Below are positions 1 to 64,000 of a stretch of 64,000 nt of DNA, piece by piece. The DNA lies in the NCBI RefSeq assembly GCF_027912455.1, contig NZ_CP115446.1:1015501-1079500 (forward strand). Reading direction: 5' to 3'. Source of the stretch: Aurantiacibacter sp. MUD61 (GTDB lineage: Bacteria; Pseudomonadota; Alphaproteobacteria; Sphingomonadales; Sphingomonadaceae). The notes beneath the pieces were generated by a model, which was given only the letters and a program-made list of their open reading frames with translations, was not told the DNA's origin and ran no database searches. The position numbers were made by a program, and so were the translations under genes. Position 1 is the first letter of the stretch. Each line of letters begins with the position of its first letter.

Positions 1-1574
1 TCAAGCGGGCACTCCTTTCAGTGTCCGACAAGACCGGTATTGTCGAACTCGCCGGACGGCTGGCCAAGGCGGGTGTCGAACTGGTTTCAACCGGCGGCAC
101 GGCGCGCGCTCTTCGCGATGCCGGGCTGGACGTACGCGATGTGTCCGATCTGACAGGCTTTCCCGAAATGATGGATGGCCGCGTCAAGACGCTGCATCCC
201 ATGGTGCATGGCGGCCTGCTCGCCGTGCGGGACGATCCCGATCATGCCGCAGCGATGGAAGCACACGATATCGGCGCGATCGATCTTGTGATCGTCAATC
301 TCTATCCCTTCGTGAATACGGTGATGAGCGGCGCCGATCGCGATACGATCATCGAGAATATAGATATCGGCGGGCCGAGCATGGTGCGCTCTTCCGCGAA
401 GAATCACGCCTATGTCACCATCGTCACCGATCCTTCGGACTATTCCGAACTCTATGACGAGCTGGCCGAGCACAATGGCGCGACGACGCTCGCTTTCCGC
501 AAGCGCATGGCAGCAAAGGCCTTCGCTGCCACCGCAGCTTACGATTCGGCAATCAGCAGCTGGTTCGCTTTCGCCGATCAGGGCGCGCAATTCCCCGAGG
601 CGCTGACGGTGGCGACCAATCTTGGCAACACGCTGCGCTATGGCGAGAACCCGCACCAGCAGGCTGCGCTTTATCTTCCGGCTGGCCCGGCAAGTCCCGG
701 CGTGCCGCAGGCTCAGCAGGTGCAGGGCAAGGAACTCAGCTACAACAATCTGAATGATGCCGATGCGGCACTGGGCCTCGTCGCCGAGTTTCCGGCAGAC
801 AAGCCCGCGATTGTCATCGTGAAGCACGCCAACCCGTGCGGCGTCGCCGTGGCGGATACTCTGCTCGAAGCGTGGCAGCGCGCCCTGGCGTGCGACAGCG
901 TTTCGGCCTTTGGCGGTATCGTCGCCAGCAACGTCCCGCTTGACGGGCCGACAGCTGAAGCGATCACCCAGATCTTCACCGAAGTCGTCATTGCGCCCGG
1001 CGCAGACGATGCAGCGCGCGAGGCTTTTGCGAAGAAAAAGAACCTGCGACTACTGATGTTGGACGAGCTTCCCGATCCGGCGCGCCCGGGTCTCGAAATG
1101 AAAAGTATTGCGGGCGGCATGCTGTTCCAGTCGCGCGACAATGGCGTGGTGGGCGAAAGCGACCTCAAGGTCGTCACCAAACGCGCACCTACTGATCAGG
1201 AAATTGCCGACGCTCTGTTTGCCTGGAAAGTCGCCAAGCATGTCAAATCCAACGCGATCGTCTACGCCAAGGATGGCGTGACGGCGGGCATCGGTGCCGG
1301 CCAGATGAACCGCCGCGATTCCTCGCGCATTGCCGCTGTCAGGGCGCGCGAAGCAGCAGAGGCAGCTGGTTGGGACGAGCCGCACACCAAGGGCAGCGCG
1401 GTCGCATCCGATGCTTTCTTCCCCTTCGCCGACGGCTTGCTGAGCGCGGTCGAAGCCGGGGCGACAATGGTCATCCAGCCGGGCGGCTCCATGCGCGATG
1501 AAGAAGTGATCGCGGCTGCGGACGAAGCGGGCATCGCGATGGTCTTCACCGGGATGCGGCACTTCAAACACTAA
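1..1574 (+). CDS. purH: Bifunctional AICAR transformylase / IMP cyclohydrolase (5' end cut by window)
   Basis: Catalyses the last two steps of purine synthesis: formylation of AICAR and ring closure to IMP, in the cytosol. The N-terminal MGS-like cyclohydrolase domain begins [12 protein letters not shown] and carries the STGGTA phosphate-binding stretch. The transformylase half contains the K-H-x-N-P-C-G signature (codons near 820-845). The reading frame is open to the left edge (AAG at base 3 encodes the K of [10 protein letters not shown]), so the GTG at 21 is not the start; only about two residues are missing. 523 residues are visible, the normal family length. No clear terminator follows. 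Confidence 0.97.
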
Positions 1575-1828
1575 ACATCCGCCACATTAGCGGCAATTTA
1601 ACCATGTGCGGCGACAAGCGGCAGATGAACAATTGGCAACGTGCGAATTCAGTCGGTCGTCAGTAACCACCGGCTAAACCGTAGCGAACACTGCCAATAA
1701 CACTTGCCGCCGGACTACATTACAATGTCTCTCTTTTCTTCTGATCTGTATCGCTCATTTTTCCTGGGTTTTGGAGTAACCGCTGTCCTGCTGGCAGCGA
1801 ATATCCTTCCGAACTCAGGAGGAGCTTG

Positions 1829-2506
1829 ATGCAAGCCAAACCATTTTTCGCCGCTCTCGCGCTGGGCCTCAGCGCCTGCGCACTGCCCGCCACCAGCGCT
1901 TCTGCCGAAGAGGTGTTCGACGCGCCTGTGGCAGCACGCCAGGCCAATGAAAGCGGGTTGCAGACCGCCGTTTTTGCAGGCGGATGCTTCTGGGGCATCG
2001 AAGCGATCTTCAGCCATACGCGCGGTGTGACCAGCGCAGTGGCCGGCTATCACGGCGGCACGGCTGAAAACGCCAATTACGGGAGCGTCACCAGCGGCTA
2101 TACCCGCCATGCGGAAAGCGTGCGGGTGACATATGATCCGTCGGTCGTGCGCTATGACCAACTTCTCCAGATCCTGTTCTCGGTGGGTGCGGACCCGACC
2201 CTGCTCAACCGGCAGGGCCCCGATCGCGGCACGCATTACCGCACTGCCATCGTCCCGATGAGCGGGGAACAGCGCGCTGTTGCGCAGGCCTATTTGCGCC
2301 AGATGGAGCGTTCAGGCGTGTGGGATGATCCCATCGTCGCGCGGATCGAGAATTATCGTCGGTTCTACGAGGCTGAGGAATATCATCAGGACTATTTGCT
2401 GCGGAATCCTAACAGCGGCTACATCCGCCGGTGGGACATGCCCAAGGTGCGGGCGCTGCAGGCCAATTTCCCGCAGCTATTCCGTTCACGCTTCCGCACC
2501 GGCTGA
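1829..2506 (+). CDS. msrA: Exported peptide-methionine (S)-S-oxide reductase MsrA
   Basis: Reduces the S epimer of methionine sulfoxide in oxidised proteins. The catalytic GCFWG motif follows AVFAG near residue 55, with YHGG and YHQDYL motifs of the family downstream. ATG 1829 is preferred over the TTG just before it because AGGAGG lies six bases upstream. The N-terminus is hydrophobic with an L-S-A-C lipobox, then an A-S-A cleavage-like site, so the protein is exported as a lipoprotein or soluble periplasmic enzyme (225 residues). An exported MsrB is encoded separately at 27674-28174, giving a likely envelope repair pair. Confidence 0.93.
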   Translation: MQAKPFFAALALGLSACALPATSASAEEVFDAPVAARQANESGLQTAVFAGGCFWGIEAIFSHTRGVTSAVAGYHGGTAENANYGSVTSGYTRHAESVRVTYDPSVVRYDQLLQILFSVGADPTLLNRQGPDRGTHYRTAIVPMSGEQRAVAQAYLRQMERSGVWDDPIVARIENYRRFYEAEEYHQDYLLRNPNSGYIRRWDMPKVRALQANFPQLFRSRFRTG

Positions 2507-2541
2507 TTGCTGTTTGACGCGCCAGCACCTATGTAGGGCGC

Positions 2542-3015
2542 ATGGCAACACAGCATAAGCACCACGACCATTCAGAGCACTCTGGCGACCAGCTCGTCGA
2601 AGAGGCAGCCGAAGTCCTGCGCGAAGCGGGCGAGCAATGGACGGCCATGCGCGAGGACGTGTTCCGCGTGCTGGCAGAAAAGGCCCGTCCCGCGAGCGCC
2701 TACGATATCGCCGAAGATGTGGGCAAAGTGCGCGGCAAGCGCGTCGCGGCCAATAGCGTATATCGCATCCTCGACCTGTTCGTGCGCACCAATCTCGCCA
2801 ACCGGATCGAGAGCGCGAATGCCTATCTTGTCAACACGCACCCGGGCTGCCGCCATGACTGCATCTTCCTGATTTGCGACGATTGCGGGCAGGCCGAGCA
2901 TTTCGATGACGACAAGCTAACCAATGCCCTGCGCGATGCGGGCAAGGCGCATGGCTATACGAATGTCCGCCCGGTGGTGGAATTGCGCGGTCTGTGCAGC
3001 GACTGCGCGAGCTAG
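2542..3015 (+). CDS. Fur-family metalloregulator, Zur-like
   Basis: Probable zinc- or iron-responsive repressor of 157 residues. After a His-rich N-terminus (several H in residues 5-14) comes a winged helix around residues 30-95, with an A-x-S-V-Y-R-x-L-D-L recognition region typical of the family. The C-terminal half has two C-x-x-C pairs (CDDC and CSDC) forming the structural zinc site, and a histidine-rich HPGCRHD segment for metal sensing. The His-rich start and lack of a long C-terminal His tail fit Zur more than Fur, but the regulated metal is inferred only. It stands between msrA and dxs on the same strand. Confidence 0.85.
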   Translation: MATQHKHHDHSEHSGDQLVEEAAEVLREAGEQWTAMREDVFRVLAEKARPASAYDIAEDVGKVRGKRVAANSVYRILDLFVRTNLANRIESANAYLVNTHPGCRHDCIFLICDDCGQAEHFDDDKLTNALRDAGKAHGYTNVRPVVELRGLCSDCAS

Positions 3016-3090
3016 GCTGCGCCAGAACGTGCAGAATTGTCGATAAACCGTTCATCGACAGGCCAGAAAATGCGGTGTAGAGCATAGCCT

Positions 3091-5028
3091 ATGACTGCAT
3101 CACGCCCTGATACGCCGTTGCTCGATACGGTTGATACGCCCGAAGATCTCCGCAAGCTGAAACCGGAGCAATTGCGCCAGCTTTCCGATGAATTGCGCAA
3201 TGAAATGATCGACGCCGTCGGCTCCACCGGCGGCCACCTCGGCTCCGGCCTCGGCGTTGTCGAACTGACCGTGGCGATCCATTACATCTTCAATACGCCC
3301 GATGACCGGCTGATCTGGGATGTCGGCCACCAGGCCTATCCGCACAAGATCCTGACCGGTCGCCGTGACCGCATCCGTACGCTGCGTCAGGGCGGTGGCC
3401 TTAGCGGCTTCACCAAGCGCAGCGAGAGCGAATACGATCCCTTCGGCGCAGCGCACTCCTCGACGTCGATTTCCGCAGGCCTCGGTTTTGCTGTCGCCAA
3501 CAAGCTGAATGACAAGCCGGGCAAGGCGATTGCGGTAATCGGCGATGGCGCGATGAGCGCCGGCATGGCCTATGAAGCAATGAACAATGCCGAACAGGCG
3601 GGCAATCGCCTGATCGTGATCCTCAATGACAATGACATGTCGATCGCGCCGCCCGTGGGCGGTCTCTCCGCCTATCTGGCGCGCATGGTGTCATCGAGCG
3701 AATATCTCGGCCTGCGCAACCTCGCCTCGAAAGTCGCCAACAAGATCAGCCGCCGCGTGCATTCGGCAGTCGGCAAGGCAGAAGAATACACCCGCGGCAT
3801 GGTGACCGGCGGGACGCTGTTCGAAGAATTGGGCTTCTATTACGTCGGCCCGATCGACGGGCACAATCTCGATCACCTGATCCCGGTGCTGGAGAATGTC
3901 CGCGATAGCGAGCAGGGCCCGATCCTCGTCCATGTCGTGACGACCAAGGGCAAAGGCTACGATCCGGCTGAAAACAGCGCCGACAAATATCACGGCGTGC
4001 CCAAATTCGACGTGGTAACCGGCGAAAAGAAGAAGAGCGCGGCGGGCGCACCTGCCTACCAGAATGTCTTCGGTGAAACGCTGGCGAAGCTGGCGGAAAC
4101 CGACAAGCGCATCTGCGCCATCACCGCCGCCATGCCGAGCGGTACGGGCGTCGACAAGTTTGCCGAAGCCCACCCCGATCGCAGTTTCGATGTCGGTATT
4201 GCCGAGCAGCACGGCGTGACTTTCGCCGCTGGCCTCGCGGCGCAGGGTATGCGGCCTTTCGCGGCGATTTACTCGACCTTCCTCCAGCGCGCCTATGACC
4301 AGGTGGTGCACGATGTGGCGATCCAGAACCTGCCGGTTCGCTTTGCCATCGACCGCGCCGGCCTTGTCGGTGCCGATGGCGCGACGCATGCTGGCTCATT
4401 CGACGTTACCTATCTCGCCAGCCTGCCCAATTTCGTCGTCATGGCGGCGGCGGATGAGGCGGAGCTTGCGCATATGACCTACACCGCTGTCGAGCATGAC
4501 AGCGGCCCGATCGCTTTCCGTTACCCGCGCGGCAACGGCGTGGGCGTTGAAATGCCGACCGACCTCAAGAAGCTTGAAATCGGTAAGGGCCGGATCGTCA
4601 AAGGCGATGCGGATAAGGGCGGCAAAGTCGCCATTCTCTCGCTCGGTGCGCGTCTCGAAGAAGCGAAGAAAGCAGCGGCAGAGCTGGAAGCCAAGGGCCT
4701 AACCACGACCATCGCCGACATGCGCTTTGCAAAGCCGCTCGACGAAGAATTGATCCGCAAGCTCGCTGCCACGCACGATGTGCTGGTGACGGTAGAGGAA
4801 GCGGCAATCGGCGGCCTTGGCGCGCATGTGCTGACAATGGCGAGCGATGAGGGGCTGACCGATGGCGGCCTGAAAATCCGCACGATGCGCCTCCCTGACG
4901 TGTTCCTCGATCACGATGATCCGGCGAAGCAATATGACGAAGCGCGCCTCAACGCGCCGCATATCGTCGAGACGGTGCTGAACGCCCTGCGGCACAATTC
5001 AGCAGGTGTGGAAGAGGCGCGGGCCTGA
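3091..5028 (+). CDS. dxs: 1-deoxy-D-xylulose-5-phosphate synthase
   Basis: Condenses pyruvate and glyceraldehyde 3-phosphate to DXP, the first step of the MEP isoprenoid route, using thiamine diphosphate. At 645 residues it has the family length. Visible motifs are the substrate-binding [11 protein letters not shown] near residue 46, [12 protein letters not shown] near 85, the ThDP/Mg motif GDGAMSAGM near 151, and [15 protein letters not shown] in the pyrimidine-binding domain. In this group the product feeds quinones and carotenoids. It stands alone or is read through into the hydrolase that starts 26 bases later. Confidence 0.97.
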
Positions 5029-5054
5029 GCCAGCGATTGCGAAGGGGGCTGAGG

Positions 5055-5849
5055 ATGGTTGCTTACGTCGTCCTGCTCCTTGTCATGATCTATGGCGCGC
5101 TCATCGCGCTCGTCTACCTGAACCAGCATCGGCTGATTTACGCTCCACCCGTAACGCGCAACGATGTGCCTGCAGGGTTCGAGCGGGTGAGCTACACAAC
5201 GCCTGACCGGCTGGAGCTGACCTCCGGCTACCGGCCGGCGCGCGAAGGCATGCCGACTATGTTGTTCTTCCACGGCAATGCCTCCAGTTGGCAGGCTTCC
5301 GCCATGGTGACCGATCAGCTTGCTGCGCAGGGATACGGCGTGCTCGCAGCGGAATATCGCGGTTATTCGGGCAATCCCGGCACGCCGTCGGAAGATGGCC
5401 TTTATCAAGACGCGCGGGGCGCTTGGCAGTATCTGCGCGAGGATCAGGGCCTTGCCGAGAGCGATATCGTGCTTGTGGGCAATTCCATCGGTTCGGGGGT
5501 CGCGGTGCAGCTTGCGACCGAAGTCCGCGCGCGGGCGCTCGTGCTGATCTCACCGTTCGACAGCCTTGAAGAAACCGCTTCGCGCAAGCTGCGCTGGTTG
5601 CCGGTGCGCATGCTTCTGACCGATCGCTACGCCAATGACGAGAAACTGCCCGAAATCGGCGAACCGATCCTGATCCTACACGGCGAAGCGGATTCGCTGA
5701 TCGCGCTGGAGCAGGCGCAATCGCTAGCTTCGGTGCGCGATGATACGGTGATCGAGACCTATCCCGGTTGGGGGCACGACCTTGTAGTGCATGAGCCGGT
5801 GCAGGAGCGGATTGCGCAGTTCCTCAGCACCGCCGACGATCAGACGTAG
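5055..5849 (+). CDS. Membrane-anchored alpha/beta hydrolase (Bem46/YfhR-like)
   Basis: A serine hydrolase of unknown substrate. One N-terminal hydrophobic helix (VVLLLVMIYGALIALVYL) anchors it to the membrane. The core has FFHGNASSW (oxyanion strand), the nucleophile elbow G-N-S-I-G, an acid in LHGEADSLI and the histidine in GWGHDLV. I chose ATG 5055, preceded by AGGGGG about seven bases upstream; TTG 5037 in the same frame would add six residues. The end overlaps the convergent NnrU gene by ten bases. Confidence 0.85.
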   Translation: MVAYVVLLLVMIYGALIALVYLNQHRLIYAPPVTRNDVPAGFERVSYTTPDRLELTSGYRPAREGMPTMLFFHGNASSWQASAMVTDQLAAQGYGVLAAEYRGYSGNPGTPSEDGLYQDARGAWQYLREDQGLAESDIVLVGNSIGSGVAVQLATEVRARALVLISPFDSLEETASRKLRWLPVRMLLTDRYANDEKLPEIGEPILILHGEADSLIALEQAQSLASVRDDTVIETYPGWGHDLVVHEPVQERIAQFLSTADDQT

Positions 5850-6514
5850 CGCCAGATCCCCGCTGGCACATTGCCGATATGGATATGCGCATAAGTCGCG
5901 GCGAGCCATGCGGTGGTGCCGAGCAGCCAGAGTTTCCAGCCTGCTTTCGGCAACGCGCTCCATTTGGGCCAGTAGCTGGTCTTGCTTTCCCATTCGGCCC
6001 ATGCCTCGCCCATCAGCGCTTCCTTCTTGCGATCCTGCAGCCGCGCACCGACGAGGGCGAGTATCAGGATCGCGAGCGCGACGACATTGGTGCGCCAGCT
6101 CCACCACATCACGATGTGTGAGACCGCCCAGAGCGCGATGCCCCACATCATCGGATGGCGCGTCACGAGTAAAGCGCCCGCAGGCTCCTTGCGGGCCGCC
6201 TTCTCCGCGCCGGGAGCGGGCAAGGCCGGATTGGCTATGAAGCTTCCGAGCAGCAGCACCATGGCGGGCAGGGTCAGCACAGTCGCGATGACCCATCCCA
6301 CATCGCCGCTGCCACCGAGAGATCCGCTCTGCACTTCGCCAAAGACATGCGCCATCCAGGCAATCGCGGCAAAGGCCACGATCGAGTAGATGATGGTGAA
6401 GCCGAGCTCTCCCACTATCCGCACAATTGGCGCGCGCAAGGGATGCGAGAGCGCGAAATGCGTGCCGACGAAAGTGACGCTCGCGGCAATCAGCGATGTG
6501 AGTGCCGGATCCAT
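5840..6514 (-). CDS. NnrU-family integral membrane protein
   Basis: A 224-residue polytopic membrane protein with about five to six hydrophobic helices. Family traits are HFALSHP in the N-terminal region and LVTRHPMMWG near residue 117, followed by W-rich helices. NnrU proteins were first linked to nitrite and nitric oxide metabolism and also resemble isoprenylcysteine methyltransferase-type membrane folds; the biochemical role here is unknown. No denitrification genes lie nearby, so a nitrogen-oxide role is not supported by context. Confidence 0.8.
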   Translation of the reverse strand: MDPALTSLIAASVTFVGTHFALSHPLRAPIVRIVGELGFTIIYSIVAFAAIAWMAHVFGEVQSGSLGGSGDVGWVIATVLTLPAMVLLLGSFIANPALPAPGAEKAARKEPAGALLVTRHPMMWGIALWAVSHIVMWWSWRTNVVALAILILALVGARLQDRKKEALMGEAWAEWESKTSYWPKWSALPKAGWKLWLLGTTAWLAATYAHIHIGNVPAGIWRYV

Positions 6515-6517
6515 CCT

Positions 6518-7888
6518 CTAGCGCCGATAGGCTGGCGGAAGCTGGCTTTCGTCCAGCGTACGATAGCGTTCGCGCAGCCGTGTCTGGTGGTTTTCCAGCG
6601 GCTGTTCAACGCCATCGATCCACACGCGGATCGGGGCAGAGCTCACTTCCAGCGGATCGCCATCCCACAGCACCAGATCGCCATGCGCACCATTTCGCAG
6701 CACGCCTTCATTGGCATGGCCGGCAATGCGCGCAGGCACCGATGTGATCGCGGCAAACGCCTCACCCCAGGTCAGCCCCGTATGTCCCGGCACATTGTTG
6801 ATGCTGACCAGATTGCCCGCCATTTGCGGCAGATTGCGCGGGTGCTCTCCGCTGCTGTCATATTGCGCGATGGCGACGGTGACACCGGCATCGACCAAGC
6901 GGCCGACATTGCTCTGCGTGGCTGCAAGCTGTTCGAAGCTGGCGGGCAAGTCGCGCAGGGCAGCTGCGATCACCGGAATGCCCGACGCGGCGATCTGGTC
7001 TGCGACCATCCAGCCTTCTGTCGCGCCCACGATCACCATGTCGAGCGAGGGGAATTCCTCGCGCAGGGCAATCGCTGCGAGAATATCGCTCGCGCGTTCG
7101 ACGCGGATATAGAGCTGCTGTTCACCGCGCAGGGCAGGCACCAGTGCGGCGGCATCGAAGCGGGAAAGCAGGACATCGCCCTCGCGCTCTGCCCGTCCTG
7201 CCAGACGCGGATCTATCGAGAGATCGTCGCCGCTGCGAACACGGCCATTGTCCGTCACCGTGCGCAGCCGACCCACCTCGTCAAGATCGGCTGCTTCGCG
7301 AAGGGCGTTGCGCAGCAGGGCATGCGAAGAGGTTCGGCTGCCACCGGCCAGTCGCGCCCCGCGTTCCCCCATTTCCACCATCTGGAAAGCGCGCGCTTCA
7401 CGCACAGCGTCGAAATCGGCACCGAGATCGATGACCGCGCCTTGACCTGCAAAGATCGAAGAGCCTGCGCCCGGCGTAACGCTCGCGCGGGTGACGCCGC
7501 CCGCGCGGCTGTAGCTGAAATCCTGAGCCTGCGGATTGATGGCGGGCGCGACGTCAAGCGCCGCGCTGAAAGGAGAATCGTCCGCATCGATATCATTGCT
7601 CGACGAAACGGCCGCAACGTCCTCCAGTCCGATATTGGTAATCGAGGCGAAGATGCCGGGTGTCACCCATGCGCCCGTGCCATCGAGCACAGGCACGCCA
7701 GCGGGCACTTGCACGCCAGCGCCAGCAGCAATCACGCGGCCGCCGCGTACGACGACAGTGGCATTCTCGATCGGATCGCTGCCATCGCCTGTCGCAACGG
7801 TCGCGCCGGTGATGGCAATATCCTGTGCGGCGAGCGGGCTGGCGGCGAGCGCTATGGCCGAGGCGGCGAAAGTCAGGAGGCGCTTCAT
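6518..7888 (-). CDS. Secreted amidohydrolase-like protein lacking the HxH metal motif
   Basis: Encodes 456 residues with a Sec signal peptide (MKRLLTFAASAIALAASPLAAQ). It has the composite beta-sandwich of imidazolonepropionase-like amidohydrolases at both ends (GATVATGDG... and GDLVLWDGDPLE). At the strand where the family reads PGIIDxHxH, this protein reads VTPGIFASITNIGL, so both metal-binding histidines are absent. It may be a non-catalytic partner of the upstream enzyme, with which it overlaps by four bases (coupled translation). Substrate is unknown; the neighbouring peptide transporter suggests dipeptide or peptide breakdown. Confidence 0.85.
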   Translation of the reverse strand: MKRLLTFAASAIALAASPLAAQDIAITGATVATGDGSDPIENATVVVRGGRVIAAGAGVQVPAGVPVLDGTGAWVTPGIFASITNIGLEDVAAVSSSNDIDADDSPFSAALDVAPAINPQAQDFSYSRAGGVTRASVTPGAGSSIFAGQGAVIDLGADFDAVREARAFQMVEMGERGARLAGGSRTSSHALLRNALREAADLDEVGRLRTVTDNGRVRSGDDLSIDPRLAGRAEREGDVLLSRFDAAALVPALRGEQQLYIRVERASDILAAIALREEFPSLDMVIVGATEGWMVADQIAASGIPVIAAALRDLPASFEQLAATQSNVGRLVDAGVTVAIAQYDSSGEHPRNLPQMAGNLVSINNVPGHTGLTWGEAFAAITSVPARIAGHANEGVLRNGAHGDLVLWDGDPLEVSSAPIRVWIDGVEQPLENHQTRLRERYRTLDESQLPPAYRR

Positions 7889-9288
7889 TTCACATCTCCT
7901 TCACCGGGCTGGCCAAGCTCGAAATCGCTCACCGGGCGCATCAGCGGATTGTTCATATCGTACATGAGAGCGCCGTCGATCCAGACCATTTCGGGGCGGG
8001 AATAAACGGAAAGCGGATCGCCGTTCCACAAGACGATGTCGGCCATTTTGCCGGCCTCTAGGCTGCCCGTCATCTCATCGATACCCATGGCGCGCGCGGC
8101 GTTGAGAGTGATCCAACCGATCACATCGGCATCGGAAATATCGAAGCCCATGCGGATGCCGTCTGCCTGCGCCTTGGCGGCTTCCTGATTGAGGCGCTGG
8201 ATGCCATTCTCATCATCCGAGTGGATGACGACGCAGGCGCCCGCATTGTGCAATAGTGCAGCGTTTTCGGGGATCGCATCATAGGCTTCCATCTTGAAGC
8301 CATACCAGTCCGCCCAGACGGCCGCGCAGACATCGTGCTCTGCCAGAATATCGGCGATCTTGTACGCTTCGACGGCATGATGGAATGCGGATACCTGGTA
8401 TCCAAACTCATCCGCCATATCGAGGACGAGCGCCATTTCATCGGCGCGGTAGCAGTGGTTCTGGATGCCGATCTCGCCATCGAGCACACCGGCGAGCGTT
8501 TCCATGGCGAGATCGCGGCCGGGATTGTCCCGCTCCATCCACGCCTGCGCTTCCATCCATGTCTCGCGATTGACCGCGAAATTGCCCATGCGCGTAGACG
8601 GCATGCGGCCGCGGCCACCGTAGACGCGCTTCGGATTTTCACCGCAGGCCATTTTCATCGAATAGGGCGCGCCGGGAAATTTCATGCCCTGGACCGTGCG
8701 GCTGGGCACGTTCTTGAGCGTTACAGAGCGGCCACCCATGAGGTTCGCCGAACCGGGGAGGATCTGCAGCGAGGTAATCCCACCATTGGCCAGCGCGCGG
8801 CTGAAGCCCGGGTCCTGCGGCCAGACCGAGTGTTCGGCCCAGACTTCAGGCGTAGTCGGGCTGGTCGCCTCATTGCCATCGCTATGCGCTGGAACGCTGG
8901 GCGAAGGGTAATCGCCGAGGTGCGAGTGGATGTCGATAATGCCGGGAGTTACAAAACGACCGGTGCCGTCGATTTCCAGATAGCCTTCGGGAATAGCGAG
9001 ATTGGAATCGCCCACACCCACCACTTCGCCGTTCGCGAACAGCACCACGCCGTTCTCGATGCGTCCGCCAGCGCCATCGTAAATGGTCGCGCCGACCAAT
9101 GCCGTCGGCACGCCCGGATAGCGTTCATAGGTAGACGCATATGGCTCGCTCGATGCGTCGCTTGCGGCAGGCGCAGCGGTGGTTTCGGGGCCGGTGGCGC
9201 CCGATGCCGCTGCGCAGCCGGTCAGCGCCAGCGCGATTATGCTCGTGAATGCGGCGGCTGGACCGCCTTTCCAATTGTGACGGTCCAT
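7885..9288 (-). CDS. Lipoprotein amidohydrolase (imidazolonepropionase-like)
   Basis: Metal-dependent hydrolase of 467 residues, exported and lipid-anchored: the signal ends in the lipobox L-T-G-C. The metal motif is intact (TPGIIDIHSHLGDY), with further ligands in AFHHAVEAYK and VIHSDDENGIQR. It ends with the typical GKMADIVLWNGDPLS strand. It is first in a two-gene unit with the degenerate paralogue downstream, and only seven bases downstream of the POT peptide transporter gene, so the three probably form one transcript for uptake and hydrolysis of peptides or their cyclic derivatives. The exact substrate cannot be read from sequence. Confidence 0.88.
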   Translation of the reverse strand: MDRHNWKGGPAAAFTSIIALALTGCAAASGATGPETTAAPAASDASSEPYASTYERYPGVPTALVGATIYDGAGGRIENGVVLFANGEVVGVGDSNLAIPEGYLEIDGTGRFVTPGIIDIHSHLGDYPSPSVPAHSDGNEATSPTTPEVWAEHSVWPQDPGFSRALANGGITSLQILPGSANLMGGRSVTLKNVPSRTVQGMKFPGAPYSMKMACGENPKRVYGGRGRMPSTRMGNFAVNRETWMEAQAWMERDNPGRDLAMETLAGVLDGEIGIQNHCYRADEMALVLDMADEFGYQVSAFHHAVEAYKIADILAEHDVCAAVWADWYGFKMEAYDAIPENAALLHNAGACVVIHSDDENGIQRLNQEAAKAQADGIRMGFDISDADVIGWITLNAARAMGIDEMTGSLEAGKMADIVLWNGDPLSVYSRPEMVWIDGALMYDMNNPLMRPVSDFELGQPGEGDVK

Positions 9289-9295
9289 TCGCTTC

Positions 9296-11170
9296 TTATC
9301 CCTTCACTTCGGGGTGGATGCCTGCGCCCTGCGCTTCGCCCGGCCCTTCGGACTGACCGGCAAGATCGTCGCCGACATTGTCGTCTGTCAGCTTGTCGAG
9401 ATGCATCAGCTTCTTCACCAGCGGGCTGACGATGGTGACGAACACGCCGATGCCGACAGCCACAAGGCCCATGGCCCAATAGACTTCCAACGCGGCTTCG
9501 CGAGTCATGTCGCCGCCTTCGCCTTCACCCATGAGCGAGCCCATGAAGCCGGCGACGTAGTTGCCGCCTGCGGTGCCGAAGAAGAAGGCTGCCATCATCA
9601 GGCTGGCCATGTGACGCGCCGAGAGGCGGTTGATCGCCGAAAGGCCAACCGGGCTGAGGCAGAGCTCACCCGTGGTCGACAGCAGGTAGAAGAGGAACAG
9701 GAACAGCACCGGGGTCAGCAGCGCGCCGCTTTCACCCGTAACGCTGAACTGCTCTGCACCCCATACGAAGACCACGAAGGCGAGGCCCATCTGCACGATG
9801 CCGAGACCCATCTTGGCAATGGCGGAGGGTTCCCACCCGCCGCGCGCCATCCACTGCCATGCGGCGGCGAACAGCGGTGCGAGCACGATGATGTAGATCG
9901 GGTTGATCGACTGGAAGAATGTGGTCGGGATACCGCCGCGATCGACATGGCGATCGGTGTAGAGGTTCATCGAGCCACCGGCCTGTTCGAACAGCCCCCA
10001 GAAAAGCGGCATGAGCAGGATCACGAAGATCATCGCGAACACGCGGTCACGCGCATAGTTCTCGCTTTTCTTCGCTTCCATCGCGCTTGCTGCGATGACT
10101 AGGATGAGGCCCAGTCCGCCCACTGCGTTGGAAATCAGGCTCGTGCCGTTCTGGTAGAACATCAGTGCTGCCGCAACCAGCAGCGCAGCCACACCGCCGT
10201 AGAAGATGCCGGTGGTCGAGCCCTTGCTGACCGTGCCGTCTTCACCCGGCAGCTTGTACAGCGCCTGTTGGAGCACATAGCCGAGCAGCAGAATGCCCGA
10301 GAGCAGGAGAATCCAGCCGACAGTTTCCTGATACTGGATCAGCACCCAGATCACCGCAACACCGACAAGGCCGACGACATACAGCAGCCACTCGAGATTG
10401 AGGCCTGCTACCTTTTCCTTGAGCTTGGCAGGAACGGGCGATTCGCCATTGCCGCGCAGCAGCGATTTGCCGAGCACGAACACGACGAGGCCCAGCAGCA
10501 TACCGAAGCCGGCAAGGCCGAAGCCCCATGCCCAGCTTACCGTTTCACCGATGTAGGCTGCGATCAGCACGCCCGTGGCCGCGCCGAGGTTAATGCCCAT
10601 GTAGAAGATGGTATAGGCGCTATCGCGGCGAATATCGGTACGCGGATAAAGCTGGCCGACCATCACCGAGATATTGGCTTTCAGGAAGCCCGAGCCGACG
10701 ATGATCAGCGCCAGAGCGAGCCAGAAGATGTTGACCGTGGAATCGTTGGCATAGCCCGAACCGTCCCCTTCAAATGCCATGAAGAAGTGACCTGCCGTCA
10801 GCAGCACGGCACCGAACAGTACTGCCTTGCGCTGGCCGAGGTATTTGTCAGCCAGCCAGCCGCCCAGCACCGGAGTGATGTAAACGAGGCTGGTGTATGC
10901 ACCATAGATGAGGTTCGCATTGCTATCGTCGAAAAGCCAATGCTTGACGAGGTAGAGCGTCAAAAGCGCGCGCATGCCGTAATAGGAGAAACGCTCCCAC
11001 ATTTCGGCGAAGAACAGCATGTAGAGGCCCTTGGGGTGGCCCAAAACTTCGTCCTGCGGGCGCGTGATGGCAAAGGCGCCGCCAATAAGGAAGCCACCCA
11101 GCACTAGGACGGAGATCGCCGCCGCCCAGTCTGCATAATTCCACAGCGCAAGCTCTTTAAGTTCGGTCAT
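9296..11170 (-). CDS. Proton-dependent oligopeptide transporter (POT/PTR2)
   Basis: Inner-membrane di-/tripeptide:H+ symporter of 624 residues with about 14 hydrophobic helices. The family signature is WERFSYYGMRALLTLYL, and GINLGAATGVLIAAY marks the second PTR2 motif. The start at 11170 (MTELKELALW) was chosen because the first helix follows directly; the frame stays open 36 codons further upstream, but that stretch has no transporter character. It leads a cluster with two exported amidohydrolases. Confidence 0.92.
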   Translation of the reverse strand: MTELKELALWNYADWAAAISVLVLGGFLIGGAFAITRPQDEVLGHPKGLYMLFFAEMWERFSYYGMRALLTLYLVKHWLFDDSNANLIYGAYTSLVYITPVLGGWLADKYLGQRKAVLFGAVLLTAGHFFMAFEGDGSGYANDSTVNIFWLALALIIVGSGFLKANISVMVGQLYPRTDIRRDSAYTIFYMGINLGAATGVLIAAYIGETVSWAWGFGLAGFGMLLGLVVFVLGKSLLRGNGESPVPAKLKEKVAGLNLEWLLYVVGLVGVAVIWVLIQYQETVGWILLLSGILLLGYVLQQALYKLPGEDGTVSKGSTTGIFYGGVAALLVAAALMFYQNGTSLISNAVGGLGLILVIAASAMEAKKSENYARDRVFAMIFVILLMPLFWGLFEQAGGSMNLYTDRHVDRGGIPTTFFQSINPIYIIVLAPLFAAAWQWMARGGWEPSAIAKMGLGIVQMGLAFVVFVWGAEQFSVTGESGALLTPVLFLFLFYLLSTTGELCLSPVGLSAINRLSARHMASLMMAAFFFGTAGGNYVAGFMGSLMGEGEGGDMTREAALEVYWAMGLVAVGIGVFVTIVSPLVKKLMHLDKLTDDNVGDDLAGQSEGPGEAQGAGIHPEVKG

Positions 11171-11381
11171 ATTGTGCGAATTCCCCGTGAAACATTTATC
11201 GGCTCTTCCCAAGCCTTCTTGATCGGGCCTCTCTGGCGAGGCCGCATTGCGCGGGCACACTAACGATTGTTTTACCAATGTGAAGCCGTTTCGGTTGCCC
11301 GCGAAACTATCCCGCCATCCCGGCTACGGGCCTTAGGCCTACTTGACCTGACACGCTGTATTATGGCAGTGATGCACCATC

Positions 11382-11720
11382 ATGGCTGACACAAAACCCG
11401 TTTACCTTCGACTGCGCGAGCAGATTGCCGCCGCCATCATCGATGGGCGGTATGGTGAGGGGGAAATGCTCCCATCTGTGCGCGCATTCGCCGCAGAGCA
11501 GGGTGCCAATCCGCTGACTGTCGCAAAGGCCTACCAGCAATTCCAGGCAGACGGTCTCATCCGTGTGCAGCGCGGGGTGGGTATGTTCGTGCGCGAAGGT
11601 GCCTCGGCCAAGCTCCTGGAAAGCGAGCGGGACACGTTTCTGCAGGACGAATGGCCGGGCATTCGCCGAAAGATGACGCGTCTTGGCTTGTCGGTATCCG
11701 ATCTGGTCGAAAACGCCTGA
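11382..11720 (+). CDS. GntR-family regulator, YtrA-like short form
   Basis: A 112-residue transcription factor with the GntR winged helix (VYLRLREQIAAAIIDGRY, then LPSVRAFAAEQGANPLTVAKAY, and GLIRVQRGVGMFV). The C-terminal part is only about 40 residues, matching the dimerisation helices of the YtrA subfamily and too short for a FadR or HutC ligand domain. It stands divergent from the POT transporter gene, with 211 bases between the start codons, and 174 bases upstream of ihfB; its targets may be either. Confidence 0.87.
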   Translation: MADTKPVYLRLREQIAAAIIDGRYGEGEMLPSVRAFAAEQGANPLTVAKAYQQFQADGLIRVQRGVGMFVREGASAKLLESERDTFLQDEWPGIRRKMTRLGLSVSDLVENA

Positions 11721-11811
11721 TCGCAGCTATAACTCGGCTCCTGCCGACGCTCAGATGAAAAATTTTGTGAAATTTCAGTCGCGGGATTGCGCCGCGTGGC
11801 GTTGTCTGGCA

Positions 11812-11827
11812 ATTTACATATGTAAAT
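11812..11827. promoter_or_regulatory. Perfect 16-bp palindrome upstream of ihfB
   Basis: ATTTACATATGTAAAT is a perfect inverted repeat, 67 bases before the ihfB start and 91 bases after the GntR gene stop. Symmetric A/T-rich sites of this size are typical operators for dimeric regulators, and the YtrA-type protein next door is a candidate binder; that link is inference. Confidence 0.4.
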
Positions 11828-11894
11828 GCGCTTCTACTAAGCGCACCGATTGCAGTTGATGCGGGTCGCACCATCACCCGATCGGGGAGGTAAC

Positions 11895-12176
11895 ATGATC
11901 AGGTCCGAGCTACTTCAGGCGCTAAGTGCAGATAATCCAGATCTCAAACCCGAGGAGGTTGAGCAGGTTGTCGACATTTTCTTCGATGAAATCACCACGC
12001 GTCTGGCTGAAGGTGGCAGAGTGGAATTGCGCGGTTTCGGCACATTCACCACGCGCCAGCGCGAAGCGCGCACTGGGCGCAATCCGCGCACCGGCGAAGC
12101 CGTCGATGTCCCGGCAAAGCGCGTGCCTTACTTCAAACCGGGTAAGGAAATGCGCGAACGGCTGAATCCCAGCTAA
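11895..12176 (+). CDS. ihfB: Integration host factor, beta subunit
   Basis: A 93-residue nucleoid protein that bends DNA as a heterodimer with IHF alpha. The HU/IHF fold is complete: helices MIRSELLQALS and VDIFFDEITTRL, the GRVELRGFGTF strand pair, and the DNA-intercalating arm with RNPRTGEAV. ATG 11895 has GGGGAGG seven bases upstream; an upstream in-frame start at 11850 would add a tail not seen in the family. IHF commonly assists tyrosine integrases, and an integrated element lies just downstream. Confidence 0.93.
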   Translation: MIRSELLQALSADNPDLKPEEVEQVVDIFFDEITTRLAEGGRVELRGFGTFTTRQREARTGRNPRTGEAVDVPAKRVPYFKPGKEMRERLNPS

Positions 12177-12266
12177 TCAGCATTACCGACAGACCGCAAT
12201 TTGCGACGAATTGCGGAACACTTCGGCAGTTTCAGGGGTTTCTCTTGTAATTAAAGGAGATACCTC

Positions 12267-12503
12267 ATGATTGGTAAGATTATCGGTGCAGTGGTCGGCG
12301 CACGCGCGGCCCAAAATGTTCGCAGTATCGAAGGCCCGGGTGGCGCAGTGCTGGGTGCACTTGCGGTACCCATCATTTCGCGTCTGCGACTTCCCACGCT
12401 GCTCGCACTTGGTGCGGGCGGATATTTTATCAAGAAAATGGCTGACAAGGAAAAGGCCGCCACTGGCACGCCTGTCGGCACCGGGACAACCTCCACGAGC
12501 TGA
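12267..12503 (+). CDS. Small glycine-rich membrane-associated protein
   Basis: Encodes 78 residues, start ATG preceded by AAAGGAGA. The N-terminal two thirds are Gly/Ala-rich and hydrophobic (IGAVVGARAAQNV, GAVLGALAVPII, LALGAGGYFIKK), suggesting a pair of short membrane-inserting helices; the tail is Thr/Ser-rich. I do not recognise a named family. It is followed by a good rho-independent terminator. Confidence 0.7.
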   Translation: MIGKIIGAVVGARAAQNVRSIEGPGGAVLGALAVPIISRLRLPTLLALGAGGYFIKKMADKEKAATGTPVGTGTTSTS

Positions 12504-12523
12504 TCCCGAGCCATAGGAATTAA

Positions 12524-12557
12524 GCCCGCCCTTGCTTCATGCAGCGGCGGGCTTTTT
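12524..12557 (+). terminator. Rho-independent terminator
   Basis: GCCCGCC (12524-12530) pairs with GGCGGGC (12546-12552) over a 15-base loop, followed by five T. It closes the small glycine-rich gene. Confidence 0.8.
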
Positions 12558-12650
12558 CGTTCGCCCAGCTGGTCGAATGCAGGAATCTGCGAGCATGGGC
12601 ACCAAGGCGATTGCCTTCGTCCGCGCGATCCGTTTAGGCAGCTTGCCCAA

Positions 12651-12735
12651 GCGGGCGTGGCGGAATGGTAGACGCCGGGGACTTAAAATCCCCTGATCTT
12701 TGATCGTGTGGGTTCGAGTCCCACCGCCCGCACCA
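12651..12735 (+). tRNA. tRNA-Leu (anticodon UAA)
   Basis: An 85-base class II tRNA. Acceptor strands GCGGGCG and CGCCCGC pair perfectly and CCA is encoded. The anticodon arm is GGGGA-CTTAAAA-TCCCC, giving anticodon TAA. The long variable arm contains GATC-TTT-GATC, and the T arm carries GGTTCGAGTCC. Its 3' half from 12680 is repeated at 23021-23078, so this gene is the insertion site of the element to its right. Confidence 0.96.
12680..12735 (+). repeat. Left attachment repeat (attL) in tRNA-Leu
   Basis: Two blocks shared with 23021-23078: 19 bases covering anticodon loop to variable arm (12680-12698) and 34 bases covering the rest of the tRNA with CCA (12702-12735). Between them this copy has TTT where the right copy has CTATA. 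Confidence 0.88.
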
Positions 12736-12797
12736 AGCTTTTCTGCCATTCTCGGCACAAGACGGGCAGCGCAGAAGTAGACTGACCCATGAGAAGA

Positions 12798-12813
12798 GGT
12801 AGTTTTGGTGTAA
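12798..12813 (+). repeat. Element-end repeat, left copy (possible integrase arm site)
   Basis: GGTAGTTTTGGTGTAA recurs with one change at 22865-22880 near the right end. The shared 11-bp core TTTTGGTGTAA is in the same orientation. It sits 62 bases inside the tRNA end. Subterminal repeats of this kind commonly bind the integrase N-terminal domain; this role is inferred. Confidence 0.45.
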
Positions 12814-12831
12814 CCGCGGTCAATCGGACAC

Positions 12832-13959
12832 TCACGCTGAAACACTTCGCTCCAGCGCGACCATCGCCTCATCGATGCTCCGATCGGCGAGGTGGGTGTA
12901 CCGTAGCACCATGGCAAAAGTTTTGTGTCCAGTGACCCTCTGAACAGCTGGGAGCGGCGCTCCTGACGCTACGAGCTTCGTTGCCGCCGTATGGCGCATA
13001 GTGTGGGGTGTTACCATTTCCGGCGAAAGACCTGCTGCCCGCACGGCGCGCTTGAAAGCACCATTGAACTCATTGACGTGCCCAGTGGCCGTTCTTGTCG
13101 ATGGGAATATCCAGCCGTTGCGATCAGTTCTGCGCTCGCGCTCACGTCGCAACAGTTCCACGAGGGATTTCGTGAGCGGTTGTGTGCGGTCACCTGCCTT
13201 TGCCTTAGGCAGATAAAGACGGCAATTCTTCCAGTCGATGTGGTCGAAGCGTGCGGAGACAATCTCCGCTGAGCGCATTGCCGTACCCAATCCGAACTCG
13301 ACGAATAGCCAAAGCAAGGGGTGGCTATCTCGCTTTGCAGCCTCAATGAGGAGATCACATTCGTGATCTGATAGAACTACCGTTCGTCCTTCCGGCTCTG
13401 CTAGTTTCACGATTGAGCAGGGTGTTCGGCGCAGCTTGCGTCTACGGACCCCCATGTTCCAGACGTGGCTGAGCGTCGCTAGATCGCGATTGACGGTTGA
13501 GGGGGACAGGCCGCTCTGCACCATCTCCTGGCAGTATCTCCCGATGTGTTCTTCAGAAATTGTTTCTAAGACAAGATGGCCGAGCTTGGGGACCAAGCGA
13601 CGTTCAAGGTGGAGACGCTTCCGTTCGAGGTTCTTTCCGCCAGAGGCTTCGATCTCGTCCAAATACCAAGCCGCGAGTTCGGCGAACCGGAGTGGTGTTT
13701 GTCGACCTCTGGGAAGAGTGTCTAGACCGTCGCGGATGTCTGCTCTGATTTGATCTCGAACTTCAAGAGCTCTGGTGGCGTTCCAATTCTCGCTCTTGAG
13801 GCCCAGCACCCTTTTCACGCGCTTCCGTAGATATATGAAGGCGAGCGACCACTTCTCATCGCCGTCTACGAGCTTCTCAACCGTGATACCGTACTCAGTG
13901 AGGCGTTGCCCAGGCGCAAGATTGCGGCGGTTGGCTGGAGTTATGACTTGCAGCGTCAA
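12832..13959 (-). CDS. int: Tyrosine-type integrase of the island
   Basis: A 375-residue site-specific recombinase. The SAM-like core-binding domain spans roughly residues 90-175 and the catalytic domain 190-370. All catalytic landmarks are present: Arg in G-T-A-M-R-S-A-E, the H-T-M-R-H box, His in T-G-H-K and the nucleophile Tyr in LRYTHLAD. Its 3' end lies 97 bases from the tRNA-Leu gene, the usual placement for tRNA-targeting integrases. Seven bases separate it from the ribbon-helix-helix gene upstream, so the two are likely co-transcribed. Confidence 0.95.
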   Translation of the reverse strand: MTLQVITPANRRNLAPGQRLTEYGITVEKLVDGDEKWSLAFIYLRKRVKRVLGLKSENWNATRALEVRDQIRADIRDGLDTLPRGRQTPLRFAELAAWYLDEIEASGGKNLERKRLHLERRLVPKLGHLVLETISEEHIGRYCQEMVQSGLSPSTVNRDLATLSHVWNMGVRRRKLRRTPCSIVKLAEPEGRTVVLSDHECDLLIEAAKRDSHPLLWLFVEFGLGTAMRSAEIVSARFDHIDWKNCRLYLPKAKAGDRTQPLTKSLVELLRRERERRTDRNGWIFPSTRTATGHVNEFNGAFKRAVRAAGLSPEMVTPHTMRHTAATKLVASGAPLPAVQRVTGHKTFAMVLRYTHLADRSIDEAMVALERSVSA

Positions 13960-13966
13960 GGCGTGA

Positions 13967-14401
13967 TCACCTCAGATCCAGCTTGCGACGGCGGGTCGGC
14001 CGCGGCTTTTTGACCGGGGGCGCTGGTTCGTTCGGCAATCCAAGTTCGGCCGCAAGCGCGGCAATCGACTTGGTTAGCTCATCCGACAATCGGTTTACGA
14101 GCTTACCTGCGGCCTCTGACCATGCAGAAAGATCATCGGTTGTATCGTGATCGGGCATTGATCTGATGATGGAGGCCTCGAAGGATCGAAGAGGCGGCGC
14201 AAAATGCCGCTGGAAGTCGTCCTCCGCGTTGAGCCCCTGAACAAGTATGGCCTCTGCAGCCTGACTGATCGACATGTTCGAGACGATTGCCTTCTTCTCC
14301 AACCTTTCCATGGTCTCGTCAGTTAGCTTCGTCGCAAATGATCTCGTCTTGCCTCCGTACGGCCCTCGACGAGGCGCTCCCCTTGCCTTTTTCTCGCTCA
14401 T
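13967..14401 (-). CDS. Ribbon-helix-helix-like regulator or mobilisation accessory protein
   Basis: A 144-residue basic protein. An N-terminal K/R/G-rich tail precedes a strand-helix-helix pattern (TRSFATKLTDETMERLEKKA, then SISQAAEAILVQGL), as in Arc/MetJ or MobC-type proteins. The C-terminus is again strongly basic (PRPTRRRKLDLR). The start ATG at 14401 has GGAGAAG upstream; the frame stays open another 77 codons upstream without family character. Divergent from the AlpA-like gene across a 109-base spacer, so it may control both directions. Confidence 0.65.
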   Translation of the reverse strand: MSEKKARGAPRRGPYGGKTRSFATKLTDETMERLEKKAIVSNMSISQAAEAILVQGLNAEDDFQRHFAPPLRSFEASIIRSMPDHDTTDDLSAWSEAAGKLVNRLSDELTKSIAALAAELGLPNEPAPPVKKPRPTRRRKLDLR

Positions 14402-14510
14402 TCTACACTTCTCCAAATTAATATCGAAAAGTGTATATTTTTTGTTGCCAAGTGCGTCAAGCAGGTTTAGGTGGCGCCTCACCGACCACGATGAGGAGAA
14501 GCAGCCAACC

Positions 14511-14729
14511 ATGATGCAGCGACGTGTGAGAGAACGACAAATGATCGTCACGCCTGACGGAAGGATGACGCGCTCCCACGCTGCGAAGTATCTGGGGGTG
14601 GCTGAGCAAACCCTCGCCAATTGGCGCACCAAGGGACGAGGGCCAAAGTCGTTTCGTTTGGGCGGGAAGGTATTCTACCGTCTGACAGACGTACAGGCTT
14701 TCATCGATGAGACGATGCAGGGTCAGTAG
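14511..14729 (+). CDS. AlpA/excisionase-like helix-turn-helix protein
   Basis: A 72-residue DNA-binding protein: a MerR/Xis-type HTH is visible as TRSHAAKYLGVAEQTLANWRTKGRGP followed by the wing FRLGGKVFYRLTDVQAFID. Such proteins act as excisionases or as activators of int on islands. GAGGAGA lies about 12 bases before the ATG; an inner ATG at 14541 is possible. The TAG stop overlaps the GTG of the reverse transcriptase reading frame (TAGTG), suggesting coupled translation. Confidence 0.8.
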   Translation: MMQRRVRERQMIVTPDGRMTRSHAAKYLGVAEQTLANWRTKGRGPKSFRLGGKVFYRLTDVQAFIDETMQGQ

Positions 14730-14743
14730 TGCAACCGGTTGCA
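14730..14743. promoter_or_regulatory. Palindrome TGCAACCGGTTGCA, left copy
   Basis: A perfect 14-bp inverted repeat at the junction of the AlpA-like and RT genes. The same core occurs as a 16-bp palindrome at 22807-22822, so both may be sites for one island-encoded dimeric DNA-binding protein. Confidence 0.45.
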
Positions 14744-15226
14744 ATTTCACCATCGATGCGAAGTGCGGATGACCTCATTCGATTGATTGCGGCAGGCAGT
14801 CTTGATCCGGCAAGCGTTACCGTCGAGGAAGAGACTTCCATGATGAGGTCTTTCCGCGCGAAAGAGAGAAAGCTACACGACCGGCTGGTAGATGCGTTGG
14901 CAAATGGCCGAGGTAGGATTGCGCGCAAGGAAAGCGAAAGACTTCGGCGCAGCTTGTCTACACGGTACCTAGCTCTCTGGCGGGAGAAACCCCGCACGCT
15001 GGCGGATCGGCCGAAGGACCCGCAATTGAAACGAGCAATCACGCGGGCAGAGCGCATCCGTCAAATCCTTACTTTGCTGAACCGCGTGGGCCGTCTCAGC
15101 GAACCAGCATGTGCGGTGGTCTACGCTAAGCCCAAAAAGAGAAATCAGTCTTTTCGCGATGTACGCGCACCGAAGCCTTCGCTCACGAGCGGCGGTACGC
15201 TTGATCGACGCGTAATCTTCAAGTTC

Positions 15227-15270
15227 GGCTGGACGCAATCAGGCGCGCCAGCGCCTGATTGCGTCCAGCC
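15227..15270. repeat. Perfect 20-bp stem / 4-base loop hairpin inside the RT gene
   Basis: The arm 15227-15246 is the exact reverse complement of 15251-15270 around the loop GCCA. It spans the point where the RT coding frame changes. Both arms encode conserved RT residues in their own frames (FGWTQ and QRLIASS). Confidence 0.9.
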
Positions 15271-16087
15271 TCAAACCATTCGCAAACTACCACCCCTCCC
15301 AGTACATGTTGACGGGGCGTGGGCGGTCGGCGGTTTGCGAGTATCTGCGCCAAGAGGTTCCGAACCTCTCAGCAGACCATGTGTTTATGCAGGTAGATGT
15401 CAAAGATTTCTTCGGCTCTATCAGCTCAGCATGGATAGAAGGCCGTTTCCGTCTGGCGGAAGCAATCATTCGGCGTCAAATGCACTCCGGTGAGATGCGT
15501 ATTCTCATGGACAGAAGGGCTAGGGCCTACCTTCCAGGTGGCGAACTAAATGAACGGGTCCGGCGCGTGTTACCACAGGGGTCGGCGTTGTCTCCGCTGG
15601 TTGCCGAAATGGCGATGGCCGAAGTGCTGGAGGGACTGGCTGACCACCTCCGCTGCACCTTGGTCGTCACCTACTCGGACAATTTGGGTATCTTTCTACC
15701 CGCAGCGCAGGCGGCTGCTATTGAGGACTGCCTTCGGAACGCCTTCGGCGTTTCCGGCGTCGGACCGTTCGAACTAACATTCTCTCGCCCGATACCGATT
15801 GCAGACGGCTTTTCATTCCTCGGTCATATCTGGAAGCTCGAAGCTGGAGAACTGCACACATTCGTTGATGAGCAGGTGGCCAATATGAGAGCAATCGTGC
15901 TTCGGACGCAACTTCTCAACTGTCTGACACATAACGATCTGAGCCGCGTCCGCTCCCGTATCTTCGGGCAAGCCAACGAATGGAAGTTTTGGCCAGGCAT
16001 TGCAGCTTGGAAGTCGGGGTTGCTCTTAGATTTAGAGCGAGCGCGGGAAGGATTGGCGGCTCGGTCAGCAGCTGACTGCCTCGCGGC

Positions 16088-16669
16088 CTAAGTTGGGGCA
16101 CCACAGTACCGATTGACCGTGGATTTTGAGATGGCGAACTCATCCATCGTCTCGCGTATTGTCGCGCGGTTTTGTTCGCGCCACTCCCGGACCGCCGATG
16201 GGTCTGCAGCCAGAGGTCTGCCTAGGCTCGCCTTGCCTCGATGCGTTTTGCCGGTTTCGCTGAGTGCTTTGCGCGCGGCTGCTCTGCCTGCCTCGCATCG
16301 CTCACGGATGCGTTGCCGCTCCATGTCAGCGATCTGTGCAAGCACCGCTACGATAAGCTCGCCGACACCCTTGCCAATCGGTCCAAGCCCTAGCACGTCA
16401 AGCATGATGCCCTCTTCTAGCAAGCGGCGCACAGTCGCTTGAACGTCGAGGGCATCGCGCCCTAACCGATCGAGTGCATAAACGCACACGGTGTCGCCAT
16501 CTCGAACGTAAGACAGCAACTCCCCGAAGCCTGGCCGCGCGGCGGCCAGCGTGGCACCGCTAATCCCCTCGTCATAGAACTCACGATCGAACGGCCCAGC
16601 CAAAGCACTGCGCTGAGCTTCGACACTCTGCGCACCAGTGGATACGCGATAATAGGCGATACGGCTCAT
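16088..16669 (-). CDS. Serine recombinase, resolvase/invertase family
   Basis: A 193-residue site-specific recombinase. The nucleophile Ser lies in AYYRVSTGAQS near residue 9, and the arginine-rich catalytic set follows in YALDRLGRDALD and MERQRIRERCEAG. A short C-terminal HTH (IRETMDEFAISKSTVNRYC) binds DNA. It has the size of Tn3-type resolvases and DNA invertases. The stop overlaps that of the convergent RT by four bases. Inverted and direct repeats just upstream of its start look like a recombination or operator site. Confidence 0.92.
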   Translation of the reverse strand: MSRIAYYRVSTGAQSVEAQRSALAGPFDREFYDEGISGATLAAARPGFGELLSYVRDGDTVCVYALDRLGRDALDVQATVRRLLEEGIMLDVLGLGPIGKGVGELIVAVLAQIADMERQRIRERCEAGRAAARKALSETGKTHRGKASLGRPLAADPSAVREWREQNRATIRETMDEFAISKSTVNRYCGAPT

Positions 16670-16684
16670 TCAATTCTCCAGGCC

Positions 16685-16781
16685 CCAAAAGTTACCTCGT
16701 CTGTTTTGGGCACCCCAAAACAATGATTGCCTATCTTATGGGCCATTGGGGTCAAGCCGATTTACTGGATCCAAAAGTTAC
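16685..16781. promoter_or_regulatory. Putative resolvase res/operator site
   Basis: Immediately upstream of the resolvase start: an 8-bp inverted repeat GTTTTGGG-CAC-CCCAAAAC (16703-16721), and an 11-bp direct repeat CCAAAAGTTAC at 16685-16695 and 16771-16781. Res sites of serine resolvases normally lie next to the gene and also serve as its operator. Assignment is by position and symmetry only. Confidence 0.45.
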
Positions 16782-16811
16782 AATTTCTGCGACCAGACTT
16801 CGCGCTGCCCT

Positions 16812-16922
16812 GCACATATACGGGCGGTTATTCCGAATGTATGGGAAGATATTCGCGCGTATATCTCGCGTAAATGCACGCATATACGAACATTTCCCTT
16901 GCCATAAACCGCCACATATGCG
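16812..16922. promoter_or_regulatory. Iterated ATATACG-type motifs upstream of the defence-module operon
   Basis: Four related elements in about 110 bases: CACATATACG (ends 16822), CGCGTATAT (16856-16864, inverted), GCATATACG (16880-16888) and CACATATGCG (16913-16922). They lie 50-160 bases before the first gene of the GHKL operon. The 304-base space 16670-16973 has no convincing gene; a 68-codon open frame in it has no recognisable features. Confidence 0.4.
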
Positions 16923-16973
16923 TTCATAGTGTCTGATCGAATCGGTTGAAATTGTGAGACGGAGTGGTGCAAC

Positions 16974-17204
16974 ATGGTTGAATCGGCGGAGAAACATGAG
17001 AAGTTTCTGGAACTTGCGGAGGGGCGAACCAATAAGGCCTTGCTTGCCATTGGTAGGATCGGGAATCTCTCGAACCGTTCGCTCTATGAGTGGGAAGAAG
17101 CTGAGCTCCGCAAGATGATTAAGGCGCTCAAGGATGCCATCTCAGAAGTGGAAAACCGCTTTGCATCTCCGAAGGGAAAAGCGAATGCCAAGTTCAAGTT
17201 CTGA
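16974..17204 (+). CDS. Small helical protein at the head of the GHKL operon
   Basis: A 76-residue charged, mostly alpha-helical protein (KHEKFLELAEGRTNKALLAI; EEAELRKMIKALKDAISEVE) with a Lys-rich tail. CGGAG precedes the ATG. Its last 20 bases overlap the start of the GHKL ATPase gene, so the two are translationally coupled and the products probably act together. No family is recognised; an accessory or antitoxin-like subunit is possible but unproven. Confidence 0.7.
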   Translation: MVESAEKHEKFLELAEGRTNKALLAIGRIGNLSNRSLYEWEEAELRKMIKALKDAISEVENRFASPKGKANAKFKF

Positions 17205-19602
17205 AACAGACACCGCGATTGACGCGGATTTCCTTCTCCCGGAGAATATTCCAATCGATCCGGAGGCGACCCTGAACCAGCTTACGGGGCGCTTCCGCTC
17301 CTTGCGTGATGGCCTCGCAGAATTGATCAAGAATTCTAAGGATCAGTATTCTCGCCTCGGAATTTTCGAACCTGAATGGCGGCAAATCATTGTCGCTCTC
17401 AGCACAACAAAAAAGACGCTAGCAGTAATCGATTTCGCTGGCGCACCATCTCGCAATTTTGAGGGGTGGACTAAGTGGTCAGATCCTTCGGCTGGCCAAG
17501 TTGATCTCGCGTCCGACATTGAAGCCGGTCATGGGAACGGCGGGAAGGCGTTTATGGTCCGAGGGGCTACGAGGCGCGCGTTCCTCGACTCCACTTACGA
17601 AGGAAGGCGAACCAAGAAGGGCTTTGTGAACGACCAGCCGGGTCAGCGCTATCGCCCTGGCTTCGGGGTCGAGGATGGCCAAATTCTAGATGATGTGTCG
17701 AACGCAACTCCCACCGAAACGCTGGAACAAATTCTCCGATTGGTAGGAGCCGACCTCGATGATCTTCCGGAGCCCGCAAAAGCGGCCTACGCCAATAGGA
17801 ATGCATACACCGCGGCGTATGTGGAGGAAGTTGAAGATTGGCAGCGCAGGAATAAGCGCAAGCTTAGAAGTGCAGCTGCCGCAGAGATCGCTGAGATAAT
17901 CAGCACTCATGGCCAAACCTCTATGACAATTGAAACCTGCCACGTTTGGGTGCTCGTGGATGGGAATATATATGGCGGCGGCCCCATTCGGCCGGCGCTC
18001 ATCGAGCCATTTGCTGGATTTGAAGAGCCACGGATATTCGACATTCCGGATGTCCTGCCTGACCCCGAAACTGGCGAGGCTGTCAATATCCTCGAAGGTC
18101 AAGCTGGTGATGCGTACCTCAGCCTCCATGCGAGCGCAAAGCAACTTCAGATCTCGCAAGAGACACGCGCCAAGAATGTCATACGGGTCTGGAATAACCG
18201 CAACAATGTAGCGACGTGGCCCCTTCAAACATTACACCGGGTGAGCGCAGCTAGCTTCATCTTCGGCGAACTCCGATGCCCTTCGCTTTTAGGTGAGCAT
18301 CTAGCCGGAGCCGATCGATTGCATCTGAATGACACCGCTCTGGTTCGAGCCCTTGAGCACTGGGCGGGAGAGAAGGTGCAAGAACTTGCGAACGATCTCC
18401 ATCAAGCAATGGCCGAGAAAACAAACCCCAAAGACCGCGAGAAAGCCCGCAGCGCGCTCAACAACATAAGGAATCTGATGCGTAGATACTTGGAGTCTGA
18501 CGCTTCCGGTAGCTCTGAAGATAATGGTCAGGACGGCGCGCATGATGGGAATGGAGATGAAGGAGATCAGGAGTATCGCGAGCCAATAAAGTACGGACAA
18601 CGGGTTGATGAAATTTTGCTTGAGCGCAACCGCAATGATATTTCGCTTATCCGTGGAACGGCCGTGCCATTGCTTTTTAGTTGCATCGAACATGATCCTG
18701 AGACGATGGAGAGCCGTTCCGTGCGTAACGCTCCCCTCAAATTTGCTTGCGAACCAGCGGATCAATTCGAATTCGACGAGAACGGAATGCTGGAGGCAAA
18801 ATACGCTGGTCTGGGCAAGATTTGGTTAGAAAGCTTTGATGGTTCTGTCACATCGAATGCTGTCCAAGTGTGGGTCGCAAATGCAACGGACGTAACGATG
18901 GAACCATTGCCTACGGTTCTGAAACAAGGTGAAAAACGCCAACTTCACTTCACATTCGAAACAGATTCAGGGCCCTTGGATGGAGTGCTGGTGGAGGCCG
19001 AGGTCCACCATTCTGCGATGGGGCGAATTGGTAGGCATGGGAAGTTTACGGCAGGCCAAGAGGAAGGTGAGGCGAAGGTCCGTGTCCGCTTCGGCGATGA
19101 TGACGAAGCTTTCCGAGACTTCGTCGTTGAGGTCGGATCTGAGCGAATGCCGCCACCCGAAGGCAAGGCCGACGCCGGAAGCGATGTCCCAGAGATCCTA
19201 TTTTGCGGCGATGAGGCGCCTGGCATGAATGAGTTTCCTCCCGAGCAGCGCACAGTCACTGGGGGGCCAGAATTGCCCACGATCATCGAAGATCCGCTAT
19301 TTTCGAATGTCGTTTGGATCAATCCAGCCAGCAAAGAGGCTCTCCGCGTAAGAAGGACTGGGGGCGGCTCAAGCGGAGTAGGCCGGGTCACGTCGCGGAC
19401 GTTTATCCATTTCGTTGCGCTTAAATGCTTCGATATCCTCAAGCGTCTCTATGTCCGCCAGCAAATCGCAGGCAGCATGGTGACGGAGTTTCAGTATATG
19501 CAAGCGGCTACCGAAGCCGAGATGGAGTGTGCAGACTTCATCGATGCGGCTTGGGAGCTTGGCGACCAGCTGCTGTCGAAGGAAGGTCTCGCCGATGCCT
19601 AA
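17185..19602 (+). CDS. GHKL ATPase (MORC/MutL-like) with Ig-like domain, predicted defence protein
   Basis: An 805-residue protein. The Bergerat ATP-binding fold is clear: N-box ELIKNSKDQ (E46, N50, D53), VIDFAG (D83, G86) and the lid G-H-G-N-G-G-K at 115-121. After a transducer-like middle region there is an acidic Gly/Asp/Glu linker around 437-460. A bacterial Ig-like (Big-type) strand pattern spans about 572-652, with HGKFTAGQEEGEAKVRV, then a helical C-terminus (705-805). ATG 17185 is chosen for its AGGGA site; the frame is open 17 codons further. GHKL ATPases beside DNA methylases are known in predicted restriction-modification systems (the lineage that gave rise to MORC proteins). No nuclease motif is visible here, so the effector is unknown. 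The downstream gene overlaps by eight bases. Confidence 0.85.
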   Translation: MPSSSSETDTAIDADFLLPENIPIDPEATLNQLTGRFRSLRDGLAELIKNSKDQYSRLGIFEPEWRQIIVALSTTKKTLAVIDFAGAPSRNFEGWTKWSDPSAGQVDLASDIEAGHGNGGKAFMVRGATRRAFLDSTYEGRRTKKGFVNDQPGQRYRPGFGVEDGQILDDVSNATPTETLEQILRLVGADLDDLPEPAKAAYANRNAYTAAYVEEVEDWQRRNKRKLRSAAAAEIAEIISTHGQTSMTIETCHVWVLVDGNIYGGGPIRPALIEPFAGFEEPRIFDIPDVLPDPETGEAVNILEGQAGDAYLSLHASAKQLQISQETRAKNVIRVWNNRNNVATWPLQTLHRVSAASFIFGELRCPSLLGEHLAGADRLHLNDTALVRALEHWAGEKVQELANDLHQAMAEKTNPKDREKARSALNNIRNLMRRYLESDASGSSEDNGQDGAHDGNGDEGDQEYREPIKYGQRVDEILLERNRNDISLIRGTAVPLLFSCIEHDPETMESRSVRNAPLKFACEPADQFEFDENGMLEAKYAGLGKIWLESFDGSVTSNAVQVWVANATDVTMEPLPTVLKQGEKRQLHFTFETDSGPLDGVLVEAEVHHSAMGRIGRHGKFTAGQEEGEAKVRVRFGDDDEAFRDFVVEVGSERMPPPEGKADAGSDVPEILFCGDEAPGMNEFPPEQRTVTGGPELPTIIEDPLFSNVVWINPASKEALRVRRTGGGSSGVGRVTSRTFIHFVALKCFDILKRLYVRQQIAGSMVTEFQYMQAATEAEMECADFIDAAWELGDQLLSKEGLADA

Positions 19603-20290
19603 GATCCAAGCCGCCAGTCTTACAGCTGCACAAGAGATCCTACTCGGTGCATACACCATTGATAGCGCGGGGGAGCGTGAATTCTCAGAATGGGACCTCA
19701 CGGTTGCGACTTGGCAACGCAATCCCAATCGCTTTGGATGCCGGGGTTACGAGTCGAATTATCCGGACCACAAGCGCGTGATGATGGAGATAATGGGCAC
19801 GACGAAAAAGGATAATCCCTTGAGGCGTGGGTGGCTGGAGAAGGTGAGGCCAAACACCTATCGACTGACGGACCTCGGCATTTCTGAATCCGAACGTCTA
19901 ATGCAAGTCCGGGATGGAGCCGATCCTTCATCGACGCGATCACCTCAGGCCATTTATGATGCAGTGGCTCCTCTCTATAAGAGCACGGTCTTTCGAAAGC
20001 ACAGCCGCGATCCAGAAGAACCAAGAATGTGGCTCGGGGCGGCTTCATTTCTGCAGATGACAAAGAGTGATCCTCAGCACCTCGAAGATCGCCTTCGCGC
20101 AACAAAGGCTGCGATTGATAATGCAATTGCTTGGCTCGACGAGAACGATACCGATCATATCAATCGAGGTGTTTCTGGCGGCAGTGAAGCTATCTCGAAG
20201 AAGAGTTTGCTGCAGCTGGAAGAATTTTACGAGACGATAAAAAGCAGATTTTCCGGACAGATCAACGTGTTGCTACAATCGAGACGTTAG
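19595..20290 (+). CDS. Winged-helix-like protein coupled to the GHKL ATPase
   Basis: A 231-residue protein, start ATG inside the last codons of the ATPase gene. The N-terminal 110 residues have a winged-helix pattern (TAAQEILLGAYTI, then EFSEWDLTVATWQ, DHKRVMMEIMG, and LEKVRPNTYRLTDLG), as in DNA-binding 'transcription regulator-like' domains. The C-terminal half is helical and charged. No nuclease motif can be seen. Tight coupling suggests it is a DNA-recognition subunit of the same complex. Confidence 0.7.
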   Translation: MPKIQAASLTAAQEILLGAYTIDSAGEREFSEWDLTVATWQRNPNRFGCRGYESNYPDHKRVMMEIMGTTKKDNPLRRGWLEKVRPNTYRLTDLGISESERLMQVRDGADPSSTRSPQAIYDAVAPLYKSTVFRKHSRDPEEPRMWLGAASFLQMTKSDPQHLEDRLRATKAAIDNAIAWLDENDTDHINRGVSGGSEAISKKSLLQLEEFYETIKSRFSGQINVLLQSRR

Positions 20291-20354
20291 AGACGCATGA
20301 CGCGTAGGATAGCCTACCCTCTAGCTTGCTATCCCGTCTTCATATGCATCAAGA

Positions 20355-21503
20355 TCAAGTCTGTTCGCTGACCTTTTGTTGCCGATGCTTCGATGCGTGA
20401 GGCACTTTCGTTGGCCCACAATTCTCAAACTCCGAGATATAAACCCCGTCACAGCTTGCGACGATTTCAGAGGGAGAAAATCTTCCGATCGAATGTGTCG
20501 TGTAAGCCCAGTCTGCCTCAATCGAAAGCCACTTTCTTTCGAGGGACTGAGCGACAGATCCCGTTGTGTTGCTCCCCGCGAAAGGATCGAGGACCAAATC
20601 GCCCTCATCGGTGAGGAACCGAACGAAAAACTCGACAAGTGATGAAGGCATTCTAGCAGGGTGAATTTGCGCTCCTCTCGCCAGGCAAAACTTCCTATAG
20701 TCATCGCTAGAAAGTGTGTTTGCGGCCTTTAAGAGGTTTGTGTTTTGCTCAAGATATTCAGCGAAGCCGTTCGGGGTGATTAGTCGATCCAGAGAGGGTA
20801 CAGCATCCATCCCGCCGACGTTTGGTGGTATTGCCCCCTGGTTGTCAGTCTTGAAGCTATCCGCGCCAATGTTGTGCTCGGAGGGTCTCCCTCCCGCGTT
20901 ATATTTTCCTGTCTCAATGAGACGCTTCATGCTCGGGCTATACTCCCGTAGCACTTTCCGATTGTCTGCTTTGGGACGAGTGACTGGTGACATCCACCAA
21001 ATACGAGTGAAGGCATCTTTCACCCGGGATCGCTCCTTATTCACCCACTCGATCGGAGAAGGAAGGCGTGCAGGGTTATACCAGATGAACTCCTGACAAA
21101 GGTGGAGGTCACCCTTCTTTAAGAAGCTAAGGAAGGCTTCCAGCACGTGAGTTGACATGACCGGCTCGCCGGGCATCCACGCATTTCCGATCTCGATGAC
21201 GATAGAACCATCGTCGGTGACCATCTCGCGCAAGAGTGGCGCAAATTGCGCGAACCAATCGATGTATTCCTGCCCTTGCAGGTTGCCATAACTCTTCTTG
21301 GTGTTCAGCGGGAATGGAGGCGACGTAAAGGCAAGCTGAACCTTGCCCTTAAATGCCTCAAACGTCTTGGATTGCAGCAACTGAAGGGAGTCTGCGCAGT
21401 AAGCCGCCCCCAGTTCGGTTTTGTAGACCGGCGCAGTGGTGTGTCGACCTTGCTTGGGCTCGGGATCGATCTCAATTTGGTGCGTTTCGTCCCAATTCGA
21501 CAT
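20355..21503 (-). CDS. DNA methyltransferase, beta class (probable N4-cytosine type)
   Basis: A 382-residue SAM-dependent DNA methylase. The catalytic motif IV TSPPF lies at residues 60-64, and the SAM-binding motif I DPFAGSNTTG at about 306-315: the IV-before-I order defines the beta class, with the target-recognition region between. S-P-P-F is more usual in N4-cytosine enzymes, though N6-adenine activity cannot be excluded. ATG 21503 has AGGAA upstream. It converges on the GHKL operon with a 64-base gap, as expected for the protective partner of a defence module; the recognition sequence is unknown. Confidence 0.9.
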   Translation of the reverse strand: MSNWDETHQIEIDPEPKQGRHTTAPVYKTELGAAYCADSLQLLQSKTFEAFKGKVQLAFTSPPFPLNTKKSYGNLQGQEYIDWFAQFAPLLREMVTDDGSIVIEIGNAWMPGEPVMSTHVLEAFLSFLKKGDLHLCQEFIWYNPARLPSPIEWVNKERSRVKDAFTRIWWMSPVTRPKADNRKVLREYSPSMKRLIETGKYNAGGRPSEHNIGADSFKTDNQGAIPPNVGGMDAVPSLDRLITPNGFAEYLEQNTNLLKAANTLSSDDYRKFCLARGAQIHPARMPSSLVEFFVRFLTDEGDLVLDPFAGSNTTGSVAQSLERKWLSIEADWAYTTHSIGRFSPSEIVASCDGVYISEFENCGPTKVPHASKHRQQKVSEQT

Positions 21504-21710
21504 TCTAATTCCTGAGCGACCATTCTGTCTAACTGAACATTGACACCCGCCGGACCTTACCGGTGGCAACTCGCCGAACGCAATGCTTTCAGACGGAAGC
21601 CTCACAGCTCATTACTCACCTACTGTCAAGTGGTGCTGTGAAGAGGGGAGGTGACGATAGCCACATTCGCACCAAAGAGGCTGAGGCGTGGTCCGCGATC
21701 CTTTGCGGGG

Positions 21711-22379
21711 TCACTCCTCCGTTTCAGAGCCGGAGATGGGTGGGAAATAGAACGCCCACGACAGGCCGTAGTCGATAATGGTGCGCAGGAGAATAATGCA
21801 TAGTAGGCAAAGGGCAGTCCAAAACGACCATCCATGGATGCCTTTGACGATGATGACATCTATGACAATTATCAGAATAATCGTAATGACGTTTATGGCC
21901 GCCCATTTCATTTCGGCTTTTTGAGCATTTGAACCGGCGATACCAGCCGTCGCAAAGACGCCCCAGACACAATCAATCCCTAGCAGTGTGACAACGCCGA
22001 ACAGAAACGTCCTTGCATCATCAGCGTGCGCTGCGAGAAAAACGAAGGCGCAACCCTCCCCAAAGAGAACGAGAAAGTCGAAGAAAACCGCCCAAGACTT
22101 AACTCGCGTGCTGGCGCTCTGTTCGACATACGTCGCATATAGATGTCGCACTGCCCCATGATAGAAGGGGATGATAAGCGCAATGAAGGCCAAGAAATTT
22201 GCTAGGTGGATAGGGGAAATGAGGACCCCGGTATTGGCCGCAGCACCATTTTCGTTGGGCGCAAATGCGTTATACACACCAATCGTTAGCGCGACGCCAA
22301 CCACAACATTGTAAAGCTCGCACAGTTGTTTAACCGAATTGGCCCTTGCCTCTCTCGCGTTGACGACAGGAGTTTTCAT
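21711..22379 (-). CDS. Polytopic membrane protein of the island
   Basis: A 222-residue protein with about six hydrophobic helices (for example LYNVVVGVALTIGVYNAF, NFLAFIALIIPFYHGAV, WAVFFDFLVLFGEGCAFVFL, INVITIILIIVIDVIIV, ALCLLCIILLRTIIDY). No family is recognised. GGAGG lies just before the ATG at 22379. That ATG overlaps by two bases the ATG of the divergent DUF1937 gene (CATG), so the two genes share their start region and are probably a functional pair, perhaps enzyme plus membrane effector. Confidence 0.75.
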   Translation of the reverse strand: MKTPVVNAREARANSVKQLCELYNVVVGVALTIGVYNAFAPNENGAAANTGVLISPIHLANFLAFIALIIPFYHGAVRHLYATYVEQSASTRVKSWAVFFDFLVLFGEGCAFVFLAAHADDARTFLFGVVTLLGIDCVWGVFATAGIAGSNAQKAEMKWAAINVITIILIIVIDVIIVKGIHGWSFWTALCLLCIILLRTIIDYGLSWAFYFPPISGSETEE

Positions 22380-22770
22380 GCCCCCCTCCATTCTCGAAAC
22401 TTTCCCTCCAAATGGCCGCGACATTATCTATCTCGGCGGTCCCTATACCCATTCAGACCAAGCGGTGAAGGTCGATCGATACGAAAAGGTGACCAAGGCT
22501 GCCGCCCATCTGATCGAGAAGAAACTCATTGTCTACAGTCCACTAACTATGACCCATCCGATTGATGTGATTATGGCTGGTGAGGGAGAAACTTTGGGCT
22601 CAGATTATTGGGTCGCTTTCGATGAAGCCTTTATGGAACATTGCTGCGGGATGATCGTGCTTCAACTTCCCGGCTGGGACCAAAGCAGTGGGGTGAAGAG
22701 AGAGGTGGAGTTTTTTCAAGATAAAGGGCTGCCCGTTATTTTCCTCCAGCCCCAAGAGATAGGGGTTTAG
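22378..22770 (+). CDS. DUF1937 protein, nucleoside 2-deoxyribosyltransferase-like
   Basis: A 130-residue protein. IIYLGGPYTHSD near residue 16, YSPLTMTHPID, the acidic YWVAFDEAFMEHC and GWDQSSGVKREVEFF match the fold of nucleoside deoxyribosyltransferases and the DUF1937 group often seen in phages. Members of this fold cleave N-glycosidic bonds of nucleosides; the substrate here is unknown. AGGAG stands five bases before ATG 22378. It is the last gene before the right attachment repeat. Confidence 0.8.
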   Translation: MPPSILETFPPNGRDIIYLGGPYTHSDQAVKVDRYEKVTKAAAHLIEKKLIVYSPLTMTHPIDVIMAGEGETLGSDYWVAFDEAFMEHCCGMIVLQLPGWDQSSGVKREVEFFQDKGLPVIFLQPQEIGV

Positions 22771-22806
22771 CAGTTATTGGCCCACTGAAGCTAATTGCCA
22801 AACACG

Positions 22807-22822
22807 TTGCAACCGGTTGCAA
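22807..22822. promoter_or_regulatory. 16-bp palindrome, right copy
   Basis: TTGCAACCGGTTGCAA, a perfect inverted repeat sharing its 14-bp core with 14730-14743. It lies 36 bases after the DUF1937 stop. The surrounding 22771-23215 contains no gene, only this palindrome, the right subterminal repeat and the right attachment repeat. Confidence 0.45.
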
Positions 22823-22864
22823 AGGGGGGCGTGAACCGCCCCCCTTATGTCAACCGCAGTAAGG

Positions 22865-22880
22865 GGTAATTTTGGTGTAA
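22865..22880 (+). repeat. Element-end repeat, right copy (possible integrase arm site)
   Basis: GGTAATTTTGGTGTAA matches the left copy at 12798-12813 in 15 of 16 positions, same orientation, 140 bases inside the right attachment repeat. Confidence 0.45.
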
Positions 22881-23020
22881 TTGCCCAAGGGAACTTGCAA
22901 CAAATGTGGGTATCAATCGGTAATCGATGAGGACCCCAAGTTTCCAGCTTGTCGCCGAAATTCGCCACGGATGGGGCTCAGACGGAACGATCGGGATTGC
23001 GCGGTAATCCCCCGCGGCGA

Positions 23021-23078
23021 GACTTAAAATCCCCTGATCCTATAGATCGTGTGGGTTCGAGTCCCACCGCCCGCACCA
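23021..23078 (+). repeat. Right attachment repeat (attR): tRNA-Leu 3' half
   Basis: Repeats the tRNA-Leu sequence from anticodon loop to CCA, but lacks the 5' half and cannot be a gene. Shared blocks are 23021-23039 and 23045-23078. The variable-arm loop is CTATA instead of TTT, while the GATC/GATC stem is kept. This copy is probably the original host 3' end displaced by integration. Confidence 0.88.
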
Positions 23079-23215
23079 GAAGTAAAATTGCCAGTAAGGA
23101 TTACCTGCGGCATTTGCTGAGCCTGACCGTCTGAATTGATCATCCAATGCTTGCTATCTGTTTTCCCACAGGAAACGCGGACTGAAAGGCCCGCTCGACA
23201 TGATTGGGGAAAGCG

Positions 23216-23842
23216 ATGGCCGAGCAATTACGTCACGAAACAGAAGCCTATGATTTGGTCGAGCGGCCTGCCAAATCGGCTGAGCAGCGGCGGGCCAAGC
23301 GCTATACGCTGCTGATCCGTGCTGCGAAGCTGGTCACGCCCAATGGCGAATTCCTCGGCGTTATCCGGGATGCTTCCGAAACGGGTATCTCGATGCGTAT
23401 ATTCCATCGCATGCCCGATTGCGGCTCGATCTGGCTCGAGTTGCAAAATGGCGATCGCTATGGCGTGGAGCTGAGATGGCAGGATGGCGACCGCGCCGGT
23501 TTCCGCTTTGCATCGCCTGCCGATATCAAGCGCATTATCGAGAGCCCTTCGCGATTTGAGAAACGCCCCGTCCGCCTCAACCTCACCGCGGCGGCAGAAA
23601 TCGAATGTCAGGGCCACCGCGAATATGCGACCATCCAAGATATTTCGCAGCAGGGCGCCAAAGTCGCATGCTCCAGCAGTTTCGCAACCGATCAGCGGGT
23701 GAAGCTAAGCGCAGCGGGCCTTCCCGGCACCTGCGCGAAAGTGCGCTGGCGGCGCGAAGGTACTTGCGGGCTGGTGTTTGAGGAAACGCTGCAATTCGGC
23801 GAATTGGCGCGGATCGCTCGCGATTTGCAACGACGCAGTTGA
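23216..23842 (+). CDS. Tandem PilZ-domain protein
   Basis: A 208-residue protein with two PilZ-like modules. The first has R-R-A-K-R-Y and DASETG; the second has E-K-R-P-V-R and DISQQG, the RxxxR and (D/N)xSxxG elements that bind cyclic-di-GMP, although the spacing in the second copy is one residue short. Likely a c-di-GMP-responsive adaptor of motility or polysaccharide export. ATG 23216 has GGGGA upstream; TTG 23204 in frame is less likely. First chromosomal gene after the island. Confidence 0.8.
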   Translation: MAEQLRHETEAYDLVERPAKSAEQRRAKRYTLLIRAAKLVTPNGEFLGVIRDASETGISMRIFHRMPDCGSIWLELQNGDRYGVELRWQDGDRAGFRFASPADIKRIIESPSRFEKRPVRLNLTAAAEIECQGHREYATIQDISQQGAKVACSSSFATDQRVKLSAAGLPGTCAKVRWRREGTCGLVFEETLQFGELARIARDLQRRS

Positions 23843-23922
23843 AGGCTCGCTGCGGTAGCGAATTAACCATCCCCTAACCATTTTCGTTCACTCCCGGTCA
23901 GGACCAACAACCGGGGGCTTTC

Positions 23923-25515
23923 ATGTCGCAATCCATCACGCCTGACACCGTAAAACAGACAGGCGAAATCAAGGTCGATGTGGCCATTATCGGCGCAGGG
24001 CCGGCAGGTCTGACGGCTGGATATCTGCTGACGAAAGCGGGCAAGAGCGTCGCGATCATTGAAAAAGATGCGACCTATGTGGGCGGCATCAGCCGCACGG
24101 TTGAGCACGAAGGCTACCGCTTCGATATCGGCGGTCACCGCTTTTTCTCCAAGAGCCAACAGGTCGTGGATCTGTGGAATGAAATCCTGCCCGACGATTT
24201 CATCCAACGCCCGCGGATGAGCCGCATCTATTACGAAGGTAAGTTCTACTCCTACCCGCTGCGCGCGTTCGAAGCGCTGCGCAATCTTGGCTTGTGGCGC
24301 AGCGCGATGTGCATGCTGAGCTATGGCAAGGCGAAGGCCTTTCCCAATCGCGATATCAAAAGCTTCGAGGACTGGACGAGCAACCAGTTCGGCAAGAAGC
24401 TCTATTCGATCTTCTTCAAGACCTACACCGAGAAGGTGTGGGGCATGCCGTGCAATGAAATGAGCGCGGATTGGGCGGCACAACGCATCAAGGGCCTCTC
24501 GCTCTGGAGCGCAGTTGTTGATGGTCTGAAGCGTTCGCTCGGCCTCAATAAATTGAACGATGGCAGCGGTAAGCAGGCCAAGACTCTGCTCGAAACCTTC
24601 CGTTATCCGCGTCTTGGCCCCGGCATGATGTGGGAAGCTGCGCGCGACAAGATTATCGCCAGCGGCCATGGCCAGGTCATCATGGGGCATGAGCTGAAAC
24701 AGCTCGCCGATGATGGCAATGGCGGCTGGCGCATGACGGCCAGCGGACCCGAAGGCGAGGTGGTGATCAATGCCGCACACGCGATCAGCTCTGCGCCGAT
24801 GCGGCAGCTGGGCGCGCGTCTGCATCCGCTACCTGAGACAACGATCAACGCCAGCAATCTCAAATATCGTGACTTCCTGACGGTCGCGCTGATGATCAAG
24901 TCTGAAGACCTCTTCCCCGACAACTGGATCTACATCCATGACGACAAGGTGAAAGTCGGCCGGGTGCAGAACTTCCGCAGCTGGTCGCCCGAAATGGTCC
25001 CGGACGAGGATGTCGCCTGTGTCGGGCTCGAATACTTCTGCTTCGAAGGCGATGGCTTGTGGTCGATGAAGGACGACGACCTTGTCGAGCTCGCCAAAAA
25101 GGAAATGGACATCCTCGGCCTCGTCTCGCCCGACAAGGTAATCGGGGGCGCAGTGGTGCGGCAGGAGAAAGCCTATCCCGTCTATGACGAGGATTATGCG
25201 GCCAATGTGGATGCCATGCGCGAGGAGCTGGAAGCCAAGCACCCGACGCTGCATCTGGTCGGCCGTAACGGCATGCACCGCTACAACAATCAAGATCACG
25301 CCATGATGACCGCCATGCTGACGGTGGAGAACATCGTGGCTGGCGAGCGGATCTACGACACGTGGTGCGTCAATGAAGACGCCGAATATCACGAGGCAGG
25401 CGACGAAGGCGCTGAAGCCAGCCTGCCATCACGCGGTGTCACAGCCGATCAGGCTGCTGCGCTGAACTCGCTCCGCGATGTGCCGCAGCGTGTCGGTGAC
25501 AAGGAAGCCGCCTGA
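23923..25515 (+). CDS. FAD-dependent oxidoreductase, UDP-galactopyranose mutase/protoporphyrinogen oxidase-like
   Basis: A 530-residue flavoprotein. The Rossmann motif VAIIGAGPAGLTAGYLL starts near residue 20, followed by EKDATYVGGISRTVEHEGYRFDIGGHRFF, the GG-doublet region of amine-oxidase-type enzymes. YNNQDHAMMTAML near the C-terminus completes the FAD site. These long proteins occur in surface-glycan clusters and may act on nucleotide or lipid-linked sugars. The GtrA gene follows after two bases and a GT-C-like membrane protein after it, supporting a glycan role. Substrate not determinable. Confidence 0.85.
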   Translation: MSQSITPDTVKQTGEIKVDVAIIGAGPAGLTAGYLLTKAGKSVAIIEKDATYVGGISRTVEHEGYRFDIGGHRFFSKSQQVVDLWNEILPDDFIQRPRMSRIYYEGKFYSYPLRAFEALRNLGLWRSAMCMLSYGKAKAFPNRDIKSFEDWTSNQFGKKLYSIFFKTYTEKVWGMPCNEMSADWAAQRIKGLSLWSAVVDGLKRSLGLNKLNDGSGKQAKTLLETFRYPRLGPGMMWEAARDKIIASGHGQVIMGHELKQLADDGNGGWRMTASGPEGEVVINAAHAISSAPMRQLGARLHPLPETTINASNLKYRDFLTVALMIKSEDLFPDNWIYIHDDKVKVGRVQNFRSWSPEMVPDEDVACVGLEYFCFEGDGLWSMKDDDLVELAKKEMDILGLVSPDKVIGGAVVRQEKAYPVYDEDYAANVDAMREELEAKHPTLHLVGRNGMHRYNNQDHAMMTAMLTVENIVAGERIYDTWCVNEDAEYHEAGDEGAEASLPSRGVTADQAAALNSLRDVPQRVGDKEAA

Positions 25516-25517
25516 CC

Positions 25518-25919
25518 ATGATCGCCGCTTTCCAGCGACTGACCGACTGGCGCTTCGCCCGCTATTTGCTCGCGAGTGTAGGTGCGCTGGCGGTGGATGT
25601 AGGCACATTTCTGGCGCTGCTTTCCATGGGCATGTGGGCGGCGGGCGCTTCGGCGGTCGGGTATTCGCTGGGCATCGTCGCGCATTGGCTGATGAGCAGC
25701 CGCGCGGTCTTCATCGGCAATGTCGCTGAGCGCGGTGCCGAGCGGACGCGGCAGAAGGTGCTGTTCGTTATTTCGGCTCTGGTCGGGCTTGCCCTGACCA
25801 CCGCGATCGTATGGGCCGGCGATGCGAGCGGCATGGATCCGCGCCTTGCCAAGCTTGCCGCGATCGGAGTGAGCTTTTTCGCAACTTGGCTACTGCGCAG
25901 CCGCGTCGTTTTCCGCTAA
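25518..25919 (+). CDS. GtrA-family membrane protein
   Basis: A 133-residue protein with four hydrophobic helices in the GtrA pattern (FARYLLASVGALAVDVGTF; VGYSLGIVAHWLMSSRAVF; LFVISALVGLALTTAIVW; IGVSFFATWLLRSRVVF). GtrA proteins flip or help move polyprenyl-phosphate-linked sugars across the inner membrane. It lies between the flavoprotein and a large membrane protein that may use the lipid-linked sugar. Confidence 0.9.
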   Translation: MIAAFQRLTDWRFARYLLASVGALAVDVGTFLALLSMGMWAAGASAVGYSLGIVAHWLMSSRAVFIGNVAERGAERTRQKVLFVISALVGLALTTAIVWAGDASGMDPRLAKLAAIGVSFFATWLLRSRVVFR

Positions 25920-25931
25920 GCACCTTCCGCT

Positions 25932-27677
25932 ATGGTACAGAGAGGGGCAGATCGTGGTGCGCTGATGCGCTCGGCATGGGCGGTGCTGGCCGTCTGGGCG
26001 ATCTATTGCGCCGTGCGCATCGCCATCCAGCCGCTGCTCGGCTGGGAGCCTGTCGGACCCGATGACTGGACTCGCCTTCTCGAAGTGCGTGCGCTTCTTG
26101 ACGGACAGAGCTGGTGGGATGTCACGCAATACCGGATGAACCCCCCTGACGGGTTTTCCATGCATTGGTCGCGGCTGGTGGATTTGCCGCTGGCTCTTTT
26201 CATCACCCTGTTTGGCGAGCGCTGGGGCATGGCGCTGGTGCCGCTGTTCTGGCTGCTGCCCGTGCTTTTCGCGCTGCGATCCATCATGCTGCGGCTGGGC
26301 TTCTCCAATGCGGCGATGGGCTTCGGCCTCGTTATCCTGCCGCTATTCCCGCTGCTGCCGGGCAATTTCGCGCCGATGCGGATCGACCATCATGCACCGC
26401 AGGCGGTCTTTGCGCTGGCGACGGCCGCGCTGATGCTTTCGCCGCGCCGGTGGGGAGCGGTGGGGGCAGGCGCGATGGCGGCAATCTGGCTGACGATTTC
26501 GATCGAAGGCCTGCCGCTCGTCGCAATGGTGGCCGCGCTCTATGGCCTGCAATATATCGCGGAGGAGCGGCGGATCCTGCCATGGTTCCTGCTCTCGCTG
26601 ACCGTTTGCGCCGCCCTGCTGGCGTTCAGCACGCGCTCCAATCTGGAGCTTTTCGGCATCTATTGCGACATCCTGCGCCCCGGCCATATCGCGAGCTTTG
26701 GCGTGGCGGCGCTGGTGGCGGGTATGGTGCCTTTCCTGCCGTTCCAGCAGCATGCAGCCGGGCGCACAGGCGCGCTTGTGCTTATTCCGCTGGCGACTCT
26801 GCCCTTTGCTTTCAGCTTCCTTGGCGAATGCGCGAGCAATCCGATGGCTGGGCTCGACCCGGTGCTGGCGAGCTGGTGGCATGGGTACATAACCGAAGGC
26901 CTGCCGTTCTGGAAACAGCCGGTATCGGCCGCCGCAATGCTGATCTGGACCCTGATCCCGCTAGTCGGCGGTTTCTGGCTCGCTGCACGCGGAGGAGCCT
27001 TTGCGGATGGCGCGGGGATGGGCTGGGTGATGCTGTTCGTGCTGGCACTGTCGGCATGGGGATACAGCCTCTTCATCATGCGCGCGGCGGTGATCGCACA
27101 ATTGCTCATCATCCCGTTTGCGGCCGTCACTTTGGCGCTGCTGCTTCCACAGGCGCGCGCGATACCCTCGCTCCTTCCCCGCCTCGGCGCGACGCTCGGC
27201 TGCATCTTCCTCGCGACACCTGTGTTCGTGAGCGCGCTCACCAAGCCGCTCGATCCGCTTTTTCCCACCCCGACCATGGCGCGCGGAGCAGCGGCGCCCA
27301 TTGCTGCGGGTGAATGCGATTTTGCAGAGCTCGATGCGCTGGAGCCGGGGCTCCTTCTCGTCACTATGGACAGCGCGCCCGAAATTCTCGGCCAGACCCG
27401 GCACAGCGTTGTTGCGGCAAGCTATCACCGCAATCAGCAACCGATGGTGGCGACGATCAACGCCTTTACCGGCGAGATCGAAGAGGCACAGGCCATTATC
27501 GCAAACTACGACGTCGATTACGTGGTCGCCTGCCTCTCAGCCGGTGACCTCGGCCTTTATCGCACCGCTTCGGATGATAATTTCGCCAATGCTCTCGCGA
27601 CCGGCGAGGTGCCGAATTGGCTCACGCCCGCTGCCGGTTTCGAAAGCGGAGTCTTGCGCGTTTACCGGGTCGATTAA
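25932..27677 (+). CDS. Large GT-C-like membrane protein, putative glycosyltransferase
   Basis: A 581-residue protein with about 11 hydrophobic helices and a soluble C-terminal region of about 130 residues. The first periplasmic loop holds conserved acidic and aromatic residues (GPDDWTRLLEVRALLDGQSWW; GFSMHWSRLVDLP), the layout of GT-C glycosyltransferases such as ArnT/PMT relatives. With GtrA and the flavoprotein upstream it probably modifies a surface glycan. An alternative ATG is at 25965. Its stop overlaps the convergent msrB stop by four bases. Confidence 0.75.
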   Translation: MVQRGADRGALMRSAWAVLAVWAIYCAVRIAIQPLLGWEPVGPDDWTRLLEVRALLDGQSWWDVTQYRMNPPDGFSMHWSRLVDLPLALFITLFGERWGMALVPLFWLLPVLFALRSIMLRLGFSNAAMGFGLVILPLFPLLPGNFAPMRIDHHAPQAVFALATAALMLSPRRWGAVGAGAMAAIWLTISIEGLPLVAMVAALYGLQYIAEERRILPWFLLSLTVCAALLAFSTRSNLELFGIYCDILRPGHIASFGVAALVAGMVPFLPFQQHAAGRTGALVLIPLATLPFAFSFLGECASNPMAGLDPVLASWWHGYITEGLPFWKQPVSAAAMLIWTLIPLVGGFWLAARGGAFADGAGMGWVMLFVLALSAWGYSLFIMRAAVIAQLLIIPFAAVTLALLLPQARAIPSLLPRLGATLGCIFLATPVFVSALTKPLDPLFPTPTMARGAAAPIAAGECDFAELDALEPGLLLVTMDSAPEILGQTRHSVVAASYHRNQQPMVATINAFTGEIEEAQAIIANYDVDYVVACLSAGDLGLYRTASDDNFANALATGEVPNWLTPAAGFESGVLRVYRVD

Positions 27678-28174
27678 GCTGGCCGGAACTCCATCGCCAC
27701 ACCGTTGATGCAGTGGCGGTGGCCGGTCGGGCGAGGGCCATCGTTGAAGCGATGCCCCAGATGCCCGCCGCAATCGGCGCAGTGCTCTTCGGTGCGTGGA
27801 TAGCCGAGGTTGTAATCGGTCGAATAGCCGACTGCGCCGCTATCGATCGGCTGCCAGAAACTCGGCCAGCCGGTGTCGCTGTCGAACTTATGCGCGCTGG
27901 AGAACAGGCGATTGCCGCAGCCCTGGCAGTGATAGGTGCCGCGCCGCGTCTCGTCATTCAGCGGCGAGCTGTAAGGGCGTTCGGTTGCCTCTTCGCGCAG
28001 GACGCGGAATTGCATGCGCGTCAAACGCCGACGCCATTCGGCCTCGCTGTAAGACACGGGGAAGTTCTGCCGCGCTTGCGCTTCGCTGCCTCCGCAGGCG
28101 GAAATGACGGGAAGTGATGCGCCAGCCCCCAGCCAGGCGAGGGCGGAGCGGCGGGTAATCTTTGTATCGGCCAT
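27674..28174 (-). CDS. msrB: Exported peptide-methionine (R)-S-oxide reductase MsrB
   Basis: Reduces the R epimer of methionine sulfoxide. Zinc-binding C-x-x-C pairs (CQGC and CADC), the GWPSFW motif and the catalytic Cys in HRHCINGVAMEF are all present. The N-terminus carries a twin-arginine signal (TRRSALAWLGAG) with an I-S-A-C lipobox, so the enzyme is probably folded in the cytosol and exported by Tat as a lipoprotein. Start ATG 28174; 166 residues. Complements exported MsrA at 1829. Confidence 0.93.
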   Translation of the reverse strand: MADTKITRRSALAWLGAGASLPVISACGGSEAQARQNFPVSYSEAEWRRRLTRMQFRVLREEATERPYSSPLNDETRRGTYHCQGCGNRLFSSAHKFDSDTGWPSFWQPIDSGAVGYSTDYNLGYPRTEEHCADCGGHLGHRFNDGPRPTGHRHCINGVAMEFRPA

Positions 28175-28184
28175 AACATGGACT

Positions 28185-29453
28185 CTATGCTGTCGGTGTC
28201 GAACGGTTCCTGAACACACCCAGCAGAGCTGAAAGAGGACCACGCCGCAACGCGCCGCGCGGGCCCGATTTCATCACGCGGCGGCGGAACATGCCCGCAC
28301 CCGTGCGCACGAATATCGCCACCCACATCGCCTGCCAGCCAAGCGCCAGCAGATGCGGCCACAGCGTTTCCTCCACCGCCGCCCGCGCCACCATGGCGAA
28401 AGGCGAACTCAGCGGGAATGCCATGGCACTATATTCGATGATCCCCCCGCGATCGGTTACAACCAGGCTGGCGAAAAAGAACACGAGGATCTGGAACATG
28501 GTGGCGGGCATGGAGAGCGTCTGCACTTCGCGCACCGTCGTGGCGAGCGAGCCGACCGCCAGGAAGATCGAGCCAAGAAGCAAATATCCCATTGCGAAAT
28601 AAGCGGCGAAGAGCGCGAAGAACATCGGCCAGCCGACACCCGGATTGGCAAAATCGGAAAGCGACATGCCGCCTGCGTAAAGAATGCTCGCGCCCGCTCC
28701 GCCCCACACAGCGATACCGACGACGGAGATGCCGAGCATGGCAAACAGCTTGCCCAGAAACACTGCATCCATTGGAATGGCAGCGGCGAGGATTTCGATG
28801 ATCTTGTTGCCCTTCTCCTCGACGAGGTTGGAGAGCACCATGCTGGCGAGCAACATGATGAGCAGGAACAACAGCACCTGTCCGCCCTGCGCCGTGCGCA
28901 AACGGCCGGTGTTCTCCTGCGCGCCGCTGGTCACAACCACGCTTGTGCCCACAGGCGGTGCGGTGGGCATCGCGCCGTCGCGGGCATATCCTGCAACCAT
29001 GCCGACCGTCCCCTGCCAGCGCGCGATGCGCCCTTCGGTAGCGGTGAGCACAGGCGCATCGAGAGTGCCGGTAACAACAGCGGCCAGACTGCCTTCTGCG
29101 GTCTCAAGCACGCTGCGTGCGTCAAAATCCTCACCCGCCTCCAATCGCTCCAGCTCCACCATCGGCGGCACTGCGCCCGGAAGCTGGTTCGCCATAGCAC
29201 TGCGGGCCGCAAGCATGGCGTCGACATCCTCGCCTTCCATGGCGATGCCGACATCGGCGACCATCGCCTCGCTCTGCACCTGCGCACCAACGCCGCCCGC
29301 AAGGCCCATGACCACGACAGGAAAAAGCGGGCCGAGCAGGAAGAAGATAAAGGCGCGGCTGAACAGGATGGCGGTAAAATCGCGTCGCGCGATGACAAAG
29401 GCTGCGCGCCACATGGAGAGGCGTCCGCCGGTTTCGATGGCCGACTGGCTCAT
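28185..29453 (-). CDS. ABC-2 type transporter permease (NatB-like)
   Basis: A 422-residue inner-membrane subunit: one N-terminal helix (AILFSRAFIFFLLGPLF), an extracytoplasmic domain of about 170 residues, then five to six helices (VLLFLLIMLLASMVLSNLVEEKGNKIIEI... onward). E-E-K-x-x-K-I-I-E-I is typical of NatB-type Na+ or drug exporters. It overlaps the ATPase gene upstream by four bases. Confidence 0.9.
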   Translation of the reverse strand: MSQSAIETGGRLSMWRAAFVIARRDFTAILFSRAFIFFLLGPLFPVVVMGLAGGVGAQVQSEAMVADVGIAMEGEDVDAMLAARSAMANQLPGAVPPMVELERLEAGEDFDARSVLETAEGSLAAVVTGTLDAPVLTATEGRIARWQGTVGMVAGYARDGAMPTAPPVGTSVVVTSGAQENTGRLRTAQGGQVLLFLLIMLLASMVLSNLVEEKGNKIIEILAAAIPMDAVFLGKLFAMLGISVVGIAVWGGAGASILYAGGMSLSDFANPGVGWPMFFALFAAYFAMGYLLLGSIFLAVGSLATTVREVQTLSMPATMFQILVFFFASLVVTDRGGIIEYSAMAFPLSSPFAMVARAAVEETLWPHLLALGWQAMWVAIFVRTGAGMFRRRVMKSGPRGALRRGPLSALLGVFRNRSTPTA

Positions 29454-30442
29454 GCTTGCTCTCCTGCGTTTTGCGAGACCATGTTGCGCGCGGCGGCTTC
29501 ACCGGCGATGGCGACAAATGCATCGTGCAGGCCAGCGCGCTCGATACTGAGCGAGAGAATGCCTGCGTCTCCTTCGATCAATGCCTTGAGCAGTGGTTCA
29601 ACGCCGGACGCAGGCAGCGGGAATTGCCAGAAGTCGCCCACGCGCCGCGCATCATCGGGCAGGGCAGCAAGCCAGCGGCCGTCGCGTGCGCGGGTCTCCA
29701 GTCGCACTTGTGCAGGGATCCTGTCGCGCGCGACTTCGACGCTTCCCGCGTAGGGGACTTTGCCTCCCGCAATGATGGCCACGCCTTCACACAGGCGCTC
29801 TGCATGGTGGATTACATGAGTCGAGAAAATTACGGTCGTGCCTTTGTCCGCCAGATTGCGGATCAGCACTTCCAGCTTGCCCTGATTGATCGCATCGAGA
29901 CCGCTAAAAGGCTCGTCAAACACGACCAGCTTGGGATCGTGCACCAAAGTGCCGAGTAATTGCACGGTCTGTGCCATACCTTTGGAAAGCTGGCGAATCT
30001 GCTTGTCGATCGCGTGACCTAGGCCATGCTCTTCAAGCAGCTGCTTGGCCCGCTCGCGACCTTGTGGCAGCGGCACACCGCGCAGCGCTCCCATGAAAGC
30101 AATCGCTTCATAGCTTTTCATTGAAGGGTAAAGGCCACGCTCCTCGGGCAGGTAGCCGATCCGGCGGGCGACATCCTGCGGATCGTCTGCACCCAGGATG
30201 CGGCGATAACCCGCATCGGGATCGATGATGCCCAGCAGCATGCGCAGCGTCGTCGTCTTGCCCGCACCATTGGGGCCGAGCACGCCGTAGATCGCACCTT
30301 CCGGAATGGCGATATCGACGCCGTCCACCGCCAGCGTCTGGTCGAAACGTTTGACGAGGCCGCGCGCCTCGATCGCCAGCGGGCGCGGATCGCCTGCACC
30401 AGCGTTTTCGCTCGAATTGAATTCACCTGTCGCCATATCCAT
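29450..30442 (-). CDS. ABC transporter ATP-binding protein (NatA-like)
   Basis: A 330-residue ATPase. Walker A is GPNGAGKTTTLRML, the signature LSKGMAQTVQLLG, Walker B LVVFDEPFSGLD and the switch His in FSTHVIHH. The C-terminal 100 residues (DUF4162-like) are usual for NatA-type subunits. Translationally coupled to the permease. Solute unknown; sodium or toxic-compound export is the family expectation. Confidence 0.92.
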   Translation of the reverse strand: MDMATGEFNSSENAGAGDPRPLAIEARGLVKRFDQTLAVDGVDIAIPEGAIYGVLGPNGAGKTTTLRMLLGIIDPDAGYRRILGADDPQDVARRIGYLPEERGLYPSMKSYEAIAFMGALRGVPLPQGRERAKQLLEEHGLGHAIDKQIRQLSKGMAQTVQLLGTLVHDPKLVVFDEPFSGLDAINQGKLEVLIRNLADKGTTVIFSTHVIHHAERLCEGVAIIAGGKVPYAGSVEVARDRIPAQVRLETRARDGRWLAALPDDARRVGDFWQFPLPASGVEPLLKALIEGDAGILSLSIERAGLHDAFVAIAGEAAARNMVSQNAGEQA

Positions 30443-30487
30443 GCCGAAGCCGCTACACGCATAGGATGAACGAGCCGCACCCGCTTT

Positions 30488-31549
30488 ATGGTTAACACGC
30501 CGTCAACTCTCTTCCTTGAGGATCGCCTGAAGGCCAAAGCGCGTGAGCTGGGTTTTGCCGCCGTGGGCATTGCGCCAGCCGACGATGACGCGGTGCGCGC
30601 AGAGCGCCTGCACGAATGGCTGGGTGAAGGTTTTCACGGCACCATGGGCTGGATGGAGGACCGCGCCTACGTGCGGCAAGGGCCGAACAGCATGTGGCCG
30701 GAAGCGCAAAGCGTTATCGCGCTGGGCATGTCCTACGCGCCGGACGTCGATCCACTGGCGCTGGAAGGCGACGAAGAAAAGGCGCGCATTTCGGTCTATT
30801 CGCAGGGCCGCGATTATCACGACGTGCTGAAAAAGGCTGCCAAGGCGCTCGCGCGCTGGATGGTGGAGCAGGAGCCGGACAGCCAGCTCAAGGTTTTTGT
30901 CGATACAGCACCGGTGATGGAGAAACCGCTCGGCGAGGCCGCAGGTCTCGGCTGGCAGGGCAAGCACACCAATCTTGTCAGCCGCGAGCATGGCAGCTGG
31001 CTGTTCCTCGGTGCGATTTACTGGACAGTGCCGCTCACGCCTGATGCGGCCGGAACGGACCGCTGCGGATCATGCCGCGCGTGCCAGGATGCCTGCCCGA
31101 CCGATGCATTCCCCGAAGCCTACAGGCTCGATGCGCGGCGCTGCATTTCCTATCTCACCATCGAGCACAAAGGACCGATCCCGGAGGAATTTCGCAAAGC
31201 CATCGGCAATCGCATCTATGGCTGCGATGATTGCCTTGCGGTGTGCCCGTGGAATAAATTTGCGGATACAGCTGCGCGGCACAAAGCCTTCGCTCCGCGC
31301 GACGGGCTGGTCGAGCCCCAACTCGCCGAGCTGCTTCAACTTGATGATGCCGCTTTCCGAGCGAAATTCTCCGGCTCCCCGATCAAAAGGATCGGCCGCA
31401 ACCGCTTCGTTCGCAATTGCCTGATTGCTGCCGGGAACAGCGGTAATGCGGAGTTATTGCCGCTGGTGAAGAACCTTTGCGAAGATCAGGACGATGTAGT
31501 CGCCGAGGCCGCGCAATGGGCCAAGGCCCAACTTAAAGCATCTCCTTGA
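30488..31549 (+). CDS. queG: Epoxyqueuosine reductase QueG
   Basis: Last step of queuosine tRNA modification: reduction of epoxyqueuosine in tRNA, using cobalamin and two 4Fe-4S clusters. Cluster ligands are [16 protein letters not shown] and [10 protein letters not shown] around residues 196-255, and the C-terminus has HEAT-like helices. 353 residues, the usual length. Its 3' end overlaps the convergent oxidoreductase gene by 17 bases. Confidence 0.95.
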
Positions 31550-32756
31550 GCGGCTTTTCGGTATCGGCCAGCTCTCCCGGGTCTACTTCGGCGCGCGCTT
31601 CCACGAGCTTGCGGCCCTGGACGTAATCCTTCGTGCGATTGACCGCATCCACGGCGATTACGCGGCCATCTTTCAGATAGATCACCGAAAAGCTTCGTTC
31701 ATCTAGATCGCCGCGCAGCACTGTCTGGTCGTGGCCGATACTCAGACCTGCGGTTTGCAGGCGCAGATCATACTGGTTCGACCAGAACCAGGGAAGCGCA
31801 TTGTAGGGTTCTGGATTGCCGCAAATGGCCTTTGCCGCCGTGGTCGCCATGTCATTGGCGTTCTGCACGCTTTCGAGGCGGATCACCGCTCCGTCGGCAT
31901 AGGGGTTGGCGTGCGCCGCGCAGTCTCCGATGGCGTAAATCTGATCGAGGCTCGTGTGGCAGATATCGGTCACATCGACGCCATTGGCTGCCGCAGCACC
32001 TGCAGCAATCAGTGGTCCGACAGCCGGAACGATGCCGATACCGACCACCACCGCATCGCAGGCGATCTCTTCGCCATCGCTCAGCTTCACACCGGTCACG
32101 CGCTCCTCGCCCAGCAACCTCTCGACACCGACACCGAGGCGCAATTCGACACCGTGGCGGTGGTGCTCAGCCTCGTAGAAGCGCGAAAGCTCTTCGCCCG
32201 CGACGCGGCTGAGTACGCGGTCGAGCGCTTCGACCAGCACGACTTCGCGATCGAGTTTGCGCAGCACTGCGGCTGCTTCCAGGCCGATATAGCCGCCGCC
32301 GACCACCACGAAGCGTTTGGCACCGCCTTCAATGTCTTTCAGCAGGGCATCGACATCGCGTTTGTCCCGCACGGCATGCACACCGTCCAGATGCGCGCCG
32401 GGGCAGGACAGGCGCCGTGCGTCGCCGCCCGCTGCCCAGATCAGACGGCCGTAGCCAATCGTCTCGCCGCCGCTCAGCTGCACTTCATGCGCTTCGGGCA
32501 TGATTTTCGTCACCGATTTGCCGAGCAGCAGCTCCACATCTTTATCGGCCCAGAATTTCTCGGGACGGATCAACACCCGCTCGAACGGCTTCTCCCCGGC
32601 GAGATATTCCTTGGAAAGCGGCGGCCGCTCATACGGCGGCACATTGTCGCGCCCGATCATCAGGATCGAGCCTTCGAAGCCCTGCTGGCGGAGGGCTATG
32701 GCAGCTTGGGCGCCGCCATGGCCGGTGCCGACTATTACAACATCGTGACGCGTCAT
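31533..32756 (-). CDS. FAD-dependent ferredoxin/rubredoxin-type reductase
   Basis: A 407-residue flavoprotein of the putidaredoxin/rhodocoxin reductase type. FAD motif [14 protein letters not shown] at the N-terminus, [13 protein letters not shown], the NAD motif [13 protein letters not shown] near 150, and YAIGDCAAH near 280. It normally passes electrons from NADH to a ferredoxin feeding a cytochrome P450 or oxygenase; no such partner lies nearby. The frame is open 64 codons further upstream but only the ATG at 32756 starts directly at the FAD motif. Confidence 0.9.
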
Positions 32757-32815
32757 GGCAGGTGGCCTGCGCAAAACCACCGCCGCCGTCAAGCGGCAGC
32801 GGCTTTGTGCTAAGC

Positions 32816-35800
32816 TCAGCTTTGCAGCAGGTTGCGCGCCTGGCTGGCAATCTGTGCGAGCATTGCGGGCGCGACCGGCGATGCCGTTTGCGCCCGTTCG
32901 ATCATCCGGCGGAACTGGCCGATGGCGACTTCGCGCTTGTCGGCCCATGCCTGTATCATTGCCTGAGGCTCATCGGCATTCTTGCCGCGCTTGCGGGCAA
33001 GGCCGCGCAAGAATTCGATGCGCATTTGCTGGAAATCGCGAGCAAGGCCGGAAACCAGCAAGCGCTCCCAAGGATCGGCGGGGCTCATCACTGCAGCGCG
33101 GCCTTGCGCCCAATCGATGCCCAGCAGTTCGCCCAGATCGATGAAGGCGCCCACCAGTGAAGAGGGTGTAATTCCGCTGTCGGCAGAGAGCTTCGCAAGC
33201 CCGATCGCGCCATCGACAGCAAACAGATGGGCGACCATGGCGGCCTGCTTCTGGCTGGCCCCGGCTTTGATCAGGCGCGCCGAGATCGTCTCGACATTGG
33301 AGCGCGCTTCATCACCCATCAGCGTTTCCACCTCGTCAACGAGTTCGCGCACGGTGTCGCCGATTTCACTGGTCAGCTTGGACGGAGTGATTTTCGTTCC
33401 GCCCGCCCGCAGCAGGTCCGCAATGTGACCGCGCAATGCCAAGGCCGCCTGATCGAACAGCATCAATCGCGCCTTTTCCGGCATGTCCTGCGTGTCGAGC
33501 GCGTGCCAAATCTGCTCCATGCCGAGAAGCCGTGATGCGGTGACGAAAGCCGCGCCAATGGCGTCGAGCCCCGCCCCTTCCTCTTCGAACAACTCGAAGG
33601 GATGCAGCATGCCCATGCGATTGACGATGCGGTTTGCCACGACCGTACCCACGATTTCATTGCGCAGGCGGTGATCGAGCAATTGCTTGCTAAACTGGTC
33701 CTGCAACTGCGGCGGGAAATCGCCCAGCACGAGAGTGTCAGACGCGTCGTCATCGGCGAGCGCGCTCGCCTCAATCGCGTCCTGCAGCACCAGCTTGGAA
33801 TGCGAGAGCAACACGGCGAGTTCGGGCCGTGTGAGGCCCTTGCCGTCCGCTGCGCGCCTGCCCAGCGCTTCATTATCGCCGAGGCCTTCATTGTCGCGGT
33901 CGAGCCCGCCCATCTCTTCGAGCATTTCGATAAGGCGCGCATGCGCACCTACCGAGCGGCTGCCGCCCTGCTCGGCAATCGAGAGCGCGAGTGCCTGTAG
34001 CCGATTATCCTCGAGCACCAGCTCTGCAACCTCGTCGGTCATGTCCTTCAGAAGCGCATTGCGGCGCTCTTCGGACAGGCGACCGGCTTCGCGTGCAGCG
34101 GCCAGCGCAATCTTGATATTCACTTCATTATCCGAGCAATCGACGCCTGCCGAATTGTCGATGAAGTCGGTGTTCACGCGCCCGCCGTGGAGCGCGAATT
34201 CGACGCGGCCCGCCTGGGTCGCACCCAGATTGGCGCCTTCGCCGATCACCTTCGCGCGCATCTGCTTGGCATCGACGCGAAGGGCATCATTGGCGGGATC
34301 GCCCACGTCCGAATTGCTCTGGTGGCTTGCCTTGATGTAGGTGCCGATACCGCCGAACCAGATGAGATCGACAGGGCTCTTCAGAATCAGGTGAATCAGG
34401 CTATCGGGATCGAGCGCACCGTCTTTAAGGTCGCTTTCCTCGATGCCCAGCGCCTTCATTGCGGCTTTCGTCAATTCGATGCGTTTGGTGGTGCGCGGGA
34501 TCACCATCCCGCCCTTGCTCATCACCTTCTTGTCGTAATCTTCCCAGCTCGACCGCTCGAGATCGAACATCCGCTTGCGCTCTTTCCAGCTTGCTGCCGG
34601 ATCGGGGTCGGGATCGATGAAAATGTGGCGGTGGTCGAAAGCGGCCACCAGCTTGATCGATTTCGAAAGCAGCATGCCATTGCCGAACACATCGCCCGAC
34701 ATATCGCCACAGCCCGCCACGCGGACCGGGTCCTTCTGCACGTCCACGCCCATTTCGAGGAAATGGCGCTGCACGCAGACCCATGCGCCCTTGGCGGTGA
34801 TGCCCATCGCCTTATGGTCATAGCCATTGGAGCCGCCGCTCGCGAAGGCATCGCCCAGCCAATAATCGCGCTCCATCGCAATGGCATTGGCCGTGTCGGA
34901 GAACGTCGCCGTGCCCTTGTCCGCTGCGACGACGAAATAGGGGTCTTCGCCATCGTGGATCACCACGTCCTGCGGGTGGACGACCTTGTCGCCCGCATAA
35001 TTGTCCGTGATCGAGAGCAGCGTGCGGATGAACAGCTTGTAGCTTTCCTTGCCTTCCGCAAACCACGCATCGCGATCCACTGCCGGGCTGGGCAATTGCT
35101 TGGGGTAGAAGCCGCCTTTCGCGCCGGTCGGCACGATCACGGCGTTCTTCACCTTTTGCGCTTTCATCAGACCGAGGATTTCGGTGCGGAAGTCATCGCG
35201 CCGGTCGGACCAGCGCAGGCCGCCGCGCGCGACAGGCCCAGCGCGCAGGTGCACGCCTTCAACACGCCGCGAATAGACGAAGATTTCGCGCCACGGCACG
35301 GGCTTCGGCAGGCCGGGTACCAGTGAACTGTCCAGCTTGAACGCCAGCGCCTCGTCGGCTGCCGGGGCGAAAGCGTTGGTGCGAAGGATTGCCTTGATCG
35401 TAGACCAGTAGCGGCGCAGCAGGCGGTCATCATTGATGGCCTGCACGGCGGCGAGGTTGGAACGGATATCGGCATCGATGTCGATCGCTTCTTTGGCGCG
35501 ATCGCCATCGAAGGCGGGATCATGCAGAGTGCGGAAGAGGTCGATCAGCCCGCGCGTTACCTTGCTGGCGCCCGCCAGCGCGTCGACCACCGTGTAGATG
35601 GTGAAAGCGATATTGGACTGGCGCAGATAGCGATAGAAGGCGCGCAGCCAGTCCGCTTCCTGGGCATCGAGACCGCTGGAGATCACCAGACGGTTGAATA
35701 CATCATCTTCCGCCTTGCCGTTAAGGACGCTGGTAATCGCCGCCTCGATCGTATCGGCACGTTCTAGCAGCGCATCTGTCGACATGCCGGCAGGCAGGCC

Positions 35801-37546
35801 GAGGATGAAATCGTGGATGGTGCCGCTGTCCTCCCCTCCGAGGTCGGTGGGAATTTCGGAAAGCACGCGGAATCCGAAATTTTCTAGCGCCGGAACGGCA
35901 TCGGAAAGCGGAAGCGAACCTGCATGCTGGTAGACTTTAAGTCTCAGCCGGTCGTCCTCATCCTGCTGGGCGCGATAGAGGCGCGCATCACGCTCAAGGC
36001 CGGTCTCCTCCACATGTGCTGCCAGCTGGCGAAGGCGCGAGATGTCGCGCGCAGCCTCTGCTGCGCCATATTCGGTGCGGTAAAAGGCCGGGAAACTGCC
36101 AGCATAGCGAGCCGCGAGCGCCGGTGCGCGGCTGGATTCATCGCCCTCTGCCAGCGCATCCTCCACCGCGTCAGACCAGCCGCGCAGCATGTCCTGCAGC
36201 GAACGGTCGATCGCGGCGGTATCGAGATCATCACGCTTGCCGCGGTAATCCATGACATAGCGCAACAGAGCTAGCGCGCCGCCTTCGACCATCAAACTCC
36301 AGTCGAGCGTCTTCGCGCCGGTGCCCTTTTCCAGCAAATCCTGCACCTGCAGACGCACGGTGGTGGAGAGCATGTCGCGTGGCAGCCAGACGAAGCCGAA
36401 AATATGCCGACCAAGCGGCGCGGTCACCAAAGTCGCACGCGGGCGCGGTCGCTCTGCAAGGCCCATCATCGCGGTCGATACGCGGGTGATGTCGTCATCG
36501 GAGAAGCTGATAATCAGATCATGCGGCAGTGCGGTAAGCGCGTGAACCAGCGCTTTGTAATCATGGCTGTCGGGCTCGAAATCGAGCCGCTCCATAATGG
36601 CTTTGAGCTGCTGGCGCAGCACCGGAACCGTTGCGGGCGGCGCGACGAGCGCAGCACTCGTCCAGATGCCGGCGTGCACGGATATTGCGGCTACGCGGCC
36701 ATCCTCGATCAAGGGCACGATGAAGAGATCGAGCGGAACGCGGCGATGCACATTGCTGATGCGATTGGCCTTGATGATCAGCGGGGCCTTGCCCGGCTTG
36801 CCATCCTTGCCATCGAACCATGCGAACGCCTTTTCATAGGCTGCATCGGCCAACAAATCCGGCGTGGAGCGGCGGCAGATGCCGAGCATGTCGGACTGCT
36901 GGCCGTCGCGCGTGCGGGTTACATGGCCCAGCTGCGTCAGCATTCCGCCAGCCAGCCAGCGCAGCAGTGCCGCGCCTTCGGCATCGGACATCCGATCGGC
37001 ATCACCCGTCATCATCTCGCGCATCTTGGGCCAATCGGCCACAGTCGCACGCACATCGAGGATGGCGATTTCGAGATCCTTTTCCAGCGCGCGGCGATCT
37101 TTCGCATCCACGCGCGTGGTTTCGATGTAGACCCAGCTTTCCTTCTTCTCGCCCGTTCCATCGCCTTCGGGCACGTCGGTCAATGCACCGTCGGTGCGGC
37201 GGACGGGAAGGATGGGATGGACCAGCCGGTCGATCGACAGTCCGCGCGCAGCCATCGTTGCCGCGATGGAGTCGACCAAGAAGGGCATGTCCTTGTTGAT
37301 TACCGCAATGCGCATAATGCGGTGGCCATTGGTGGCAGAGCGCGTGAGGATCGAAGGCTTCCCGTCTTCGCGGTGACGTGCGGCCTCGATAATGAAGGCC
37401 GCCGCAAGATCGAGCTTGTCCCCTTGGAGCGAAGTTTCGCCCGGCAGGATGGAGCCACTGATGCGCTCCTTCAGCGTCTTGGCAAAGCCGCGCTCCTGCT
37501 TGGAAAGGTCGGAAAAAGCGTCACTCTTGCGCTTGGTGGTGGCCAT
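32816..37546 (-). CDS. gdhB: NAD-specific glutamate dehydrogenase, large (GDH-180) class
   Basis: Deaminates glutamate to 2-oxoglutarate with NAD. At 1,576 residues it belongs to the large hexameric class known from Caulobacter and Pseudomonas. The N-terminal 700 residues are regulatory ACT-like regions; the catalytic part is in the middle ([47 protein letters not shown]). A helical C-terminal domain completes it. Monocistronic, with 59 bases to the reductase start downstream. Confidence 0.95.
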
Positions 37547-37681
37547 GGCGTCCGGTTCTCCTCCGCCGATCCGAGTTGGCCGGCGCTTCGACTCGTCTTA
37601 TCGTTGCTCTTCCTAGCGCAACATTGCGCAAGCCTCTAACGCAGCGCGAAACGGCTTGCATCAAAAATGTTTCAACCGAAA

Positions 37682-38434
37682 CTAAATTGAGCGAGTGGCA
37701 TCGACTGTGCGCAGGAGCAGGGCAACATCGCTGTCCCGCGAAAGCCGATGATCGCCGCCTTTGACCAGCGTGACCTGCACATCCTCACTGGCGAGAGCCG
37801 CAGCGAGTCGGAGCGAAATCTCGGGCGGCACGTCCTTGTCTTCCTGCCCGTGCAGCAGGCGCACCGGGCAAGTGACTGGGATGGGCGCGTCCAGCAACTT
37901 GCGCCGCTCCGCATCGTGCCAGAACTTGGCATGGGTCGGCATGGGATCGTAGCCGTAATCGCTATCCTCAAAAATGGTCTCGCCCGCGCGCAACTGCGCC
38001 TTTTGCTCCTCGTCGAAGCCCCATTCGGAGAAATCGGGAGCCGAGGCGATGCCAACTAGGCTGGCGAGCTGGTCTCCCAACTCCAGCGCGACGAGCAGCA
38101 TGAGCCAGCCGCCCATTGAGGAGCCGGTGATGACGACGCGTTCGCTCTCAACCTGGTTGGCGATCAGCAGCAGCACTTCATCGCGCCAGATGCCGAGCGT
38201 GCCATCGGCAAAGTCGCCGTCACTTTCGCCGCAGCCCGAATAATCGAGCAGCAGGCACTCACGCCCCTGTGTCCGGCAATGTTCAAAAATGGCCGTCGCC
38301 TTGCTGCCCGCCATGTCCGACATATAGCCAGGCAGGAAAACGACGGCTGGGCCGCTGCCGGGCGTGTGGCGAAACGCGAGCGGGATGCCCTGTTCGGACG
38401 GGACTGTGCGAAGTTCGGTCATATCGCCATCCAT
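37682..38434 (-). CDS. Alpha/beta hydrolase
   Basis: A 250-residue cytosolic hydrolase: oxyanion loop VVFLPGYMSDMAGSKA, nucleophile G-S-S-M-G in VVITGSSMGGWLML, acid in LHGQEDKDVP and the histidine in KGGDHRLS. This resembles palmitoyl-protein-thioesterase-like ABHD10-type enzymes. ATG 38434 has GGAG five bases upstream. Substrate unknown. Confidence 0.87.
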   Translation of the reverse strand: MDGDMTELRTVPSEQGIPLAFRHTPGSGPAVVFLPGYMSDMAGSKATAIFEHCRTQGRECLLLDYSGCGESDGDFADGTLGIWRDEVLLLIANQVESERVVITGSSMGGWLMLLVALELGDQLASLVGIASAPDFSEWGFDEEQKAQLRAGETIFEDSDYGYDPMPTHAKFWHDAERRKLLDAPIPVTCPVRLLHGQEDKDVPPEISLRLAAALASEDVQVTLVKGGDHRLSRDSDVALLLRTVDATRSI

Positions 38435-38501
38435 GCCTTCTCCGAAAGCTCAGGCCAAGCCGCCTAGTGACTTTCTTGGCTAGCCACCCTATGTGCAGGG
38501 C

Positions 38502-38573
38502 ATGGCCAAGCGTGTGACCACCACCACAACTACCACCACCTCGGGCAACCGGGGGCGGATGGTCGTGGCCTGA
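38502..38573 (+). CDS. Threonine-rich leader peptide (attenuator) upstream of thrS
   Basis: A 23-codon frame starts ATG GCC AAG CGT GTG, then encodes eight consecutive threonines (residues 6-13), then S-G-N-R-G-R-M-V-V-A and stops. Thr runs followed by S/T-G-N are the hallmark of thr operon leader peptides; here the downstream synthetase is threonyl-tRNA synthetase. No good ribosome site precedes the ATG (AGGG is one base away), but a weak -10-like TATG lies about 10 bases upstream, so the leader may be leaderless like some alphaproteobacterial trp leaders. Ribosome stalling at Thr codons would report low charged tRNA-Thr. Confidence 0.7.
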   Translation: MAKRVTTTTTTTTSGNRGRMVVA

Positions 38574-38584
38574 TCACGCATTCC

Positions 38585-38604
38585 GCCACCCGGTTTCGGG
38601 TGGC
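38585..38604 (+). promoter_or_regulatory. Attenuator-type hairpin after the Thr leader
   Basis: GCCACCCG (38585-38592) pairs with CGGGTGGC (38597-38604) across a GTTT loop, 12 bases after the leader stop. The GGCGGA at the end of the leader frame (about 38553-38558) could instead pair with TCCGCC at 38582-38587, which overlaps the first arm, giving mutually exclusive folds. No U-run follows, so control may be through Rho, translation or a later hairpin. Confidence 0.5.
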
Positions 38605-38660
38605 ATCGCGCCAGCTTCCCGCAACCGCAGACAATCCTTTCCGGCGCGCGGACCACTGCA

Positions 38661-39158
38661 ATGCGCTATTTCATAGATACCGAATTCAACGGCACCGGCG
38701 GCCAGCTTCTCAGCATTGCGCTGGTGCGCGAGGATGGGGCGCATTTTTATGAAGTGCTGCACGCGCATGAGCTGATCGTGCCGTGGGTGAAAGAGCATGT
38801 GGCGCCGCACTTCGGGCAGGAGCCGATCGCGCGCCTGCAAGTGGTCAAGAAGATGCAGAAATTCCTCCGCAAGGATGCAGGACCGCATGTATTTATCGCC
38901 GATTGGCCGGAGGATCTGGTCCATTTCAACGCCATGCTTCTGCGCGACCACGGCAAGCGCAACGACCCGTTCCGCTATGCCTGCCTGCTGCTTAACCTTG
39001 CGGGCTTCGACACCGCTCTCGCCAGCCGTACACCGCACAATGCGCTGGAAGATGCGCGCGCTCTTGCCGCCTATGTCGAAGGCGCGCTCGCGGGTGAGCA
39101 TGAAGACATGGACGAAGCCGACCTGGCGCTGGTGCGTCGCGCCTGCCCCGAAGAGTGA
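38661..39158 (+). CDS. DEDD-type 3'-5' exoribonuclease (Rv2179c-like)
   Basis: A 165-residue RNase-T-fold protein. The first acidic pair is in RYFIDTEFNG (D6, E8), and the last motif is PHNALEDARALAAY with the conserved His and Asp. The layout matches mycobacterial Rv2179c-type exoribonucleases. It lies between the Thr leader and thrS, 54 bases before thrS, so it is probably controlled with thrS. Confidence 0.85.
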   Translation: MRYFIDTEFNGTGGQLLSIALVREDGAHFYEVLHAHELIVPWVKEHVAPHFGQEPIARLQVVKKMQKFLRKDAGPHVFIADWPEDLVHFNAMLLRDHGKRNDPFRYACLLLNLAGFDTALASRTPHNALEDARALAAYVEGALAGEHEDMDEADLALVRRACPEE

Positions 39159-39212
39159 CTTGCCTAGCTGCGGCGGAAAAAGCATAGGCCGCGTGAAACG
39201 GAAAAAGAGACG

Positions 39213-41225
39213 ATGACCGAATTACTGAAGATCAGCCTTCCCGATGGATCCGTGCGCGAGATGGAGCCGGGCTCTACCCCTGCCGATGTCGCGGCCGCTA
39301 TCGGACCCGGCCTCGCCAAGGCGGCGCTGGCCGCGCGCGTCAATGGTGAAGTGCGCGATATCAATCGTCCTTTCGATTGCGATAGTGAACTGGCGCTGAT
39401 CACGTCCAAGGATGAGGAAGAGGCGCTCGAACTCGCGCGGCACGATTACGCGCATATCCTCGCCGAAGCAGTGCAGGAGCTTTTCCCCGGCACGCAGATC
39501 ACTTTCGGCCCCGCGACCGATGATGGCTTTTACTACGATGTGAAGGCGCCAGACACGCGCGATCCCTTCTCGTCGGAGGATCTGCCCGCGATCGAGGAAA
39601 AGATGCGCGAGATCATCAAGGCCGACAAACCGCTCAAGCGCGAAGTATGGAGCCGCCAGCAGCTGATCGACAAGTGGGAAGCCGAGGGCGAAACCTTCAA
39701 GGCCGAGTGGGCGAAGGAATTGCCCGAGAATGAAGAACTGACGGTCTACTGGTCGGGCGATGACTGGCTCGACATGTGCCGCGGTCCACACCTCGCCAGC
39801 ACCGGCAAGCTCGATCCGCAAGCGTTCAAGCTGATGCGTGTGGCAGGCGCCTATTGGCGCGGCGACCAGAACAATGCCCAGCTCACCCGCATCTACGGTA
39901 CCGGCTGGCTCAACAAGAAGCAATTGAACGCGCACCTCACACGGCTGGAAGAAGCCGCCAAGCGCGACCACCGCAAGCTGGGCCGCGAAATGGACCTGTT
40001 CCATCTTCAGGAAGAGGCGCACGGGTCGGTCTTCTGGCACCCCAAGGGCTATCGCATCTGGCGCGAGCTGGAAGCCTATATGCGCCGCAAGATGGACGGT
40101 GCGGGCTATCGCGAGATCAAAACGCCGCAGCTGATGGATGTGCGTCAGTGGACGCAGTCGGGCCATTGGGGGAAATACGCCGAGAACATGTTCGCCGTCC
40201 CCGACATCGTGCCCGAAGTGGACGAGGAGAGCGGTGAGAGCGCGCCAAGCGTCGCGCCCGATGCGAACTGGCTGGCCATGAAACCGATGAACTGCCCCGC
40301 GCACGTCCTCGTTTTCAAGCAAGGCATCACCTCCTATCGCGACCTGCCGATCCGGCTTGGCGAAATGGGTTGCTGCCACCGCAACGAGCCGCATGGCGCG
40401 CTCCACGGCCTGATGCGTGTGCGCCAGTTTACTCAAGATGATGCGCATATCTTCTGCACCGAGAAGCAGGTGGTCGAGGAAGTCCGCGCCTTCTGCAAGC
40501 TGGCGGACGAAGTGTATTCCGATTTTGGCTTCACCTATGACGTGAAACTCGCACTGCGGCCCGAGAAGCGTTTCGGCAGCGATGCCGATTGGGACAAGGC
40601 CGAGCAGGAATTGCGCGATGCTGTGGCCGAAGCGGGCATGGACAATGAGGAATACGGCTGGGAAGAGCTACCCGGCGAAGGTGCTTTCTATGCGCCGAAG
40701 CTCGAATGGCACCTCACTGATGCCATCGGCCGCACCTGGCAGGTCGGCACCATCCAGGGCGACCGCGTTCTGCCAGATCGCCTCGACGCAACCTATGTGG
40801 GCGAGGACGGCGAGAAGCACCGCCCGGTCATGCTCCATCGCGCCATCTTCGGCTCCTACGAGCGGTTCATCGGTATCTTGATCGAGCACTTCGCCGGTCG
40901 TTTGCCCGTGTGGCTCGCGCCGGTGCAGGCGGTCGTCGCGACGATCGTCTCCGATGCAGATGATTATGCGAAGGATGCGGTCGCCAAGCTGGAAGCAGCG
41001 GGCATCCGCGTGGAAAGCGACCTGCGCAATGAGAAGATCAACTTCAAGGTTCGCGAGCACTCGCTTGCCAAGGTCCCTCACCTGCTTGTCGTCGGCAAGC
41101 GCGAGGCAGAGGAAGGCACCGTTGCCGTCCGCACGCTGGGCGAGAAAGAGCAGCGGGTGATGAGCCTCGATGAAGCGATTGCCATGCTGAAAGATGCTGC
41201 AACCCCGCCCGACCTGAAGGCCTGA
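39213..41225 (+). CDS. thrS: Threonyl-tRNA synthetase
   Basis: Charges tRNA-Thr. Domains in order: TGS (residues 1-65), editing domain with HDYAHILAEAVQELF (about 70-230), the class II core with zinc ligand Cys in MKPMNCPAHV and GEMGCCHRNEPHGALHGLMRVR, motif 3 near the end of the core, and a C-terminal anticodon-binding domain. 670 residues, slightly longer than E. coli ThrS. A Thr-codon-rich leader lies upstream of its operon, implying control by threonyl-tRNA level. Confidence 0.97.
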   Translation: MTELLKISLPDGSVREMEPGSTPADVAAAIGPGLAKAALAARVNGEVRDINRPFDCDSELALITSKDEEEALELARHDYAHILAEAVQELFPGTQITFGPATDDGFYYDVKAPDTRDPFSSEDLPAIEEKMREIIKADKPLKREVWSRQQLIDKWEAEGETFKAEWAKELPENEELTVYWSGDDWLDMCRGPHLASTGKLDPQAFKLMRVAGAYWRGDQNNAQLTRIYGTGWLNKKQLNAHLTRLEEAAKRDHRKLGREMDLFHLQEEAHGSVFWHPKGYRIWRELEAYMRRKMDGAGYREIKTPQLMDVRQWTQSGHWGKYAENMFAVPDIVPEVDEESGESAPSVAPDANWLAMKPMNCPAHVLVFKQGITSYRDLPIRLGEMGCCHRNEPHGALHGLMRVRQFTQDDAHIFCTEKQVVEEVRAFCKLADEVYSDFGFTYDVKLALRPEKRFGSDADWDKAEQELRDAVAEAGMDNEEYGWEELPGEGAFYAPKLEWHLTDAIGRTWQVGTIQGDRVLPDRLDATYVGEDGEKHRPVMLHRAIFGSYERFIGILIEHFAGRLPVWLAPVQAVVATIVSDADDYAKDAVAKLEAAGIRVESDLRNEKINFKVREHSLAKVPHLLVVGKREAEEGTVAVRTLGEKEQRVMSLDEAIAMLKDAATPPDLKA

Positions 41226-41229
41226 CCGC

Positions 41230-41973
41230 TTGGAAATCCTCGCCGGATTTTCGACCACGCAGATTGCGGCTGCGGCCGGCGCTACGTTGCTGGCGGCGTT
41301 TGTTCGTGGACTGACCGGCTTCGGCTTCGGCATATTGCTGGTGCCGATCTTGGCGCTGGCGCTCAGCCCGGTCGAGGCGGTGCTGCTGATCAATATCATG
41401 GCGTTTCTGCTCGCTCTCAGCGAAGTGCGCTTCGTGCTGCGTGAGGCGGCACGGTCAGCCTATGTCATTGCCGGACTGCTGGCGTTGACGACACTGCCTG
41501 GCCTTCTGCTCCTCGATGCGACACCGCAGCCGTTGGCGCGTCTGTTGATTGCTATCTGCGCGCTGGGCGCCTTTGCCGCGGTCATCATCCCGAAGCGGAA
41601 ACAGCCGAGGCCGCCTGCGCCGCTCGTCACCGGTCTGACCGGGCTTTCGGCTGGGGTCCTCACCGGATTCGCCGCCATGCCGGGTGCGCCGGTCATCCCC
41701 TATTATGTGCGGCAGGATTTGCCGAGGCTTACCGCCAAGGCGAGCATGATCGGCATCTTCGGCGTGGCCGCGCTGGCTGGCGTGGCGTCGGGTACAGTGA
41801 CCGGCCTTCTCGAATGGCGCACGCTGCTGTTTGGCCTGATGCTGTTCCCGCTGGTCTTGTTGGGCAATTGGGTGGGTTCGCTCGCGTTCGGGCGGATCAG
41901 CGACCCGGTATGGCGCGCCTTTGTCGGTATTGTGCTGGGCGCGGCAGCCGTCGCAGCGCTTCTGAAACTATAG
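41230..41973 (+). CDS. TauE/SafE-family permease (first of tandem pair)
   Basis: A 247-residue membrane protein with eight hydrophobic helices and the duplicated TauE pattern (AFVRGLTGFGFGILLVPILALAL near residue 22). Family members export sulfite, sulfonates or related organic acids. A TTG codon at 41230 is the only start near the first helix, four bases after the thrS stop. A paralogue follows after 13 bases. Confidence 0.87.
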   Translation: MEILAGFSTTQIAAAAGATLLAAFVRGLTGFGFGILLVPILALALSPVEAVLLINIMAFLLALSEVRFVLREAARSAYVIAGLLALTTLPGLLLLDATPQPLARLLIAICALGAFAAVIIPKRKQPRPPAPLVTGLTGLSAGVLTGFAAMPGAPVIPYYVRQDLPRLTAKASMIGIFGVAALAGVASGTVTGLLEWRTLLFGLMLFPLVLLGNWVGSLAFGRISDPVWRAFVGIVLGAAAVAALLKL

Positions 41974-41986
41974 GCAGGGCACGCAT

Positions 41987-42724
41987 TTGTTCGGATTTTC
42001 ACCAGAGGCGATAGCGGTGGCGATCATCGCGGCGATCGCTGCTGGTTTCGTGCGCGGGCTGGCGGGCTTCGGACTGTCGGTGGTGCTGGTGCCGGTGCTG
42101 CAACTCGCAATCGCGCCAGGCGCGGCGGTGCTCGTCGGCATCATTTCGTTGTTCCTGATTGGCCTCACCGATATCGGGCGCGTCCGGCGGGAGGCGGACC
42201 GGTCCGCCATTCCCATTACCTTGATCGCACTGGCGTGCATGCCACTCGGGCTGTGGGCGCTCGTCTCGCTCGATCCGGCTTGGGCGCGGGTGCTGATTGC
42301 CTTGGTCTCACTCGGCGCATTCGTGCTGGTGGCGGTACCCCTCGGGAAAGTCACTCTGCCGCGCTATCCCGCAATGGGCCTGTCAGGGGTTTTCACCGGC
42401 TTCTTCGGCGGATTCGCGGGCATGCCCGGACCCGGCATGGCGCCCTTTTACTTGCGCGGACGGCTGGAGCCGCGCGTGGCGCGCGCGAGCATGATGGCGA
42501 TCTTTCTGGTCGTGACGCCGCTCTCCGCCCTCTTCTTCGTATGGCAGGGCATCGGCGGTTGGGAAGAGCTGGAACTCGCCGCGCTGCTATTCCCCGCCGT
42601 GCTTTTCGGGGACTGGTTCGGGCACCGCGCGTTCGGCAGGGTCAGCAAAACGCAATGGCAAGTCGCCACAGCATTGGTGCTGGGCGGGGCTGCATTGGGA
42701 GCTGTGTGGAAGCTGCTGGCTTAG
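41987..42724 (+). CDS. TauE/SafE-family permease (second of tandem pair)
   Basis: A 245-residue paralogue of the preceding gene: FVRGLAGFGLSVVLVPVLQLAI near residue 17 matches its neighbour's motif, and GMPGPGMAPFYLRGRL matches the second half. TTG start at 41987 with CAGGG upstream. The two may form a heteromer or have separate substrates; nothing in the context identifies the solute. Its stop overlaps the stop of a small convergent ORF by three bases. Confidence 0.87.
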   Translation: MFGFSPEAIAVAIIAAIAAGFVRGLAGFGLSVVLVPVLQLAIAPGAAVLVGIISLFLIGLTDIGRVRREADRSAIPITLIALACMPLGLWALVSLDPAWARVLIALVSLGAFVLVAVPLGKVTLPRYPAMGLSGVFTGFFGGFAGMPGPGMAPFYLRGRLEPRVARASMMAIFLVVTPLSALFFVWQGIGGWEELELAALLFPAVLFGDWFGHRAFGRVSKTQWQVATALVLGGAALGAVWKLLA

Positions 42725-42843
42725 AGCGGCAGGAACTGGCCGGCGGCAATCAGCGCGACACCGCAGAAGCTCACGACCGCAAGGCGCGCATATTCCTGCG
42801 CGGAAGCGACGTGTGTGCGGGTGAAGGCGATTGCTCTGGCCAT
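42721..42843 (-). CDS. Possible 40-residue single-helix membrane protein
   Basis: A short frame with ATG at 42843: a polar N-terminus (MARAIAFTRTHVASAQEYAR) followed by one hydrophobic helix (LAVVSFCGVALIAAGQFLPL). The codon choice resembles the neighbours and it fills the gap between tauE and the deiminase gene exactly, but no family is recognised and the ribosome site is weak. Confidence 0.45.
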   Translation of the reverse strand: MARAIAFTRTHVASAQEYARLAVVSFCGVALIAAGQFLPL

Positions 42844-42890
42844 GCGGACATTGTCCGCCCAAATCCCTAACGAAAGGTTAAGATGCTCTT

Positions 42891-43874
42891 TTAGCGGACC
42901 GCCGGCACATGCTGGCTGGCACAGTGGAAGCTCCCACCACCCGTCAACACAGCATCGGCGCGCAGGCCCACGACATCGCGATCCGGGAAGAGCGCGCCAA
43001 TCGCGGCGACCGCATCGGCATCGAGCGGCGAGCCATAGGTCGGTACCACCACCACGCCATTGGTCACGGCGAAATTCATAAAGCTGGCTGGCTCCACATC
43101 CTCGCCTTCTCCCATCCGACCGGGGGAAGGGATGTCGCGCACATCCAGGCCGAATTCGCGCGCCCGCAGCCGAGCATCGGTGTAGACCTCGGCATTGGGA
43201 TCGTCCCGCTCGGTCGCGCTGGGGATGGCGATCACGCCTTCGCCGACCATGCGTGCAAGATTATCGACATGGCCGTCCGTATGATCGCCCAGCAGCCCAT
43301 CGCCGAGCCAGAGGATCCGATCGAAACCGAGATCGCGCTGCAGATTCGCCCAGATCTGCTCGCGCGTGAGATCCGGATTGCGGTTGTGATTGAGCAGGCA
43401 TTGCTCGGTCGTCACCACCAGTCCGGTACCATCGGTTTCCACCGCGCCGCCTTCGAGGATCCAGTCTGCCCGCGAATAGGGAAAGCCCCCCGCCTCGGCG
43501 AGCGAGGGTCCGGTCTCCTGGTCACCCGGCAGCAGATATTTGCCACCCCATCCGTTGAACCCGAAGCCCTGCGCGCGGCGACCGCCACTTCCATCGGGCA
43601 GGATCAGCGGTCCGGTGTCACGTATCCAGATGTCGCCATAGGGATGCTGCTCGATCGCGACCTTGGCGGAAACGAGTTTGCGCGCCGCCTCTGCCGCTGC
43701 ATCGTCGCGCACCACCAGTCGCACATCCTGTCCGGCTTCGGACACGGCATTGGCAAAAGCCGCCATCTGCTGCTGAGCTGGTACTAGGTCGTATTCCCAC
43801 AGATCGGCATGGGCGGGAAAGCCGATCCAGATCCAGTCCTGCTTTGCCCATTCGGAGGGCATTCGCGCTGTCAT
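42891..43874 (-). CDS. aguA: Agmatine deiminase / peptidyl-arginine-deiminase family
   Basis: Hydrolyses agmatine to N-carbamoylputrescine and ammonia (family PPAD_porph). The guanidino-group active site is visible: WIRDTGPLIL, EGGAVETDG, GDHTDGHVDNLAR and the nucleophile Cys in GGGSFHCASQ at the C-terminus. About 327 residues from ATG 43874, four bases after the upstream stop; ATG 43892 is an alternative. Slightly short of the usual 340-370. Neighbour is a secreted peptidase. Confidence 0.9.
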   Translation of the reverse strand: MTARMPSEWAKQDWIWIGFPAHADLWEYDLVPAQQQMAAFANAVSEAGQDVRLVVRDDAAAEAARKLVSAKVAIEQHPYGDIWIRDTGPLILPDGSGGRRAQGFGFNGWGGKYLLPGDQETGPSLAEAGGFPYSRADWILEGGAVETDGTGLVVTTEQCLLNHNRNPDLTREQIWANLQRDLGFDRILWLGDGLLGDHTDGHVDNLARMVGEGVIAIPSATERDDPNAEVYTDARLRAREFGLDVRDIPSPGRMGEGEDVEPASFMNFAVTNGVVVVPTYGSPLDADAVAAIGALFPDRDVVGLRADAVLTGGGSFHCASQHVPAVR

Positions 43875-43878
43875 CGGA

Positions 43879-45519
43879 TCAGCATCCGTCATCGCGCAAC
43901 GCGCAGCTTTCATCCCGGGTGGCGCGGAATTCGTCGCCTTCGTTCCAGTTCGGCCATTCGCCGGTGTCACCCAGCGCACGGGCGAGCATGAAGTAAAGCT
44001 CCAGATCCTGCATCACGCCGGCCCAGTCCCAATCTTCGGAATATTCATCGCTCGCGGCGTGATAGTGATTGGTGTTGTAATCCTGATAGGCCGCTTCGCC
44101 AGCCTCTGCGCCGCCTTCGGACAGTGTCTGGCCGCTCTTCACATAGAACATCGGCACGCCGCGCTTGGCGAGGCTGAAGTGGTCCGAACGGTAGTAGCGC
44201 CCTGCCTGCGGTGCGGCGTCAGCGGTTTGCGTTCGACCCTGTGTTTCGAGAGCATCGGCAAGGTAACTGTCCAGCTCGCTCTTGCCGCCGCCAATCACGG
44301 TCACATCGCTCGCTTCGCCCAGCACATAGAGCGCATCGATATTGACCCCGCCCACCGTGCGATCGAGCGGATAGACCGGGTTTGCGCCGTAATATTCGGA
44401 GCCGAGCAGGCCCGATTCCTCTGCCGTCACCGCCAGGAAAACCTGCGTACGCTGGGTCGGCCCGGCAGCGACATGCGCCTCGGCCAAAGCGACGAGGGCA
44501 GCGGTGCCGGTCGCATTGTCGACCGCGCCGTTGCAGATCATGTCTTCATCGCCTTCCTCGCCGCAAATGCCGAGGTGATCCCAGTGCGCGGTGTGGAGAA
44601 TGTATTCGGTCGGACGCTGGTTGCCCGGCAGCACGCCGATGACGTTCTGCGACGTGAACCGGCGGATGGAATTGTCGAAACTGGTGGAAGCTGTCTGGCC
44701 GAGCGGAATGGCTTCGAACCCCCGCTGGCTGGCCGCTTCGACCAGCTCGTCCAGATCGAGACCCTCAGCGGCCAGAACTCTGCGCGCAGCGTCCTGAGTC
44801 ATCCAGCCATTCATGTCGGTATTGCCCGCCTCGCCATTGCCGGTGTCGGCATAGGCCTGCGCGCCCGTCCACCCGCCTTCGACGACGTTCCAACCGTAGC
44901 TTGCGGCAAAGTCCTCATGGATGACGATGGCAGCGGCAGCACCCTGCCGCGCGGCCTCTTCATATTTGTAGCGCCAGCGCCCGTAATAGGTCATCGCGCG
45001 GCCGCCGAAGGTCCCGTCCAGCCCCTCATCCATATAGTCAGGATCGTTGACGAGGATGAGCGCGGTCTTGCCCTCCATGTCGAGGCCTTCGTAATCGTTC
45101 CAGCCACGCTCGGGCGCGTTGATGCCGTAACCGACGAAGACGACTTCGCTGTCGGTGAGCTCGGTGCGCTCGACCAGCGGGTAGGACACGCCGACCCACT
45201 CGCTGCCGTGCTCCAGTTCGATATCGCCGATTGTAAGCGGGGCGAAATTGCTGCCTGTCACTTCGACGAGCGGGACATCCTGCACCCAGCTGTCGCCATT
45301 GCCCGGCTGAAGGCCTGCCGCCTCGAATTGCTCAATGAGGTATTCGACCGTGCGCTCACCGCCCGGTGTGCCCGGCTCGCGCCCCTCGAAAGCATCGGAA
45401 GAAAGCGTGCGCGTCACCTCCTGCATGGTATCCAGCGAAATCTGCGGTTCGACCGGCACCTCTTCAGTGGTGCAGGCGGCGAGTGACAGGAGCGCGGCGG
45501 GGGCGAGAATGCGGAACAT
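43879..45519 (-). CDS. M28-family zinc aminopeptidase, lipoprotein
   Basis: A 546-residue exported metallopeptidase. Signal with lipobox L-A-A-C right after MFRILAPAALLS. A PA-domain insertion occupies about residues 130-250. Zinc ligands are seen in HTAHWDHLG, GAVDNATGTAAL, TAEESGLLGSEY and the C-terminal YRSDHFSLAKRGVP. ATG 45519 has GAGG upstream; the frame is open 42 codons further without signal-peptide character. Likely releases N-terminal residues from peptides in the periplasm. Confidence 0.92.
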   Translation of the reverse strand: MFRILAPAALLSLAACTTEEVPVEPQISLDTMQEVTRTLSSDAFEGREPGTPGGERTVEYLIEQFEAAGLQPGNGDSWVQDVPLVEVTGSNFAPLTIGDIELEHGSEWVGVSYPLVERTELTDSEVVFVGYGINAPERGWNDYEGLDMEGKTALILVNDPDYMDEGLDGTFGGRAMTYYGRWRYKYEEAARQGAAAAIVIHEDFAASYGWNVVEGGWTGAQAYADTGNGEAGNTDMNGWMTQDAARRVLAAEGLDLDELVEAASQRGFEAIPLGQTASTSFDNSIRRFTSQNVIGVLPGNQRPTEYILHTAHWDHLGICGEEGDEDMICNGAVDNATGTAALVALAEAHVAAGPTQRTQVFLAVTAEESGLLGSEYYGANPVYPLDRTVGGVNIDALYVLGEASDVTVIGGGKSELDSYLADALETQGRTQTADAAPQAGRYYRSDHFSLAKRGVPMFYVKSGQTLSEGGAEAGEAAYQDYNTNHYHAASDEYSEDWDWAGVMQDLELYFMLARALGDTGEWPNWNEGDEFRATRDESCALRDDGC

Positions 45520-45627
45520 GCGAAACCTCGGATGAGAGAATGTGTCGTTGGCGCATCTCTGGCACCGCGCACGCGCCAGCACAAGCGCACTTGCGAGCAC
45601 CGCTGCGGCAGGGCAGGAGCTTTGGCT

Positions 45628-48285
45628 ATGGCACCAGATTGGCAATCGGCGATCGATCGCGCGCGGGACTGCTCGCCTTTCCTTCGCCGTGCGCTTGAGC
45701 GCCGGGCTGAGCTTGGCGAGCTGCTGTTGCAGGGCAAGGGCGATGGGGCTCTCGCTGCAGCGAAGGTGAGCGGCGCCGAGCTGTCCGATCCGGGCGAAGC
45801 GCTGCGTCGTGAGCGGTTGTCATTGGCGCTGGTGCTGGGCATTGGCGACTTGGCTGGCGCGTTCCCGCTGTCTCACGTGATGCAGGAATTGAGCGATTTT
45901 GCCGACCGCGCGCTCGACACCGCCATGCGCGCCGTGGTCGCCAAGCGTGTTCCCGATGCCGATAACAGCGGCTTCATCGGCCTGGCGCTGGGCAAACAGG
46001 GCGCAGGCGAACTCAATTACAGCTCCGATATCGATCCCATCCTGCTGTTCGATCCGGCGCGCCTCGCAAAGCGGGAGCGCGATGAGGCGGGCGAAGCGGC
46101 GCAGCGCTACGCAAGGCAATTGGTCGAAATGCTCTCCCAGCCGACGGGCGAGGGCTACGTGCTGCGCGTCGATTTGCGGCTGCGTCCAGCAAGCGAGGTC
46201 AGCCCGCTCGCCGTGCCAGTGAACGGCGCGATTTCACACTACGAAAGCTCTGCTCTCGCATGGGAGCGCGCGGCCTTCATCCGTGCGCGGCCAGCGGCAG
46301 GTGACATCGCGGCGGGCGAGGAGTTTCTCGAAGCGATCCGGCCTTTCGTCTGGCGCAAGAGCCTCGATTTCACTGCGATAGAGTCGATCCGTCGCCTCAC
46401 CGCGCGTATCCGTTCCGCTTACAAGGGCCCGACCGAGCCGGGGCCGGGCTTCGATGTGAAGAAGGGACGCGGCGGCATTCGCGAAATCGAATTCTACGCG
46501 CAAACCCATCAGCTGATTTACGGTGGCCGCAACCCGGCGCTGCGCTGCCATGGCACGCGCGATGCCCTCGATGCGCTGGCCGAAGCGGAGATCATCGCGA
46601 GCGAGGATGCGCGGGTCTTGGGTGAAAGCTATGATCGGCTGCGCGTGATCGAACACCGCCTGCAGATGGTCAATGATCGCCAAACCCACGCGCTTCCGAC
46701 AAGCGAGGAGGCGATCGACAATGTCGCCAAACTGGACGGGCTTTCCGATGGTGCGTCGCTGATCGCAGAGCTGCGCGAGATGACCGATGCAGTCGGCGCG
46801 CGCTATGACGATCTGCTGGGCGACGATGATCCGCGCCCCGTCGCAGTCAGCGTGCCTGACGATTTTCGCGACCATTTCGACACCCGCGTGAAGCATTGGA
46901 AAGGCACCATCCGCGCGCTGCGATCCAACGAAGCGCGCAAGGCTTTCGATGCGATGAGCGATGAATTGGTGCAGGCACTCGCCGACGCGCCCGACCCGGA
47001 CCGGGCGCTGGCGCGGTGGGAAACTTTTCTTTCCCGCCTGCCGACTGCGATCAATCTTTTCCGCCTGTTCGAAGAGCGTCCGGGCCTGCTCGAACGCGTT
47101 CTGCGTATCCTCATCCTCGCCAAGCCGCTGGCCGACGAACTCGCCCGCAGGCCCGAGCTCCTCGACGTATTGTTCGATGCGAGCGGAGGCGCATTGCCGG
47201 GGGATGTCACATCGCTGGCACAGCGGATGGCGCGCGCCGAGGAGGATGACTACGAAGTGCGGCTCGACCGGCTGCGCCAGATCGTCGGCGAAGAACGTTT
47301 CGCGCTGGGCGCACAGATGATCGAATGCCGCCACGATCCGCTCGATATCGCCGAGGGGCTGTGCCGTGTGGCCGAAGCCGCGATCCAGACCGGTGCCGAT
47401 GCGGCGATAGAGGAGTTTCGCGAAACCCATGGTGAGATCGAAGGGGCGGAGTTGGTCATCCTTGGTCTCGGTCGACTGGGCGGCGGGGCGCTGACCCATG
47501 CGTCCGATCTCGACATAGTGTTCCTCTTCAATGGCGACATCGGACAGGAATCGGATGGCCGCCGTCCGCTATCCTCCACGCTCTATTTCAATCGCCTCGC
47601 CACACGCGTTTCCGCTGCGCTGAGCGTGCCGACGGCGGAAGGCGCGCTTTATGAAATCGACACAAGGCTAAGACCGCAGGGCAAGCAGGGGCCGCTCGCC
47701 GTCAGTTTCGAAGCCTTCGCCAAATACCAGCGGGAAAGCGCATGGACGTGGGAGCATATGGCGCTCGCCCGCGCGCGGCCGCTGTTCGGTTCAGAGCGCG
47801 CGCGGGATGATCTGCGCACCATCATAACGGACACCCTTTCCCAGGATCGCGACAAGACCAAGCTGCGCGCAGATGTGCTCGCCATGCGCGCCGATGTTCT
47901 CGCCAACAAGCCGCCGCAGGGCCCGCTGGACGTCAAGCTGCTGCGCGGCGGGCTCGTCGATTCAGAATTCCTGATCCATTACTTGCAGCTGCGCGAGGGC
48001 ATCGCGCTGAAGCCTGCGCTGGAAAAGGCGATCGGCGGCCTGGTTAAGGCAGACCTGCTCCCGCACGAGCATGTCGACAATCACCTCATGCTCACCCGTT
48101 TTCTGGTCGCCGAGCGGCTGTTTGCGCCGGACGGGTCAGAGCCGCCTGCTGCAGCGCGCCCGGTCCTTGCCAAAGCCTGCGGGCATGACAGCTATTCGGA
48201 CCTATTGCAGGCGCTACGCGATGCGCGGCAGGGAATTGCCGAGCAATGGCAGCGCCATTTCGATGAAAAACTGGAGATAGACTGA
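45628..48285 (+). CDS. glnE: Glutamine synthetase adenylyltransferase / deadenylylase
   Basis: Adds and removes AMP on glutamine synthetase in response to PII. Two nucleotidyltransferase domains are visible: GAGELNYSSDIDPILLF near residue 130 and GRLGGGALTHASDLDIVFLF near 615, each with the G-x-x-x-x-S-D-x-D motif and followed by a helical GlnD-like domain. 885 residues from ATG 45628 (AGGAG upstream). Its stop overlaps the next start (TGATG). Confidence 0.95.
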   Translation: MAPDWQSAIDRARDCSPFLRRALERRAELGELLLQGKGDGALAAAKVSGAELSDPGEALRRERLSLALVLGIGDLAGAFPLSHVMQELSDFADRALDTAMRAVVAKRVPDADNSGFIGLALGKQGAGELNYSSDIDPILLFDPARLAKRERDEAGEAAQRYARQLVEMLSQPTGEGYVLRVDLRLRPASEVSPLAVPVNGAISHYESSALAWERAAFIRARPAAGDIAAGEEFLEAIRPFVWRKSLDFTAIESIRRLTARIRSAYKGPTEPGPGFDVKKGRGGIREIEFYAQTHQLIYGGRNPALRCHGTRDALDALAEAEIIASEDARVLGESYDRLRVIEHRLQMVNDRQTHALPTSEEAIDNVAKLDGLSDGASLIAELREMTDAVGARYDDLLGDDDPRPVAVSVPDDFRDHFDTRVKHWKGTIRALRSNEARKAFDAMSDELVQALADAPDPDRALARWETFLSRLPTAINLFRLFEERPGLLERVLRILILAKPLADELARRPELLDVLFDASGGALPGDVTSLAQRMARAEEDDYEVRLDRLRQIVGEERFALGAQMIECRHDPLDIAEGLCRVAEAAIQTGADAAIEEFRETHGEIEGAELVILGLGRLGGGALTHASDLDIVFLFNGDIGQESDGRRPLSSTLYFNRLATRVSAALSVPTAEGALYEIDTRLRPQGKQGPLAVSFEAFAKYQRESAWTWEHMALARARPLFGSERARDDLRTIITDTLSQDRDKTKLRADVLAMRADVLANKPPQGPLDVKLLRGGLVDSEFLIHYLQLREGIALKPALEKAIGGLVKADLLPHEHVDNHLMLTRFLVAERLFAPDGSEPPAAARPVLAKACGHDSYSDLLQALRDARQGIAEQWQRHFDEKLEID

Positions 48286-48761
48286 TGAGTGACAACCGCC
48301 CTGATGCCGGAGACACGATGCCCGATGTGGGGATGGAAACCCCAGATGGCGGCAGCGTGAATCCCAGCGATTTTCGCGGGCAAAAGCTGGTGATTTTCTT
48401 CTACCCCAAGGACAACACGCCCGGCTGCACGACCGAGAACAAGGACTTTTCGACGCTGAAAGCCGAGTTCGACAAGGCCAACACGGCTCTGCTCGGCGTC
48501 AGCAAGGATTCGGCGAAAAAGCACCAGAACTTCATCGCCAAGCATGACCTCAAGGCCCCTCTCGCAACCGATGCGGAGACCGACGGACTGGCAGAGGCGC
48601 TGGGCGTCTGGGTCGAGAAGAAAATGTACGGCAAGACCTATATGGGCCTCGAACGCTCGACCTTCCTTGTCGATGCGGATGGCAAGATCGCTCAGGTCTG
48701 GCGCAAGGTGAAAGTGAAAGGTCACGCCGAGGAAGTGCTGGCCGCCGCCAAAGAATTGTGA
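48285..48761 (+). CDS. bcp: Thiol peroxidase, Bcp/PrxQ type (1-Cys form)
   Basis: Reduces H2O2 and organic peroxides. The peroxidatic Cys lies in FFYPKDNTPGCTTENKDF near residue 47. The resolving Cys that E. coli Bcp has five residues later is absent, and this is the only cysteine in the 158 residues, so the enzyme must use an external thiol. Coupled to glnE and, by a GTGA overlap, to the DUF455 gene. Confidence 0.93.
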   Translation: MSDNRPDAGDTMPDVGMETPDGGSVNPSDFRGQKLVIFFYPKDNTPGCTTENKDFSTLKAEFDKANTALLGVSKDSAKKHQNFIAKHDLKAPLATDAETDGLAEALGVWVEKKMYGKTYMGLERSTFLVDADGKIAQVWRKVKVKGHAEEVLAAAKEL

Positions 48762-49549
48762 GCTCCGACCTCTCCACGGCAATTCGCGACGCCCTGCTGA
48801 CCAGCGGCAAACGCGCCAAGGTGATGAAAACCCGCGCGCTGGTGCGCGATTATCGGCGTGGGACGCTGCCTGTTCGCTTTACCGCAGCAATGCCCGATGA
48901 GCCCGCATGGCCGGACCAGCTGACGGTCCTGTCACCCGGCCAGATGCCCAAGCGCGGCAAAGGCGGATCGCAGCGCAATCGCATCGCATTGTGGCACAGC
49001 ATCGCCCATATCGAATTCGTCGCGATCGATCTTGCGCTCGATATCGTCGGGCGCTTCGGGGCGGAGATGGATGAGGCATTCATCGCAGATTTCCTGTCCG
49101 TCGCAGCGGATGAGGCGATGCATTTCGCCCTGATCGAGCGGCACCTTGCCAGCATGGGTGCGGCCTATGGCGATCTGCCGGTTCATGACGGATTGTGGCA
49201 GTCGGCGAGCGACACGGCGCACGACGTGGCTGCGCGGTTGGCGGTGGTGCCCATGGTGCTGGAGGCAAGAGGCCTCGATGTCACGCCCGCCATGCTGGAG
49301 CGAGTTCGATCGCAGGACGATTCGCGCGGCGCAAAAATACTCCAACGAATCCTTGACGACGAAATTAATCATGTCGCCGCCGGATCAAGGCATTTCACCG
49401 CGTGGTGCGCCCGTAAGCGCCTGAATCCATCGATTCATTGGATAAATTGCGTCAAAACGCATTTCAGAGGGGGGCTGAAGCCTCCGTTCAACGACTCAGC
49501 GCGTCTCGCAGCCGGTTTATCGCGAGAAAGCTACACTTCGCTTGTTTGA
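48758..49549 (+). CDS. DUF455 ferritin-like protein
   Basis: A 263-residue protein with the DUF455 pattern: HSIAHIEFVAIDLALDIV, then AADEAMHFALIERHL and DDEINHVAAGSRHF, giving paired E and H ligands of a ferritin-like di-iron helical bundle. GTG start overlaps the bcp stop by four bases. Function is unknown; coupling with a peroxidase suggests oxidative stress, which is inference. Confidence 0.87.
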   Translation: MSSDLSTAIRDALLTSGKRAKVMKTRALVRDYRRGTLPVRFTAAMPDEPAWPDQLTVLSPGQMPKRGKGGSQRNRIALWHSIAHIEFVAIDLALDIVGRFGAEMDEAFIADFLSVAADEAMHFALIERHLASMGAAYGDLPVHDGLWQSASDTAHDVAARLAVVPMVLEARGLDVTPAMLERVRSQDDSRGAKILQRILDDEINHVAAGSRHFTAWCARKRLNPSIHWINCVKTHFRGGLKPPFNDSARLAAGLSRESYTSLV

Positions 49550-49677
49550 TTAACTTTTCCGCGCATACCTCAGCATCACACCAAACGGAGGGGTCCGTTA
49601 TCGGTTCCGGAATTTGCGACGAATTGAGTTTAACTCGAATTGGCGCATGGGACCGCAAGAGAAGAACAAAGGATCGT

Positions 49678-50340
49678 ATGCTGTTCAAATTTACCAAAGC
49701 TATCGCCGCTGGCGCGCTCCTTATCGCAGCGCCCGCAATGGCCGAGGACGAGCCGCGCACGGGCGTTATCGACGCTGACAGTGTCACCGAAGGTGGCATG
49801 GACGAAGAATTCAGCGAACTTTTTGCCAGCTGGGAAGGCATCGACACCGACGGCCGCGTAAATGCTGCTGGCGGCGTTTCGGTAGTGCCGCAAATGGCGG
49901 TGTCCGTGCCGTCACTCATGCCGCTCGCCGATGCCCGCCTCACCAGCGGCTATGGCAATCGCAATCACCCCATCCTGCGTCGCCGCGCCCGTCATAACGG
50001 TGTCGATCTGGCTGCACCGACGGGTACGCCGGTCTACGCTACGGCTGATGGCATTGTCGAAATGGCGCAGTGGTATTCGAGCTACGGCAATTACGTGCAG
50101 ATTGGCCATGGCGGCGAGATGGAAACGCGTTACGCGCACCTTTCGCGCTACACCGTCAGCTCTGGCGAGCAGGTCCGCGCTGGCGATCTGATCGGCTATG
50201 TCGGCTCGACCGGCCGTTCCACCGGTCCGCACCTTCACTATGAAATCCGCGTTTCCGGCGATCCGGTCAATCCGATCCCCTACATGACGGCGAACCTCGA
50301 AATCGACGAGAGCGCAGCGGCCGCACGCGGCGGCGACTAA
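49678..50340 (+). CDS. Periplasmic M23 metallopeptidase (LytM domain)
   Basis: A 220-residue exported peptidoglycan hydrolase or activator. Signal peptide MLFKFTKAIAAGALLIAAPAMA, a short linker, then the LytM domain with HNGVDLAAPTGTPV and GPHLHYEI carrying the zinc H-x(3)-D and H-x-H ligands, and the catalytic His in YAHLSRYTV. All ligands present, so it is probably active. ATG 49678 has AAGGA upstream. A terminator follows. Confidence 0.92.
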   Translation: MLFKFTKAIAAGALLIAAPAMAEDEPRTGVIDADSVTEGGMDEEFSELFASWEGIDTDGRVNAAGGVSVVPQMAVSVPSLMPLADARLTSGYGNRNHPILRRRARHNGVDLAAPTGTPVYATADGIVEMAQWYSSYGNYVQIGHGGEMETRYAHLSRYTVSSGEQVRAGDLIGYVGSTGRSTGPHLHYEIRVSGDPVNPIPYMTANLEIDESAAAARGGD

Positions 50341-50368
50341 GCTGCGGGCATAGCCTCGACGCAAAGGA

Positions 50369-50399
50369 AAAAAGGCGGGCCGCAACAGCCGGCCTTTTT
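50369..50399 (+). terminator. Rho-independent terminator
   Basis: AAAAAGGCGGGC pairs with GCCGGCCTTTTT (one mismatch) over a short CGCAACA loop and ends in five T, just after the M23 peptidase gene. The symmetry would also serve the opposite strand. Confidence 0.7.
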
Positions 50400-50428
50400 C
50401 GTATCTGGCGATGATTTCGTAGACTGCG

Positions 50429-51325
50429 TTACCCAGCCAGCAGCCGCTCTGCGATGGATCGGATCTCCGCGCCCATATCCTCGCGTTCCAGCGCCAATGC
50501 GAGCGTTGCTTCGACAAATCCCGTCTTGCTGCCGCAGTCGAAGCGTCGGCCTTCGAAGGTGACGGCATGGAAGGCCTGGTTGCCGATCATCCGCGCCATC
50601 GCATCGGTCAGCTGGATTTCGCCGCCAGCGCCTTTCCCCTGTGTTTCCAGCGTGCGCATCACTTCGGGCTGCAGGATGTAGCGACCGGAGATAATCTTGT
50701 TGGACGGTGCCTCTGCCACCGGCGGCTTTTCGACGAGGCCGTTCACTTCGGTCAGCGCGCCGGAACTCTCGCCCGGATCGATCACGCCGTAGCTTGAAAC
50801 GTCCTCCTGCGGCACTTCGAGCACCGAGATGAGGTTCCCGCCGACGTCATTATAGGCCTCGACCATCTGCGCCATGCATCCCGTGCCGCCCTTGTGTGCG
50901 ACCATCATTTCATCGGGCAGCAGGATCGCAAAAGGCTCATCACCCACGATAGCGCGCGCGCACCAGATGGCATGGCCAAGACCCATGGGTACCTGCTGGC
51001 GAACGGTGATGATATCGCCAGGGGTGAAGCGACTGGAATCCAGTACGCCCAGATCCTTGCCGCGCTCTTCCATCGTCGTCTCAAGCTCGTAGGCGACATC
51101 GAAATGCTCGACGATCGCGGTCTTGCCGCGTCCGGTGACGAAAATCATCTGCTCGATCCCCGCCTCACGCGCTTCGTCGACGGCATACTGGATCAGCGGG
51201 CGATCGACGATCGGCAGCAATTCCTTAGGAATGGCTTTGGTGGCGGGGAGGAAGCGGGTGCCGAGGCCAGCGACGGGGAAGACAGCCTTGCGGATCGGTT
51301 TGTGTGTGCTCATGCTCCGCGTCAT
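50429..51325 (-). CDS. galU: UTP-glucose-1-phosphate uridylyltransferase
   Basis: Makes UDP-glucose for glycans. The nucleotide-binding start AVFPVAGLGTRFLPATKAIPKELL, the GLGHAIWCARAIVGDEPFAILLPDE loop and GLVEKP motif are all present. 298 residues. ATG 51325 or 51313 may be used; each overlaps a possible ATG of the divergent lipoprotein gene within a CATG. No room for separate promoters exists between them. Confidence 0.95.
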   Translation of the reverse strand: MTRSMSTHKPIRKAVFPVAGLGTRFLPATKAIPKELLPIVDRPLIQYAVDEAREAGIEQMIFVTGRGKTAIVEHFDVAYELETTMEERGKDLGVLDSSRFTPGDIITVRQQVPMGLGHAIWCARAIVGDEPFAILLPDEMMVAHKGGTGCMAQMVEAYNDVGGNLISVLEVPQEDVSSYGVIDPGESSGALTEVNGLVEKPPVAEAPSNKIISGRYILQPEVMRTLETQGKGAGGEIQLTDAMARMIGNQAFHAVTFEGRRFDCGSKTGFVEATLALALEREDMGAEIRSIAERLLAG

Positions 51326-52517
51326 GAAAGCTCATGCCCAAAGGGTCAAGCGCGCCATCCCCGCGGTCGCAATAGCGGGCCTTCTGGCCGCCTGTGCCCA
51401 GCCGCTCACCACGCCCGAACAAGTGATGTTCGCCCCCGGCTTCAGCATTGTGTCCGGGCAGGAGACCGGTCAGCCCGGCATTTACGACCTGCGCGTCGAT
51501 CCGCGCTTTGCGGATTTCGCACAGGATGTCCTCCAGCAACGATATTCTATGCTCGGCAGGCAAGATCTCGCGGCGCGCACCAGCCATGAATACAGTGCCG
51601 TCGCATGCGAGCCGCATTCCTCCGGAGCCAGCGGCGAAGATGCGGTCCTGGCAGAAATCGTCAGGCAGGCGCGCGATGCGCGTGTGGTGATAGTCAACGA
51701 AAGTCACACGATAAGCCGCCATCGGGGTTTCTCGCGGAGACTCGTAGAGACGCTGCGCCCGCTCGGCTTTACGCATTTTGCCGCCGAAACCTTCACCCAC
51801 CCGGCGGACGCTACCGCCCCTGTCGAGGCTGGCATCGCGCTTCCCTACCCACGGGATCTTGAGGGTCATTATCTGATCGAGCCTGCTTTCGGCCGGCTAT
51901 GGCGGACGGCGCGCGATCTGGGATATGCGCCCATCGCATACGAGCAGAACACCGAACGAGACGAGGGGGCTTCTCGCGATGAGCGGGTTGCGGCGCGCGA
52001 AGCCTTCCAGGCCCAGGCGCTTGCCGAGGCGATCGAAGAGGCGGGGCCGGATGCGCGCTTTATCATTCATGTCGGCTATTCGCATGCCAGCGAGCACGAA
52101 GGCGAATTCGGACCTGTCTGGATGGCGGGCCGGCTGAAGGCCCTGACAGGCATCGACCCGCTCACAATCTCTCAAGTGCAGTGTCGGCAGGAAACCGGCA
52201 GCACCCGTCTGGCGGCCGATGGCAGTGACCGGCTCGGGCAGGAATTCGATATTTTCGTCGATCACCCGGTCACGCGCTTCGAAGGCCATCGCCCTCTGTG
52301 GCGTGCAGCGGCAGGCGATATCCGCGTTCGGGTGCCCGATGCACTCCTGCCGAGCGAGGGAGCGCATGTCATCGAAGCTCGTCTCGCTGGAGAGCCGGAT
52401 GAAGCGATTCCGATGGATCGCGTGCTCGTCTTTCCCGGTGAAGAAGTGGACCTGTTGCTGCCACCCGGTCACTATCGTCTGCGCGCGGTCGTGGCGACCA
52501 CCGAGAACAGCGAGTAG
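51324..52517 (+). CDS. Lipoprotein of the ChaN/Tiki-like superfamily
   Basis: A 397-residue protein with basic n-region (KAHAQRVKR), hydrophobic stretch and lipobox L-A-A-C. The domain around residues 110-300 has VVIVNESHTISRHRGFSRRL, HFAAETFTHP and FIIHVGYSHASEHEG, resembling the histidine and glutamate pattern of erythromycin-esterase/ChaN/Tiki proteins. The C-terminal 100 residues are beta-rich. Activity unknown. ATG 51324 is preferred (51312 also possible). Confidence 0.65.
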   Translation: MKAHAQRVKRAIPAVAIAGLLAACAQPLTTPEQVMFAPGFSIVSGQETGQPGIYDLRVDPRFADFAQDVLQQRYSMLGRQDLAARTSHEYSAVACEPHSSGASGEDAVLAEIVRQARDARVVIVNESHTISRHRGFSRRLVETLRPLGFTHFAAETFTHPADATAPVEAGIALPYPRDLEGHYLIEPAFGRLWRTARDLGYAPIAYEQNTERDEGASRDERVAAREAFQAQALAEAIEEAGPDARFIIHVGYSHASEHEGEFGPVWMAGRLKALTGIDPLTISQVQCRQETGSTRLAADGSDRLGQEFDIFVDHPVTRFEGHRPLWRAAAGDIRVRVPDALLPSEGAHVIEARLAGEPDEAIPMDRVLVFPGEEVDLLLPPGHYRLRAVVATTENSE

Positions 52518-52530
52518 ACCGGGGCCGCGC

Positions 52531-52779
52531 CTACTCTTCGCCCGGCGGTTTCAGCAAGTCCGCGACAAGCCACAGGCGCACGGCGGTCGCGAGCCCGGGG
52601 GGCGTATCCGCTTCCAGCCGCTCGGCATCGATCTGCGCGATCACGGCGTTTAGCGGCAGCGCTTCACGTTGCGCGACATCGTTGAGCAGCTCCCAGAACA
52701 GGGGCTCCAGACTGATCGAGGTCTTGTGCCCGGCGATTTCGACCGAACGTTTGACCGGTGGATGATAAATCTCGTCCAC
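52531..52779 (-). CDS. Ribbon-helix-helix protein (RHH_4 type)
   Basis: An 82-residue protein: KRSVEIAGHKTSISLEPLFW gives the strand and first helix, then LLNDVAQREALPLNAVIAQI the second helix, as in the RHH_4 family of short DNA-binding proteins common in alphaproteobacteria. Lies 40 bases downstream of phaB on the same strand, so probably co-transcribed. Targets unknown. Confidence 0.8.
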   Translation of the reverse strand: MDEIYHPPVKRSVEIAGHKTSISLEPLFWELLNDVAQREALPLNAVIAQIDAERLEADTPPGLATAVRLWLVADLLKPPGEE

Positions 52780-52819
52780 CGGTCATACTCCTGATGGGTG
52801 GTGCGAAGCCTGGCAGGCC

Positions 52820-53542
52820 TCAATACATGTGCTGGCCACCATTGATCGACAGGGTCGAGCCAGTGATAAAGGCGCCATTTTCCGAAGCGAGGAAGCTGAC
52901 GCCGCGGGCGATCTCGTCAGCCTGGCCCAGCCGACCGACGGGGATTTTTGCAACGATCTTTTCGAGCACATTCTCGGGCACGGCAGCGACCATATCGGTG
53001 TCGATATAGCCCGGCGCAATGGCGTTGACCGTAATGCCGTAGCGGGCGCCTTCCTGTGCCAGCGCCTTGGTGAAGCCGTGAATGCCGGATTTGGCAGCAG
53101 CGTAGTTCACCTGGCCATACTGGCCGGCCTGGCCGTTGATCGAGCCGATGTTGATGATGCGGCCCCACTTGCGCTCTTTCATGCCTTCGAACGCGGCCTT
53201 GGCCATGTTGAAGCAGCCGCCGAGATTGGTGCGCATCACGTCTTCCCAATCCTGCAGGCTCATGCGCATCAGCGTGCCGTCGCGTGTGATACCGGCATTG
53301 TTGACGACGACATCGATCGGGCCAACTTCTTCGGCGATTTTGTTGCAGGCGGCGATGGTAGCTTCGTGGTCACCCACGTCGAACTTGTAGGTCGCAATCC
53401 CCGTTTCATCGGTGAATTTGCGCGCGGCATCGTCATTGCCCGCATAGCTGGCGACGACAGTAAAGCCATCCTCTTTCAGCGATTCGCAAATAGCGCGGCC
53501 AATGCCGCGGGTTCCGCCGGTGACTACTGCAACCTTACCCAT
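52820..53542 (-). CDS. phaB: Acetoacetyl-CoA reductase
   Basis: NADPH-dependent reduction of acetoacetyl-CoA to (R)-3-hydroxybutyryl-CoA for polyhydroxyalkanoate synthesis. SDR motifs are complete: TGGTRGIGRAI, NNAGITRDGTL, catalytic Ser-x(12)-Tyr-x(3)-Lys with QVNYAAAKSG, and the C-terminal GGQHMY typical of PhaB. 240 residues. No polymerase gene is in the window. Confidence 0.93.
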   Translation of the reverse strand: MGKVAVVTGGTRGIGRAICESLKEDGFTVVASYAGNDDAARKFTDETGIATYKFDVGDHEATIAACNKIAEEVGPIDVVVNNAGITRDGTLMRMSLQDWEDVMRTNLGGCFNMAKAAFEGMKERKWGRIINIGSINGQAGQYGQVNYAAAKSGIHGFTKALAQEGARYGITVNAIAPGYIDTDMVAAVPENVLEKIVAKIPVGRLGQADEIARGVSFLASENGAFITGSTLSINGGQHMY

Positions 53543-53621
53543 GCATCATTCTCCATCTTTTTGTTTTGAGTCTTTTTATTGTGGAGCGCCTTCTAAGACA
53601 CGAGGCGGGGAATGCGCAAAG

Positions 53622-53644
53622 AAAAACCCCGCCGAAGCGGGGTT
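53622..53644 (-). terminator. Rho-independent terminator for the barrel-like gene
   Basis: AACCCCGC (53625-53632) pairs with GCGGGGTT (53637-53644) over a four-base loop; read on the minus strand it ends in a T-run. It lies 43 bases after the stop of the gene at 53687-54457. Confidence 0.8.
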
Positions 53645-53686
53645 CTGCATACTTATGTCCGGCTGTTTGGCAGGCCGTGCGCGAAA

Positions 53687-54457
53687 TCAGAAGCGCAATT
53701 GCGTGCCGATATAAACGGCCTGGCTGTCCTGCTGTTCGACATCGGGAAGCGGCATGATGTCGCGATCCTGCTCAAGCCGGACACCGGCAGTAATGTCGAG
53801 ATTGTTGGTCAGGCGATAGCTGCCGCCAACATCGAGCAGCTGATCACCGATCGAACCGCGTGCATCCTGACGGCGGTTCGCATTTTCTTCCATCGCGACC
53901 CGGGCCGCGAAACGACTCGGCTCGTCACGCGAGCTGGTGCGCGGGGAGAAATCGGTGATGTCCGGAATATTGGCGCTCGACAATGCGCTGGACAGTTCCG
54001 GCGAGCGGCTGCTGGGAGCGGGTGCAAAATTGCTAAAGCCGCGGGCAATGCCGAGGTTGTAACGGGTTGGTGCGACTTGCAGGCTGGAACGCACACTATC
54101 GCTATCGCGCCCTGCTGCGACATTCGTACTGGAAGCCAGCGCCTGCGCCGTTTCCTGATCGACGCGCACTGCGACAGTGACCGCGCGTTCTGCGCTGTTC
54201 CCGGTGGCGCCAGCAGGTGTGAAGCGCATCATACGCGCCTGGCCCTGGCTGTTGCGCGCCATCATCTCTGCCACCGCCGGATCGGCAGCAGCAGGCGTAA
54301 AGGCGATATGTGCAGCAGCGTCAGGAGCGGCGCTTTCGCCATTCAAGAGGCCGATGGCGAGCACCGAACTTGGCAGAGCAACAGCTAGCGCAGCTGCAGA
54401 CGCGAAAAGCGTCAGCCTGCCTGCCAGTGATGTGCCCTGCTTTTTCATGGCGCCCAT
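53687..54457 (-). CDS. Exported protein with outer-membrane-type C-terminus
   Basis: A 256-residue protein with signal peptide (LTLFASAAALAVALPSSVLA). The middle is Ala/Ser/Pro-rich and disordered. The last 60 residues show alternating beta strands (GGSYRLTNNLDITAGVRLEQ; QAVYIGTQLRF) and end in a terminal Phe, the signal for barrel assembly. Only a few strands are visible, so it is a partial barrel or a periplasmic protein. GGGGA precedes ATG 54457; ATG 54448 is also possible. No family recognised. Confidence 0.65.
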   Translation of the reverse strand: MGAMKKQGTSLAGRLTLFASAAALAVALPSSVLAIGLLNGESAAPDAAAHIAFTPAAADPAVAEMMARNSQGQARMMRFTPAGATGNSAERAVTVAVRVDQETAQALASSTNVAAGRDSDSVRSSLQVAPTRYNLGIARGFSNFAPAPSSRSPELSSALSSANIPDITDFSPRTSSRDEPSRFAARVAMEENANRRQDARGSIGDQLLDVGGSYRLTNNLDITAGVRLEQDRDIMPLPDVEQQDSQAVYIGTQLRF

Positions 54458-54690
54458 TATTCCCCGTGATCGATGGACTCGCGCTGAATGAACGAGTCGT
54501 CTCTCAACTTGGTTCCGAGTCGCAGTGGTAGGCCTTTCCGTGCGGGTTTTCCACTATTTGCGCAGCATGCAGAACCGCTTTTGACAAAGTGTTGCAGCGA
54601 CCACACAAACGCGCCCTTGCGCAATTTCCGCGCATTAAGCCCCCATTCACTGCCTGACCGCGCATTTGCACGCAATTGTGACGCTTCGCC

Positions 54691-54718
54691 TTGCCGCGCC
54701 CCATGGGGCTTGTATAGA
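54691..54718 (+). promoter_or_regulatory. Candidate promoter of the DUF3576-leuS-lptE-holA operon
   Basis: TTGCCG (54691) and TATAGA (54713) are separated by 16 bases, 65 bases before the first start codon. In the rest of the gene-free 54458-54782 I see no gene or strong hairpin. Confidence 0.4.
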
Positions 54719-54782
54719 GGCGTCACTTGCCGAGTGTTGCTCATTGGGTTTTCGCTCGCAAACGCGTTTTACAGGACAGATA

Positions 54783-55250
54783 ATGCCACAGACCTCTTTC
54801 CGCCCCTTCGCCCAGACCCGCCGCGTGGCCGGTGCCGCGCTGCTCGGCCTTGCTACGTTTGGCCTTGCTGCATGCGGTGGTGGCAATGACGAACGGCTGC
54901 GGACGGACCTTGCGGCAGCGCAGACGACCTCAATCGGCGTGAACTCCTATCTCTGGCGCGCCAGCCTGGAAACGCTTTCCTTCGCTCGGCTGACCACGGC
55001 AGATAGTTCTGGCGGCGTGCTGATCACCGATTGGTACACCAACCCGAACAGCCCGAACGAGCGTGTTAGCGTTTCGGTCGCCATTCTCGATTCGACCCTG
55101 CGCGCCGATGCGCTTCGTGTGAATGCCACGCGGCAGGTGATGCAGAACGGCCAGTGGGTCGATGCCCCGGTGCAGGCCGCCACGGTTCAGCGCCTGGAAG
55201 ATATCATCCTTACCACTGCTCGCGATTTGCGCCGTTCCACTGTGATGTAA
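54783..55250 (+). CDS. DUF3576 lipoprotein
   Basis: A 155-residue exported protein with lipobox L-A-A-C (LATFGLAACGGG). The DUF3576 domain follows: IGVNSYLWRASLETLSFA and a C-terminal region ending VQRLEDIILTTARDLRR. The family is confined largely to alphaproteobacteria and its role is unknown, possibly in envelope maintenance given lptE downstream. AGGACAG precedes the ATG. Confidence 0.88.
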   Translation: MPQTSFRPFAQTRRVAGAALLGLATFGLAACGGGNDERLRTDLAAAQTTSIGVNSYLWRASLETLSFARLTTADSSGGVLITDWYTNPNSPNERVSVSVAILDSTLRADALRVNATRQVMQNGQWVDAPVQAATVQRLEDIILTTARDLRRSTVM

Positions 55251-55269
55251 CTCCCGCTAGGGACACCTC

Positions 55270-57783
55270 ATGAGTAACGAGAGATTCGATCCGTCAGTCG
55301 CTGACGGGCGCTGGCAGGCTGCGTGGGATGAAGCCCGCTGCTTTGAAGCGGATAGCAATTCGGACAAGCCCAAAAGCTACGTGCTGGAGATGTTCCCCTA
55401 TCCCAGCGGGCGCATCCATATCGGCCATGTGCGCAACTACACGATGGGCGATGTGCTGGCGCGCTATCGCAAGATGCGCGGCGACGAAGTGCTGCACCCC
55501 ATGGGGTGGGACGCTTTCGGCATGCCGGCGGAAAACGCCGCGATGGAAAAGGGCGTGCATCCGGCCGGCTGGACCTATCAGAACATCGAGACGATGAAGG
55601 GGCAGTTGAAGCAGCTCGGCTTCGCGCTCGACTGGTCCCGCGAATTCGCCACCTGCGATCCCGAATATTACGGCCACGAGCAGGCGCTGTTCATTGACCT
55701 GTTCAACGCCGGCCTCGTCTACCGCAAAGAAAGCGAGGTCAATTGGGATCCGGTCGACATGACCGTGCTCGCCAATGAGCAGGTGATCGACGGCAAGGGC
55801 TGGCGCAGCGGCGCAGAGGTCGAGAAGCGCAAGCTCAACCAGTGGTTCCTGAAGATCACGCAGTTTGCCGAAGACCTGCTCGAGGGCGTCCAGGGGCTGG
55901 ACGACTGGCCGCAAAAGGTCCGCACGATGCAGGAAAACTGGATCGGCAAGTCGCAGGGTCTCGAATTCGCTTTCGACCTGTCGAATGGCGAGAAGCTGCC
56001 TGTTTACACGACCCGCCCCGACACGATCTTCGGCGCGAGCTTCGTGGCCGTGGCGGCGGATCATCCGGTCGCGCAATCGCTCGACAGCCAGGAAGCGCGC
56101 GACTTCATTGCGCTCTGCAAGAAAGGCGGCACGACCGCTGCGGAGCTGGAGACGGCGGAGAAGCTGGGCTTCGACACTGGCATCACCGCGCGCCATCCCT
56201 TCACCGGCGCAGAGCTGCCGCTCTACATCGCCAATTTCGTGCTGATGGATTACGGCACCGGCGCGATCATGGCGGTGCCGGGGCATGACCAGCGCGACTT
56301 CGAATTCGCCACCAAATATGGCCTGCCGATCCCGCGCGTCGTTGCGCCCTCGGTGGATGAAGCTGCCAAGCCATTCAATGGCGAAGCCGAGGCGGGCGAA
56401 GGTGTGCTCGTCAATTCCGATTTCCTCGACGGGATGAGCGTCGAGGATGCGAAAGCCGAAGTGATTTCCCGCGCCGAGAAGGGCGGCTGGGGCGAAGGCA
56501 CGACGGTTTGGCGCCTGCGCGACTGGGGCGTTTCGCGCCAGCGCTATTGGGGCACGCCGATCCCCTTCATTCATTGTGCGGAATGCGGCGTGGTGCCGGT
56601 CCCCAAGGACCAGCTTCCGGTGAAGCTGCCCGACGATGTGTCTTTCGAACAGCCGGGGAATCCGCTGCTGCGCCATCCGACGTGGAAGGACACGACCTGT
56701 CCGAAATGCGGCGGAGCGGCGGAACGTGAAACCGATACGCTCGACACTTTCGTCAATTCCAGCTGGTATTTCCTGCGCTTCGCCAGCCAGCCGGGTGACA
56801 AGCCATTCGATGCGGCGGAAGTCGCCAAATGGCTGCCGGTCGATCAATATATCGGCGGGATCGAGCATGCGATCCTGCACCTGCTCTACGCCCGCTTCTG
56901 GACGCGCGCGCTGGCGCATGTCGGCCTGCTGGATGTGAAGGAGCCGTTCGGTTCGCTCTTCACGCAGGGCATGGTCACGCATGAGACCTACAGCCGCAAG
57001 GACGGCGCGCGCGAGGTGTACTACACTCCGGCAGAAGTCGATCGCACGGGCGATGGCGCGACGTTGAAGGGCGATGGCGAGCCGGTCACAATCGGCAAAG
57101 TCATCAAGATGTCCAAGTCGAAGAAGAATGTCGTCGACCCCGAAGACATCATCCGCGACTACGGCGCCGATGCGGTGCGCTGGTTCATGCTGTCCGATAG
57201 CCCGCCAGAGCGCGACCTGCCGTGGTCCGAAGCCGGCATCGAGGGATGCGGTCGTTTCGTCCAGCGCCTGTGGCGTCTGTTTGGCCAGTATGATGAAAAT
57301 GCGAGCGGGGAAGACAAGGACCTCGCCCGCAAGACCCACCAGACCATTGCCGCCGTTGCCGAAGATATCGAAGCGCTGGCTTTCAACAAGGCTGTGGCGC
57401 GGCTTTACGAGCTGACAAGTGCGGCGGAAAAGGCTGCACCGTCCGAGAGCCGCAACCATGCGATCCGCTCGCTGTTGCTGATGGCCTCTCCCATGATGCC
57501 GCATCTATCCGAAGAGGCCTGGGTGCAGATGGGCGGCAAGGGTCTCGTCGCCGAAGCGGCATGGCCGGAAGTCGATCCCGCGCTGTTGGTCGAGGATGAA
57601 GTCACCATCGCCGTGCAGCATAAGGGCAAGCTGCGCGATACGCTGACCGCGCCCAAGGGATCGTCGAAAGAGGATCTGGAGGCGCTTGCGCTTGCAAGCG
57701 AGAAGGTCCAGCGTTCGATCGATGGTGCGGACATTCGGAAAGTGATCGTGGTGCCTGACAGGCTGGTGAATATCGTCACATGA
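55270..57783 (+). CDS. leuS: Leucyl-tRNA synthetase
   Basis: Charges tRNA-Leu. Class Ia core with HIGH in [14 protein letters not shown] near residue 44, a CP1 editing domain (about 220-420), a zinc finger with C-x-x-C in CAECGVVP and CPKCGGAAE, and KMSKSKKN near 615. 837 residues, the normal length. The last bases overlap lptE (ATGA). Confidence 0.97.
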
Positions 57784-58280
57784 CGCGGCTGCTCGCCTCG
57801 CTTGCCGCTCTGGCGCTGCTGTCGGGCTGCGGCCTGCAGCCGATCTATGCCGGTGGCAGTCAGGGTGTGGTCGCGCAGGGCCTCGCCAATATCGAAGTCG
57901 CGCCGATTGAGGGACAGGAAGGCTGGCTGGTGCGCAATGCGCTGGAAGACCGGCTCTATCGAAGCGGCTCGGCCAATGGCAGCGCGCAATATCGGCTCGA
58001 CGTGTTGCTTGATGACCAGCTCGAAGGGCTCGGCCTGCTGACGGACGACACGATCGGCCGCGAACGCCGCACGCTGCGCGCACGCTATCAGCTCGTGGAT
58101 ATTGCGACGGGTGCAATCCTTGTCGATGCGACTGCCGGGTCGGATGCCGGTATCGACGTGGTGAGTAGCGAATATGCGACCATCGCAGCCGAGCAGACGG
58201 CGCTCGAAAACCTGTCACGGGAAGTTGCCGACCAGATCGTTGTCCGCCTGACGCGCGTCTTGCGCGAACAGGACCAGTGA
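57780..58280 (+). CDS. lptE: LPS-assembly lipoprotein LptE
   Basis: Outer-membrane plug of the LptD translocon. Lipobox L-S-G-C ([16 protein letters not shown]), the typical GLQPIY start of the mature chain, and a two-layer alpha/beta C-terminal domain ending [14 protein letters not shown]. 166 residues. Position between leuS and holA is the conserved alphaproteobacterial order. Coupled to both neighbours by four-base overlaps. Confidence 0.93.
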
Positions 58281-59311
58281 AGGCCACCCAGCGCGATTAC
58301 GCCCAGGCGGCCAAGCGTGCAGGCGAACAATGCCGCCTGTTCTTCTTCTGCGGGCAGGACGAAGCGGGCGCCTCTGCAGCGATTGCCAAACTGATCGCCG
58401 AACTGCCCGATCCCGGCGAGCGGGTCGACCTGTCCGGCGCTGACCTAAAATCCGATCCATCCCGCCTCGTCGATGAAGCCCGTTCGACATCGCTGTTTGG
58501 CGATTCTCGTCATATCGTCGCGCGCGTTTCGGGGGAGGAAGCGCATGATGCGATGGCGAGCTGGTGCGAGTTGGTCGATCGCGGCGAGGTGAACGATGGC
58601 TGGCCGATCTTCATCGTCGCCACTTCCGCCACCGATAAGTCGCGCAGCGCGAAACTGTTGTTGAAACGCGATGATAGTCTCGTTGCCATCTTCTATCCGC
58701 CCGATCTGAGATCGGTGACTGCCGATGTGCGGGCGATGGCGGACGCTGTGGGCCTGCGGCTCGACGGTTCGCTCGCTGAAACGATTGCCCGTGCCGCCAA
58801 TCTCGATGTCCGTCTCGCCCAGTCCGAAGTCGACAAGCTGGCGCTCTATCTCGACGCATCCCCGCAGACGCCCAAGCGCGCGGACCTTTCGGCATTCAAC
58901 GACATCGGCGCGAGCGCGGAAGAGGATGGTTTCATGCCGCTGGTAAATGCGGCGCTGAGCGGAGAGCTTTCTAAGCTGCCGGGAGAGCTGGCACGGATGC
59001 GCGAGGTTTCGCTCAATCCGGTCGGTGTGGCGCTGGCGCTCGAACGCCGTGCAGCCCAATTGGCAGTGCTCTCGCCCAAGCTACGGCGCGGGGATGACAT
59101 GAAACAATTCCTCAAGATGAACGGGGTCTTCTTCAAGGAGCACCGCGAGGTGGGCGACCAGCTGATGCGGTGGAATGGCGGCAAGCTGGAGCGCCTCGTG
59201 CCGCGCCTCGCCGACCTTCACCGTTCGCTGCTCGCCAACAGCCAGACCGCCGAATTGCTGCTCGCCCGCGAACTCACCCAAATTGCCCGATACGCCGCGG
59301 CCCGCCGCTGA
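58277..59311 (+). CDS. holA: DNA polymerase III delta subunit
   Basis: Clamp-loader subunit that opens the beta clamp. 344 residues from GTG 58277 (overlaps lptE by four bases). The N-terminal AAA+-like domain lacks Walker A, as usual; FFCGQDEAGASAAIAKL and the ARVSGEEAHDAM region mark it. The C-terminal collar domain ends LARELTQIARY. Confidence 0.93.
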   Translation: MKATQRDYAQAAKRAGEQCRLFFFCGQDEAGASAAIAKLIAELPDPGERVDLSGADLKSDPSRLVDEARSTSLFGDSRHIVARVSGEEAHDAMASWCELVDRGEVNDGWPIFIVATSATDKSRSAKLLLKRDDSLVAIFYPPDLRSVTADVRAMADAVGLRLDGSLAETIARAANLDVRLAQSEVDKLALYLDASPQTPKRADLSAFNDIGASAEEDGFMPLVNAALSGELSKLPGELARMREVSLNPVGVALALERRAAQLAVLSPKLRRGDDMKQFLKMNGVFFKEHREVGDQLMRWNGGKLERLVPRLADLHRSLLANSQTAELLLARELTQIARYAAARR

Positions 59312-59432
59312 AAAGCGGGCGTAACGGTGTAAATTCGCGTCAACTCGCTTGTGCGCGCCCCCTCAATATCAATATCTGCAAGCAATTACGTGGTATTGCG
59401 TAAGTCACGGGAAGCATAAGGGCGCGAGACCA

Positions 59433-60911
59433 ATGGTCGAGCAATTGTCACTGCTGGCAGGCGAGCGGGAGGTGGATGATACAGCCGCCGACATCGCTGA
59501 TCCGTGCGAGGAGTCCGGCACTTCCGTTTCGCCAATGCTGCCACCCGCGCCGCTAAACGGGCTGTCACCATCGCTCGAGCGCAAGCGCCTGCAGGCCTAT
59601 CTTGCGCTGCTCGTCGGTGATGTCGCGATCTTGCTCGCCGCGTTCTACACGGTCTCGATCCTGTATTTCGGCACGTTGAGCAATTGGGCGATGCTCGAAG
59701 GCGGGATGATTTCCGCCTATGTGATCCTGCCGCTCTACCTGACCGTAGCACTGTACAATGGCACCTATTCGCGCCGTTCGCTGACCGAATGGCAGACTTC
59801 GGCGTTTCGCGCTGCGACCGCCCTCGTCATTGCGGCCGCCCTGGTCAATCTCCTCGCCTTCTTCGCCAAGAGCAATGCCGAGTTCTCTCGCATGGTCTTC
59901 GCGCTAGGCCTCGCATCCACCGCTGTGCTGATGACGGCTATGCGCATTGCCGTTTCGCGCGCACTCATCCGCAAATGGGGCCCGACATCGCTCAACAAAA
60001 TGGTGCTTCTGGCCGGCGGACCGAAGCTGAATTTGCCTCACGCCCTGCACGTCAATGCCAGCGAGCATGGACTTGAGCCTGCGCTTGACGACCCGCGAGC
60101 GCTGGATCGCTTGAGCAAGTATTTGCGCAATATGGATGAAGTGATCGTCAGCTGTCGGTCGGAAGACCGCGCGGCGTGGGCGCAGGTCCTGAAAGGGTCG
60201 GGCATCCACGGCGAGGTCACACATCAACTGCCGCACGAAATCGGCGCAATCGGCGTTGTCCACTATGACGCGGCGGGCGTTTCGGCGCTCAAGGTCTCTT
60301 CAGGGCAGCTTGGGATACGCGCTCGCGTCGCCAAACGGCTTTTCGACGCGACTGTATCGGGTTTGGTCCTGCTGATCGCTGCGCCGCTGATGCTTGCCGT
60401 GGCCTTGCTCATCAAGCTGGAGGATGGCGGACCTGTCTTCTTCGTCCAGAAACGTGTTGGCCGCGGCAATCGCTTTTTTGCGATCTTGAAATTCCGTTCA
60501 ATGCGCGAGAGCGATGATAACGGCGCGCAATCGACTTCGCTTGAAGACGATCGTGTCACACGCATAGGACGCTTCATCCGCCGGACCAGTATCGATGAGC
60601 TGCCGCAGCTGATCAACGTGCTGAAGGGCGATATGAGCCTCGTCGGCCCGCGCCCGCATGCGCTAGGGTCAAAAGCGGGCAGCAAGCTGTTCTGGGAAGT
60701 CGATCGCAATTACTGGCAACGCCACGGCCTGCGTCCGGGGATCACCGGCCTGGCGCAGGTGCGCGGCCATCGCGGTGCGACCGATACCGAAACGCAGCTG
60801 AGCAACCGGCTGCTGGCAGACCTGGAATATATGCAGCGCTGGAGTCTCTGGCAGGACATTGCGATCCTCGCCGCAACGCTCCGTGTGATTACCCACGAAC
60901 GCGCCTTTTAG
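59433..60911 (+). CDS. Polyprenyl-phosphate sugar-1-phosphate transferase (WbaP/WcaJ-like)
   Basis: Priming enzyme of exopolysaccharide synthesis: moves a sugar phosphate onto undecaprenyl phosphate. Four N-terminal helices (about 60-180), a CoA-binding-like middle domain, then the catalytic domain from KRLFDATVSGLVLLIAAPLM with KFRSMRE, RRTSIDELPQLINVLKGDMS, VGPRPHA and GLRPGITGLAQVRG. 492 residues from ATG 59433. It opens the polysaccharide locus running to the window end. Confidence 0.93.
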   Translation: MVEQLSLLAGEREVDDTAADIADPCEESGTSVSPMLPPAPLNGLSPSLERKRLQAYLALLVGDVAILLAAFYTVSILYFGTLSNWAMLEGGMISAYVILPLYLTVALYNGTYSRRSLTEWQTSAFRAATALVIAAALVNLLAFFAKSNAEFSRMVFALGLASTAVLMTAMRIAVSRALIRKWGPTSLNKMVLLAGGPKLNLPHALHVNASEHGLEPALDDPRALDRLSKYLRNMDEVIVSCRSEDRAAWAQVLKGSGIHGEVTHQLPHEIGAIGVVHYDAAGVSALKVSSGQLGIRARVAKRLFDATVSGLVLLIAAPLMLAVALLIKLEDGGPVFFVQKRVGRGNRFFAILKFRSMRESDDNGAQSTSLEDDRVTRIGRFIRRTSIDELPQLINVLKGDMSLVGPRPHALGSKAGSKLFWEVDRNYWQRHGLRPGITGLAQVRGHRGATDTETQLSNRLLADLEYMQRWSLWQDIAILAATLRVITHERAF

Positions 60912-60920
60912 CGCGCAGCT

Positions 60921-61859
60921 TTACTGCTTGCCTTCGCCTGCCAGAAAGGCGCGATAGGCATCGGCGATCCCTTCGAGCAGTTCGATCTTCGGCTTCCAGC
61001 CCATGGCGGCGATTTTGTCACCGCTCATCAGCTTGCGCGGCGTGCCATCGGGCTTGCTGGTATCCTTGGTGATGCTGCCATCAAATCCGACGACATCGCA
61101 CACCATTTGCGCGAGCTCGATAATGGGCAAATCCGTGCCGGAGCCAAGATTGACGTGTTCTTCGCCCGAATATTCCTTCAGCAGAAACACAGCGCCATCG
61201 GCGAGATCATCGACATGCAGAAATTCGCGGCGCGGTGAGCCTGTGCCCCAGATTTCGATACAATCGGCACCGGCTTGTTTCGCCTCGTGCGCCTTGCGAA
61301 TGAGGGCCGGCAGTACATGGCTGTTTGCGAGATCGAAATTGTCACCGGGGCCATAAAGATTGGTCGGCATGGCGCTGATGAAGTCGACGCCATATTGCTT
61401 GCGATAGGCCTGGCACAGCTTGATCCCGGCGATCTTGGCCACGGCATACCATTCGTTGGTCGGCTCCAGTGGCCCGGTCAGCAATGCATCTTCGGGGATC
61501 GGCTGCGGCGCCATTTTCGGGTAGATGCAGGAGGAGCCAAGGAACAGCAGCTTCTCCGCGCCATTGCGATAAGCCGCCTCGATCAGATTCGCCTCGATCA
61601 TGAGGTTGTCGTAGAGGAATTCGGCCGGATAGGTGTCGTTCGCGAAAATGCCGCCGACTTTCGCTGCAGCGACCACGACAGCATCTGGCTGATTATCGGC
61701 AAACCATTCGCGCACTGCGGTTTGTTCGCGCAGATCGGTGCTGCGTTCGCTTGTCAGGATTGTGCAGCCTTCGCTTTCCAGCCGCCGCACAATGGCCGAT
61801 CCGACCATGCCCTTGTGCCCAGCGACATAAACGCGCTTGCCAGCAAGATCGTAAGACAT
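60921..61859 (-). CDS. fcl: GDP-L-fucose synthase
   Basis: Epimerises and reduces GDP-4-keto-6-deoxymannose to GDP-L-fucose. SDR motifs [14 protein letters not shown] and the catalytic Tyr/Lys in [13 protein letters not shown] with SSCIYP upstream are complete. 312 residues. Its ATG overlaps the gmd stop by one base (TGATG), the classical gmd-fcl pair. Confidence 0.96.
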
Positions 61860-62926
61860 CAGTCGCCGCCTGCGATGGGTTCGGCTTTCATGATTTCCAT
61901 ATCGGCGAGCAGCATTTCACGCGCCAGTTCCCGAGGTGACGTTTCGTGCTTCCAGCCGAGCTTTTCCTGTGCCTTGGTCGGATCGCCGAGCAGCAATTCA
62001 ACCTCGGTCGGGCGGAAGTAACGCGGATCGACTTCGATCAAGCAGCGGCCGTCATCCTTGGCGTAGCCCTTTTCCTCGACACCTTCGCCACGGAATTCGA
62101 TCGGGATCCCTGCATCTTCGAAGGCCCAGCGGACGAATTCGCGCACCGGAGTGGTAACGCCTGTGGCGAGCACGTAATCGTCGGCTTCATCCTGCTGCAT
62201 CATCATCCACATGCCGCGCACATATTCGCGCGCGTGGCCCCAATCGCGCTGGGCATCCAGATTGCCGAGATAGAGCTTGTCCTGGCGGCCGAGAGCAATC
62301 GCCGCAGCCGCGCGGGTGATCTTGCGGGTCACGAATGTTTCGCCGCGCAGCGGACTTTCGTGGTTGAACAGGATGCCGTTGCTGGCGTGAATGCCATAGG
62401 CTTCGCGGTAGTTCACCGTGATCCAGTAGGCATAGAGCTTGGCCGCAGCATAGGGGCTGCGCGGATAGAAAGGCGTGGTCTCGCTTTGCGGGACTTCCTG
62501 CACCAGACCGTAAAGCTCTGATGTGGATGCCTGATAGAATCTGGTCTTCTCTTCCAGCTTCAGGATGCGGATCGCTTCAAGCAAGCGCAGCGTGCCGATG
62601 GCATCGGCATTGGCGGTATACTCCGGCGTTTCGAAGCTGACTGCGACGTGGCTTTGCGCTGCGAGATTGTAAATCTCGTCCGGCTGCACTTCCTGCACGA
62701 TGCGGATCAGATTGGTGCTGTCCGTCAGATCGCCATAATGCAGGTGGAAGCGTTGGTTATCGACGTGCGGATCCTGGTAGATATCCTCGATCCGGCCTGT
62801 GTTAAAGCTGGACGAGCGGCGTTTTACACCGTGCACATCGTAACCTTTTTCGAGCAGCAGATGCGACAGATAGGCGCCGTCCTGTCCGGTCACACCTGTG
62901 ATCAGTGCAGTCTTCGCTTTGGTCAT
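61859..62926 (-). CDS. gmd: GDP-mannose 4,6-dehydratase
   Basis: First step from GDP-mannose to GDP-L-fucose. NAD motif [15 protein letters not shown], active-site STSELYG and [11 protein letters not shown], and the [16 protein letters not shown] signature are present. 355 residues, the standard length. Upstream of fcl and divergent from the GDP-mannose dehydrogenase gene over a 109-base spacer. Confidence 0.97.
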
Positions 62927-63035
62927 TTTTGGGTCTTCCAGCCGCTTGATTGAATTCAGGGGGTCAAAAGCCTATCGCCTGCGATTATGCAAGCGGCGAC
63001 TTTGTGCGATGCAATACGAAAGCCAGGGAGCTGAA

Positions 63036-64000
63036 ATGAACATCGTCATTTTTGGCCTTGGTTATGTTGGCAGCACCGCCGCAGGTTGCATTGCATCGCA
63101 GGGCCACAATGTGGTCGGCGTGGACATCAATGAAAGCAAAGTTGAGGCCATCAATGCCGGTCGCAGTCCGGTGAAGGAGCCGGGCCTGGATGCGCTGATT
63201 GCGAAGGCGCGCGCGGATGACCTGCTAAGAGCTCAGGCCGAAATCGGCACCGCGCTTGCAGGATGTGAATTGGCCATTGTGTGCGTCGGTACGCCGAGCG
63301 CGGCAGATGGCGCACACGACATGAGCCATATCTTGCATGTTACCCGGAACATCGCCGCGGCGATTGATCCCAAGCAGGCTGCTCCACTGACTGTGGCCTA
63401 TAGATCAACCATGCGGCCCGGTTCGATGGATCAGTTGATTCAACCGATTTTCGAGCGGGCGCTGGGAGACGACTGCGCCCGATCGGTATCGCTGGTCTAC
63501 AATCCGGAATTCCTGCGAGAGGCGAGCGCGATCGCAGACTATTTTGAACCGCCGAAGATCGTGATCGGCACGCGAGATGGTGAACCAAATGCTTCGATGG
63601 AAACACTCCACGAGGGCATCGACGCGCTAGTGTTTCGCGTCGGCTTGCGTGAGGCAGAGCTGACCAAATTTGTCGACAACAGTTGGCACGCGGTGAAAGT
63701 CGCCTTTGCCAATGAAATCGGCAGGGTATGTGAACAGCTCGATATCTCCGCTGCGCAGGTGCATGCAATTTTTGCCGCCGACACAAAGCTCAATATCTCC
63801 GATCATTACACGCGCCCCGGCGCGGCCTTTGGCGGATCGTGTTTGCCCAAGGATGTGCGCGCTTTGCAGCACATGGCGAGCGATATCGGCGCCAATACGC
63901 ACCTGATGGATTCGCTGCTGCGATCCAACGAAGCGCACAAGCACCATCAGTTTCTGCAGGCGACGCGCGGCCTCGAAAAAGGGGCGAAGTTGCTGCTCGT
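63036..64000 (+). CDS. GDP-mannose 6-dehydrogenase family (3' end cut by window)
   Basis: NAD-dependent four-electron oxidation of a nucleotide sugar, most likely GDP-mannose to GDP-mannuronate (AlgD-like). NAD motif IVIFGLGYVGSTAAG at the start, CVGTPSAADG near residue 90, YNPEFLREASAIADY, and the catalytic Cys in GAAFGGSCLPKDVRAL near 270. AGGGAG lies before ATG 63036. 321 codons are visible of about 435. UDP-glucose as substrate is less likely given the neighbouring gmd and fcl. Confidence 0.9.
   Translation, partial: MNIVIFGLGYVGSTAAGCIASQGHNVVGVDINESKVEAINAGRSPVKEPGLDALIAKARADDLLRAQAEIGTALAGCELAIVCVGTPSAADGAHDMSHILHVTRNIAAAIDPKQAAPLTVAYRSTMRPGSMDQLIQPIFERALGDDCARSVSLVYNPEFLREASAIADYFEPPKIVIGTRDGEPNASMETLHEGIDALVFRVGLREAELTKFVDNSWHAVKVAFANEIGRVCEQLDISAAQVHAIFAADTKLNISDHYTRPGAAFGGSCLPKDVRALQHMASDIGANTHLMDSLLRSNEAHKHHQFLQATRGLEKGAKLLL

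Follow-up and report, generated by a model that had tools for sequence, protein, structure and literature searches.

A role in restriction has been predicted for prokaryotic relatives of the MORC proteins since 2008, when GHKL genes of the MORC and paraMORC kinds were described in restriction-modification (R-M) neighbourhoods; a minority of these have a methylase or endonuclease but lack a helicase (Iyer, Abhiman and Aravind 2008, PMC2292703). In the same account DNA looping by MORCs and paraMORCs, between recognition and cleavage sites, is proposed, and an RE fold is predicted for paraMORC3. MORC proteins of eukaryotes are reported to entrap DNA and compact it (PMC8277788, PMC12216690) and to silence mobile DNA. 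Among other systems with related parts, the CxC-ABC ATPase systems (PbeABCD) combine an ATPase with a small protein and in some cases also a cytosine-N4 methylase and MTaX1, a domain potentially involved in discriminating modified DNA (PMC10853773), and in Shedu with GHKL (VcSduA) the GHKL domain is thought to control the antiphage effector.

The locus described here lies in a 64,000-nucleotide stretch of the Aurantiacibacter sp. MUD61 genome (the window), and likewise places a GHKL+S5 ATPase beside a DNA methylase on mobile DNA. It differs from the MORC and paraMORC neighbourhoods in having no recurrent helicase or nuclease and no published MORC motif (GhXhhpXXRhl, as rendered into a pattern here, was found in S5 in none of 81 sequences across residues 200–480), and the accessible part of that account (PMC2292703) holds no mention of the Ig-like region or the 231-residue partner found in the module. 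With GHKL+S5, no MORC motif and an R-M neighbourhood, the ATPase fits paraMORC as a grade. The methylase is of the same family as that of the PvuII type II R-M system (M.PvuII, PDB 1boo), but is partnered by a GHKL ATPase pair, with no recognisable endonuclease. VcSduA carries a PD-(D/E)xK DUF4263 domain, whereas the window's ATPase, searched as an 822-aa frame at E 0.1, matched no Pfam family; and CxC-ABC/PbeABCD has an ABC ATPase and an HKD nuclease-helicase where the module has GHKL (PMC10853773). The module is real, conserved and mobile, and appears to be a variant of GHKL-based restriction, not a separate kind.

The island and its gene layout

The module is carried on a 10.3 kb island (12651-23078) in tRNA-Leu(TAA). 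ARAGORN places the tRNA gene at 12651-12735, and its 3' end (12702..12735, + strand) forms the left attachment repeat, which recurs exactly over 34 bases as the right attachment repeat (23045..23078, + strand). GC content is 0.543 between the repeats, against 0.611 and 0.618 outside. Besides the GHKL module the island carries a tyrosine integrase (12832..13959, - strand; PF00589, E 1.7e-31), a serine resolvase, a DUF1937 protein and a 237-aa protein whose family is unknown, and neither of the last two had a relative in the 15 loci related to the module. A reverse-transcriptase-like sequence at 14729-16091 extends over two overlapping frames (RVT_1 in 15306-16091) and looks broken.

Three genes of the module lie on the + strand and converge on the fourth. 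A small protein of 76 aa (16974..17204), an open reading frame whose family alignments (A7, A8) give an IGNLSNRxxYEY-like signature and whose family we call P76, overlaps by 20 bases an 805-aa GHKL ATPase (17185..19602), recognised from motifs, a structure model, fold matches and homologues. The ATPase frame in turn overlaps by 8 bases that of a 231-aa protein with a winged helix (residues 3-112) and a helical C-terminal half (19595..20290). The beta-class DNA methyltransferase (20355..21503, - strand; 382 aa, M.PvuII type, motif TSPPF; PF01555, E 1.9e-29; PDB 1boo, E 3.9e-74) lies 64 bases beyond the 231-residue frame on the opposite strand, and all four frames are open. This is the arrangement that the first-pass annotation had drawn from the letters, with the same overlaps and the same convergent methylase.

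The annotation had also seen a methylase-linked GHKL module without a visible nuclease, and this was borne out in a module that is conserved and mobile and whose first three genes have no library models: their products matched nothing in PADLOC (at E 0.1) or NCBIfam, and no Pfam model above cut-off, while the methylase matched generic methylase models only in the three libraries. The M33A, M33B and M33C models of the PADLOC candidate PDC-M33 were likewise unmatched by the first three proteins at E 0.1. No restriction-nuclease model in these three libraries was matched by the ten island proteins scanned (13967-14632 was compared with PHROGs only, and 14274-14729 lay outside the scans), and no BREX or DISARM gene (PglZ, BrxC, DISARM helicase) was among the PADLOC matches listed for the ten, these being the best 25 of 56 for the methylase and the best 25 of 32 for the reverse transcriptase.

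The ATPase, its 231-residue partner and the methylase

The motifs and structure model of the ATPase (pLDDT 86.3, pTM 0.57) show that its GHKL site is intact and is accompanied by an S5 transducer fold. The GHKL and S5 domains, in that order, span residues ~10-412 and are followed by a low-confidence linker (439-464), a beta-rich Ig-like region read as two domains (~476-655) and a mainly helical C-terminal region (~670-804), modelled as helices with few strands. The ATP-binding residues E46, D53, D83, G117, G119 and K121 are present in all 81 aligned sequences, and polar residues are also kept in the tail (C674, E718, R723, K747, K753 and E779 in 96-100% of the 81, C782 in 95%). The ATPase has at least 204 homologues, and an MTaX1 domain is fused to one relative (P0104). 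It is rare: in the phylum sample both it and the 231-residue protein occur in one of 299 genomes, that of the window itself. Fold matches gave GHKL+S5 and a winged helix, and not the known nuclease or known type of system which the annotation had named as the outcome that would overturn it, with the C-terminal regions of both proteins barely covered by the searches.

Fifteen related loci were gathered from scans of genome contigs (8) and viral contigs (6) and from a plasmid search (1, on an Ensifer adhaerens plasmid typed conjugative); their record titles, taken as given, include Alphaproteobacteria, Planctomycetota, Armatimonadetes and an archaeal MAG. Two of them (L007, L015) end inside the ATPase, leaving 13 with sequence beyond it, among which L013 and L014 look like near copies. 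A member of the 231-residue family lies directly downstream of the ATPase in 12 of the 13 and directly upstream in the remaining one (L018, E 1.2e-11). In 10 of the 13 the pair is directly adjoined by a methylase, which is convergent in nine (L005, L006 and L008-L014) and on the same strand in L016; in L017 it is ~4 kb off, and in L004 it lies upstream of the pair. Relatives of the window's methylase were found in 11 of 13, L010 having a different PF01555 protein (19% identical). No further gene family was found to recur beside the pair at E 1e-5. In L018 the gene directly after a distant GHKL relative encodes a fusion of a C5 methylase with Vsr and with a DUF559-like domain (10836-12635).

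Identity distances of the ATPase and the 231-residue protein are closely correlated (r 0.98, Mantel P 0.0002), and those of the methylase follow the ATPase (r 0.52, P 0.003) and the 231-residue protein (r 0.55, P 0.002) less tightly, all over the same 11 loci (L010, L014 and L018 omitted), which include a close pair, L008 and L011, with 231-residue proteins 99% identical. The ATPase and the 231-residue protein are, on these sequence comparisons, one evolutionary unit and the core of the module.

The methylase, whose chemistry is probably N4-methylcytosine (m4C) to judge from its sequence, belongs to a wider family that is well represented on plasmids (2289 records at E 1e-5, 668 of which cover 80% of the protein). 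L006 and L004 have ATPases 86% and 231-residue proteins 91% identical, but methylases only 41% identical, and the L006 methylase is 74% identical to that of the window; the mismatch may reflect an exchange. Conversely, the methylases of L004 and L017 are 64% identical and their GHKL ATPases 25%. These two distant loci share, beside the GHKL pair, an McrBC-like cassette (L004 9710-13891, L017 12024-17274) of an AAA_5 ATPase, a ~410-residue protein with a PD...EVK stretch read by eye (43.8% identical over 400 residues between the two) and an M.PvuII-like methylase. The L004 methylase probably belongs with this cassette, so that L004 is perhaps two systems side by side. Taken with the co-divergence, these comparisons point to the restriction-side pair as the stable unit, with methylases and additional nucleases apparently gained and lost around it.

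The P76 gene lies upstream of the ATPase in 7 of the 15 loci (L004-L007, L013-L015) and was not found in the other eight by a six-frame profile search at E 0.01. Co-occurrence of all four genes, as the annotation had envisaged, therefore did not hold. A strict four-gene unit was rejected, since these eight loci (L008-L012, L016-L018) lack the 76-residue protein and the methylase is tied less firmly to the pair. Homologues lie mostly outside the set for the 76-residue protein and the methylase, and not for the ATPase and the 231-residue protein. What stands of the earlier interpretation is thus a conserved methylase-linked GHKL module; a set of four gave way to a core of two.

Possible modes of action

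The reading that we favour, with a probability of roughly 60% from sequence comparison and modelling, is that the module provides methylation-guided, restriction-like defence carried on a tRNA-integrated island. The methylase would mark host DNA (probably as m4C), and the winged-helix subunit would be the reader, loading the GHKL dimer on DNA which lacks the mark; with ATP, the dimer would close around the unmarked DNA, as proposed for MORC/MutL relatives, and block or destroy it. With lesser weight, the 76-residue protein would be an adaptor or brake common to several unlike GHKL-motif ATPases. A defence role is consistent with the conserved set, with mobility on island, plasmid and viral contigs with the restriction genes beside its kin (MTaX1, the Vsr fusion and the McrBC-like cassette) and with the published MORC and paraMORC neighbourhoods (PMC2292703); the rarity of the ATPase, a methylase family common elsewhere and loosely co-diverging, and the unrelated island cargo argue against it.

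As no nuclease family recurs with the pair, the DNA would be either clamped or compacted and left uncut, or cut by a nuclease recruited from the host or a cassette; the same absence makes a block, or recruitment of a host nuclease, the likelier outcome. A more specific version, which we hold only tentatively, is restriction without cutting, in which a winged-helix-loaded MORC-like clamp would trap or compact, and so silence, foreign DNA lacking m4C, P76 being a shared licence factor of unlike GHKL defence ATPases. It is also possible, though again on the doubtful side, that the module is a conventional ATP-dependent R-M system whose nuclease is invisible in sequence, hidden in the ATPase tail (residues 670-804) or within the helical C-terminal half of the 231-residue partner, or supplied in trans by the host. 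The strongly conserved polar residues of the ATPase tail in the 81 sequences would suit such a site, and related loci do hold nucleases, namely the AAA_5 and PD...EVK cassette of L004 and L017 and the Vsr fusion of L018. However, the three restriction-side genes matched no nuclease model in Pfam, NCBIfam or PADLOC and their PDB sequence hits were at chance level, the helical tail with its few strands is unlike the RE fold predicted for paraMORC3 (PMC2292703), and the pair has no other recurrent neighbour. The absence of a nuclease is to be read with caution because the C-terminal regions were little covered and because L004, L017 and L018 have nuclease-bearing cassettes.

Two further explanations appear improbable. 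Abortive infection, with the ATPase complex directed against the cell once methylation is lost or a phage acts as trigger, would suit a methylase that could give antitoxin-like protection and a small protein whose position resembles that of the predicted small regulator of the CxC-ABC/Pbe systems (PMC10853773), but searches of the module in Pfam, NCBIfam and PADLOC turned up no toxin-like domain. Slightly less probable still is that the ATPase pair and the methylase serve the island as an epigenetic or stability module, silencing or protecting the element itself; residence on an island, a relative on a plasmid and the silencing of mobile DNA by eukaryotic MORC proteins fit this idea, whereas the relatives occur in other taxa and elements than the island, and restriction genes adjoin several of them as well as several other P76-preceded ATPases.

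The module raises the question of whether DNA can be restricted by a bacterial MORC-like clamp that makes no cut. Being small, helicase-free and apparently nuclease-free, it offers a clean case for restriction by a GHKL clamp alone, which, if it occurs, would link bacterial defence with MORC silencing of eukaryotic mobile DNA.

The 76-residue family and its ATPase partners

The part of the module likeliest to surprise specialists is P76, whose sequence could guide searches for further GHKL defence operons. The family lies mostly outside the module: a profile search gave at least 7566 proteins at E 0.001 among 7997 scored candidates, whereas the ATPase has at least 204 homologues, the candidate set being capped in both cases. 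In the phylum sample a first model detected the family in 6 of 299 genomes; a broader one detected it in 21 of 385 genomes of the class sample, four of these being only weak matches inside longer frames. No family model above cut-off was found in Pfam, NCBIfam, PADLOC or PHROGs, and no published description was among the literature matches listed, in which coverage of subscription papers is slight. The 69-residue 'DNA modification system-associated small protein' of plasmid locus L022, which occurs with a methylase and a helicase, shows no similarity to the 76-residue protein.

Neighbourhoods were read in two groups. The first comprised 16 loci, from five genomes, three viral contigs and 8 of 12 plasmid records (three viral contigs holding the module itself were omitted, as were four plasmid records, L004 and three apparent repeats); the second comprised 18 loci from 26 rows of the broader model, after omission of the window's own locus, two already examined and four weak matches, two rows being one place. 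In the first group, which has 15 usable loci, the next gene on the same strand was a GHKL-type ATPase in 11 (L033-L037, L041, L044-L046, L050, L051), L043 ending at the gene and L042, L047, L048 and L049 having no such ATPase next. The same was true of 13 of the 18 in the second (L078, L079, L081-L087, L089, L091, L093, L094; L083, L093 and L094 are broken or cut), while in L088 and L090, an identical sequence in two genomes, the ATPase is one gene further on, and L092 and L095 have none beside P76. In L080 (2844-5070) a P76 member precedes a DUF262-like protein (GmrSD-type, by eye), not a GHKL ATPase. Together, P76 directly precedes a GHKL-type ATPase in 24 of 33 loci; with 24 HATPase_c matches (23 over cut-off) in the 2.97 Mb of the window's own genome, and assuming ~2,900 genes, a GHKL neighbour would be expected by chance in ~1%. 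Alignment A8, on which the broader survey was based, is biased in that it comprises the 11 loci with an ATPase neighbour and five of the module's own family, and excludes five matches with no visible ATPase neighbour (L042, L043, L047-L049).

The 24 partners are at most 85% identical to one another, and their GHKL label is by motif, except for L033 (L044-like), which passes HATPase_c. With patterns composed after such sequences had been seen, 22 of the 24 show an N-box within their first 140 residues, and 1 of 25 large frames of the window does so, the ATPase itself. Three partner groups are unlike the window's ATPase by BLAST, and profile comparison did not join them to it: an L044-like group, a group of 820-850 residues, and PDC-M33A and its kin (L034, L036, L050, L051), a P76 gene lying directly before the GHKL-motif protein M33A in L050 and L051. 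Restriction genes stand beside several of these P76-preceded ATPases, and in two loci of the 820-850 residue group (L035 10187-11443, L037 4459-5655) a PF01555 methylase converges on the ATPase, reproducing the window's layout with an unlike ATPase.

One genome (G574) has four P76 places (L084, L086, L089, L094), each before a GHKL-motif ATPase and one copy broken. Reverse-transcriptase genes are divergent from the P76/GHKL pair in L033 (10283-12088, RVT_1 just under cut-off) and L034 (9280-10941), and their presence there and in the window possibly marks a shared defence hot spot.
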